Source: Stichopus chloronotus
Lineage: Eukaryota; Echinodermata; Holothuroidea; Aspidochirotida; Stichopodidae
NCBI GenBank assembly: GCA_021234535.1
Contig: CM037832.1
Span: 9,245,575-9,309,574, forward strand
Length of the DNA stretch: 64,000 bases
Reading direction: 5' to 3'
A program made the position numbers and the translations under genes. Shown here one piece after another: positions 1-64,000 of this stretch; the first letter of the stretch is position 1, and every line of letters begins with the position of its first letter. A model generated the notes under the pieces. It saw only the letters and a list, made by a program, of their open reading frames with translations, searched no databases and was not told the origin of the DNA.

Positions 1-1009
1 CCCAAGATAACGCTTTATATATAGCACCCCAAAAGAAAAAAAAAGTAAATTTAAAAGTTTTATTCAATTGCCCTTTGTCTTCACATTGCATTGTCCAGAT
101 GTGCTTTTGCCTTCGGACATGTTCAATTTTGAGATGTGTGTAATGTCCCCAAAGGCAGAATTAAAAAAAAAAAACAGTACTTGTAATTCATCACATGTTA
201 ACTGTGCGTTCCGTGAAACTGGTGCGTCGTGTGATGGATCTACTCTATAGTTTATCACTTCACGTTGTTAACACTGCGTAGTATCATCCGGATCACTGAC
301 GCGTTGCCGTGATAATTACATATCAGACCAAGTAAGGAAAGCAGACATATACCAGTAATGACTATCATTATATGTGCTCATTATGTTCAACTCAGTGGAG
401 TACCATATTTGTGGTATCATTGTCACGGTTCGCCTTCCTTGTGTAGGTTGTTTATAAAGCTTGTGAACATTGACGTTTCATACAATGCGTAGTTAATATT
501 ACTAAAAGCCAAGAAATTTTTTATACAGCAGTGACACAAAATAAACTTTGGAGTTTAAGGGGGGGGGGGCTATCCTATCTTTTTAGCAACATCGGTATAC
601 AATTTCTGTATAGCCTCAGCACTGAAGGCACCACCTGTTCAACATCACCCCCCCCCCCCTCCTGTCCTCTTTCATTAAAACCATAAACTGCATTGAAAAG
701 AAACGAGTTACGCATAAATGGCTGTTAATAAATAACCGTAAAAACTGTGACCACACCGAACTTAAATTTCCAGCCTCAACCTCTACTGTGTTATGATAGT
801 CTTTGAATATTTTATTTAAATGCCTCTATTGATGTATATGAACGAACCACAAATTTATTCTACAAACCTTACAAGTATTTAGATTACTTCCTTTCCTATA
901 AATCTTCTAAATATTTGAGAGGCCCAACCTAGTCGATTTCACATGACGTCCCATATATATCATAAGTCACGTTCAAGTAATACGGGGTTTGTCCAGTTAG
1001 AGAACTTTT

Positions 1010-1240
1010 AAAGCTATATAAGGCTTCTGTTTTACAGAGAAAAAAATATGCTTGTAAAAACCAATATTTGTGGACACAAAATGACTGTCGGAAGAAAGGA
1101 CAGTGGTCTTCGTTTTAAGAATAAGGTTTCTTCAGATAGATAGAAATTGAGTTGCTTGTTACTCAATAATTTGTTGACGTACTCTTTCAAAAATTGAAAT
1201 GATGCATTTCCCGCATTTTAGCGAATGCTTTGAGGAAACG
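1010..1240 (+). repeat. Dispersed repeat C, copy 1
   Basis: The stretch shares, in order, CTGTTTTACAG, AATATTTGTG, GGACAGTGG, AATAAG, GATAGAAATT, ATTTGTTGAC and AAATGATGCAT with 54640-55080, same orientation. The copy here lacks the inserted inverted-repeat element present in the other. Confidence 0.6.
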
Positions 1241-1961
1241 AAGCCCTTGTGAAAACTTTTACTGGTAAGACTGCATGGTTTGACAGTAGTTAAGGGTTTT
1301 TCAATTTGATTTCTATTTTGATGCATTGCAAAAGTCCATTTTATTTTCAGTTTAACTCTTGCGTCAAAAATTTTCGTCAAACAGTTTCAATCACTCTTCA
1401 CTTTGCAATGTTCAATATAATGGAATTCAGTGATAACTGGTGTATATGTACGCCATCGTGTATGAGTGTATGCATGGCATGCTATCCTTCATAGGTGTGT
1501 ATATTACTCATGGAAAAAAATTTCTGGGTTTCCTTAATTATTTATTGTCGTGTAATTTTTTTCTTGTCTCTTGAAAGGGACGTATATCCCATCATGAATA
1601 AACTGGGTCTTTTAATTAAAGTTTTGCCACGGTAGAGTGAACGATATAAATGATATATATATACATATCCCCCCTTACTTAACGGAAATCGTAAACATTG
1701 CGTCACATAAACTTACTCGTCAAACGTTTGATGGGATGAAGCTGGTAGAAGTGTGAACTTATATTGAACATATATAGCAGGTGATGTGAGACTTAAATCG
1801 GTTAACTGTATCCGACAATCGGTAAGAAGGGCATTTCAATCTCATATTTAATAATCTATGAGTAATTTCAAAAGATCAAATAAGTTAGATTGAAAACAGT
1901 GTAGTTTTTGTTTCTCGTTTCGCTATTTTCAAATCATGGTATGAGGGCCCTTCACATCATT

Positions 1962-2460
1962 TCAACGGTACAGTTTTATCTGATCACACAAAAGTAAGAT
2001 TTCATACCCCACGATGTGAGCTGGAGCAACCGATAAATTACCACCGATTCGAGAGAGGGATGAAGTGACTGCCAAGAGGTTGCGAGTATTATAAATTCTC
2101 TCCCTCATCATAGTAAAACTCTTGGGTAAAAGTTCCCATTGTTCATCTGAACCTGCCATTCAAAGTCATTTACAGGACATTCAATTAGGTCGTTATTTGA
2201 AACGGTTATTTGCGCCTTGCTTTTTTTTTTTTGGTTCACAAAGGATGACAAAGAGAAAGGAATTTTGGCAATTTATGGGTGAAGTTTCCTTTCTGTCGAC
2301 CAAAATGCCTCAGGAAAGTTGTTGCAGTGGCCATACTACTAAACTCCAGCATATTCAGATAAATGTTCAAGTCTTGTATGAAAACATATCGCAGGTTCTG
2401 GTTATGCATCCTAACAACATTGATTAATGTCGTATTTTTAATGGACTCATGGGCAACGAA
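1962..2460 (-). pseudogene. Possible decayed galactose-3-O-sulfotransferase-like fragment
   Basis: Two open segments on the minus strand show, in the right order and about the right distance apart, remnants resembling Gal3ST sulfotransferases. The first contains NIYLN, then SSMATATTFLRHFG, and further on NFTHKLPK. This resembles the family's PAPS-binding region (NIVFLKTHKT.SST) followed by ..RFG...NLT..LP. The second contains LLPKSFTMMRERIY, resembling LP...YxSILRxPV. Between them are stops and an A-run in all useful frames, and the Lys-Thr-His-Lys-Thr core is not intact. If real it is a broken gene or relic. The resemblance is partial and rests on recognition alone. It could belong with the type II membrane exon at 9819-9915, but nothing in the sequence proves that. 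Confidence 0.25.
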
Positions 2461-4689
2461 TCTACACCATTGGGTTCCAAACGGAGAGTGGTGGCTTAAA
2501 GGACATTGACCCATCACCCGGTAGTCAGTCGGAGTGAGTTAACTAATTAGAAAATGCAGCGGACCCTGTATACCGCAAACTATTTCTCCATCAAAGTACC
2601 GTGTTGAAATTCATTACATTGTTTCAAAATGAGCCATTTTGAATTAAAAACCCTCAGGTAAAATAAAGCGAACATGAAGAGCTCTGTACCCCCCCCCCTT
2701 CCTTGTCCAAACACGCATATACCCTCCCCAAATTCACTCAGGCAATGAAAGTCCGAACTCTGGCATCCTTCACCGGTATAATCATAAGTAGGTCAAGGTC
2801 CTGTTCGTTTTTCTTCCTTTATTTTTTACAGTCATCATTCTTTCACACTACCGTCGACAGTACCAAGGCTAAGTGATTAGCTGAATATATTAGCTGAAAA
2901 TCTGCTTAAAAATGGGAATATGTTAGATGTGGTGAAAACCCAGACATGGGTAATTTATTCTTCACAGGCTTTGTCTCGACACAAGTTGCTAATCGATACG
3001 TAGCCAATGCAATTCCGTTTTAAAACAATGAAATCCCATAAACGGGCATCTTGAAGAAATGGCTCAAAAGGATATATTTAAGTCAGGCTCGGCTCGGGAA
3101 GGAAAATTTTATTTATAAGCCTCTGTCATCTATGTCAACATTTCAACTGTCATAAATTTTTGTTGCCAGAACTTCACCGACTCTGCAGAGCCTCTTTTAG
3201 GGGAGTGACGGCAGAAGATGGCGTTTTCCATGGCATTATTTGTATCAATGCCTCATAAAGAAAATGTCTAAAACATTTTGAAAGCGATATTGTGGTTGTT
3301 TTCAGTTTTGTTTTTCAAATGCTATTCAGTATTCTAGGCTATAACATGGCTTTGATGGCTTCTAATGACAGAAAGAAGTTTCTAAATGTCGGTCAGTACA
3401 CAAAGATCTTTTTGCTTGGGTATTATTATGAAGTCTATATATGTGGTTGCCAGTGAGTTATATGATAATTAAGTTGATATCTTGCATGAAGGTATACCTC
3501 CACAGCTACACTCTATTTTGGCCAGATGCGCGTTCCAAATCTATTTCACATCTTCACTTTTTTTCTTTTTTTTTTGGCATTTTCAATGAATGACATTCTA
3601 TGTATTCTTGCTGTTAACATTCTATAAATGTCCGTGTGTTCGCCTGAAAGTCAGTAGCATATATTTTACATGACTTAAAAAACATATTCGACCCAATTTT
3701 GACACAGCGATGTATATTTCAAGAGCTCGTTGCAGACAAAGATTAATCATGATATGTCAAAACTCTTCAATCATGTTTAGGTGACTCGACCTACATATCT
3801 ATACACAAAGCTCTCAAGTTTCATCATGTAAAAGAACGCAAATCGACCCGGGCCAACCAACTACAATATTTGAGGTTTTGTTGACTTAGAAAAAAAACCA
3901 ATCAAGACAGACCTTTCTACATAACCTGACGTTTTGTTACTTTAACTTCTTTCCTTCTTTCATCAATCACTAATGACAGATAACTGACAGAAAGATCGCC
4001 GTAGACTTGCATGGTAGCCTCGCTCGTGTATAGGGCGATAGCACAACGATTAATGGCCCGAGCCGCGTTCCAAAGTGAAATAGACAGTTGGCCTGATTCA
4101 AATCTGAACCGTGAGGAATGACAGGGAATCTTGATGAGGATTGATGTAGTATCCTTCGTAGAATCTTAGCATTAAGAGGGAGCTCTAAATTGCAGCTCCC
4201 TGGCATGATAGGAAGCTAATAGTAAAGAGGAAAGGAGAAGCGTCATGGTTCAAAGAGCACTCAAAGCGCCACCGTGAAACCATTCTAACGTAAGTTGAAT
4301 ATAAAGTACTACATTGCAACGATGTCTGTGCTACATTAATTCTGTATATCACACCCCTACTGGTGCCATGTTTATTACAGTTTCTACTTGTTGATAATAA
4401 AATACTTCGCCCTCGGCAGACAGATATTTTGAATAATTAAATACTCTATAGTTACGTTACATTAAGCACTTCGGTGTGATATTTGTCCAACGAAGCGAAA
4501 AATGACAGAGTGAACTGATGGAATACGAGAGCCTATACACTCGTATGCAACACTACAAGTAGTAGCCTATACCACACATTAAATCTAGCCCGTTGAGGTG
4601 GCAAATACTAACGTTTGGTTACCGTAACACTAGATTTTAGCATGGGCTCATATGATCCTGATGTAAACAGCAGGCACGTGTCCCGCCAC

Positions 4690-4808
4690 CTTTTTTTCCT
4701 TCTGTGACGGGGACATAATACTCGTACGTTGTCTCCAGCAATTTATTTACCAGAGGCTGCATTCCGAGTCCCCTTTCCCTGTTTGATCCAGCATGGCATG
4801 CTATGAAA
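4690..4808 (-). CDS. Weak candidate SMPD3-like exon 4
   Basis: An open stretch on the minus strand is bounded by an acceptor-like attattgtccccag and a weak donor-like AAAG|GTGGCG. The reading frame contains PLVNKLLETTYEYYVPVTEG followed by Lys-Lys. This loosely resembles the family segment in which NLQKVLE is followed by an EYL..PT run and a Lys/Gly-rich stretch. The upstream family segment (the DPC..GPG and GTLLD region) was not found between here and exon 3. The phase would therefore need an unseen intervening exon. Treat this as a lead only; it could be chance similarity. Confidence 0.22.
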
Positions 4809-7272
4809 CTGGGGACAATAATTACTTCATTCACACTGTAAGGGATGACTACTCCCAGTCCATGTTAGTCCATTGAACATAAATTAAGACCAGTTCTTAT
4901 GTTACTACATTTATCAACAGCTGTTTAATATAGCACGGAAACCGTATTTGTGACAATTTATTTGGGGAGAGCACCTCAGATACATTTTTTTAAAAATGTC
5001 TACTTGGATTATTTGTCCCACGAACTTTTCTACAAACCCACACGCCCACAGATTGAGTTTTTTCCCAACATTTAATTTCTTAGCCATTGTATTTAAAAAT
5101 TAAGAAAATTAAATTGATTATCATGTCGAAAATCTCTCTGTGTTGTTAACTAGTACTAAACTCCACGGGCGTATATCCGTCTTGGGTAATGTTGGGGACG
5201 CATGTCTGTTTCCTGATAGGCTACTGTCTAAGTTTATAACAAACGTTTAACACAAATTTACCTGTCAGATTGGTGAAAACATTTAAATTCAACATCTAGC
5301 TAGTAGAAAACGTAATGTAACACATACATAAAAACGGAGAAAGTTTGACGTTTACTACAAACATTGAAAACATTTTGATCGAACAGTAGTAGAGACATTA
5401 CTGTTGCACCGATTAATTTATGTTCTCAATGTGCTCAATTTGCCCAAAACGGTAATCGTGTCCATATTGTTTTGGATCACAAAAAACGATGGATTTATTG
5501 ATAAGAGTTAACAATACACACACTACGCACAAGAGGTGATGTATGGAAATGGTTTGTAACATTAACATATATTCATAATTATGACATAGCACTATAGGCC
5601 TACCCTGAAAAAAACCAAAAAAAAAACGCTTCACCAGACGATTAATCACATAGTTGCTTGCGTTGCATTTAATTCCAATTTACTAAACATTAATTGGTTC
5701 GTTCCCTTGGTGAATAAGTTTATATTAGTGTCTCGTTTTCCTTTCAGTCTTTTTACATTAAGCTTTAACATGAATAAAGACGCCAGTATATTCCTACATC
5801 AAGCGTCAATGGTAATCAATCAAACAGGCTATCAATTATCTTAAAAAAGGAATGAATAATTAAAAATAAAGCTTTTATTTTCGAATTATACAATTCAAAA
5901 GACAAAAATGTTTTCATAACCGTCGTGGTTTGCGAATAGGGTAGGAGCAAACTAACGACCTCCTTGTTTTGCACCAAGTTTGGTATTTTGGAGCAATTTC
6001 CACTTGCATATTTACTTGTATTTCGTCACATACGAAACTGCATGATAAATGAAGTGTGTTTTAAAGGAGCATTCAAGATACTAAGTTGTTAGCTAACGGG
6101 GATATATTTAACGAAAATACTGAAATAAATATGAAAGAAAGACATCTGTTAAACTCTCTTATTTTCTTGAATGAGAATGGGAAAGTAAGACCTTACGTTT
6201 CGATGCTAACAAGAAAGTCATCTTAAAAGATATGAAAATGATCCGTCTCGATCCGATGTCGTGATGTCATACCCTCTTATAGGATGTATTTTTGCACTTT
6301 GTTTACAGTTTGCTCTCACTTTATTTCTATGAATTATTTGTAAATATTACAGGCTATACAGGTCTATGCTAGCTCGAAATCTGCAGATAACGTAGAGAAA
6401 CTGAGAAGAACCTACTAGCAAGTTACTGTATTTGCACATACTTAAAGCTCAGAATTTGACCGTACTATACCACACTACATGACCATACTACATGACAATA
6501 ACATTAGATAAGTAAAGAATGTATTTGGGGAGCGAAAAGAGAAGTTAGTTCCTTGTGGGTTAAAAACTGAATCATGTCGTGTGAAAGACTGTCACAGTAC
6601 GTTAAAATCGTACTTATATCCAGCCTTGGGTAAAGAATTCCCCTTGCAAAACTGATTTCTGATGTTAGGGACTTGACCGTCATGTTTCGAGAACAAAACT
6701 TGGATTTACGCAACGTCATAGTAAACAACATATGCAACCACTGTCACTAACTTCAGTATTCTTCTCTGCAACCGTACACAACACCTAACGTCGCGGTAAT
6801 TAGAATGTGTGTCCTGTGTTTATCGATACAGTCTATGTGGGTATCAGCTCACCACTGACTACAAACTAACCCGTTTGGGTGGTAAATCGATGCACTAAAC
6901 TTCAGTGTAAGTTTGACTTCAATATTCAGTAAACTTCCAATTATGGGTTAATAAGAACCAATTACCGGTTCTGGAAATTTCTAGATTACTTCGTAATTTC
7001 TTCGGCTCATGTGCACAAGACTCTCATATCCACTGCAGTCTGCGGACTGTTCAATCTGATTCTAAATCTAAATTCCCTTTTTTTTCTATAATATATAATT
7101 TATTTATTTTTTTTTAGGGCCTGGCGGCATTTTTTTTTCGCTTTTTGTTACTTTATAACTGAAACGATACCGATAATCGTCATATTCTGGCAAATTTCCC
7201 AGAACGACGGAGTTACGGTGAGGATGGAGCAGCTCGGAGTCTTGTCTTCTTAATTATGATTCTGTTACTCAC

Positions 7273-7419
7273 CCGGTGACATGTTATCAAAGTTGAATGT
7301 CCCGCAGAGGATATCGAAGGCGACTATCTCCGTCAGGTCGTTGGGTCTTTGACTATGGACTTGAAATCGACATAGCCATTTGAGAATACTATCCATTTGC
7401 GTCGATCTGAAATCGTTAT
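7273..7419 (-). CDS. SMPD3: SMPD3-like coding exon 3
   Basis: This 147-bp exon has acceptor tctctgcag and donor CCGG|GTGAGT. It takes two bases to complete the codon left by exon 2, giving Asp462, and ends in phase 1. It encodes residues 462-510. The stretch MDSILKWLCRF followed by LTEIVAFDILCGTFNFDN matches the family segment with a helix and then VAFDVVCGDFNFDN. The Asp of the GDFN motif is replaced: the codons read GGG ACA TTC AAC, giving Gly-Thr-Phe-Asn with Thr502, while the Asn (504) is kept. The intron to exon 2 is about 6 kb and contains another candidate gene start. The C-terminal third of the family domain should follow at lower coordinates, but it was not convincingly found. Confidence 0.85.
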
Positions 7420-7605
7420 CTGCAGAGAAGGACGAACAATTAGAAATTATAACCGATCAAACACCAAAATGACGGTTTGTATGTACTGATGTTTGTGTGC
7501 GTGTGGGTGTGCGTGTGCGTGTATGCAAGAGGTTTTCCTTGTTGGGTACGACAATATGCGACGTGTAAGCATAATATGACAATTTGTGGATATTGGAGTG
7601 TCTGG

Positions 7606-7865
7606 ATGAATGCATATATACATAAATGGACAAGTAAAGAATAAGCGAGTAAAGCATACATGTATAGACAGTTGGGAACACATATGTGGACATGTACAGA
7701 TTACATATATGATGGACAAGAATGCATATATGGACATATGGATTACGAAAATGTAAAATAATGCATATATGGACATATGCTATGCCATACACATATGGAC
7801 AGATATGTATGGAACATATATACGGACAAGACTACGTAAATGGACATGTACATATGAAATACAAA
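7606..7865. repeat. Degenerate ACATATGGACAT minisatellite
   Basis: The words catatatggacatatg, acatatggacag and acatatatacggacaag recur about a dozen times with irregular spacing of 20 to 35 bases. The array lies in intron 2 of the SMPD3-like gene, close to exon 3, and is preceded at 7495-7525 by a (GT)n-rich run. Three overlapping open frames on the minus strand through this stretch are repeat translations, not genes. Confidence 0.7.
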
Positions 7866-8028
7866 ATACAAAAAACATGTGCAATACATATATGGAATTC
7901 ATTATTTCAGTTTGACATTTTGATGCTCCAGATAATCAGTTGTCGTCATAAACCACATTGGCACGTTTGTCCGAGTTGCAGATCGGGTGAACTAGTTCAC
8001 GGCGATATCGTTTCGATATTTAATCATC

Positions 8029-8195
8029 CTAACAGATATTCTGCATTAAACTCAAATACGAAAGTTCTGAAATGAAACATGATGATACAATGTCTCGGTT
8101 TAAATATAATTTCTCTGTAACTTTTTCTTTAAATATGGTATATCTTTCATCATCACTAGGATCGTATTTAACATTTAAATTTAAAGTTAGATACC
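8029..8195 (-). CDS. Possible second exon of the nested membrane protein
   Basis: A 3' splice site (gaattctctcccag) opens an exon whose first two bases complete the codon left by the exon at 9819-9915. The frame is then open for 54 codons to TAG at 8029. It contains the charged segment VKYDPSDDERYTIFKEKV and then TEKLYLNRDIV. Joined, the two exons would give a protein of about 87 residues with one N-terminal membrane span. The phase match supports joining, but the low-complexity AT-rich coding and absence of any recognised domain leave it uncertain. The true gene could use a different downstream exon. Confidence 0.27.
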
Positions 8196-9818
8196 CTGGG
8201 AGAGAATTCATTCACCTTAACTAGAAGATCGGAACGTCCCCGAAAAGGGAGATTAACCCACAATAATTGACATCATGTTTAGTGTACAAGGAATCAAATA
8301 TAATTCTACACATCCCTTTAACTTGACTATATGTTACTTGTGTTGAATTTGGTTTGAAAAGTTGTTGTGTAAGTACACTTGGTGTAAATTTCCTGCACTG
8401 AAGCCTGTAGTGAGACTTGCTTATAAAATTAAATTAAGGTATTATGAGTGGAAAAAAAGTACGTATGGAAATCTTACCCTCTGAGTGACTAAATTCTGTA
8501 AATGTAGGTACATCTAAACCAATCTTCAATTTAATTTAGAAAGTTGAACATAACCGCAAGTATAAGTATGGAATTTGATCAACTTTGAGATTGAAAAGTT
8601 TGCCGGTCAAGGAGACATTTGTACACCTGATATTTTTAATATTTTAATCGGGATCAGTAGACGACTGACCGGAGTAACGTTTCGCACTCATGCTTTCGTT
8701 TGCAATCTGAATAAATACCACAGTACATTAATCCATTCATCTAAGGAGTGGAAAAAAAATGGACAGAAAGACTCGAAACGTTGTTCAACTTGTACGACTT
8801 TTGTGTCCTCTAGTTGAAACCGGGCCCTAGGTCTATGGTTTGATATTTTAAAATCCGATTCTAATTATACACTACTAAATTGTGAGCAATTTGATATCAG
8901 GTTGTCTAGTATTTGTTTCAATATTGTTGCTGGATGACGACCATTTTCTTTCATTCTTCCCTTGCTCTTCAACACATACACCCAGGTCTTTGGACAGATA
9001 AGGGTAGTACCTTTTCCCCCATCCTGTGTATATGCAGAAGTGATTTCTCATGGCATGAAAAAATGTGATTTCCTGACGATGGAATCATACATATGAAAAC
9101 GTGGTTGACAGCATATTATACAAAACGAGTCAATCATATTACCTCATACGAGAATAACGATTTATTGTTTAATCATCATTTTGAAAGTGATAATACTTTA
9201 TAACACTGAGAATAAACATGTGGCAACTTATACCATTCATGAGGGGATTCTTTTCTTATCCTTCAAATAACAACGTAAAAAACATTTTTAAAACTCGACA
9301 TTCTGAGAAGCGTATGTAGTTTTTGTCTGGCTAGTGTATAATTTTATTGCATCACATAACACACTGTGGAATAGATTCCTTTGGACAATAGGTTAGACGA
9401 TAGCAGCGTTCCTCCTCTTACACTAAAGCTGAAAGAATCTTTTCCCAGATATAATATGATGATTGAAGTAAACAGATTTGGAACTTGTTTTATCGAAGTA
9501 TATCAGAGAGATCTTTTGTACACCTACAGCGAGTTTCCCATTGAACCAAGAAATAAGATGTTTGTATATTGCAGTATAGCTCTTCTTATTGCATATCATT
9601 TGTGATAGTTTTAATTGTTCACCAAATGTATCTCCTCTCAGCTCTGTTGGGCTTTCACAGGACATACATATGTTATTCGACAACACTATTAATGGTACGT
9701 AAATGACATCATAAATAGTATCCATTTCTTAAAATTATGTCTTCACGATATGCTATAACTTCTTAGTTGTTATACAAACTCGTTAGTCTTAGATCAATGT
9801 ATGCGAAAACCAGCTTAC

Positions 9819-9915
9819 CTCTCAGGGTAAATTTCAGTAACATGGCAAATACGCACAGGATAGTGTAACCCACAATGCCGATCTTACAATGCCAAACTTT
9901 TCCTGCTTTGCACAT
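9819..9915 (-). CDS. N-terminal exon of an unrecognised type II membrane protein
   Basis: The minus strand opens with ATG at 9915 and reads 32 codons plus one base to a strong donor (GAGAG|GTAAGC). The peptide starts MCKAGKVWHCK and runs straight into a hydrophobic span, IGIVGYTILCVFAMLL, then KFTLR. A short basic cytoplasmic head followed directly by one membrane span is the usual start of a Golgi type II enzyme such as a sulfotransferase or glycosyltransferase, but the family cannot be named from this exon. It sits inside intron 2 of the SMPD3-like gene on the same strand, so it would be a nested gene or mark a separate overlapping unit. Too short for normal ORF calling; judged by membrane topology and donor quality. 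Confidence 0.4.
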
Positions 9916-12900
9916 ATGTGTGTCAGTATTTGTGTATGCATCTATGTATGAATATATAAAATGGAGTCCTTTCTCTCTTTATTTATACATGGTCCTCCGC
10001 CTATCACCTATTGTTTAAAAATAAACGTCACTGATACATGCGAACTCGAAAGGACATTTACATACTACGCAACGCTATTTGTTTACACTAGGGCATTGGA
10101 TTCGTCTTATGAAGATGACTACCTACAAGTCAATACCCTCTTTGATATAAACTCCCTCTCATTCTGTTGCAACCACAGGTTAAACTAACCAATGCATGGA
10201 AAGCCAGTATTAATTACAGTATTTAAATTAGTTGCTGAGAGTGACAACAAAAGAAAGCAGGCCAAAATGGGGAGTCATTTGGAAAATAATAACACGCAGA
10301 TTTGAAGTTGGTCTGAAATTGACTCTTCAAATTTGCAGGAATGCACGACGTATACCGTTGAGGTTATCTTGTGACTATGTCATTAATTAATGTGAAGAAC
10401 AACTAAGGCAAAAAGATTGGATTATAACTGTCTTAGATGTCCTTTTTATTTATCCCCGTGTGACGTGGACGGATCTTGAGTGAATGTGTCTCTGTGCATT
10501 ACAAACAAGGCATGCTCACTGAGACGTGTGTGCACTGAAGGTTGTCATTAGAAAGGCGTGAAATAATTATCAAAGCAAAGGTGTTCTGTGTTTGTTTACA
10601 GTATATTTTGAGACACGTAGCGAAATAAACTTATCGACTTTTTTAATTTTTGGTTTATTACTCTCAAAGCTACACTGTGGGTAAAGTGTAAATGGATTTA
10701 AAGAACGCTAGGTATAAATAGAGACAACGTAAATTTAAGAATATGAAGATGTACATAGATGTACATACATGTTGATTGAATGTATTAAAGAATCTGAATT
10801 GTAAGGTTAGTTTCTTTTAAAGCCTCCTTAGGTTTTTTTTCTCTTTCATTTTTTGAGAAGGTAATGTCATTTAGCATTTTTATTGTTTTGTCACTGAACA
10901 TCCAGTGATCTCCAATGGTGCAATAATGTCGATGGCCTTTTCTTTTGAATTCTAAAATCTAATGTACCCTGTTTTACGCTCATGCCATAATTTCATTTAC
11001 TTCTCCTTGCCTAACATGTGGACTTCAATTTCCAAACACGTTGTTATTCGTGACCGCCCGACCGCCCCTTGACGTGAAATGACTATATGAATTCACATGT
11101 CATTCATATCGAACAAAGTCTCGACGACAACTTTTTGTACGGAGTAAGGCTTGGAATCACTCCTACACAGGAATTAGTTACATATTTTACCTACAGATAG
11201 TGAACTCCACATCCTGGTCACGTATGGCGTCAGCCTTGGTCGAACAATCACATGACAAGGAAACTCACTGAATGTTGACTAATAATAAGACTATAAATCA
11301 GCTTGTTATGTATGGTTTGTAACTTTGTGTCAAGAAATTTAGCGTACCTGGTCACTTGTCGTTGAGTATCGAATTGTTTCAATGTGTTCGTTATCCTTGG
11401 TTTTCATTGTTTCAATTTATTATGTACATTTTTTTTTTGTTTGGCAATAAAATCAAATCATGTGTCATATTCGTAGGATTTCCATTTTTTTCTTCGTAAA
11501 TTCGAGCCTGTACCTTTGTCAAGATCTCATTATTGTTATAGTGTTTGCAAAAGAGTTGCTCAAATCAAAGTAATCTGTACCAGTAATTTGAAAGGCCCGA
11601 TGAAATTTTTACAAACACCGGATGTCGATTTAGTCCATTATTGTACTTTGCAGTTACAAGTACACAGGCAAAGAAATAGAACATACTGATATTAACTGCA
11701 TGAGAAAGCTATCCTCTTTCAAAATGTCATTTTGTTATATTTCGAAATGGTCACCACTTCATCTTCAGGTACTTCAACTTAAATTCCGATGGGTTTTAAG
11801 GCATCCATCATGAGCTATCTGTGAACGTCTGTTGTTGACATGTAAATGATTACGATCTCCAAAGAGATTCAATCGACTTTAATTTCAAAGCAACTTATTC
11901 TTTGTAAAATCGTAAACGAAGGGGCACTTCTGAAGCGTTTGTATTATTAATTTCATATGAAAAAGCCCAAAGAAGACAACCTTGTTTGGCCCCGAGAATG
12001 CAGAACAACGGTGCCAGTCCAGAGATGCTGACTCAGCAGATAAACTTAAATATTTAAAAAGCAGAACGGTGTGAAAGGAAACAACGCGATACAATCAGGT
12101 TTACTCTTATTTGAAAGCACACCATGTTATAAGTACTGTCTACACAGCATGTATGGGTGTGTGTGTAAGTGTGTGTATCTTTGCCTATCTCAAGTAGATG
12201 AGATGAGAGAACATCGCTACGCATGTCAAACGAAATGGAAATATCACGTTAACTACGTTATAGACGTTGCATTGATTAAATAGTTTATTAGAATTCCATA
12301 ACATGCAGGGATATACCATAGCTTTTCGTTATTCATAAGAGCAAAAGTGATTGAAGAACATTTTTGTGGCCAACATGAAATTTATTTCAAAGATGACTAT
12401 CAATGCATACATTTTCTTTCGGGTTGTGTATATTTGAGCAATGGATCTTTCCGTGCATGCCACTGCTGGTAACCCAACGTATAATTTTCGGCATATTTCA
12501 TCTACTGCAGGTTTCATGGTGTAGATCGCATCTTAAGTCTTGCTATTTTTACCAAAAATTTTTACTTTCTTTTTCGAAATAACACACTGACGTTGTCATT
12601 ATGTTTTTGCGAGGGAAATCAGCTACGAGCTCAACATAATGTGTTGCTCTTGTATTGCAATAATAAGATTCACTGTGGTGTGGTAAAGTCAACAGTCTGA
12701 TACCGCAAAATAAGTCAACAGCTACAAAAGGTGGCTAATGCGTCTATTTATAAAACGTAAACTTTTATTGTTTTATCAAACAATTACAATATACAGCTAG
12801 CTGATATTTTCAGTCCTAGGCAGACCTAATCACGTACCTAACCAGCTACCAAACGTTTAAGGAGTGTACATCAATTTACAATAACTACTGAATATTTGCC

Positions 12901-13410
12901 GTCTTTACAAATTAATGGTTTAAGGTTGCACAATACCTTGAAAGCTGGAAGAAGTGGTTGCCCCATAAATATATCTGGGTTTTCAGTTTGAATGACCATA
13001 AAAAAGCTTAAAATATAATGCATCCCTCTACTTAGAGACTACGTGGTCGTTGTGTATACTGCAGATACCAATAATTATACTCATTTCGGCCCAGTGAGAG
13101 TCTTAAGTGGCGGTCAGCTACATATATACAATGCATAGCATGTCAATTTCCAACATTCCACAGTGCATTATACATAAGATAGGTGTCCTCGTTAAACTCA
13201 TGCGCTACTTCTTCCCAAATACCAAGACAGTATTCAGCTTCTCACGTTCCTGCTGAGATGATGCCCTCACTGGAGTGAAGATGCTGTATCCAATAAAGTT
13301 AATCAGAGTGAATCCAACAAACTTTAAATGAAAAGACAAAAAGAAAAGACGAAACATCACCCACGATCATAGTCACACTTGTTGACTAAGAAGTAATAAA
13401 CTAGATTTAC

Positions 13411-13486
13411 CTTGCTCTGAATCTAACTGGGTTACTGCTATGTAGCCAACAATCGGGTTACCTTCCTCTGTTCTTCCCACGAGGAC
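13411..13486 (-). CDS. SMPD3: SMPD3-like coding exon 2
   Basis: This 76-bp exon was found by reading the minus strand downstream of exon 1. It is bounded by ttactag at its 3' splice site and CAAG|GTAAAT at its donor. It starts in phase 0, exactly what exon 1 leaves, and ends in phase 1. The translation reads VLVGRTEEGNPIVGYIAVTQ and then LDSEQ, residues 437-461 of the joined model. It aligns with the SMPD3 block around IVGYIACTHL. The family's Thr-His-Leu histidine, a catalytic residue in the DNase I-like fold, is Gln456 here. Length, phase and position in the family all fit, so the exon assignment is strong even though the residue is unusual. Confidence 0.85.
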
Positions 13487-16400
13487 CTAGTAAAAAGGGA
13501 AAAAAAAAATCAAAATCAGAGAAAACATGAGAAACATGAACCTCCATCGGCTCCTGCTGGCTTTTGTCGGATGGATTTAAGGCTTTACTTGGATGATAAC
13601 GTCACCAAAATGCACAAGAAGTCATCATTATGAACATCCTAGAAAAACGCGTTTGTCTCTCTATGTCCGCAGCAGAGAAACTGGGAGCATGGGAGAAGAA
13701 GGAGAGGACTTGAGACAGACTGTGCAAAGTAAATACTGTATGGCGACAAGTAGAAGGTAGGAGGTACTGTTGGTATGTGTATGTGGGGGGGGGGGGGAGC
13801 TGTTGACTAAGTGACAGAGAGTCAATCGAGTCAATCCAACTGTGTCTTTTACCTCAATATTGAATTATACAGGTGATATGCACTACTACTATGTACTACT
13901 AAAGAATAGTCTTTTTCGCTAGCTGCACCTCCCTGTGGTTTGCACGATTCCATTCACATGTACAGTCTATCCAATTATCAGCACAGCACTGCAAAAGAAA
14001 AACCGTTTAGTCCTTTTGTGAAAGAGACATAATACTGTGTCTGATGGGAAAACTTTTACAATTTTCGAACATGTCGTTTTCGTAACTGTCTATTTTTTTC
14101 TTTTATTTATCCAAATGTGTTTTGGGTATTTCTCGCACGTTCTAGAAAGTTCATGGAAAAATACGTTGATTTGGAAGTGACCTTTTAGTGAGACGAGCCT
14201 TTCTTAACGTTCAATAAATCTTTCTGGGTTAATCTCATCAAAGCTGGATCGACGCTTTGTACCAAAATTCCTCTAATTGAATCTCTCTCGGTTGATATAG
14301 TCAACAAACTCAGACTATAAGAGGTAAAAAACTTATCAGTCCTTCACGAGAGCATCAATGTCTAAGTGATCATTAAAGGAACCTACAACGAAGAGCCCTA
14401 CAAAGACAAGCCCTAACGTCTGTTTGCCGTTTAAATGGATTTTGTACTCTAAGTATTAAACCACTTCCACCTAGACGGCTTTATTCAGTAAAGCCGTTCA
14501 AAAACACCAATAGTTTTTGAGTCAACGTTATCACGGGGACCGAATCTTTAATCTTTCCAGGTCTTGAGATGAAGACAAACATTCACAACATCAAATGCAT
14601 TAACCAGTTATACTTTTTAGTGAAAGTATATAAATAATATATCGCTTTAAGTCATGGTGTCATTGAACACAAGACCGTACACAAATGAACCTACGCAGCC
14701 AGGTCCCTTCGAAATTGGCTGAAGTAAATCACGCGTCTTGGGAATCCATGGTTACTGTTTTAATTCTGCTTCTCTATCTTTTTACCTTCCATTTGATGAA
14801 AGATGCCCCTCATTAAGAGATTGACCGAACCTTTTCGTAGGAAGGATTTGAAATTTTGAAATCTAACCAGAGGCTGAAGGAGGGAAAGCTATATAGGGTT
14901 AAGATAGATTGAACGGTGAGGGGAATTTCTTTCCCTCTTCGCCGATAGGCCGCCTCTGATTGCTTTTAGGGCGACATCTTCTGAGAAGTGAAATTTGAAT
15001 ATTCATTTAAGTCATATGGCTCTGTCAGTCGCACCTCGAACGTGAATACGTAGTAGACAGTATTCAAACGTGCGGATTTTACGACAAATGTTAACTGTGT
15101 AATAGTATCTGTTACATGTTTTAGTTTGCACACCTAATGCTCTGTGTGGTAACATGCTTATTAGGTCAAGAGTAAAATATTTAGTAAAATATTTCGTTAC
15201 TTGCAAGGTATTATTCTGTCGTTGTATGATTTCTAGTTACAAATTTAAGATAAAAAAATAACTACCTAGTTCACCAAAAACATGCTTGCTAAAATTACTC
15301 TTACACTTTAATCATGTTTAGGGCTTCTTTTTGTTTCTTTTTAACAGTGCAGACCGTTCTTCTTTTTGTCCACTGTTGACCATACGAAACCAATTGGGGA
15401 TGGTAGAGGACTTAACTCAAATGTGAACCAACTTGACAAATGCATTTTAGTGAACTCATAAACAAATAAATGCTCAAAGACTGACAGTAATAACGATATG
15501 CCCCTTACAACGAGAAGTACAAATTCTATTACATTCTGAATAATGTATCTGTCCTTTCTCAACAGGAATGAAGTGGTTTACTTGAATTGAATGGTCTTTA
15601 TTTATCACCGAGAAACGATGTTATATGTTCCAGATACCATCAGCTTCGGTCAAGTTTTTTAGTATATTTATGATTATCTAGCGGATGAAAATTACTGCAC
15701 TAAACATTTAAATCTTAAAGGAGGATAGGGAGTTGTGGAATACATCTTACGTAACGTTTTGCACTTTTTTCTCCAAATCGAGTAGAAGCATACCTGTTTA
15801 ACGTATTGGTAATAAAAAAAATTATCTCCCAAGACACATTTTGTCAGAGAACGCCCCAGTATAGAGACAAACCGTTAATATTTGTATTTTCCTTACATTG
15901 TGGCTCGTAAGATAATATTAATGAGCATGTCTTGTATGCCCCCCCCCCCCCTATCTTGAACATGGAATGTTGTTTGGTCGAAGGTTATCACTGTTTACCT
16001 GGAGTCTGCAGGTAGACATTAATGGCTTTCAATCAACAACATTCTTTCTGAAAAGATAAGGCGAGGAATAAAACACATATTCATGAATATCAGCGGGCAA
16101 CAACATAAGAAAATTTCAAAAATTAACCATTTTTTCCTCTCTAGTGGGGCGCTCTCAAAAAAAAAAAATTGTCATTAGCAGATTATTTTTACAACAAATA
16201 AGTTACATAGATATGCTTCTAGTCGATTTACAGGAAAAAAGCAAAAGGCTAAGTAAAATGTATTTTACAACTCCCTATCCTACTTTGATGTACAAATATT
16301 TCTTTTCGATGTATTAGAACAATTTGCAGGGTGAAATAGCCCCCTGCCCCTCCCACGAAACTTATTTTGAAAAATATCTTGCATATGTCCTAAAAAGCCT

Positions 16401-16977
16401 AGCAATTTTGCTTTCAAGTTTTGCCATGACAAAAATGCTGGTAGAATGTGGTTTCTTGACATCAAATACGATTAGAAAAAGACTGTGACGGTAATAGCAT
16501 CTTTATGCGTTAATTGCCTAGGGGTTAAAGACACACCTCGTAATACTTGCAATGAAACATTTTTCCTTGGGAGGGGGAGGGACCAAACGCCATATGTACT
16601 CCATCCTCTACCCTTATTCTGTCATTGAGGCTATGTTGAACTACGTTTTCCACTGCACCTTTATTCAAACATAGAACGAAAAGTTTTACTCTCCCTTTAA
16701 GCTTTTATTGACCCACGTGACAAATTTGTCTGGTGACAATTCACCTTTGCAATTTTTCTTATTTTCCCAGATTTTCATTTTTGTCTTTCTATATTAATCA
16801 ATTTATTGACCAGCTTGGGGACAAAAGATTGAAATGGAAACGAAGAATGACTTTAATCTATACTGTCCTCTTAGTCGACTAATGGAGCCCTTTTTGACCT
16901 CATTTTTTTTCTTTCTTTAGTGAAAGTCCATCTTCAATTTATCGACTAAAAGCAGAGGGAACATTTCATATACTCAC
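13487..16977. other. Intron 1 of the SMPD3-like gene
   Basis: The intron lies between coding exons 1 and 2 on the minus strand. It contains a G13 run at 13785-13797 and a C13 run at 15939-15951. No further exon or element was recognised. Confidence 0.6.
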
Positions 16978-18285
16978 CTTGACGATCAGAAGACCAATAG
17001 AGCGATAGCAATCGAATTTATGTTCCTCGTGGAAGTTATGAAAATCTACGTCCACGATTGGGTATCGACTCGCGAAAATGAGACCACTGTTTAGGAAATA
17101 ATGGTTCACCTTCCACGAATTATAGCCTATATCGTAGACTATGTAGCTGTAACACTCGTGCAGCACGGAGACCAGTTTATTAGTCGCCCTGAAGTCGAAT
17201 GCCTCCGTGATGCAGACGAAGTCCAACCCAGGAGGAAACGACGTGGTGACCCCATGATCCTGAGGGGTGAACGATTTTTCCTTGATGGAGACTTGACTCC
17301 CGATGTAAGAAGCACCTTTCTTGAAAGTTGTGGACTGGCTGGTGTAGTGGGACGACAACGTAGAAGACGCGCTTGCATATATCCTCTGTCGTTCAAGTAC
17401 TGTGTTTGGATACGAGCCGTCAGACTCCGGTGTGGAAGGTGTCGGAGAGTGGGAACCTTGAACCACGTCCGGTATGAGGCCATCTTGAGATACGCTCAAC
17501 GGGCTCTTACGAACTTTTCCAGAGGTCGAAGGTTTGTTGTGTCGAGCTTCGCTGCTTCCGACGGTGGAGAACAAGGGTCGCTGCACTTTCTGAAACGTGT
17601 ATTCGTTACAGCGTTCCCCTTCGCCAGTTTCGCTAAATTCGCCGTCGGACGGGGTCAGAACTTCCTCAATCTCCGTGTGGGACGCCAAATGACTCACATT
17701 TTGAGGAGGCAAAAATATCGAAGAAGTGGCTACCTCTCTGTTTAGGAGGGGAGTACAAGCCTCTCCGTCAGACGGGGTTCTTATAAAGACTTGAGGGTTA
17801 GGATGTATCTGAGAGAACGCTACTCTTTCCCCTATTTTGCGTGCCCTAGTTTGAACATTTCTGAGATTTTCTTGAATTGAAATAGCTTCCGGTAGTAGTT
17901 TTGTGTCTATCAGGGCGACGCGAAAGAAATGCTTTAATGTCAGATCCGTCCATAGAGTAGTATTGACATTCACTCTGAAGTAATTCTCTTTGAAGGAATA
18001 CTTATAAGGTAATTTCGACTTAGATAAATACCATTTAATAAATACCCCGGCCAGTGCGAGGGGCCAAAAGATCATCAGACATACAAAATGTATTGGCACG
18101 AAGAACAAAATGGAAACGAAGAAATATATGGCGTTGAAGGCATCCTTTTGTTTCGTAGTAATCGTCAGAGATAGGAAGAGACAGACGACTTGATTGAAAG
18201 GCCACGTCCATAAAAGCACCAAATACTCCGCGATCGTGTAGGCTTGGCCCTGCCATGGCGAAGGGAATGGGTTTTGATAAAGCAT
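16978..18285 (-). CDS. SMPD3: Neutral sphingomyelinase-2 (SMPD3)-like protein, coding exon 1
   Basis: This exon encodes the first 436 residues of an nSMase2-family protein. Enzymes of this family hydrolyse sphingomyelin to ceramide and phosphocholine at the inner face of plasma membrane and Golgi. Seen directly: residues about 18-40 and 52-86 are two hydrophobic segments like the N-terminal membrane hairpins of the family, followed by PYKYSF, which parallels the family's PYIYS. Residues 125-160 (IDTKLLPE, TRARKIGERV) match the start of the DNase I-like catalytic domain. Residues 165-350 form a Ser/Pro-rich insert, as in vertebrate SMPD3. Residues 353-436 (GLDFVCITEAFD, LNSGLIFASRYPI) carry the second conserved block with Glu361. 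The Met at 18285 is used because it lies four bases inside a 3' splice site (tttctttgtag, exon edge 18289) and aligns with the family start. The exon ends AAG|GTGAGT at 16978 in phase 0. Oddities: the metal-binding Asn appears as Asp127, and the Cys cluster palmitoylated in mammals is not evident. Homology is by recognition, not by search. Confidence 0.9.
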
Positions 18286-18289
18286 GTCG

Positions 18290-21200
18290 CTACAAAGAAA
18301 TGAAAACGAACCTCACATTCGTTGATGAGATGACCTCATTGTCCTATACATAGAATAAGAAAAAAAATAAAGCAAAGAAATGTATGAATAAACAGTTGTA
18401 CGTTACTATACTTAGTAAATTAATATAGATCACAAGTGGCACATCAGCGCATGAAAACAGGTTAAGTGGGAGAGTGTCAGGAGAGAAATATAGCACTTCC
18501 CGATAGCCAGACAAAAAGGAGTTCCGTTTTGCTTATTTATCCTTATTCTTTGGGGACACTTCAATGTTGCCGCTTTCCTCAGTTTGCAATCCCTTTCGAT
18601 AATTCCGCAAGAGTACGCAATTTTTTTTTAATTACTTTTGTACCGTAATTAAAACGGATGGGGATGTACGTGTGTATTTGACAAAAAAAGCATGAACCAG
18701 AAATAAACTGCGAATCAATCCCCACGTGGGATGACTACATGCTGAAGAAATAGGTTTCAATTAAATTAGAATGCCTCATTGTCTTCGACTGCTAGCCTGG
18801 AATCCACGGATAAAGGGGAACGATTATAGAAAATAAAGTTCAACCTCCTCTTTATTGTACTCAACCTGTGCAAACACGCAATGTCTAACATGAAGAAAGG
18901 TGTTTCGAACTGCATCTTTGAAAAAGTTTGAAGAGTGAAATCCACTCTTTAATTTATTTAGATGAAGCACTCTCTCGCTCAACGGAAGAAAAAAAGTGTA
19001 ATTAAGGAATTGATTTAATGACGAGACTGTTCGAAAAAAGTTACATTGTTTAAGAACTTAATGAGCATGACGTTTCCCTCATTTAAAGAAATAAGAGAAA
19101 AGAGTGGTCACTTGAGCCTCTCTGAAAGATGGAATTCCCACTCTATCCACATCTAGAATTTCTAGAAAATCTAGGAGCTCATCATCTGAAAGGGAACACA
19201 CCGAAAAAGGCTTCTGCATTGTTTCAAAGTTTCTTTTTGATATATCTTAATGGTCTATAATACACACTATTGACTTATTAATATAGCCACACACCCGGTC
19301 ATTTCTAACCCACCTTTGGTCCCCTATACCACCTGACCCTCAGCCCAACCAACATACACACGTATTAGTTAATGCAGTGATGTACATATCCCCATCTTTC
19401 ATTAGAATAATTACATCTCGAAATAACAAAACGATCTTGCAATTCGTTTTCATTTTTATTTTATCCCTTCCCATCAATTGAAAAAAATACGCCTGTGTTT
19501 GTGTCCAAGTTAACGGAAGGTCGGGGTTGTACCTCTTTAAGGTAGATCATCCTCCCAATATTAACGATGGCTGTCACATAACTTATTCTGGCATTTTATG
19601 TTAAGCTCAAGTTGTGCCACACAACATCATGTCTTTTTGGTGTTTTTAATTAGTTTATCTGTTGCTGCTATGAACATTTTGTATCATCCTCAGAAGAACA
19701 TTAAATTATGTCACACTTTCACGCTGGCACACTGTAATAGTGATGTGAGTACCAGGAGTATTGATATGAGAGACATCTCGTAATCATGTTAGTTACGTTA
19801 CGTTTATTTTAAGTATGGTTTTCCCCTTTTATCCGCCAATTGTTCCTCTAGCATCTTGAGGTAAAGTTATACTTTAAAAAAAAAAAATGCACTTATACCC
19901 ATTGACACTTGTTATATGCTAGTCTTTAACTGTCGTTTTCGTTGGATTTGAATCATTTATAAATCTTTAGCAGTCAGTGTATTGACAACACGTTTGATAC
20001 GAAAATCAAATGATTATTAAACGTCTTTCGTTATCTAACCTACACATTTCTTCACGGTGGTTTTTACGTAAACCTAGGCGTAACAGTACCATAACTAATA
20101 TGCATGAAGAAGTATACAACCTCTACTGACAATTCAGGTACTTTGCTTGCCCGAGTTGTTCGTTACATACAGCGTTTGGAGACGGAGAAACTACTGATAC
20201 TCAGGTTTAGCCTTGCAATAAGCGAGGGTAAATAGCGTAAGATCTGCGACCTACATTAATCTTTGGCTCTCTTAAGGCCATGTTTGCTCTCGGGAGCTCT
20301 TCCGAGGATAATGATTTCGTTCAACCAGTGCGACTCATATGTTTGCTATAATGATTAACCATTTAGCACATGAAAAGCTCGATGATGCGTTGGCTGTTAC
20401 ACCTTCAAGGGATTCACAACACACACACACACACACACGCTCTTGCTCTCTCTCTCTCTCTCTGAGAGCCCGTTAATGGAATCCAGTCGTTCGTTGAATC
20501 TGGCATCTTTCAATTGACTTGGCTACAATAGTAAGCTATGTAAACCAGCGATGGTAGGAAGAGGGATCAGTATCTAAACCATCGGTGGTGGGGATGAGGA
20601 TTGATTTTGTCTTGGTACCTGAAGACATTTGGGTCTCCGATCATAGGAGACATAGCGTGTCACAGCATGTAGCAGATCTTTAACTGCATGTTTGTAATAG
20701 CATGACAGGCACATCACCTGAAATATATAGTGTATATTAGTCCAGCAATGATTCAAAAATGTGCATTCAACAACAAAACTCTCCATGTAGAGGTATCGTT
20801 CACCCCAGTTGTCAATTGTAAAGTATGGCGTGTATATATATATATATACATATATATACATATATATATAATATTTATTATTATAATGACTTATGGTTCG
20901 TTATGGGACTGTCAATACAATGACACGCACCATATTGCAATGGCACTTTTTTTTTAAATTTATTGTCAGATTGCGTTACATTGTCGGCATCCCCAAAGCC
21001 ATAAGTTTTAATTCACTGTCTACCTTTGGAATTGGTCTCTGTTTGGGATGTGTGTGATAAAAGAGAGTTTGCAACATCCATCGTAATATTTTTGCAAATC
21101 ATACGGATTCTTGACATACTTTAAATGTTTGTTACATACTGTCATCTTATCAGTTACTCAATTTAATTTGACACGCAAACCTGGTGCGATTGATAATTTA

Positions 21201-24200
21201 TAATGACTTATACGATAAACAGAGTCATATAGAGAACACCAGTCCTCATCGAAATGTTAAAGATGAGAGTTAGCTTTGGTTGACGTCATATTAAGTGGGT
21301 TTCCATGTACGTCTGCTGAGAAATATTGATTATTTCAGTATCTTTGATAGCAACGTCGTTTAGTGAGACAGCTAGCCTGAAAAGACGATAAACGAATGAA
21401 AACGTCACAGAAAATCTACGAAGGGTAAACGAATTATTTAAAAACAATGTAATTAATTTTTCTCATACCTATTTCCATAAATAAGTCATCCACGACAGCA
21501 AGAGAATATACGATTTTGTTTTCCCTAGGTCGAGCTAAAATAAATGTTACTCAAACTCTCATTAAGGAGCATGGCTAGCATTGAATTAGCCAAAGCGAAA
21601 GTTCTATCAAAAAAATAACATTTCTCAGGCATGTTTTATAAACACATTTTGTTACATTTATATAGCCACAATTTATCAAAAAAACTGAAGGTACGGTATC
21701 AGAGTAGCAACATTTACTTGCACATTTTACTTTTCAAAGAATGGGAATAGCTTTACATGCTTAATTTTTAAGACATATTTGAGCTCTCTTCTATTTTGAA
21801 TCGTTTCGATACTGCACATTCTTATTTTCTTTCACCTATAAAAGGACATCTTACAGGACGAGGACGTCAGGTAAAAATACAATTACTCATAAAATGAAAC
21901 AAAAAACGATAAAAAGGGCAAAGTCTAAATTTTTGTCTCCTCTTCAACTCCCGGAGCTGTTTAAGAGTCCATCAAATGATTAAAACGCCTAGAATACCAC
22001 GAATTATAGATATATTTCCTTGGCGTAAGTTTATCTAATGCAAACAAGTTTAATATCCTACTTGATGGGAAACAACGACTATAGCGTTGCTGGCCATCTG
22101 TTGTGGTCTTAGTTCTGCTATTTACATTTGATAAAGGGCTTGAATATAGTTAAGGAACATCATTATTCTTGTTGTTTATTTCACATACGAATAGGACAAT
22201 GAAGATTTGATTTATTTGTTTCAGTGGAAGGTCAATTGGTGTTGTGACTCATGAGTCAACAATCGCACAACGAAATGGGAAACAGCAAAATTAAAGTTCA
22301 TAGTTTTGACTTAGAGTCACAACAAAGGTTCCAATCATTGAGTCATTTAGAGTTCTGCAAGTGAAGACGAGTCAAATGGTGAAACAAAATTGACTGTTGC
22401 ATAAGGTACAGTAAATTAGAGATGGGAATTTGATACGATAGTGTTGAAAAATACATTCCGATATGTTGGCGACATTTTGAAAACTTATGTGTTGAATGAA
22501 ACAAGTTTGTAAGACAAATCTGGTCATCGATTATTCATTTGCCATTTTCTTGTAGAGACAAGTTCTTTCATATTAATTACCTACACTGTCGTGAAACATG
22601 TGAACGAGGAACTCACATGTTAATCCCATGATCATATTTCGAAACAAATATGGGACATATCACATAGGGGACCTACAAAGTAAAATATCGTCTTTTAAAA
22701 AAATTATATCCCGGTCCTTATCATAGACTTCAGTTTATCAAATATAATTAATGGTGCTATAACAGCCCTACAATCATTATTCACTTTCTTTAGTTATTTA
22801 AATGAGATTAACAAATACGATTGCACAGTCGAAAGATAATACCGGTAGTAAGTGAAGTAAACCACACAGATTACTTTCAATAGTGTATATTTTCTTTTTA
22901 CTCATGATATTCTCTACATATTCTTCTTGTGACATTTCATCACTTGAGAAATTGTCATTTGTCCGATTAATATACCAACTGATTTTTATCATCAATCGTT
23001 GAATCCATATCTGACACAGACGACAAATTGTGTCCTATCACAATGTACAGTAAGAGTATGTGCAGCCTAGCCTTATTTCAGAACTGTCACATATCAATAC
23101 AGTCGCCACTCATTGATCACTGACAAAACATACACTTTCAGAGCACATTACCACTTATCTAAACAGTGCCACGATAGTGATCGATTAATCTGGAGTTTGA
23201 GTGCGTATATAGTTTCATTTTACCAACGATTCGTAGTAGTAATTAGTGACGCATCGCGATACAGCCAAAGCTATGGTCTGACTTACACTTTATGAAACCA
23301 AGGAGATATGAGGAGGGAAGTAGGACAACTCCAGATGATGCCTGAGCATAATTACCACGCATCGATGGTCGACGTACATTTAGCTTAGTAGCCCAATGGT
23401 GTAATGAGGTTATACTGTGTAAGTCTCTGGTGTAGATTTAAAATTGGAAGAATTGAATTTAAGACCGAGTCATGGGAATTGCGCATCAGTTGCAAATCTC
23501 ATTTAGCTATCCTAGGTTAATATCTCGTCTTGACTATCTAAAGGGATGAAAATGGAGAGATCGTAAAACAGATACCAGCATGGCAGGCTCACATGTATAA
23601 TGTATTCTCTTTGTGGTTGTTAACTTTTCTTGGCAATTTTAATGCCAGAGATGTATTATCACAACAGAAAAAAAAAATCGACTTTCCTGATTGCAGTACA
23701 TTCTACTGTCTTTCAATTGCATAAAGAGGCCATACAGGATTTGGTCTGTGCAAGGTGACTGATAAGTTTGTGATGACTTAAAAGGCTACCTTGCAGCAGC
23801 ATTGTCCCATGTAAGAGTTACAAGCATTATGTCTGTTAATGAGATGAATTGACCAGCTAATAATTTAAAATTTGAAAAATAATAAATGTGTACCGATGTT
23901 GATATTAGTTCCTTGGTGTTAACAATTTACATATCTCAAGATGATAAATTTATTGACATTTTGACAACTTATTGACATATTTTATGACATGATAAGAATG
24001 TCAATGATATCAGTTTCTTAAATAAAAAGCTTTCAATGATTTGTCATCACAGTTTATATAGTCTTGACAATGAAGTTAACAATTCAAAAGAATTACATCG
24101 ACAAACGTTACACCTCATTCTGCATCCTGTTCTTCGGATCGTGTTTTGTGGATATTCCCATGTCAGTTTTATCCTTTTACGGGTTAGAATTCTTGTACGA

Positions 24201-27200
24201 AACAACTCTTATTCGACGTTCCTCTTTTGTTCCTTTTTAGTGGTAAGAAACTGAATCTGTTTATGATCTCAGTCCTCTTCAATTATCTTACCCAGTGAAT
24301 TTAAGTCTCTCACTGCGTTCCTAAACAGAAACAACTCCGGTCACATCACCGACAAGTGAGAAACAATACTCGAGAGGGAATGAAGTGAGCCAAAGCTGTT
24401 ATTTAGCATCGTCGAAGCAGAGCATGCAGTACATAAAAGTACTTCTGTTGATTTTAAAATTGCAAATGCCACTGAAACGTGACAAGTAATGAATCTTGCA
24501 GAAGTGCGAACCATGTGTAGTAGGCAGACTTCAGTGTGGGAGTCATACGAGAAGTCAAGAGTAAATTGACGTTACCTTACTTAACGCACGTAACGAACCC
24601 TATCCACGCAAGCGCATGCATGTATAATCTCCCCCTCAAAAGGGTGCGCTGATAAGCAAGGTGCATTGAAAATTAATCGTGTTACTGGCAAGATACATAA
24701 CATTAGGCCTATGGCGTACACTAAATAAATGTGTTATGACTGAATATCAGGCTAGGTGACGATTCCCCACACTGTTACCACGTAAAGTGGCAGTACATCT
24801 CATGCAGATGGCGCTGATAGTATTAAACGTACTATTTTCGTGTCCGTCGTTTTTATATTAGATTAACAGTCACTTCAGCTTTGGAAATAAATCAATACGA
24901 TTTATTAAAAAAGTATGAATTATCCTTTTGAAAGCAAACTCCTTTATGTAATCAAACAAATTGAATTAAGCACCCATGTGATTTGTTATCACGAACTGCG
25001 TGTTTATTCAACTGTACTAATTTACGTGCTAAGTTTGCAAGTGAAATTTACGCGATTTGTGTTTTTCGTATTATGCAAAGTTTAACTTTCTTGTTCGCAA
25101 CACTGATTGCAAAAGTTGTTTCGTGTTCTAGCCTCATATATCTGACGGGATTAAGTCAAATCCGGTGACAAACACATCATTCAGGATAATTTTAGTCTGT
25201 TTCGACATGTACACAGTTATTGATACAATAAAGTATTGAAGTGTCAATCTTAACAATAAATCCCACATGCCGACGGTACTATGTCAGGTCTTGGCCGGGC
25301 GGGCATTCGTAATGGTATTGAAAGTTCTTTGCATGGAAAATGCCTCACAACAAGATTAGCTTCTTTCCAATTCTGTGACTAGTTTGAGGTGGAAACACTT
25401 TGAAATTATTTTAACTTTTTCTTCTCCGTTGAAAGTATAAGTTCTGGTGGATGACAAGAGCTTGTTATGTGTGCGCGATGAAGTTTTACGAGACGACAAA
25501 CATGTGTAAACATATCGGGTATTCCCATTTGGGAATTGAATTTCAACTGAGGTAAACATGAAGTAATCCATACACTTTAAAGTCCCAATTACATTGTTTC
25601 CCAATAAACACAACACGAAAACATGGCAACACGATATATCCTAGCGAGCTAATATTGGAGGAACCTGGTCGAATTATAGTGACCGATACACTGCAGTTTA
25701 ATCATTGAAACTGTGGATGTTTACAGTTGGCCACTGTGACTCATGCGTAACTAAAGAAGAAGTGACCACTGTAACAGATCGGTAAATTATCTGAAGGCCC
25801 ATCTCTTGCATTTTGTGAATATATCTGCAGTCATTTGGAATGAACCATTTACAGTTTGTTGCAGACATCAACCACATAAATTTTGTTGTGGAAACTTAAA
25901 AAGCATGACTTTCATCATAATGTTATCAACTACACTGGCGTATCCAAGTATCCATTGTAACCATTGCTAGCACACTGAAAAATAAGAAAAATTATTACAC
26001 AAACTTCTTTATTAGTCAGAAGGTACTGCAAAAATGGGTAGTAATCAATATGGGGTAAACTTTTTCAAGGAGAAGCTGTACTTCGAATACCTTGAATTTC
26101 CCGACTTATTCGATTTGTGAGTATCTTTAAAAAAAAAAGAAGAAAAAAAATAACCCATCACAGCAGTAAAGCAAGGACTATGTTACGGTCTGAGTGAAAG
26201 AATACGTTAATATATAGACAAATAAGTCCCAGACCGAGTATATTTGGAAGATTATAGTAAAAAATTCACGGGATTTTCTGCTACTGTCGATCCATCATTT
26301 TCAGTACCTTTAATAGATTGAACAAGCAAAATACAGTTTTTTCTCTGAAATTTCAAAAAAAAACTGAGCGTGACTGAATTGCGAATCAACAAGTCAGCAA
26401 TGAAAAACAGTCCTACGTTAAATGAAATTCTTGAAGAAAAAACGATTATATGATTATAGGTACGTCATTCTTCTTTATTATCGTCAATTATGTACACTTT
26501 TTTTTATTGTTACTTAAAAACGTGATTTTCACAATCTTCTGAAAATCATGAAAGTGAAAAGGAATCGAACTGACGCCGTCTATATAGGTCGACACCGGCA
26601 GATATTAGAGCTACAAGTCACGGAAGGGTTTTGTAAAATCAAAGAATTTAAGTCAGGTAAACCTTAATTGTACTATTGCAGTGATATTGCATTCAGGTTG
26701 GTAATAGAGAAACCGCCCTAGTTAACTTAGTGCTAAACTACCCGGTGCCACTGAGAATGCCAAAATGTTAAATTTATATAAATTTCCAAAGAACATCTAC
26801 GTTTGTTGTCAAATTGTGGAAAATTTTGTCTCAATTTAGGCCTACCATGGATATAAGTGTCGTGCACTGTATCTTTCCTGTGACTAATTTGCTTGACTTT
26901 CACCTGAGTCACTGTGAGGAATTAGGTAATAAAATGTCAAACCTTGGTTCACAACTCTACAGGGGGTATAAAAATGTCAGTTACTTTTAAATGTCAACAT
27001 GTTTTCTTTTGTATTGCTTTACTGCGTGTTACTATGCAATAACTAAACATATTGTAATAACACAATAAAGTGCTTCAATAACATCAACAATTTAAAAGTC
27101 TCGAAGGGCGAAAAAATACATCATTCAAACTATCATAAAACAAAGCAAATATACACAGTTGTTGGTATTTAGTACATGGCTGAATTACATTTAACCAGTA

Positions 27201-30200
27201 AACTAAGTTTAAGCACAAGTTCTGGTGTATTACGTAGCTCAGAGAAAAACATTTCCTCATATCCGTTGAGACAAGAAAGATTCGATCGACAGTTTGTTTA
27301 GCTTTAAGGGCACACGTTATGAAACTATTAAAATGCTTTACCTCTGCGCAAGACAACTTGCATTCTTTTCCTGTTTTATGACAGTACGGCATAGGGTAAT
27401 TGAACATTAAAAATATCAATGAACATAGCCCATGCATGCATCGGTACATCATGAAATATAAACAATATTTAAGAGGCTGACGGCAACATTGCCTGTAAAG
27501 ACAGTTGCTTCATTGGTCCAGTGATCACAACAAAGCTGGAATAGACATTTTGTGATACGTTAATAGTCCTGAATAGTTTTTTCAACTCTTAGCTGAAGAT
27601 TATGAAACGATGTAGCACTATAGCTTTCAATTGTAGCTGAGACATTACAACTTTCAGATTAATGAGCCAAATTTTTAGTCATGACATTTATGTTTTGCTT
27701 TCAGAGTGACTCGAATGGGCAAGTACAAGAATATTTTTAAGAACAAAAATGCAATATAAAATTGTAAAAATTTACCGTATCCATTCCATCATCAGTGAGG
27801 AACCGACTTGTCATATGAAGAGCAAATTTGAAAGCAAAGTAAAGGTTCAGTTTGATCAAAAACTTTCCAATACTGTGTATTTCTGAAGAATAGAGATTCA
27901 AAGGAATGCGGTGTCTCGTTTGCATGAATCATTACTCTCGTGTCCCAGTTATCATTCGCAGAGACACTTTACCCTTCACCTTTATTTTGCCCTCCCAGGA
28001 CCCCGCGCTCACCCCCCCCCCCCCTTAACCTCCTCTTTTCTCTCCTCATCTCTACAACTAACAGGTATAAGTCTTCATGTATACTTTATTTCCTTTGAAG
28101 ATAACTTCCGGTTCAAAGCGCTTATTCGTCACATGCGGCTCAAGACGAGTCATCTTTTGATGAACAGTATATTCGATATTTTACATATTGATGTAAAAAA
28201 CAAAGCATTCCTGAGAACATGTTACAAATTTACAGCAAACATGTGATTTACTGTATTTGAGCTGTAATGTTCATAGTGAAAGGAAATGCGATTAGGTGAT
28301 GCTACATAAACTGAAAGAGATAATCAAAACACACTTCTTTAATCAAATTGCATACAATGTGACTGAGATTATTTTCAAGATTGCCGTGCGTTTTTTTCTT
28401 TCATGTGTAATTTAACTGTATCGTCTGACGTGACTTTGGTGTTGTGCCCATAAATGGACTTCGGTTGATTACTACTTCTAACTTTAACATGAGTCGAAAT
28501 AATGAACGACCTCTGGAATTGTCTTGATCGATAGCTGGGATTAAAAAGTGTTTGACATCGATATACTCTAAGCAAATGATTAGGTTTTCATTTTGCCCTG
28601 TCAGAAATATGTTGTGAACACAGTGACTTAATCATCAGCAATATGATGTACATACTTTTTTTTCTTCATGTTCGTCAAAATACTATGATTCCAGTGTAGG
28701 CGAAAGATTATTTATTTTACTAAGTACATGTTTAAGTCCAAACTGCAGCAAAAAGTTTAAGTTTTAGTATCATCATTTCACAGTATATAACAAACAGCAG
28801 TGAGTCTATCGCAAATTTGAAATAGACACTTTTTAAACTAAACAAGAAACCGTGCAGGACCTGATACAAATACAAACAACTTTAGTCGACTTTTACGATT
28901 ACAATAACAGATAAACGAAACTGTTTATTACATGAAAAGCTTTTATTACAAGGGAATGTATTTGATTACGATCGAACGATTTTATTGTCTTCTTCAAGTC
29001 AGCTAGTATCATTTCATATAACTTAACCTATCACTACTACACATCTGTATGTGGCAGCAACTGTAACTGCGACTGAGTTAAATTATTGCTGTTGTCTCAG
29101 TCTGTTTTGGATTTTGATCGAGAGGTTGATAATTTCGGTCAATAACCTCAAGACTTTCCTGAACAATTATGTGAAACAGCAAGAACAGCCGTAATGAATA
29201 GATCAAGTGTAAGCTATTCTCTGCTTTATATATTGCCATGTTATGACCACTAACGCTGTTTAATCATCTCTCGAAAACATTGTAGAACATTACTTCAGGT
29301 GGGGAGACTTTACACCGTCGTGAACAGCATGCAGATGAACACCGAACTATTTAATATAACTCACACAATTATTTTACTGTAATTCGTGCCGGGGTATTCA
29401 AATCAAATCCTTTATAGAGTGCCTAAAAGACGGCCGAAGCAATAAAGAGTTTTGGTCGTTCGAAATCTGTCAAGCATTTCTGAAGGATTTCGTCTTGACA
29501 GAAGAGCTTCTTGAATCAAACGAAAGAAGGAAAATACTATAAACTAAAGTGGACACTGAAGCGTGCCCAGTGACAGTTGATATTTCATACTGTCCTAAAA
29601 TTAAGTTCGAGAAAAACTACTGGTGATTAGAATGGTTAACCCAACAAACAAACCAACGCTAGATATATACATGCGGTAACACCATTCATACTTCACAATC
29701 AATTACGAGGCCACGAGAGTTAGTGGAGGTTGTATATAAATATATGTAACCACAATGTCAGTAAATTAGCTTCCTTGGAAATCCTGCTAGCATATTCTCT
29801 ATCACAATGCAGGTGATAAACGAATATCGTTGTTTTTATTGCTGCAAATGATTCTGTTTGTGTTGTTTTCTTTCATTTTTTTTATGATGTTAGTTCTCTC
29901 TAAAATCACTCTAAAATCAAATTATTAACGTTCTTTCGTGAAATTCCTTCTTCATGCACATTTGCGATGATGTATCACTTTAACCAGTTAACTCAATAAA
30001 TACATGTATCCGTCGAAAACTGTTACAACTTAAGAATATGGTTAGTCTTGCTAACACATTATACTAATGTAGTATTACTGGCATGCACCGTGCTTCTTTT
30101 GTACAGAGCTGACCGCGCCCTGTGCTGGTCCTCGCCGATTCCTACTTTACACTAACAGATCCCCGGATATGCGGACCGCGTGCGCTGTGAACACCTCACA

Positions 30201-31790
30201 AACAGAGTGTATGAAGAGTAGCAGTACAGTGTGAGGCGTATCTTGTGTTTGGAAATACGAAAAAGAACAATTACAAACGTCTTGACCAAGACTAGAGTAC
30301 AATTTGTGTGATCAATATCAGTTCTTAAGTCAAACCTCTCCATGCTACACCTTGAAAAAAAAAAACAATAAAAATATCGATACCAAATTACAAACGCTTT
30401 GCTGAGTTAAATTGCATATTTAATGGGGTAATTGCATATAATGACAATGAACACAACATCGTTTGGAAACTGTTTTCCACGTATACACGTTGATTCAGGG
30501 CAGCAAATTTCGTAAATTGCGAGTGAAGGTCAGTTGTCTATTTACATCCTTACGTCATATCTATGAGGTCTTTTCAGAGAATGACTTGTTTTTTTAAATA
30601 TTTTTTGTAAGCTTTGTGCCCACAGATTTTGATGTACATTACACCGAATGACTATCATTTAGTTAGGTAATTCTAAAAACAAAATCTACAAGAATGACAT
30701 TTCGTGAGAATTTCTCTGCTTACCTCCATCCAATTCCCAAAGGTTACAATTGTTTTAAAGTCAGCCCTATTTTGAAAGATTTACCTCATAAATATTCCCC
30801 CGTAATGATCCTATACATGCAATTTACCACTGGACACATTTAGCCTATACCTTTTTTTTCTCTGATGGTATTATTATGAGTGCAATTAGCCATTATTTTA
30901 TGTAATCACTATAATGTTTCTTATAAATTTGAAATTATCAACCCTCGATATTATTACCAAGTAGCTGTCAAATATGTTTATTACCCTTCAATGGAAGTAA
31001 CTTCTTCTTTCCTTCCAAGACTTTGACGTGATAATGACTATCTTCTCGATTCTGTCCTATATTTTAGTAAAATTCAATTTACTCATTCATGTGTTACGTA
31101 TATACACATATTCTCAATTTTTGTCATTTGCAGTAATGTCATTAGAATGTTGCATCAGTGGATCGATGCATTCATAAACATTGCCTAGTCATTTCTCTAT
31201 AAACTATTAATGCATCCTCATTATTCCATTGTTCTTCGTTCCAGTTTTCTCTACAATATAATTAGCAAAATATGCTCCATCATTTCAGTCCTGCTTTAAA
31301 GAGACTGATCGATGTTGTTAACATTGTGAGGTACACCACAGCAATGATTTTGACATTTTTTTTTTACATTTTGTTCTCACATGTCTTTTTATTGTTATAA
31401 TTGTGTGCCGTAAAACTATGATTATGTGCTCTTATTGAAGCTGCTCAAATTGTTTGTCACGTTTGCTATGAAAGCCCTTTTCCTGAATAAATTAATGACT
31501 GACTGTGAAAGTGACTAACCGAAAATGTGTATATTGCAATACACTGTATAGTCATTGTGTGGCACTTATGTATACAACTGAACTTGGGTAGCATTTATGT
31601 GTCGCAATAACTGAAAATTGTAAATAAAATAAAGACGTAGACAATTTACAGGCATCAGAGTTGCGTCAATGTCCAAGTTGACTTGCACATGCATGCAATC
31701 GTTTTTCACTGAAACGGCGCATTGATTTACTCCCACCAAACAGCAGACTATTTTTGGTTTCCATGAAATCGTAAGCTTTGTAATCACGCG
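18290..31790. other. Long stretch without recognised genes
   Basis: This region contains the sequence upstream of the SMPD3-like coding exon. Apart from the possible leader exon at 20619-20717, I see microsatellites ((CA)n and (CT)n at 20419-20465, TATA/CATA at 20826-20870) and a C13 run at 28012-28024. Many short frames were read through and none has a recognisable domain. The tail of an open frame at about 29394-29540 (plus) has a codon-like look but no usable splice context. Confidence 0.45.
20619..20717 (-). other. Possible upstream exon of the SMPD3-like gene
   Basis: A 99-base segment on the minus strand is bounded by acceptor-like actatatatttcag and donor-like CTTCAG|GTACCA and is open in one frame. 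Because coding exon 1 begins four bases after a 3' splice site at 18289/18290, a 5' exon must exist upstream on this strand, and this segment is in the right place for a leader exon. There is no protein similarity, and RNA evidence is needed to choose it over others. Confidence 0.2.
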
Positions 31791-31794
31791 GCGG

Positions 31795-33115
31795 TGTTTG
31801 TGTGTGTGTGAGTATGTGTGTTTGTAAAGCCTACATTGTAAACACGATATCTTGAGAAGAAACCCTTGGACAATCTCATATTTAGTACATTGGTGCACCA
31901 CACTGAGTACAAGAACCCTATTGTTTTCATTGGAGGTCAAAGGTCATTTGGGGTCAACAGTGGTCAAATTGTGAAAATGTTGTAAACACGGTATCTCAAG
32001 AAGGAAAGCTTTGACAAATCTCATATTTGGTATGTAAGCGTACCACTTAGAGTACAAGATTCCTATCGATTTTAGTGGAAGTCAAACGTCATTTGAGGTC
32101 AACAGGGGTCAAACTGTGAAAACCTTGTAAACACGATATCTCAAGAAAGAAAGCCTAGACAGGTCTCATATTTAGTACATAGGTGTACCACATTAAGTGC
32201 AAGCTAGTGCAAGGACCAGATTGTGAAAACATTGTAAACACAATATCTCAAGAAGGGAAGCTTGGACAAATGTCATATGTGGTATGTTGGTATACCACAT
32301 TGAGTATAAGATCCCCATTGACTAGGTTGAGTCAAAGGTCATTTGAGGTCAACAGGAGTCAAATTGTGAAAACCTTGTAAACACGATATCTCAAGAAGGG
32401 AAGCTTGGACACATGTCATATGTAGTATGTTGGTGTATCACATTGAGTACAACATCTACTGATTTTGGTGTAAGTCAAAGGATATTCGAAGTCAACAGGG
32501 GTCAAATTGTGAAAACCTTGTAAACACTATATCTCAAGAAAGGAAGCTTGGACAAATGTCTTATTGGTATGTAAGTGTACCACATTGATTACAAGATCAC
32601 TTTCGACTTTGGTTGAGGTCAAAGGTCATTTGAGGTCAACAGGGGTCAAATTGTGACTCGATATCTCAAGAAAGAAAACTTGGGCAGATCTCCCACTTAG
32701 AATGTAGGTGTATTTCATTCAGTGTACAAGAATCCAATTGTCTTTGGCGAAGTCAAAGGTCATTTGAGGTCAACAGGGTCACATTTTGAAATTCTTGTAA
32801 ACGTCATCTTGTAAACGTCATATCTTAAGAGGGAAGCTTTGACAGACGTCATCTTCAGTATGTAGTTGTATCTCATTGAGTATAAGAAAGAGTTGGTCTT
32901 TTATGGAGGTCAAAGATCATTCAATGTCAGCAAGGATCAAATTGTGAAAACCTTGTAGACATTATCTCAAAGAAAGGAAACTTGCACAGATCTCATATTT
33001 CATTTAAAGCATAGGTAGCGTTTGACACATTCTAATGCTATCATGAATGCATATAAAAATATGCTCATAATCGAATCACCGAAACCACAACGCATTTGTG
33101 CATTCTGGTGTATAA
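31795..33115 (+). repeat. Tandem-repeat element, copy 1 (about 144-bp units)
   Basis: After a GT-rich run (31796-31826), about eight units of roughly 144 bases follow. Anchor points of the shared GTCAAAGGTCA core fall at about 31936, 32081, 32331, 32474, 32618, 32752 and 32909, with one truncated unit near 32160-32250. Each unit carries a GGTCAAAGGTCATTTGAGGT core, a GTGAAAACCTTGTAAACACG segment, ATCTCAAGAAGG, and TACCACATTGAGTACAAGA. The final units and the right flank (ending near TTTGTGCATTCT) match copy 2 at 56.9-58.1 kb in order and orientation. The whole array therefore spread as one element and did not expand independently at each site. A 65-codon frame inside is a repeat translation. 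Confidence 0.9.
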
Positions 33116-34675
33116 TGTAATAACAGAGCCAAGGGTGTTCTTCCAAAGGTATATTAATTAACGATTTTAAATTAATTCATTTCCATACAGTTTTCGTCAT
33201 TTCTCATGGTACCGACAATTGTTTCCCAAAGGATTAGATAAAGTCTTTACAATGATCTTTGACAGTTTTCAAACACGTGAGTCGTAGATTTTATTAACTT
33301 CTTCGACAGTCACAAAACTCAGTAACGTTAATCTAAAGTTTGAAAAGTATTTGAAATTTATTCTGCTAGTTTACGCCTTGTCAACAACTTACCACGTTGG
33401 GTTGAAGTCTTAATTTATGACAATAATCAAAACTTAAGTTAGTGTAGATAGTGATGGAGATCTAATAGTTTTATGCATACCTGAAATGATAAGCAGGTAC
33501 TGAAAGGAAATTATTTTTACAGGTTGTGTGACATGCTTCTAGAAAAGAGCACCCTGTATTCGGAAGCTGCAAAGTAAAACCCTAAGTGAAAATCCGTTGG
33601 AATTTTGTTCATATCTTTTACCTTTTATGAAATATGACTTTTCAAAGTTTGAGAAAAATGCAAGACAGATGACGTGGATTGTTGCACAGTATCAGTATTT
33701 CTTTGTGAAGCCTATATATTTTGCCTCTTAATTGCTGAGTTTCACATTTGTAATTGATATCGATATCTTTGAAGAAGAACATATATGCTTCCAAAATAAA
33801 GGCTCCCGGGCATATAAAATTCTAAAATTTTCTTGAAATAAAGGTTACACAAACAAAGGATTAATATAAGACATATTATTAGAGCCCATCACTTGACGTC
33901 ACAAATTTGCATACTTAGTCAATGTTTATTCATGATACAGATGTAAGACATTAATTTGCATGTAAATTGGTCAATTTGTGACAGATTTTGATGAAATTTG
34001 TGCTATTTTCAATGCTGAATACACCTAATCCTCAAAAATGTCATTTTCAAGTCCCACGATCTTTAAATTTGTAACTTTTGTGGCAACATTTCCCGATCTG
34101 AATACTCTGAGACGAAAGGATACAAAGAAACCAAATAGGCACATTTGCAAAGCACCTCCCGTCCTTTCCTTCTCTTCCCCACCCCCTCCCCCCAAAAATG
34201 TATGTATAACTATCTATGTATGACTATTATGTATAACTAGTTTTATAAACTAAATAATACGTCAGTTTTCTTGCCAAGCAATTAAACCAGAATGCCAGAT
34301 GGGCATTTTTATTCAGACTTGCAATCATTGCAATTAGGAACCGTTGATTATATAAAATATTTTACAAAGAAAAGTGTCAGTTAGTCTATCTATATCTTCT
34401 TCAGGCTACCAAATTACACTGGATCCTCAGTTCTGTCCCTTTCTTAATACTAAATTCCTGAATCCGAGCAGAGGATACCCGACATAACACCGCTTTGAGT
34501 GGTTTGCGATTATACAGTGTAATTCATAGAATCATGATACATTAAATAGCGACTACAGATTGTCATCGTTTCAGTACACTTTCAAGTTGACTCATATCCA
34601 GAAACTAATGATCTGTAATAGCTCCATGTAGAAGCAGAGAAGAATGGCAAACCAAAAAGAAAATGCCAATATTTT

Positions 34676-35325
34676 GGTGATTGAGTGCGCGAAAAAAAGA
34701 AGAATAGTACGTTTGATCTTAAGGTTTTATTTTTAGATGTACAGTCAAGGTTGTTCGTGGAGGAAAATGTCAATCAAACAACGAAAATGACAGTCACTAC
34801 AGCAACCGAAACGAAGAAAAGAAAACAGTAAGAAAAGCAGAAGGTATATTTGAAAATAAAAGGTTTTTCGCTAAAAGCAGCTAAAAGCCTTCGTTATGAA
34901 TATGCAACAGTAGAGTCCCACTGGTCTAACACTCTACTCGAGTGACAGTTCCTTGATTGGTATAGAGAATTGTAGTATATCGTGAAACAAGACGTATTAA
35001 CATGGAAACAGCAAACTGATCACCTCATTGCGTCGATAGCAATCAGCTGTTTCGACCAACAGAATATTCATTACTTATATATTTTCCATTGGCTTGTTCA
35101 AAGGAGCACACGGTCAAGTTGAACGAAAACTGACAACCACTTCATTATCGTATTTTACACTTTTTGTCGTAGTGTCGTAAGAATTTAGATTCATATGGCG
35201 TAATTTATCCTCTGAAATCTATCCGTTTACTCACATTGTCTGAATGGTACCATTAAAAGGGGCATGAAAGTAGGCCCTATACGTTTTTTACTGTTTGCGA
35301 ACTCATGCAATCACTTCAAACATAA
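34676..35325 (+). repeat. Dispersed repeat B, copy 1
   Basis: This stretch aligns along its length, same orientation, with 52803-53470. Shared landmarks in order are TTTGATCTTAA, AAAATGACAGT, GGTATA..GAATTGTAGTAT (GGTATTGGGGATTGTAGTAT in the other copy), CACTTTTTGTCG, CATTGTCTGAATGG against GATTGTCTGAATGG, and CATGCAATCACTT. No open frame or terminal repeats were recognised, so the class of element is unknown. Confidence 0.7.
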
Positions 35326-35456
35326 CCATTTCGTAGTTTGGTGTAACTCTCTCTTTTGAGTGACTTCCCTTAGTATCAGTATATGAACTCTTATTCTGTT
35401 AAGATCAACATGTATACATAATAACAACCTCAAGTGTGCCAAGTGTGTATATCTGC

Positions 35457-35585
<129 letters not shown>

Positions 35586-37018
35586 ATACAACAGTGAGTT
35601 TCAAGGTGGTCCCCTTTGCTCGAAATTTATACTTTAATTCTGAACTTTTGAGAAGATAGTTACTGGAGTCAATTCATAAAGTTTTAATTATTACTTTTGT
35701 TAGATTTTATGGTCGATATGCATTTCATGTAGTCCCATCTTCGTCGTAGGCTTGACTTGGGTGTGAATGAGGTACCCGAGGAGAGGGGGTAAACCAATCT
35801 ACGATGCAGACAATTATTGTTGGGAATGCAAAACCATCCGAAGGATTATGGATATGGGAATTAGCTTCTTCACTCGTTAACACGCATGTGTATTACAGCA
35901 AATTCCGTGTGCTTTTATGAAACATTCAAAAATATTTTCCATCATCAACCTTCCCTCCCCCCCCCCTTACTATTCTCTCACTACCGTAGGCCTATCTCTC
36001 GATTGCTTTATTGCTACTCTTTGAACATATATGAGCGTTATACAAATAAGAAACGTCAAATATGTTATTTTATCATTAGTGAGTCATTTTATTTTTACTA
36101 CTGCAATTCAATTAAGATGGTTATGACTGAAAATAACTTAAGGCCTACAAAATACTCCTATTGACTTTCGTGATCTATGACTTCATCGTTTCTTTTTTCG
36201 ATCGATCATCCTCTCCGCAAAATCGATAATTAATTCTCCCAAAATACCCGTCAAGTCAAAACTTCCTGGGCATATTTCGCCTCTCAAGCACAAACACGTA
36301 CGCTCACACAAACACACATTCACACACACGCACACACACACGCTGGCACGCACTAACACAGATACAAATATGCATCGTGCATATCTATCAATGCCTATAC
36401 GAGACAATCAAATACATTTTACCTTGTCGCATGTGATTTAAAATCAACGTAATTCAGTCATCTTTTGGCATAAATCATGACAGCAACATGCACACGTGAG
36501 TCTAAATGAAGTCAATCGGGCTACAGTTCGTTGCATATTTTCAACCTTATTAAAGATGTTTGTTCCAACTGTAAGAAGAACATTTTTTTATTCTGCATGA
36601 CTTACAGTCCCTACGAAGAACTGACTCACGAAAAACAGTAAAACAATATGTTTAATATTTCGACGTCGGTAGATAGCGGTTGAACGATTGGATGAGTCCA
36701 TACACCCGTACAGATAGATATATATGGTTACTATTATAGAGTATCGCACGAGTCATTACATACAGTTGTCCACACAAATAAAGCGCACGAGTGGGATTCC
36801 TTCTCTCACTACATTGAGAATATTGGCTACACGGAGAATAAGGAATGAACGATAAGCAGTAAGATACAAAGCTACATTGTAAATAATGTTTTTTTTTTAA
36901 TTGATCAAAAATATTAGCTTAACATAAAACATTGACAAAGAGTTTGCAAAACCAAAAAAAAAGTAGAACTTAAATCGCTTAATTCATAAGGAGATGAAGA
37001 GGTAGACGATGCGCTTAC

Positions 37019-37104
37019 CTTACGGGAACTATAGCTTACTGAAGTAAAGTTAATATCCTCTCGAGTACTGTCTGCATACGGAGTTCCGCGTGTACAGGTT
37101 GTTT
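37019..37104 (-). CDS. Candidate orphan exon, unrecognised protein
   Basis: This 86-base segment has a strong acceptor (attttttttatcag) and a strong donor (CGTAAG|GTAAGC). It is open in the frame that needs two bases from the previous exon. The 28 complete codons read TTCTRGTPYADSTREDINFT followed by SVSYSSRK, hydrophilic with three Tyr in acidic or Ser-rich settings. Such a composition would fit a cytoplasmic tail or linker, but no family is recognised. Possible partners on the same strand are a donor-bounded segment ending at 42347 (CTGTGCAG|GTGAGA), which could supply the right phase in one frame, and an acceptor-bounded frame near 36183-36270. Neither is proven. Confidence 0.32.
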
Positions 37105-39138
37105 CTGATAAAAAAAATAATACGAACCGTTCAACCACACACACACACACACACTCACTCACGGCAGAGTTACAGAGCACTCTGTGTAACGTCTCTTACG
37201 GCAACGTGAATGAAGAACTGCACACATTTTTTTCTTGCCGTTTTTCTGGCAAAAAGAAAAAAAGGAACTAAGGAAAATGACGGATGGCTTTTGAATATGC
37301 ATGAGCTCTTCGTTTGCTTACATGTAGCGGCAGCTAATCAGACGATGGTAGTCAAGTAATTCTACCTCGAGAGAGATGCAACTTCACGTCCATAGGGATC
37401 AATGCCCTATTGGATTTAAGAGCTAGGGTGAAATGATTTTTCCTTCAAAAAGAGAGGCAAAAAGGAAAAAGAGAAAAAAAAGTGGAAAATCGTCGGAGGC
37501 TGCAGAGATCATCAAAAAGTACATCTGATGAAGATGACTCTGAAATTCTGCGTTTAGATAAATGGGAAATTGATTAAATTTTTGAGCAATCAGTCCGGGG
37601 TTAATATGTTGTATGTTATGTATCCAAGTGGTCAGTCACTCTAGTAAAACATCGATGATTTAGGCCAAGGGACTTAAAATTCGATTACAATCTAAAGGGA
37701 CGGGAAGGTAAGGTCAGGTAGACGTTGATGTGTTTGTTCTATGGTAAGCGTCTAAGTTTTTGATGTTCGGTGTTGTATTTGAGCACTGGGCAAGAATATA
37801 CCTGAGTAATATTGATCAAGATTCTTTTTCAGAGGAGATTCCTTCCTTTTTTCTTTCCTTTCGGGTTGTAATCGTCAAACTCGTGACAGTATGATTTAAA
37901 ATTTTGTTGGGAATTCTCGAATTCGTGACAATGTGTTTTCAAAATCTTTTGACGAGCGGTCTGTCGAATGTATAATATTAAAACGTTCTTTCAATGGTGG
38001 TTTATTTTTTTTTTCTTACGTCGGTGAAAGCAGACCTCTTTGCCGGTGTATGATATTTCCTCTGTTCAATGATAAAGACTTCACGTGTGCCTGCAGGCAT
38101 ACCAGGATATTTTTTTCTATTGTCTACAAGCAAACATGCCACTTAAAGGCAGAACGTGGTATATGTAATGTTCCGATATAATAAAACCTTCAATATAAGC
38201 TCACAGTGGTTCATCGTATGCATGGATGATTCTTATTAATAATATAGTAGCTCTTTTGATTTTGACGAATCGATGTAATTAAAGGAGGCTTACTTTGTTT
38301 ACAATTCGTTATCAATATGTTTACCATTGCACAAGCTTACTTTATGATTTGAATTATTTGACCTATAGTACATCTTACGGTCAGGGGCGCTAATATTTCA
38401 TCATTGGTTCATTTCTTGCATATTTTTTATCTACATGTAAAGACGAACATTATGTAGACGTGACTGTCAAAGCAACAGATGATACTATAGCAGTTGCATG
38501 TTTTTTTTTCTTCCTTTCTTTTTAGTGGATTTCCAGCCCTATAGCACAATGGCAAATGTTAATGATTCCTATGCCAAACAAAATGTCCTTAGTGACCCTA
38601 AGTATGATTTTAAGATTTTGATGCATGCAGCGTGATGTGGGTTTTTGCTAACAATCTCAATTTAAGTGGAAAATGACTGGGGCTTATAAGCCAATTGTAT
38701 GTATATCTTTAACCTGACGTCATAACATGTCTATATGTGGGTAAGTGGACGTCAAATGTACACTCACAAGCGAGTAGAGGGCAATCGCATTTTTTTTACA
38801 ATAAAATGTCTGGAAAGTGCCATTTCTTGTGATGGGGGGCCAAACTCCTTGACAAAATTCTGGCAACCCCCTGTACACACATAGAATAACGTTCACATGC
38901 CGTATAGTTGCAAAGCTTTCTCTTGTTGTCTTTCAACCAATTACCTTTACTTTTTTTTTTCTTTTCATCATGCTGTTTCCAAATATGTGATGGAATTTTT
39001 ACTAGACAAAAAAAAAACCATGCGGTGTGTAAAGTTTTATAGCATTGTTACTTTGTGGGTCAACGTGTTTACATAGAACATTTTCAGAACTCTCTGTAAC
39101 AGCGATGATAAATACACGGATGTATTCACCCTTCATAT

Positions 39139-39572
39139 CAGTGGTTCTCAAAGTGGTCTGTACCACCCCTTCCCGGAAGGGAGGGGGGGGGGCGTTGGAA
39201 AGTCTCAGGTGGACGTTATAGAGTACACGTGAAAGAGGGAGGCGTCGACAATAATGGGGGGGGGGGGGGGGATCGGTGGCAAAAACGACTCACTAATGAA
39301 GGGATTTAAAGCATCAAGCTCACCCTACATACTGACTGAGCTATATTGGCTTCCCTTAAATAGTTTCACAGTATAATGTCTGCCTTCACCAGGTATTTGG
39401 TGCTCTTGCAAATAGATAACATTTTAACTGACAGAAATAAAATGATATTAAGGGTTCCACTATGAATGGTAGGTACTAGTGGAGGGAATAGCGGAGGTGG
39501 TACTGAGACAATTTAATATGGAAAGAGGAGGCGTTAGTAAAAGATAGTTTGAACCCCCCCCCCCCCCCCCCG
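39139..39572. mobile_element. Non-autonomous hAT-like element
   Basis: The left end reads CAGTGGTTCTCAAAGTGG, the well-known terminal inverted repeat type of hAT transposons. The right end carries a degraded partner, AGTTTGAACCC, running into an 18-C tract (39554-39571). The eight bases just outside the left end (cttcatat) and right end (ctctatat, 39573-39580) agree at six of eight positions, consistent with an eroded 8-bp target duplication. The roughly 430-bp body has no transposase frame and contains G10 and G16 runs. Known family features plus visible ends make a MITE-type derivative likely. Confidence 0.55.
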
Positions 39573-42500
39573 CTCTATATATGTTCGATCGATATGAACG
39601 CGTCCCTTCTCATTACAACGGCTGCGGCTGAGTGATAGAAATTGAAGTAGTAGAGAAAATTATGTCATGGCCACCTGCCACTGATGCAACAAAACTAACC
39701 GTTGGTACATGATACAGCAAAAGGATTGACTCTCCGCCTGATATACAAACATATGTAGCTCACGGGATGAGTGGTACTGCGTTTCAAACTTAGATGTCAA
39801 AATTGTAAAAACTATGACGCGTAGACTGCATTTTCACAATATAATTTTGAGAACTCGGATAGAAAATGAAACTACGTTGCAATTAAAATTATTTCAAACG
39901 TTGATGTACACTGTAAGGAAGATGAAACATGTAATACTGCATTTCAACAACGATAATTGCAGTTCCTAAATTTTATGATTACTAAACTTGATATTAATTA
40001 GGCCCACATGGTTATACGAAATAAGCCAAGATTCCTCCTTGCTTTAGTTCGTCTGAATACAAGTATTGTTTACAGCTCATTGCATAGCCTATACATGTCA
40101 AACACTTAACTCAACTGTGTGTTCTATACTGGTAATGCATTGCAATACAAATCAGTCAAAATCCCAATACCCCTTTCTCCTTCGCCCCGTGATCACCATC
40201 TCTAGCCCAATACTGTTGGCTTCGCAAAATCATGGTAATGATACAGGACTTTGTTTTGTCAAATGTGAATAAAATCGGCCTATACGATGTGATCTCTTAG
40301 CTGTTAAGAGTTGAGAAAATGGTCACTTATGTTCATCAAGCTGAATTTGTTTTTAGCTGTTGTTTGATGGGGGTACGAGGGATATTTTTAATACGGATTT
40401 GCACAAAATGCAAATCTAATAAGTTATTCAAAGTGACTTATATGGATTATTTGAATCATGCTGAAAATTGAACGACAACCAACGAAAACATTATTCAGAC
40501 TAATCATGAAACATTAATTTATTGTTTCAGGGTTTGTGAGGGAATACTCTTCGTTTTGCGCATGCTTGGCAATAAGATTGATGAGTTGTTTACTTAGTGA
40601 TTTGCCTGTATCTGAATTATCAGGCTGGGTCGTGATTTGCCTATTTTGGTGATTTGCTTGTCTCCTGACTAATTTTTTGTTTCGTTCGGATGACTTGTTC
40701 GCGGTTGACCGGGTTTAATTGGCAACTTGCCTTCCTTAAATTACCAAAAGGTCTATCTTTCATGCTTGCCAAGCGGAGACATTTGTTCTTGGTGACTTGT
40801 TTGATGACTGGCTTGGGCCAGTGTTAGACCACTGACTTATTTGTCATCTGACTTGTTCACTCGATAACTGGTGAATCTTTTTTTTTTCATGATATTGTTA
40901 AGTATATCTCCTATTTTAATGAGGTAAGCTTACACTGTTTTGCCCTAAAAAGCATGCGAAGTGCCATTTCTAGCGATTTGCCAAAATTTTCTTTTACGAG
41001 TTACGCCAACAAATGGTGACGCTACGCTTAGTCTTCTACAAGTGTTACCCCTCATTCATACATTTCTGGTAAGGTCCCTGTATATTACTTAGTTAGTCAT
41101 TTTATTATTTCAATATCAAAGGGTAACCTCGGTTAGCGAAACGCTTATCTTACCCAAGGCACTTTAAAACATTAAAACATAGAAACTTCAAACAAAATTA
41201 GATAATTAAAAAAAAATAATTAAATAACAAAACAACAAGCGATATATATATAGTGCTCAGCCATTAGGGGAACCCAAACATACGTCAACTTCTAAGAATT
41301 GTTGTTCTGAATGTAATACCTAGGCAGGCTAATTTAGGTTAAAGCTTCAGAATCAAAGTTTCTATGTAACACAACGGTACTAAATTAGCAACACGTTCTT
41401 CAGTACGCTTGCTGCTATCCGTCATAAAACATAGCCGGGCCCATATCTAATTTTGTTTTGTTAATATGTAAAAATACGCGCCAATTTGCTTTGATTTGTG
41501 TATTGCACCTCTCCGAAGTTCTGACAGAAAATATCTAGGGCATTCTATCGGCTACCTATACACAGCTCATTTGGGTTAGTCAAGTTAGTACAAATATTAC
41601 CTGATTCAAACCGGATATCGAAAAAAAAATAGAAATTCCTTTGATTGCAACACATAAGTGGCCTTCATGTTCAACCTCTTATTACATGTTCTTCAGTCAA
41701 ATCAACTAAATTTTTCCCAGATTTTTTAAACGAAGGACATGTTACTTTATTCCTAATTCAAGAGACCATTCCCATCTTATTGAGTAAACACACTCACTAG
41801 ATACCGCATCGGCAACTGATTACGTACCATAGCTGTTATCTTCCCCTTCCTACAAGTTCATGCTGATCATCATTTTTAGAGCCCAGTCCATCAACTTCCT
41901 ATGTTATAATACTAAAATACGTCACCTATTAAGTAAGCTATGTGCATATCACGGCCATGGAATAATTCAAGTCATTGTATTACACTTTCATTCTCCAAAT
42001 TCTTTACTGGTTTTGGCGAGGAGAAATCGTTGGTCGATCCTTATAATCGCCCGAAAACACACACGTCACAAATGCACCAAATCTTTGCCCCCACCCCCCT
42101 CCCAGTCAGGCTGCTCCCATTCATTTATATTTTTACCTCATTTGACGTCATTATATTTTTGCTTTATTTATAAAAAAAAAAAACTAAACGTAAACATGTC
42201 AAGCTCTCCACCAGAGTAGGACTACTGTTTTAGCAGATGTTGGTTAGAGGAAAAATCATATGCCACTTGTGAAATGAGCCGAGGCTGTCTATAAAGACTT
42301 GACTGGTAAAGCGAATCTTCCACCTAAACGAATCACTGAATTCTCACCTGCACAGGTCAAGCAAATACGGGGCAGGCATACGATATGGATTACTGTCGAT
42401 GACGAACCAGTTGAAGATAAAAGTTGAAGACAAAGATAAAAATTTCCACTTATTGCACGTCGATGGTATAAAGCCTACCGGCTGCAATGGGCCTACTGTA

Positions 42501-45149
42501 CAGTAGTGGCGAATGGTGGGCAATAACGTCACCGACATCAACCGAAATCACATCATTGAAAAACATCTTCTGAAATTACACTAAATTTCATATTATTGTA
42601 AATTATTTGCTAATGAAGATAATTTAAATCATATGTAAGTGTATATTATTCCTTTGCGACGAAAGCGAGATTGGTCCCTACTTGGTCTATCTTTAGCATA
42701 GGACAATAAGCCATTCTAGATTTATTCGTCGTCCAGTATATGTCCATGTCTAATAAAAATAACTTTACTGAATGTTCTAAAAAATTCACGGTTAAGAAAA
42801 AAAAAAACATGAGGAAAAAATTTCGAGTTATTTGTTACGTTTTAAGGCGATGAAGAAAAAATGCATCGGGATTGAGAGGGCTAAGAATTTCTGTGTCATC
42901 GTTTTCGCTCTGGCTGAATGCCAGCCTCAGCTTGAAATTCAGAGTGATTCTAGATGTGGAACATCTGAATGTAGCTAATGCTTTTCGTAGTATCACGATA
43001 GAAGCAAGATCTCTATTATCATGGGAGGGAGAGTCCATTCGTTTCGTTCGGTTTTCAACGTGGAAGGCCTAATCCCATTGATACATCATTCCTGGATAAT
43101 TGAAATCAGTTAAGTAGCATGCTATCGTACACTTTCTGATGTAGAAAATAATGTCTCATGCGTGCGGGCAAGACGCGCTGAATCGAGGGCGTAATTTTGT
43201 TTTGCCTCCGAGCATCGTCGACCGAAGCAAACGTCTAGAGGTGACTAAAGTCACTGGTGCTGTAAATTTCTCTTGGCGGTCTAGCCATGCACCAGCGTTT
43301 GCCATTTGAAAGTTGTAGAGAGTGATTATGCAAAATTTGTTGTGACTAAGTTGGTTGTGCGGGGAGGGGGGGGGGGGGTGTAAACATTCTTATTGGTAAT
43401 TTCTTAGTTGAAACAGACGGCTTCTTTATAGGCTGGCATGATTTAGTGGCCGGAGAAAGTAGTACTGGGGTAGGTCGAGCTCACCCCATAAGTCATCTCT
43501 TCCCCATCACCTCTGTAGTTCCAGTGTACCTGTAGGTAACTAGTGCGTTATAAAAGAATGTGCCTCATAGGGCACTCAAATTTTTAAAGGGAATCAAACA
43601 TGACGAGGTAAAAATAAAATCATTTTTTCTGATGTTCTTTCTCCTCACTAAAAGCAGTACCGTGTGACATTGAGTCTAAAACCACAGTCGACGTCATATC
43701 GTTTTCACTTTATCTGAGGCAGTGACACGTACGATTCGCCACGACAGCCCATATGTCCAGAAGGGTACTAAGGCTACAATGCATGTGAAAGAAACGGAAC
43801 TGTCTCTCCTAACCGGGTGCTTACATGGTGAGCGCTGTCCAAAGATGAATTATCGACTCTGACAATGCAAAAACTAAAACTGCATTTTTCTGCAAATACG
43901 CAGAACTGTAATGCGTATGCAAGTCGTTGTTGTGAGTGAGCCAGTCTTGGTGGATCTACTCCTCGTAGGAGTTGCCTTTTGGAGGAGGGAATGCCGTTTT
44001 CTGCTGCCCCTTTCCCAATCCAGTGTTTTGATATCACACTGGACGAAACAAAAATTCTCTTTGATCTCTCTCATAACGTTGTAAAACTGCTGACACTTTG
44101 TCATTACTATATATTTCGGACAAGACTGTACGGCTCTCTGTTTTCGACACTGAAATGAAGCATGAGAGAAGTACAGTACAACTCGATCAAGTGCAGTGAT
44201 GCCATTCGTATTCAAGCAATAGCCTACATGATCTATTCGAGGACGCCATGTTGTACCCACTAAGAAGCAGTAAAACAGTACACGATACTGAGAAATCATA
44301 TTAAATACAATGGCGCCGTATTGTAATGCGCTCCAATTTGGAAGCAGCGATTGGTACACCAGGTCTATTACCTCAGTGGGAAAAGACCGAACTGCATTTC
44401 ACCCCGTTTTATGCAAATTTTTCCGCAGTACTCTTTCATCACTTTAACACCATAAATCGTTCATGAGTTGTGGCATTTGCTTTTCTTCAATAGATTTTGT
44501 TTGGAGGAGGGCCATAGCTTGCACTTACTGCTGTAAGTAAAGATTGAACATGCATATTTGTATGAACTAAGTTATGTTACGCGCAGAAAAGGCGTTAGGA
44601 GCCCTGCAAGGCTCAACAAAATAATTTGACATTCAAGGGATAGTGACGATATTATACTGTGAGGGGCACTGCAATAACAATTGGAACGCACATTTCATTT
44701 CAATTTTCTATTTGTTTCATTACAACAGCAAATCTTCGTTAATCAATCGGCAATTTAAGTTTGCCTTACCATAAATACGGCAGTAAATTTTACCCATATG
44801 GCACGCAATGACATATCGATGGCGATATTCTTATGGATTTTCTTAAAGGCCATACCGTACCCGAATTTATGTTAATACTCCATATACCAAACAATTTACA
44901 TTACGTCTATCTTTGATCTTACTTGAATATCTGTATCCTGCATTCATATTTGAAATCGGCGGAAAGTGAATTTTTTTCTAAATTAGGCTGAATCAAGTAG
45001 AAATTGATGTACAAAACATGATGATCATGATAAAACGTTAAAAGGAATCCAAGTACTGTAATTAACATGCGATTGTACTTGGCGGCTACCGTTCTCATTA
45101 TTACTATTAATAATCGTTTCCGATTTGTACAGAGATAAGATAAATATCA

Positions 45150-45600
45150 GATTCGCAGCTGAACTTCAGAAAACAAAAAGAAAGGTAGGTCTAATTGCTG
45201 TTATGTAGTTGAAAGTTCGATTGCATTGTTCGCAAATAAATCACTACTAAGACGCTTTGTCCAGGTGTGGATTATTCTGGTAAAGTTTGCGTATGAAGCC
45301 CGTCAATTTTCTTGCGTTACTATGGACATGGTAATTGGTACTGGTAGAGAAACCATAGGCATAACATTAACACTAGCTAACACTAGAATGGGACGAGTTA
45401 CTGTAGGCTAGGCCACGGCCTCAGGTATGTTAGCCTAGGCTTAGTTTCGTTTCAATGTTTAGCAATTTGCTTGTCTAAGTTAGAATGTACACGCAAAGCC
45501 GACGCCGAGGCGTATTCAGCAGGCCATTACGGAGGTACTTTTCTGCCATCATTATAAACTAGGGGCCTACTGTAGGCCTATTGCATTCAATATTAATTAC
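45150..45600 (+). promoter_or_regulatory. Candidate promoter and non-coding first exon of the CCSER gene
   Basis: Because the first coding exon of the CCSER gene starts 40 bases after a 3' splice site, a 5' exon must lie upstream. This segment is the last CpG-bearing stretch before the depleted region (six CpG in 45481-45540). It contains good donors at AAAG|GTAGGT (45184/45185) and CTCAG|GTATGT (45424/45425). It also has a cluster of AGGCCTA and CCTAGG words. Placement is inference from the base-composition boundary and donor quality; no TATA box or initiator was confidently identified. Confidence 0.28.
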
Positions 45601-46129
45601 ACATTGACTATTGGCATAGCCTGTAGTCTAGGCCTAGCCTAGGGCCGCCTATGATAGGTATTGTATTAACAAAGAAACATGAAAACATCATTTTCTGCAC
45701 TGGCATTGCTGAATATCTTGTTTGCTAAGACAGGCTATCTAGGTTACTCCTAATTTGGCCCATACACCTAGACTAGGCCTACATATAAAAAGACAAGGTA
45801 TGAATGACAGATCGCCGATCACACAACTGCCATCACAGCCCGAATGTTTCGACCAAATAACTTACAATTTCTTGCCTTTTCTTGAACTTTACCTCCTTTT
45901 ATTACCCAAGGATGTTCCAGTTATCTTCCCTGATCTGTTAAGTAGTACAATGGCTTGGTATAAACCAAAACCTAGTTTGATAAGGAGACATTTTGTCGGT
46001 ACGAATCACCTAGGTTATCCGCTTTTTGGTAGCACTTGTAACCGAGGAATGATGTCACATTACATACTGGGAGTTCACACAGCTAAGTCTGCTCCTGTCA
46101 TTGGATAGTTTCGCATCAAAAAATGATGT

Positions 46130-46640
46130 AAGTTTGTGGGCAACGTAATGTGACGTCACTCCTTGGTAAGAATTTTCCAATCATTTTTTACATCACTGTG
46201 ACCGTGGCCATGACTCCACTCCATATTTTAGGCCAGTGGAATATCTTGTAACTACTATGTGCAAGAGATGTAGCTGGATAAATGACCACTGGGAACTGTG
46301 ACCATAACTCCATTCCATAATTGAGTCCCAGTGAGATGTATTTTGTCATTCACTATGACATCACAAGCGTTCAAAAGGTTAAGTCTACTCACAGCTAAGT
46401 ATGTTTGTTTTTATCACTGTGACCAAGGCTTCACTTCTGGTTGGAATCGTAATAAGCCACCAAGACTTTCCCAGTCATTTGTTTTCATCACCACGACCAT
46501 GACTTCAGTTCAGATTTAGTCCCAGTGGAATATTATGATATAGCAGGGTGAACGACCACTGGGGACTGCGACCACATTTCCGCTCCACATTGAAGTCCCA
46601 GCGAGATGTATTAAGACTAAGAGCGTCACATCACTCCCAC
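46130..46640. repeat. Degenerate duplication with about 270-290-bp spacing
   Basis: Segments recur: GACCACTGGGAACTGTGACC at about 46285 and GACCACTGGGGACTGCGACC at about 46554. TCCCAGTGAGATGTAT and TCCCAGCGAGATGTAT follow each, and GGCCAGTGGAATAT pairs with TCCCAGTGGAATAT. The block also repeats shorter ATGACTCCACTCC-like words. It lies in the presumed first intron of the CCSER gene and has no coding signal. Confidence 0.6.
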
Positions 46641-48102
46641 TGTTATGTACTACATTTATTGACTTCAGAATTCTAAGTTAGTCACTATGGACATACTGTA
46701 CCAGTAAGACCACAAATCCTCCAGCTTAGTGTAAGTGTAAGTGCTTTAGTTAATTAAGGAAATTTTGCATGGTGAGCTGACATCTTGCAGATCTGTTTCC
46801 TTTAGTCTTAATGTGTGCAACTGGTACATTGTTTACACTGACCTAATGTTTGCACTGACCTAGCTAACAATAGACTTAACCTTTCGAATGAGTCTGACTC
46901 AGAACAGACGACAGTTATTGAAATTCCCGCCAACATGAGACAAACTTTTACAGTTTTGTTTTGTCCTTGGAATTGGAGAATACATCGTGGCATTGCCATT
47001 TTGCTACAATCATAGACAACACCATGCTTTGGTCATTTTTCATGCAAGACTGTATTCTGATGAAGTAGGCTATAAAGCACGCTCTTTGGCATGAGCTGAG
47101 TACACAACTAACGTTACTCGTTATTGGCTAGTACAAGTAGTGGCTGTAGTGCCATGCACATATGTAAGCCTGTGTAGGCGATGTAGTATAGTACTGCGTA
47201 ATGTTCTCTGCAGCATCAAGTTCGACATTGAACAGGTGGTTTGTTGTTATCCACTCCTGACATCACTTTTCAGACCTCCAGAAAAGCACGACAAGTCAGC
47301 CTTAACTTCCGAAAAGTTGTACATGCCATAAAATGATGTTTGATTTTCCTGGAAGCGTATCTCGCATGATGATACCATATCTTTAAGGAGTTATTTACCT
47401 GAACTAGGCAGCTCCCTTGTCTTTTGCTCTGGAGAATATCAGTATTTCACACTAGTGTACAAGCTAATATTTTCAGAAAATTTGCAGGTTAATTGTCTCC
47501 CACTAACCTGAAACTGATTAACATCCCCTGATTCCTGAATGAGACATGACTTAACTTGGCCCCTAACAAACGGTAACAACTGTAGATCAAGGATTTTACC
47601 AAACTCACTGTTCACAACGGTAAAGCTAAACTTGTCTGTCCGTATTCAGCAACAAGCCTTAGCCTGCCACAAAAATATCCTTATATCTAAAATACTGTCT
47701 GATATTTTACTGTATCAATATGAACAAGTTCTTCACGATATAGTCAGAAGGAGAAAATCTTCAACAGAAAAACGATAATTTTACACCACACCCATTCTTT
47801 GCCTTGGGTGGTATCTTTTGTACAGCTTTACACAAACAAAATTTTCCATACTGTAGGGATGATAAATTGTGGTACATAGATGTCTTGTGCCAATGGCCAG
47901 GTGTTGGCTAACACTCATACTTTTGGCACTGTCTGTGCATGTTACAGTAAAGCTTGTACACTGTACCTGTATACTTTTCACTGTGACATCGGCAAAGTTC
48001 CTACATGGTCATAGTGCATGTATGCACATGTGCACTGACAGCCAGTGCTGTTATTAGGGCTGCTTTTGTTATGGGGGTCAGTGACATGAGGTGAATGTAA
48101 GT

Positions 48103-48220
48103 TTGAAGAACCAGATGAAAGAGCAAATTAACACGAAAATGTTAACGAAAGTCATAGTTCAATAAACTATGACTTTGTTAACATTTTCGTGTTAATTTGC
48201 TCTTTCATCTGGTTCTTCAA
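48103..48220. repeat. Near-perfect 118-bp palindrome (hairpin)
   Basis: The left arm (48103-48159) and right arm (48165-48220) are reverse complements over 56 bases, with a single one-base bulge and a five-base loop (caata). The arms start TTGAAGAACCAGATGAAAGA and end with the complement. It sits in the CCSER 5' intron on the plus strand, so it would be transcribed as a stable hairpin. It could be a foldback transposon relic, a recent inverted duplication or a hairpin-RNA source. No flanking target duplication beyond a few bases is evident. Confidence 0.93.
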
Positions 48221-49475
48221 GTGTACAACTCTTCCTAAAGTATGTAAGTTGTAAAAAAAATTAAGTTGTTAAAAATTGTAATTATGTAAGTTTGCTTGTA
48301 ACGTGAGAGGTAGGGTTGTTTGATTTGTGTCGTTTCATCGATACTTTGTCACTTCTACAGACTATAGGTACAGTGTTTACAGTTTACCCAGTATGCTACT
48401 ATGTGACAATGTAGCAGTGTTCGCATCAAGAAATTGAACCTGTGAGGGAAATTACTCTATAGAAAAATTTTGGGGTGTCACTTGGTAAAGCTTCTATTGC
48501 AATTTATTGTGGGTATGTATAATATGTAACTGTGACGTGAGCTGTGTACAGAATTTGCTGGGTTTTTGAGTATTGCGCAAATATTGACAAGTCTTATATC
48601 GGTAATATTGATATACCACCACTGCTTAACCAGCTCTCTAAAATCCTGGTGAGTTTTGAGTTGTACTGTACATGTGCAGTACTGAAGTAGACCCAGTAGA
48701 TCAGTTTAGAATACAATAATAGGCTATATTAATGTGATCATGAGTGGATCAGTACCATGAGCCCATCACTGCATTTTAAATGTAGACGTGATAAACCTGC
48801 AAAACCCAAACATTCCACAAACATCTCAAATGTCATGAAAACCAAGATATATACAGTATTATGTCGATTTTTGAGTGTATTGGAAAAAGAGCTGAAAAAG
48901 ATCTTTTGGAACCTGCCGAAAAGTATTACAAATGTTAGCTAACATGGTGAGTCATATTGCAAGTAGCATATTTCCAAAGTCATTATCTGAGAAATGGAAA
49001 ACTGCTGTGTGTAAAGCAGACACGAACATACTGTGGGGAGCATTATAAGGCAGAGTGGAAGTTACCAAAGAATGGAAGTAACAAATTTCAAACTGCAGAC
49101 CTTTAGAGGGTTCTGAAAACCCAAGCAGTGTTACTACATCATACAGATTGTAATTTCTTTACAGTGCTGTGCTTTCGTTTGTTGCTGTTTTGCATGAAAC
49201 ATTTGCTTCACAGTACTAATACCAATTCTAGTAAAATTCATTGGAACTGTTTCTCTCAGACATCCAGTTGTTTTTAATGAAAACAGAAGAGGGTTGTTAC
49301 TGTTGAAAGGCTCAATTGCTGCAGTGGTGTAGAAACTAGAAATTTCTGTACCCAATAGTGTGCATTAATACCAAAAGTGTTCACTCTCTTCATATGAATA
49401 AGTGTGTCAACTGTTTCTATTTTTCTCGATTGCAGATGAGTATTTTTCTCCTCTGGAAAGTGAGAATGTGCCAAG

Positions 49476-50941
49476 ATGGGTGACAAGGAAGTAAAAAGTA
49501 AGAAAGGGTTTATGTCCCGCTTGTCTTCTTTTAGAAAGAAGAAATCTTCATCAAAGCATGGTAGCGTGACAAGCCTGAAAACCGGCTCTGGTGACAGTGT
49601 TGCCAGAGGTGAAGATGGGAGAAAAATGCTAACCGACATTGATCGAAGGAGTAAGGGAAGCAGTTATGTGTCGTCCTCTCAGAACAGTCTAGAGGGCATA
49701 AATGGACGTACTCGTTCCACCTCTGAACTCATAGCAGGTTATGAGAAGAAGCTAAGTATTGTTAAGGATGACAGCAGACCCACTGCACAGGCATCAAAGA
49801 GAAGTTCTGCCACTAACTCTACCTCTTCTCAGGAATCTGAAAGTAGCTGGAGAGTTACAGCTGGGGTCAGTGCAAATGCTGAAAGTGTGAATGTCAAAGG
49901 TCATGGTCAGACCACTGCCCAGCCCGCTTTTACTCATCAAAGTGGTGTGAAACCTTATCGAAGCATATTCACTGATGTCACCAAAAGTGAAGGCATCGTG
50001 TTGAATAGTCAGGAAAAGACAGAGAGCACCACTCAGACGAACTTTTCACAAGTAGACCACGGGGAGGACGACATAGCTAGGCTGGTCAAAGTCCAGTCCT
50101 CAAGAACCCCTGAGACAAAAAGGGCCCATCTGTCCATTGCCAGACAAAACATTGAAGCCATCAGCAATTCCAATTACAGGCCACTTGTCGGGAAAGAAAC
50201 GTTTATTGGCCCTGATCCAATCACCCCAGGAAAAGGGGTCGAAGAATCCAGACTGAGATTCCGCAGTACATCCACACCGATGCCAAAAAGTTCAGAGGTG
50301 GTGGTCGAGCCAACTACTTCACCCATAAGTACCAGTAATGATTTAGTTCCCTCTCATGTACCACACACCAGTGAGAGGGAGCAAGTACAAAATGTAAGGG
50401 AAATTGAGACTTCCTTCCCTCAGTCAAGCAGTGATAGTAGGAGAGAGGGAAATGCAAGCAGTGTTACGAATCTGCACGGATCCAAGAGAACAGAAAGAGA
50501 TATATGGACTAAACAAGAACCTAGTTCAGATAACAAGATACCTGTCAACTTGCTGGAGGTAAACAAAGGAAGCAATATGACATTTACCAAGACTCCTTTA
50601 CCCCATAATACTTCTATGCCAGGTCACCAGACGAGGGAGCAGACCCCAACTACGATTGTCAATCGCACCGTTGTGGTCGAGAAAGGTAGGATGAGAACAC
50701 CATCCAAAGACTTAGCCGGCCGGACATTTTCTGTAGAGTCTAATCTCGCGGACTCGCTCTGCTCCGACGATCTCATGTGTGATTCTAAGTTTACGGGGTT
50801 AGAAGAAACCACATTCGCAGACAGTGATACCACCATCGAGGCTCACGTCAGGCCGATCAGAGATGCCGATAGAAACAAACCTCGTAACCAGTGGAGGAAA
50901 GGAAGTGAGGGCGACAGCATTTCATCGTCTTTACCATCATC
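49476..50941 (+). CDS. CCSER1: CCSER (FAM190) coiled-coil serine-rich protein, main coding exon
   Basis: This exon encodes the first 488 residues and two bases of codon 489. The start MGDKEVKSKKGFMSRLSSFR matches the family N-terminus (vertebrate CCSER1 begins MGD with SRLPIFRR shortly after), a basic amphipathic stretch. A long Ser/Thr-rich disordered middle follows, with many SSS runs and Arg/Lys-Ser sites. Near residues 425-445 the acidic motif DSLCSDDLMCDSKFTGLEE parallels the CCSER motif around SCxLDxDDLMLD. Vertebrate CCSER2 bundles microtubules, and CCSER1 is linked to cell division; the function here is inferred from family. The exon begins at 49436 after gattgcag, so the Met at 49476 has a 40-base leader within the exon. 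The donor is TCATC|GTGAGT at 50941/50942, phase 2; the in-frame TGA just beyond is intronic. It could equally be the single invertebrate ancestor of CCSER1 and CCSER2. Confidence 0.85.
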
Positions 50942-52802
50942 GTGAGTAATTTCTTCTTTTATTGCAAACTTCTTTGACTTAAATCAGATGGGTAGTACTG
51001 TAGCTATTACTTCAATACCTTGCAATGACATTAAAAGGTACATTGAAAGGCGTGTGCATCATACTGGCAAATACGAACAAACTTGTTGTTATGATGTTGA
51101 TGATACAGGAAAAGAATGAAACACAAGCACTGTTATTACTTTGTGGGACAAACTGTTTATTTAACAAACTTTGACTTCTGGCTATTAACCAGGTTCTTGA
51201 AATGTCCACTGATGTGACATGATACTAGGCCTGTATGTATATATCAACCCTAATCTTTATGATGTTGCTACCAAACAGGGTTGCTGGGTTTTTTTAATTT
51301 AATAAAAAACAACCATGATTTAAATAAAAAACAGTGATTGAAATCAAATACTGTAAATCAATCAATTTAAAGAGACTCATTGAGTTGCTTCACAAATTTC
51401 AGAATATTTTTTTAAAACCTGTTGGGCATCACTCATATGTTGATGTTAAATGGCTAAACTAAGAGATTCTGAACATCTCAAACACAACTGAAGCAACTAT
51501 GATAGGGTAATTATCAATCAAACTCACTTACTGAAAATCTGTGACCAGACACTTTTTATTGTAATGTGTAAACCATAGGCAATTCCTGTTGATAAAAATA
51601 GCACAATTTCTCACTTTTCTCCGTAACTGTACAAATAGATACACGAATAATGAGGCTAAATGGAAGTGTTGGCATGTAACGGTTCCTGTCAAACTTGCCA
51701 CAAAATTCAAGCATATCAACTCAATGAGCCATTGAAATCAGCCTAACTTGAAATCAAACAAACCCTGATACAAAACATTTAATCAGTGAGTATTCTAGTG
51801 ACTGGTCAGGGATTCACATTTTGTGGGAAGAGCTTCTGTAAACTGTACAGTACAGGTAGGTGAGAAAGTCGAAGCTGGACCATGTTGTGCCCTACTGTGC
51901 ATTGCTGTTGTCTGTTGGAAGTTCTGTGCATATACAGTACTGTACTTCCTATTGAACTGTTTTGTCTTTTTATAGAGCAAAAGTGTCCACTAGCCTCAAA
52001 TCGTAAATCCATGCCTTTTGATGCAACAGTTTAACTGTTACAGTACTGTATACTCTATGGGCAGAAGATACAGTAGCTGCTAAGAGGTTGAATTTAACCT
52101 GTACTCACTACAGTACCAAAATGTACACAGCTGCTACACTGAAAGGACAGGCTTACACTTACTGTACACTTACCTTGCTTTACGTTTACAGTATTTTGGT
52201 TATCTACAGTATGATATGACTTTTTATATGATACAATATCAATCAGTCATACAGTACCTCATATCATAGGGAATTATTCAGAGATGAGAATTGTCGTGGC
52301 AGCACAGATTGTCAAGTAGTCACCTGATGCTATATAGCAGTTTAGTTGCTTCAAACATTACAAAGTATAATTATGTACCCATATCTCTTCCTTCCATTAA
52401 CATGTCAATGAGAGTACAGTGTAAAATACAAACTGTGAGGCTCTAAGAGAGAGTGTGGTGTAAACTACAAACTACTGAAAGTGAAGGAGGCAGTAGGCAC
52501 TATAAAGTAGGCTCACTGACTGACTGTGTATTAATTAAAAATGGTGTTGTACAGTACATGAAGTAGTTAGACATTACTGTGCACTACTGTTACTGTGCAC
52601 TACTGTAATTGTTCTCAGAGAGTGAGGGAGGGTAAAATGAACCCTTATTTACTTAAAAATGTAGCATAATCTATTTTAGTGTATTTTTCCATAATTAACT
52701 GCAGGCAGTTTTGTAATGTGTCTACTACTCTATCATTGATGATTATGTTGATCTGCTTTTTTGATTTGTGGAGAAGGGCATTGAAGTCAGGGTACATCTT
52801 AA

Positions 52803-53470
52803 AGTGATTGCGTGTGTACTGAAAAACCAAAAAGATAAGATTATGTTTGATCTTAACTTTTTCTTTATTTTTAAATGTACACGCGAGGTTGTACATGAAC
52901 GGACTACAGTATGTCTTTCAATGAAGGAAAATGACAGTAACTACTTCGAAAAGCAATGGGATTGGCATAAAAACAGTAAAAAACAGAAATCATATTTGAA
53001 AATTAATGGTTCTTACTGTTAGCACCTACATGCAACAGTACAGGTCTCACTAGTGTATCAAAAACATAGTTGATCTCCTTGGTAGGTATTGGGGATTGTA
53101 GTATTTGGTGAAAGGAAACACTGTATTTACAAATAACCTACAAAGTGAACACAACCTTGCCTGCGGCGTCAGTGATCCTGAGTTGGTAACTGAATATTCA
53201 CTACTACTGTAGTATACTTCCAATTGGCCTGCTCAAAGAAGCACACCGTTGATATGAATGAAAACTGTCAACCACTATATTAGCGTATTCTACACTTTTT
53301 GTCGATATGTTAGCAGAATTTGAAATCATATGGCAAAATTAATCAACTGAAACCTTTTTATTTTCCCAGATTGTCTGAATGGTGTAATTAAAAGCCTCAC
53401 CAAAAATTTGGAGATGAAATTTCAATGTTTTTACTTTTTGCCTGTGCATGCAATCACTTTAATGAAAGGT
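52803..53470 (+). repeat. Dispersed repeat B, copy 2
   Basis: This copy is colinear with 34676-35325. Compared with that copy, several CpG sites are TG or CA here (gaacgaaaac against gaatgaaaac; atggcgtaat against atggcaaaat). It lies within the CCSER intron. Confidence 0.7.
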
Positions 53471-54639
53471 CTAGAAACTTAAATTGGCAAATATTTTTGT
53501 ATGTAGAATTGTTGGAAGTGATTTAATTTATTAGTGCCATCACTGACCAAGAGAAACTTGAGCATACAGGATACCATACCTTCAGCATACTGTGCAGCAT
53601 GTGCTGCAGTACTAGTTTCTCGACAGCAAGAGGCAAGTAACAGTTTGGTTTGTTATCTTAACCTACAAAATTAATATTTTACTTCCTTTTGTTGTTTTAA
53701 CATTCAGAAATGAAACTGATACAATTAGGTCCTTGGCTCTATCATTTCAGTGTCTGTAATGTTTATTGTTCAAGATTAACACAAAATAAAGCAGTACTTA
53801 CTGGATTTGATAAGGTATCGTGTGATGCAACACACATGCACACGCACTGTTCTTGATGTTGTTATTAGGGTACTGTTCAGAAAAAAATCCATTGAAATCA
53901 GTAACATAGTACAGGACATGCTATTGTTTCTGATACGTGCATGTGCCTAGTACTGTATGTGTGTAGACCATCACAGCAGCAGTATTGTATTGTGCAGCAG
54001 ATACTATACAGTACAGTACTGTACATGTGATGTTCAGAGTGTCCACAGACTTAAAAGTCAATTCTGAGTCCCTTTATCAAAATTGCAAAAGTCTGGCAAT
54101 ACAATATTACAGTACTTAGGCCTCCATTTTTGTTTCCTGACCTGCCACTTACCCCAGAATATCTCTACTCATAATCACCTTGGAACTAACGTGCTCTTAG
54201 CGATCAAAATGTGTGTTCTTGTGGGAATTCACACATAAACTTTCCATTATAGTAAGTATCATTCAGCCTGTTTTCTCATGGCAACTCACAATACAGTACA
54301 GTAGAGTGAGTGAACTTTGTGTTTCATGCAACTTTTTTTCTCCTGATTGTTTTTTTTAATCCCGTTCTTCCGTGGTACTGTACATGTGGCGGTCAAGATT
54401 ACTGCAGATTTGTGAGGGACTTACAGTACCCTCTCCCCCGTTGATTGTTCTTGATACACACTACATATTAGTTACACATACAATGTGAACTTTGAAATAA
54501 ATACTTTACAGCAGGCTACTTACTGGTACTCTGTACACAACGTGATGAAAAATGTCACTTTAGGTTCTGCAGATGTTAAAATGTAAATTGATATTTTTTG
54601 TGACCCAGCCCAGATTAAGGCATCTGTTGGCCTGACACA

Positions 54640-55080
54640 CTTAACTGTAAAGGATATAGGGCATTTGTTTTACAGGGAAATATTTGTGAACAAAGAATGG
54701 TAGATTATTCAAAATGTTGGAAATAAGGAAGGACAGTGGCATCCTTTTTAGGAATAAGTTCTCATTGATAGAAATTCAATTATTTGTTGACTTAGAACAG
54801 GCCTTGAATTCGGAGGTGTGCGAGTGCGATTGCACGCCACCACTCGCCTCAATTCTCTGTGAGGAGTGCGATTTTTTGCACACCTAGATAAAGAAGGACA
54901 CTTTATAGATGAATGTGTTACAGTTTACAAACAGCACACCTACCACACTCCTTACTTTCCTGAGGGGTGTGATTTGTAGCACACCTGGAAAATCTGAAAC
55001 TCAAGGCCTGCAAGAATAATGTCTTCATCCAAACCTTCTAAAGTTCAAATGATGCATCTTTCGTAACTCATCTTATGCTT
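54640..55080 (+). repeat. Dispersed repeat C, copy 2, interrupted
   Basis: Matches the repeat at 1010-1240 on both sides of an inserted 213-bp inverted-repeat element (54798-55010). The uninterrupted copy serves as the empty-site reference. Confidence 0.6.
54798..55010. mobile_element. 213-bp MITE with CAGGCCTTGA ends
   Basis: The element begins CAGGCCTTGAATTC and ends GAAACTCAAGGCCTG, terminal inverted repeats identical over the first ten bases. It interrupts dispersed repeat C. Inside are three related imperfect hairpin units built on GTGCGATT...GCACACC (about 54824-54840, 54864-54884, 54965-54986). It keeps several CpG in a CpG-poor neighbourhood, so it may be a fairly recent arrival. Ends of this type are seen in hAT-class elements, but no clean target duplication is visible, so the superfamily is unsure. 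Confidence 0.6.
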
Positions 55081-56875
55081 AGTGTTTTGACGAGATGAAG
55101 GTGTCACTGATGTCTGTTGGTGAGACTGATTGGTTTAACAATTTGATTTTGTGCATTTTAAACTCGCCATTTTCCTTAAAAGTTAAAACATGTTCGTTCC
55201 CCTGTTCCACAAAATACAGTACTGTACATGCACTGTATGTAACAAAACACTGTACAACAGTTTCAAGTACTGTAATTACATCAAATCACTTTACTGCATT
55301 TGAAGGTCCATCACCCTTTGGAATACTTCAAACATCAGTACTTCTATCACTGACTACTGCTTGTGATTTTGGTGACTCAGACAACACTCTCGTACTGTGT
55401 TTGTGTGTATCTTTGGCTCAAAAAATATTACATCAAAGTTGTTGAATACCACACTGGAAGAGTGTTATATTTGGCAGTCTGGTTTGATTTGGATACATGT
55501 GTTAAAGCTCTATAGAGTGACTGTACCAATGTGTGATGTGTGCAACACTGTACTACTACAGCACCAATACTTAAAAGTACCATACCAAACTACAGTAGGA
55601 AAAGACCTGTGAAATGCAAGAAATTTCAATAATCAAAATATGTCCTTGGTCATTCCAAAACAAGAAGTCTGCTCTTTTTATGCACAGTATGGTGAAGTCT
55701 AACAGACCCACACCAAATAGTGAAACCCACTAATTCTGTACATGTATCAAAGTGGACATATTGCAAAATTAGTACGACATACCTGTAGAAGTTGGGATCG
55801 ACAAAGGGTGTGCTTACAACTTAGCTCGAGAGCAACAGCCACTTAATAAATCACCTTCTATTCGTACTGCATCACACTGTACATGTGCTTCTGGAATACA
55901 GTTTGTGGCTAGTAAACAGAATTCTCATGATCAAATTTGATTTATTCTCAATCTACAGTATTCCCCCACGTCTGTATACATGCAGACAGGCCCCACTGTA
56001 CTGTACACTACATCATTCTGTGACTAGTCTCACTGTGCAGGTAATATGTGGTACAGCACTATGCAATCCTTGATGCACAGTTACTTGAGCATTGAAGAAA
56101 AGGACTCTCTAGACTACAACGCAGTAATTATCAGTGAATTGTAAATAGATCTGAGTACAACTTATAGTTCAGGGTGTAAATTCTGTACGCCCTTGCATAC
56201 AGCAGTGTACATAGTGCATCACATGGCACAGTAACATGTATTGTGAACTTACAGTACTATATGTAACCGCAGTACTCTTACTACATAGCCAGATGCTTGG
56301 TACTACATTTGAAACCTGAAATTACAGTGGCCTGATCTTGATTATTTTTTTATGATTCCGTCAACATTTGATATGCCTCATCGGAAACATCGTGACAATG
56401 AATAAAAGATTTCTAATTTGCCAAAAAAAGAAAAAAACATTCTTTTGAAATAAAATGAAAAGACAAATAATACCACAGACAGTCTTGTAGGCCATGTGGC
56501 AGGAAGATTTACCTCAGTTCTGCAGAAGAGTGAAGACAAAAACTACATGATGCTACACATTACTGTGTGATCTCATTTCTTTGTGCATGTTACAAATTAC
56601 AATCTTGGACAAAATACCTTGGGACACCCTGCTCCCCCTTTCAATGTCGGCCATATTACTGTTCAAAGTACAGTACTGTATATTCACTCCTAAAGCGCAA
56701 CATGGGCAAGGGGCGTTGGATTTCATGTTATCCTTTCACCTAAAATTTAGTATCATATTTGCAAATTATACAATTGTACAGTTTGAAATACAATTAGTAA
56801 GTGTTTCAGAAGTAAATTTGCAGAACATACTGTAGTGCACAGGTTTTGATGTAACCATAACCTTTTGATCATGCA

Positions 56876-58080
56876 GTTGTGTGTGCACTGTATGTGTGTG
56901 TGTGTTTGTGATGCCTACCTTGTAAACACTATCTTTCAAGAAGGGAAGCTTAGACAGATCTCATATGTATTCCATAGGTGAACCCATTAAGAGCAAGAAC
57001 CCTATTGTTTTTGGTGGAGGTCAAAGATCATCTGGGGTCAAATTGTAAAAACCTTGTAAACATGATCTCTCAAGAAGGGGGGGCTTGGACAAATCTCATG
57101 TTTAGTATGTGGATGTACCATGTTTTGTACAAGATCCTGATTGACTTTGTTGGAGGATAAAAGTCATTTGAGGTCAACAGGGGTCAAATTGTGAAAACCT
57201 TGTAAACACAATATCTCAAGAAAGAAAGCTTGGACGGGTCTCATAATTAGTACATACTGTACGGTGTAGGTGTACCTCATGGAGAACAAGAACCCTATTG
57301 TTTTTTATAGAGGTCAAAGGTCATTCGTGGTCAAAAGAGGTCAAATTGTGAAAACCTCGTATATACAATATCTCAAGAAGGGAAGCTTGGGCAAATGTCA
57401 GACACTGTATGTAGGTGTACTACATTTAGTATACAGTAAGATCCCTATTGACTTTAGTTGAAATCAAAGGTCATTTGAGATCAATGTTGTCAAATTGTGA
57501 ACCGTTGTAAACATGATATCTTAAGAAGGGAAGCTTAGAAAAAAGTCATACCTGTATGTGGTATGGAAGTGCACCACATTGATTACAAGATCTTTTATTT
57601 TTAGTTAAAGGTCAAAGGTCATTTGAATTCAACAGGGGTCAGATTGTGAAAATATTTGTAAACACAATATTTTAAGTTCTTGGAAAACTTGGGCATATCT
57701 CCCATTAAGAACCAAAGTCAATCTCATTGGGTATAAAGAATTTCATTGTCTTCAGTGAAGGTCAAAGGTCATCTGAGGACAACAGGGTTGCATGAAATTC
57801 TTGTAACCATCATTTCTTAAGAAGGGAAGCTTTGACAGATGTCATATTCAGTATGTATCTCATTGAGTGCAAGAACCATTTTAATGCGGTCAAAGGTCAT
57901 TCAATGTCAGCAAGGGTCGAATTGTGAAAACCTTGTAGGTACATGATCTCAAGAAAGGAAGTTTGTACGGATCTCATACTGTAGGTAGCCTTCGACACAT
58001 ACTAATGCTATAATGTTAGATTCAGAAAAAAATGGTCACAAATCTTATCATCAGTACCAAAATTTGTGCATTCTAGTTAT
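56876..58080 (+). repeat. Tandem-repeat element, copy 2 (about 148-bp units)
   Basis: This array has the same architecture as 31795-33115. A GT-rich start (56877-56912) is followed by about eight units with core anchors near 57020, 57166, 57313, 57463, 57611, 57761 and 57889. The right flank ends near TTTGTGCATTCT, as in copy 1. It lies inside the CCSER intron. The CpG of the AAACACGATATC segment is absent in all units here. Confidence 0.9.
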
Positions 58081-61000
58081 ATTTAAAGTACCTGCTGATC
58101 AAACTGAACTGACAGTACTGTATGTATCTATCACATATCAATCCATAGAGCAGGCATTCTGAACAGTCCATTATTTTCTTGTTGTCAGACCTTTTGCACC
58201 AATAATAGACCTGCACTGATGCTACAGTATGCAGTATTTTGCTTTTATGTAACCTTACACTGAATGCATGAAATTTTCACTTGAGGCCATAAAAGCCTGG
58301 AGCTGTGAAGTCTGCGATACTCAGGTTCTGTGAGTAGAATTTGTACATCTCATTCATGCAATTTGCGATGCATACATTCGTGATTTTGAATATTTTCAAG
58401 CGAATGGACTGTATAGTAGCCTACTTAAGCCAAAAGGTTATACAGTACCAGATCTTATTTATGTGAAACGTGCATTAAATATCATGTTTCTTCTCCCTGT
58501 GCAGATCTGACGAATGCTTCCCGTAATGAAGAACCTAATTAAGTTAGCGTTATGAATCCATGCTTGATTTCTCAGCACCTCACATTTTCAGATTTTCTTT
58601 TGGTTATGAGGCCTTGGGTGAACAGTATGTGTGCACCATACATCATTGTACTGCTAATGTATGGTTTTACTGCCGAATTGTCTGAGCTGTGTTATTTACA
58701 GTGAGTCTGTGCTTGACACTTGTACTTGCAGTGCAGTAGCACAGGAGATGCATGTACAATACTACTACAGTGCTTGTTGTTTTGAATAGACAAAAAAGTC
58801 AGTGCTCTACTGCTCTCATAAATTACACACTTAACACAAAATGACAAATTGTTTCTTGTTTAAAAGAGTAGTCCTACTGAATGTACAGTGTACATGTCGG
58901 TCTTTTATAGAATGGTGTGGCTAAGTATTGGTTTTTACAGCAAACATTTTTGTTTGTGTTTATTTTGCTATAGGCTGTGGTGCCCATACAGTATGTGATA
59001 ATGTGGCACATAACATCAAGATAATTTTGTATAATTTTGCTGTATGTTTGTGAGTGATGTTTCCAATTCCTAACAGTAAAGTCTTCATAAGCTGCTGTTA
59101 TTGTACACTCTCAGGACTAAAATGATGTACACTACGTTGCACACTCTACGTAAGTCTATGCGTCTGGATCAGAGGGCAGCACCAAGCAGCCTTTCCCAGG
59201 ACTATTAATTCCTACCTTGCATTTGTGATCAGTTTACACCTTACTTCCCAACACTTACTAAATGTAGTAAATATGACCTGAGACGCTATGCTTTGAGTTA
59301 ATATTCAAAGATTTTACGAGTATTTTCCCATGGCAGTGCTTACAAGACATAGAGTGTGCTGGGGGTGTTGTCCCTCGTTGCCATCAAGGACCCTTAATCC
59401 CCTTGGTTAAGCCTCTGGACCCTACCAGAAGTGGTTTGTTCCCTCTCTTGGAGCCCAGTACTAAAGTTTTTCTAAGGTAGCTACAGTACAAGCCCGGTAT
59501 GGATTGATGTATTTTGTTACTGTAGTTCGTTCAGTATAGACCTGATCACAGAACAGTACATTGTGGTCTACACAGTGAGCACTGCATGCAGTACAGTTTC
59601 TTGGTTTTAGTGTCTTCTACAGTACAGTAGCTATTTCATTGTTGTTGAGTCAGTGATAAACCTTTACCTCTGTTTACTTGTATCCATTGGCTACTGTAAG
59701 ACAAAAGGGTAAGTAATACACTGTAGGTGCAGTACTACAGTAGGAGGCTTGAAGAGTGAAGAATGCTGTAGCAGCTCTACAGTAGTTGCACATCTTTCAC
59801 CTGCACTCTTTCTTTCACAACTGTGTTCACTGTAAAACTGCAGTATGTCTCCTCAAGTCCTCATATGTACCGTAAATTTGTCACCATTCAAAGGGAGTAA
59901 ATAACTGAGTTGGTCTACTGATCTTCACACCATCAAAACTTTCCTGAAAATGTCGAACTTTTAAAGAATTTAAAGATGCATGGCTTAATTCTGTTGTAAC
60001 TGGACTTTCTGAAAAGCCTGTGAAAGCATTAATTTAGGTACATGCCTCGTTGTATAATAGCTGTCAAAAATGAGGTACAGTACAGTAAATCTTAGACAAG
60101 TTGAAGAGAAACCAAGGTACAGTACATCCTTACAGTGAGTCTTGTTTACAGTAAATTACCAGCCATGCCCTGTCTTCAGGTGTTTTAATAGTGCCCACTC
60201 ATACTTAATTAAGTATAAAGAGTAATCTCATGAATTAACTGTCAGGTATTTCAGCAATTGTACTCTGCATAATTTACATGTGGTACTACTTGCTGTAAAC
60301 AATCTCAGACACACAGCTTGAACACAAATAAAGCATCCTGGTACATTATAAGCACTATACTGTGTACTGTACAATAATCTGCATTACTACAGTACCGGTG
60401 CACTGTAGTGCTGTTGCTGTGGAGGGTCATTAATTATATTATATGAGTGAGAGTGTGCACTTACTGCACAGTAAAGTGAAGGGTCAGTGATAAATGAGGG
60501 GGATTAACCATTGTAAATTTGGTCTATTTCTGTGTTTTATTGCATACTGTCCTACAGGTAATCTGTAATATATCAAAGTTTATAGAGTTTGTAATTACAG
60601 TAGTCTAATTACAGTACCACCCAGAGTGAATAAATTTGTTTGCTGCATGTACAGACAATAGTAACATTTGAGTACTTGACTATAACAGTGTGAAAGTTTG
60701 AAGTATATGTGGTCGTTAAACTTGAAATATGTAGCTTAAAGAGAGATACTCTAAACCGATGTCATTTGTGGAACACATGGCACACGTACAGCATGCAGTG
60801 TTTTGGTAACTTTCTTCTATCATATCGTGTAGGCCTTAAGTACTTCTGGGTGCCTTCTGCTCTACCGCAATTTAATGTGGCTGAAGCATTGAGGTTATTC
60901 ACACGAACTGTCTTCATCGAGAGCAAGAAACTCTCCCAACCACCCTCTAGGTGAAGTGCCTCACCTCTACTTAGTTGGTGAAAACACAAACAAATGCTCA

Positions 61001-61791
61001 AATAAAATCTTGCTTGCTTTTGAGAATGTACACTTTTTACATTCAAGGGCTGTCCCTGGGTGTACATACATCACACTTAATACAGAAGTTGTTTGGTGCC
61101 ACATGTACAGTAGTACATTAACATTTTCTCTCGAATACCTGTATTCGCAAAATTGCAATGTTATTCATTCCTCGCGTACCTGTCTCACCACAATTACCAA
61201 ACTCCAGTTTTCTGTGTTTAGATTGCTGGTTACTTTTCAGCACAACCTGAAATGCCACTTGGCATACAACCTGCCTTAGTGCTGCCTTCCCATTCTGCTA
61301 CAGTACCTCTGCAGTGCTTGAGTGAGGAGTTACAGTACTCTATGTACTGTAGATTTTACATACAAGATTACAGTATTATGGTTTTAGTGACTCCATCTAA
61401 TCTCCTAAGGTCAAACTATTTTTGCATCCCTTGAGAGGTTCAAAAAGGTGTTACCACCTCTCCACTGGGACCAGGTGTCCCTTGAATGACTGTGGATTTT
61501 GTGTCCTGAAAAAACTGATGTGCTCGGACCTGCCACGTTGTATACATATTCACATAATTGGTCTACACTCGTGATCACTGCAACCTACAGTGCAGGTGTA
61601 TATTCAACATATGGTGTGAAAAAATTTCAACTGGTAACCATTTGGTAAATTCTTGGTTTTCCTTCTGTTCCAGTGTGATGTCCACCTTTTAAGCAGTACG
61701 TTGCCTTCATTGCTCTTTTATTACTGTTGATAGAGGTTCATTATATATACTGTAAATTTATGTTCAATTCTGTATCGATGTACACCTACAG

Positions 61792-61945
61792 GTTGTCACC
61801 ACTCTCATCTCCATCCAGAGTAAAGTTGAACTCAGCAGAGAGGGACAGCTGCGTGGTGCTCGATGCCGTGGTATACAACGGTATGGTGAAAGAGCTCTCT
61901 GCCATGAGACTGATGCTACGCAAACTGAGCACTTTGCTGCATGAG
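61792..61945 (+). CDS. CCSER1: CCSER coiled-coil exon
   Basis: This 154-base exon has acceptor gtacacctacag and donor CATGAG|GTAAAA. Its first base completes the Ser codon left open at 50941, and 51 full codons follow, ending in phase 0. The segment VVLDAVVYNGMVKELSAMRL and then MLRKLSTLLHE (about residues 510-540) aligns position by position with the conserved CCSER segment around MVQDCTAVKTxLLKLKRLL. That segment forms the start of the coiled coil. The phase match across a 10.8-kb intron and the order of motifs strongly join it to the 49436-50941 exon. Confidence 0.85.
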
Positions 61946-63988
61946 GTAAAATCTCTTTAATATTCTAATTTTTAAGTTCTTTAAATTTTTTATACGTCTA
62001 AATTTGTGCGACATTTTCGATTCTTCTTTTGAAGTTTGCTTTGAATTTCTACTCACAGTGGAGTAGAATGGGTCCACTGCACTGGGTATACACTCAATTT
62101 TCTGTAGATTATGCAGTATTCTCCAATGCTGGGAAATCACCCCAAATGTGGGTTTATCAATTGATGTGTTCAAAACCTTCTTCAAGGTATGGCATCACTC
62201 GGAAAATTTTAAGCAAATTCTAGGACAGTACTCGATGAATACAGTCAAATGGGAATTGAATTTTTCTGTTGTATTTTTAAAATTAAGTTATTGCTTAGGA
62301 AAAAAATGAGAATTTAGAAACTAATAATTCTGTTGATGCCTTATATATATACCATTGTATTTACACTGAGCGCACACACCATCTCTATGTGGTTCATTTA
62401 TGTGAATGAGTCACTTCATTTGATTAGTAGGCTTTTAATACAGTATGTCCTGTCTCAGACAATGCTGTAGTTATCAATTTGTGGAAATTTATGTTCAGAA
62501 ATGATGGTGAAATTATACACAGACAAAGTGAATGTGTCACAGTATTTGTTCATGGTTAGTGCTTTTTTTTGCAGGCAACACTTGCTGGATTTCTCAGCTG
62601 GAACTTTTCTTTGTCAGTAAACATACTCAGGATGACCATTTGATGAAGTGATAAGTGAATGCTGATTTAATTGACTGAACTGCTATTTCTCATTTGTCTC
62701 AGCTGTTAAATGCAGATTGAGGTCATTGATTGTGAACCAGGGTTTAATAGCTTTCTCAAAAATGTTTATTGTTACTGTATTCATGAGGAATGTTACCACC
62801 TTATGACTCACTCCATAGAGTTTAGCAGCTGTAATTATAATAATATATAGGTTTAGAGAGTAAGAATAATAAGGTTGTGAGAAACGTTTGTTATCATACG
62901 GTACTGCAATGAAGTACTGGATATTAACACCACGCCATTAATCTGATCTCAACTCGTACTAAGAAGTGCTGCAAGCACTGCTCTACATTTATGATGGAAT
63001 TAATGTTCATTTAATTTGTTTGAGACAGGTACAGTATCACACAAAACAACAGCAGAAATTAGCTTCTAAGAAAACATCTTCTAGCTCCTACAATGTTATT
63101 GGTCATCTCTCAGGCTAAATGAGGAAATTGTGCAGTTGAAACTGATTGCAAACGGATGAATAATTAAGGATGTGGGTGGTACTTCCTGCTTTTTCTCTAT
63201 CAGTTTCCATGGTTACTAAGAGTTATCTGAGACTTAATATTCTTAAGTGTGTAAACACAAAGGCCTTTGGTGCTGATAATAGCTACATTATCCTACTGCC
63301 CTTTCAGTGCAGGTATTAAAGTGTGTGATTACTTTGGCACTAGTTACCACTGTAGAGTATTTCAGAGGCTGTCTGTTTGGTGTGAAAGGCGATAAATCAA
63401 AGATGATTTGGTCATGATCCTGATGTCAGAATTAAATTGTATAGCACTTAGAGGAGGAAAAAGCTGTGTTAGTGCTAAATTCAGTATGGAGAAATTATGA
63501 GGTTGAAATTCAAGGAAAATAACTGCCAGTCAGTCCTGTAATATCACCAGTTTCAGTTTGGATTTATCGAGGAGATGGTCACATGAAATAGAAACTTGCT
63601 CGTTTGGGTGGTACTGTACAATACAGTATGTGCATGCTGCTTATTTCAGCATCTTTTTCCCTAACGATAACAACCTCCAGAAATGGTTCAGGTCCACGTA
63701 GATAAGTCTCGATTTATCCACAATGATGACAGACTGTTCCTGCCAGTAGATGACAATTTTGACATTCAGTATTCTAGAGCATTTCGATTCCACTCTCCCA
63801 GCTGGTCGTGAAACGTAACAGAAAATACAGCTTCCGCTATATCTGGTAGCACACATCTTCTGGAAAAAAGTCTACCGGAACATACAGTCAAACTGCCATA
63901 GAGTTGATTCTTTCCTGGTAAATCAATGACGTTTCTCTTTTATTATTTCCTGTATTTACCATTTACATCTTGTTTATATCCACAACAG
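61946..63988. other. CCSER intron after the coiled-coil exon
   Basis: A 2.0-kb intron between the donor at 61945/61946 and the acceptor at 63988. No further exon, repeat or element was recognised in it. Confidence 0.55.
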
Positions 63989-64000
63989 GTCGGAGGAAGT
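63989..64000 (+). CDS. CCSER1: Start of the next CCSER exon, cut by the window end
   Basis: A strong 3' splice site (a long T-rich tract, then tatatccacaacag) ends at 63988. The previous exon ends in phase 0, so the visible bases read Val-Gly-Gly-Ser. This is compatible with the Gly/Ser-rich stretch that follows the coiled-coil helix in vertebrate CCSER2. Only 12 bases are visible. Confidence 0.55.

What the first reader, a model, noticed from the sequence alone, without database searches (positions are those of the whole stretch)
7273..18285. SMPD3-family protein that has lost several catalytic residues
Seen: across three phase-compatible exons the reading frame is intact. The family's catalytic His in Thr-His-Leu reads Gln456 (AVTQL), the Asp of GDFN reads Thr502 (CGTFN), and the N-terminal metal-binding Asn appears as Asp127. 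Glu361 and Asn504 are kept. In DNase I-like sphingomyelinases these His and Asp residues are needed for hydrolysis. An open frame of more than 500 codons with conserved membrane hairpins but a broken active site suggests a pseudoenzyme, perhaps a lipid-binding or regulatory paralogue, and is unusual for this family.
Basis: partly seen in the sequence, partly recalled or inferred. Interest (0 to 1): 0.75.

Follow-up and report, generated by a model that had tools for sequence, protein, structure and literature searches.

The report
Echinoderm SMPD3 orthologue, catalytically broken
This gene, apparently from a sea cucumber, is the echinoderm version of the ceramide-producing enzyme SMPD3; it keeps the enzyme's overall layout but has lost half of the active-site positions examined, several of them shared with other echinoderms, so it probably works now as a membrane scaffold and not as an enzyme.

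Summary
Exons 18285-16978, 13486-13411 and 7419-7273 (minus strand) join in frame with D127, E361, Q456, T502 and N504 as stated. Three further exons lie beyond the window edge; the model has six coding exons, GT-AG introns and 668 codons. Two more losses appear: the DK-switch Lys reads Ile430 and the Asp of Thr-Asp-His reads Arg625. Five of ten active-site or DK-switch positions are changed.

It is not a paralogue but the ambulacrarian orthologue of chordate SMPD3/SMPD5 (joint clade 100/99). Three family queries found no second SMPD3-like gene in the genome. Loss looks stepwise: His to Gln in 9 of 9 ambulacrarian rows with data; Asp510 lost in 6 of 6 echinoderm rows with data; Asn130 to Asp in starfish, urchin and sea-cucumber rows; Lys435 in both sea-cucumber rows. 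A C-terminal PDZ-type end (ETTV) is kept in 5 of 6 echinoderm rows. The one sphingomyelin-synthase-family gene found is SMSr-like. Best reading: an ancient membrane-bound pseudoenzyme, probably a scaffold or lipid sensor. Inactivity and function are inferred, not shown.

The parts
16978..18285 (-). Coding exon 1, ATG to Lys436: N-terminal hydrophobic segments, first part of the DNase I-like domain, low-confidence insert, second part with Glu361 and the DK-switch region
   Evidence: open frame, GT donor, orthologue alignment
13411..13486 (-). Coding exon 2, contains AVTQL
   Evidence: AG acceptor and GT donor, phase 0 to 1
7273..7419 (-). Coding exon 3, contains CGTFNFDN; the gene continues beyond window position 1 with exons 4-6 (C4:9235169-9235022, 9234398-9234251, 9231683-9231504)
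   Evidence: AG acceptor and GT donor; downstream exons
17905..17907 (-). Codon 127 GAC (Asp) at the place of Asn130
   Evidence: alignment and codon
17203..17205 (-). Codon 361 GAG (Glu), metal-binding Glu364 kept
   Evidence: alignment and codon
16996..16998 (-). Codon 430 ATT (Ile) at the place of DK-switch Lys435
   Evidence: alignment and codon
13427..13429 (-). Codon 456 CAG (Gln) at the place of the His of Thr-His-Leu
   Evidence: alignment and codon
7298..7300 (-). Codon 502 ACA (Thr) at the place of Asp510
   Evidence: alignment and codon

Best explanation
The gene is the orthologue of SMPD3 (neutral sphingomyelinase 2) in an echinoderm, apparently a sea cucumber. It encodes a complete protein that very probably can no longer hydrolyse sphingomyelin. 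Catalysis was dismantled in steps: His461 to Gln before hemichordates and echinoderms split, Asp510 to Asn in the echinoderm stem (later Thr), Asn130 to Asp in several classes, then Lys435 to Ile and Asp638 to Arg on the sea-cucumber side. Kept are the N-terminal hydrophobic segments, the DNase I-like domain and a C-terminal end of the class I PDZ-ligand type (ETTV). The most likely mode of action is a membrane-bound scaffold or lipid-headgroup sensor whose tail recruits a PDZ protein. Shown here: gene structure, residue losses, orthology, and strong conservation of the domain between two starfish that already lack three catalytic residues. Inferred: lack of activity, membrane and lipid binding, PDZ binding, scaffold role.
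For: Intact six-exon, 668-codon model. Five of ten key positions changed; in human SMPD2 alanine at N15, E49, D178, K116 or H272 abolished activity (PMC10682184, passages; equating these with SMPD3 positions is partly recalled). His to Gln in 9 of 9 ambulacrarian rows with data, Asp510 lost in 6 of 6 echinoderm rows with data. Orthology 100/99. Among columns invariant in 11 chosen intact rows, catalytic ones changed more often in the window (5 of 9 against 9 of 51, p 0.025) and in Asterias, Patiria and Diadema (3 of 9 against 2 of 51, p 0.021). Asterias and Patiria: domain 53/56, 85/94 and 185/211 identical, insert 112/171. Fold of the starfish orthologue matches 5UVG. ETTV in 5 of 6 echinoderm C-termini, ESTV in 2 of 2 hemichordate ones.
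Against: No activity, expression, PDZ or lipid-binding data. Glu364, Asp430, Asn512, Asp607 and His639 are kept, so a metal could still bind. In the column test four of eight rows (Amphiura, Antedon, Ptychodera, Glandiceps) are not significant, rows are related, and Ptychodera P0004 (Phe at 435) was left out of the reference set. Within sea cucumbers the domain is not visibly more conserved than the insert (3/52 and 3/96 against 5/168 differences; lean to variable columns p 0.068), and the sea-cucumber branch is long (0.93 against 0.35 for urchins). Sea cucumbers also lack a Cys that the other 11 rows shown keep near the N-terminus.
Confidence: 0.7

Rival explanations
1. Repurposed enzyme: the pocket still binds a metal through E364, N512, D607 and H639 and catalyses a different or slower reaction, for example on another ceramide phospholipid.
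For: Those residues are kept in the window gene and, where covered, in the other echinoderm rows. Starfish and other non-holothuroid echinoderm rows keep Lys435, Asp638 and His639. The only PF14360 gene found is SMSr-like, which would fit a substrate other than sphingomyelin (SMSr product recalled).
Against: Asp510 is Asn or Thr in 6 of 6 echinoderm rows with data, and alanine at D178 of SMPD2, recalled as the equivalent, abolished activity (PMC10682184, passages). The window also lost Lys435 and Asp638.
Confidence: 0.12
2. Decaying gene: the echinoderm protein had a role, but in sea cucumbers the gene is drifting towards a pseudogene.
For: Long branch, two further catalytic losses, loss of the N-terminal Cys, no contrast between domain and insert in the sea-cucumber pair. 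A neutral exon 1 at the divergence from P0001 stays open in 714 of 2000 simulations, so that pair alone proves nothing.
Against: 668 open codons, five introns with GT-AG ends, ETTV kept; neutral drift to 30% difference leaves an open frame in 0 of 100 simulations and to 10% in 6 of 200; 56% and 55% identity to Diadema in the two larger domain blocks.
Confidence: 0.12
3. Artefact: assembly errors, a wrong splice model or unseen alternative exons create the apparent losses.
For: Gln456, Thr502 and Arg625 have no second sea-cucumber sequence here, because P0001 covers exon 1 only. No RNA was available.
Against: P0001 has D127 and I430 too. Gln456 is shared by all nine ambulacrarian rows with data and loss of Asp510 by all six echinoderm rows with data. 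No alternative exon seen in 39.6 kb.
Confidence: 0.03

Closest known systems
Vertebrate SMPD3 / neutral sphingomyelinase 2 (PDB 5UVG)
   Same: Sequence match over the catalytic domain (E 6.1e-68); same clade; N-terminal hydrophobic segments and insert between the two halves of the domain; E364, D430, N512, D607, H639 kept
   Different: N130D, K435I, H461Q, D510T, D638R; ETTV end absent from the vertebrate rows
Asterias and Patiria 'SMPD3-like'/'SMPD5-like', Diadema and Amphiura 'SMPD3-like' (P0002, P0007, P0009, P0010)
   Same: Orthologues with Gln for His and without Asp510, ETTV end
   Different: Asn where the window has Thr at 510; Lys435 and Asp638 kept; Amphiura keeps Asn130
Hemichordate SMPD3-like (P0003, P0008, P0011)
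   Same: Gln for His; ESTV end in the two complete ones
   Different: Asp510, Asn130 and Lys435 kept; Glandiceps has His for Asn512
Amphioxus SMPD3 (P0013)
   Same: Sister-side orthologue with a PDZ-type end, ESAL
   Different: His, Asp510, Asn130, Lys435 and Asp638 all present; D430 reads Glu
Hemichordate SMPD5-like (P0004, P0038-P0041)
   Same: Same wider family
   Different: Separate clade; His and Asp510 intact, DK-switch Lys is Phe or Val

Membership tests
SMPD3/SMPD5 clade (as a gene lineage) | Groups with chordate SMPD3/5 apart from SMPD5-like of protostomes and hemichordates | tested here: met
   joint clade 100/99 in a 29-row tree; rows chosen from 71
SMPD3/SMPD5 clade (as a gene lineage) | DNase I-like domain close to 5UVG | tested here: met
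Neutral sphingomyelinase (as an enzyme) | Catalytic residues N130, E364, D510, N512, D607, D638, H639 and the His of Thr-His-Leu | tested here: not met
   4 of these 8 changed: N130D, H461Q, D510T, D638R
Neutral sphingomyelinase (as an enzyme) | DK switch D430/K435 | tested here: not met
   D kept, Lys reads Ile430; but Lys is also lost in eight SMPD5-like rows
Neutral sphingomyelinase (as an enzyme) | Hydrolyses sphingomyelin to ceramide | not testable with these tools
   needs an assay
Pseudoenzyme | Homologue of an enzyme with essential catalytic residues lost | tested here: met
   essentiality from SMPD2 mutants in PMC10682184 (passages)
Pseudoenzyme | Gene kept under selection after the loss | tested here: inconclusive
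   supported for starfish by identity blocks; not settled within sea cucumbers; no dN/dS
PDZ-ligand protein | Class I end, S/T-X-hydrophobic at the last residue (motif recalled) | tested here: met
   ETTV; 5 of 6 echinoderm and 2 of 2 hemichordate C-termini
PDZ-ligand protein | Binds a PDZ domain | not testable with these tools
   needs a binding test

The most novel reading that the evidence does not exclude
Echinoderms have taken apart the SMPD3 limb of the sphingomyelin-ceramide cycle: their only SMPD3/5 gene is an ancient pseudoenzyme kept as a PDZ-linked membrane scaffold, and this sea cucumber also appears to lack a true sphingomyelin synthase (only an SMSr-like gene was found), so functions that vertebrates tie to SMPD3 ceramide, such as exosome budding, must run without it.
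Probability: 0.3. Interest if true: 0.8.

Novelty: new variant of a known kind. Interest (0 to 1): 0.6.

Why it matters
SMPD3 has established roles in stress response, exosome biogenesis and bone mineralization (PMC10682184, passage). A phylum whose SMPD3 orthologue is catalytically broken yet conserved would separate the protein's structural role from its catalysis, with natural intermediates: Ptychodera with one of the ten positions changed, starfish with three, sea cucumber with five. It also predicts something testable about echinoderm sphingolipids.

Tried and rejected
Second SMPD3 copy: genome searches with the window protein, Asterias P0002, Ptychodera P0004 and amphioxus P0013 were answered. 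Besides this locus they gave two distant SMase-type ORFs on C15 (E 0.0096 and 0.144) and two stretches at E above 7 (C17, C12), all only at the loose limit of E 10. Queries P0031 and P0042 did not complete. SMPD2 and acid sphingomyelinase were not searched for. Pfam PF03372 over the genome scored 150 of 610 candidates, none of them this gene, many in long open frames that I take for retroelement endonucleases (recalled); not used.

Alternative exons: none seen in 39.6 kb. dN/dS: not possible with one species' DNA; identity blocks and simulations do not settle selection inside sea cucumbers.

Substrate loss: not settled. In PMC8228791, a review of starfish and sea-cucumber sphingolipids (term search only), 'sphingomyelin' occurs twice, neither time as a lipid of these animals. 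Term searches of PMC8708635 and PMC9865275 did not help. I recall sphingomyelin reported in sea-urchin eggs, which would count against a phylum-wide loss.

Print: searches for neutral sphingomyelinase or sphingomyelinase with pseudoenzyme (0 and 2 papers), SMPD3 with echinoderm (2), neutral sphingomyelinase with sea cucumber (13) and with sea urchin/SMPD3 (12 of 394 listed) showed no such report in the titles and abstract openings listed. Sphingomyelin in echinoderms and nSMase2 with PDZ (10 of 47 listed) were seen as listings. The library lacks most subscription papers.

Full report
What is there. On the minus strand, coding exon 1 (18285-16978, 436 codons), exon 2 (13486-13411) and exon 3 (7419-7273) join in frame at GT-AG junctions to 510 codons. 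The window is G000:C4:9245575-9309574 of a 719-Mb genome in 267 contigs. Searching that genome with the Asterias orthologue gave two further exons beyond the window's first base. I fetched that stretch, found the one between them and closed the model: exon 4 C4:9235169-9235022, exon 5 C4:9234398-9234251, exon 6 C4:9231683-9231504, phase-compatible, giving 668 codons and a stop. The ATG lies four bases after an acceptor-like TTTCATTTCTTTGTAG, so a non-coding 5' exon is likely (inference).

Active site. PMC9697135 (passages) lists the nSMase2 active site as Asn130, Glu364, Asp510, Asn512, Asp607, Asp638 and His639, plus the DK switch Asp430/Lys435. The His of Thr-His-Leu corresponds, I believe, to H136, named among the catalytic residues of SMPD2 (PMC10682184, passages); I number it H461 in SMPD3 by my own count. 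In the window gene the ten positions read D127, E361, T502, N504, D596, R625, H626, D425, I430 and Q456: 5 of 10 changed. The alignment to 5uvg_A agrees for the five changes. In human SMPD2, alanine at N15, E49, D178, K116 or H272 abolished activity and D111A left 1% (PMC10682184, passages); I saw no mutant of H136 there. Equating D178 with Asp510 and H272 with His639 is recalled.

Relatives. Two searches and a third with a hemichordate SMPD5-like protein gave 70 proteins, all aligned with the window protein (71 rows). At the His position 10 of 71 rows read Gln, 52 read His and 9 have no homologous residue (they end earlier, run into intron-derived sequence, or lack the exon). The 10 are all 9 ambulacrarian rows with data (six echinoderm, three hemichordate) plus one limpet, Patella caerulea. 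At Asp510, 6 of 71 lack Asp (all six echinoderm rows with data: five Asn, Thr in the window), 57 read Asp and 8 have no data. Asn130 is Asp in 7 rows: the window, P0001, two starfish, Diadema and two unnamed rows that group with Diadema; brittle-star, crinoid and hemichordate rows read Asn. Lys435 is Ile only in the window and P0001; eight SMPD5-like rows read Phe, Val, Leu or Gln. Asp638 is Arg in the window; P0056 shows Arg too, but Tyr at the next column, so its end is not clearly homologous.

Tree. With 29 rows chosen from 71 (fragments and near-duplicate vertebrates left out), the nine ambulacrarian proteins form one clade (100/99), beside chordate SMPD3/SMPD5 (92/91) within a joint clade (100/99), apart from hemichordate, amphioxus and protostome SMPD5-like proteins. 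Inside, the crinoid branches first, starfish pair with brittle star, and the window gene pairs with the urchin (94/84; 85/80 in the 26-row tree).

Order of loss, read by eye on that tree: His461 to Gln before hemichordates and echinoderms parted; Asp510 to Asn in the echinoderm stem; Asn130 to Asp in starfish and in the urchin and sea-cucumber line, with brittle stars keeping Asn, so either twice or with a reversal; Lys435 to Ile, Thr at 510 and Asp638 to Arg on the sea-cucumber line. P0001 confirms only exon-1 changes (Asn130, Lys435).

Constraint. Between the two starfish the domain is 53/56, 85/94 and 185/211 identical while the insert is 112/171, although both already lack His461, Asp510 and Asn130. 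Of 60 columns invariant in 11 chosen intact rows, nine are catalytic. The window changed 5 of 9 of these against 9 of 51 others (p 0.025); Asterias, Patiria and Diadema 3 of 9 against 2 of 51 (p 0.021); Amphiura, Antedon, Ptychodera and Glandiceps are not significant (p 0.158, 0.218, 1, 0.158). The rows are related, so the tests are not independent, and Ptychodera P0004 was left out of the reference set. Within sea cucumbers the evidence is weaker: 20 substitutions in 436 codons against P0001, spread 9/120, 3/52, 5/168 and 3/96 over anchor, domain, insert and domain, with a weak lean to variable columns (p 0.068). P0001 also has two extra in-frame residues (compare). A neutral exon 1 at that divergence stays open in 714 of 2000 simulations; 668 codons stay open in 6 of 200 at 10% difference and in 0 of 100 at 30%. 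The sea-cucumber stem branch is about 2.7 times the urchins' (0.93 against 0.35).

Rest of the pathway. Genome searches with P0002, P0004 and P0013 found no second SMPD3-like gene. P0004 also touched two ORFs on C15 (27% and 30% identity, E 0.0096 and 0.144) that look like secreted SMase-C-type enzymes; the longer keeps GTHLQ, AGDLN and ADH motifs, the shorter open frame ends before the last motif. So another kind of sphingomyelinase may remain. None of the 37 hits to the SMPD5-like query is named as an echinoderm, though ten rows carry no name. The family PF14360, which I recall as that of sphingomyelin synthases, gave two matches about 1 kb apart on C16. The one tested aligns to human sphingomyelin synthase-related protein 1 (E 1.1e-43). 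That this protein makes ceramide phosphoethanolamine is recalled, and whether the search would have caught a true synthase in this genome was not controlled.

Verdict. Papers were seen as listings or passages only; I read none in full.

Noticed in passing
window 49464-50945, + strand: Uninterrupted 493-codon frame, Ser/Thr-rich, with a start MGDKEVKSKKGF; no Pfam match at E up to 0.1.
   Followed up: partly
P0053 (Patella caerulea): A limpet SMPD5-like protein has the same His to Gln change with the other nine positions of the mollusc pattern kept, apparently independent.
   Followed up: no
[quoted passage not shown]
   Followed up: no
P0011 (Glandiceps talaboti): This hemichordate orthologue has also changed Asn512 to His.
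   Followed up: no
G000:C16:1665777-1666994 (L025, L026): The only PF14360 matches in the genome, about 1 kb apart; the one tested is closest to human sphingomyelin synthase-related protein 1.
   Followed up: partly
G000:C15:3047707-3048099 and 3056856-3057260 (L021, L023): Two ORFs about 9 kb apart resembling secreted SMase-C-type enzymes.
   Followed up: partly
window 18286-18305, - strand: Acceptor-like TTTCATTTCTTTGTAG ends four bases before the ATG, suggesting a non-coding 5' exon upstream.
   Followed up: no
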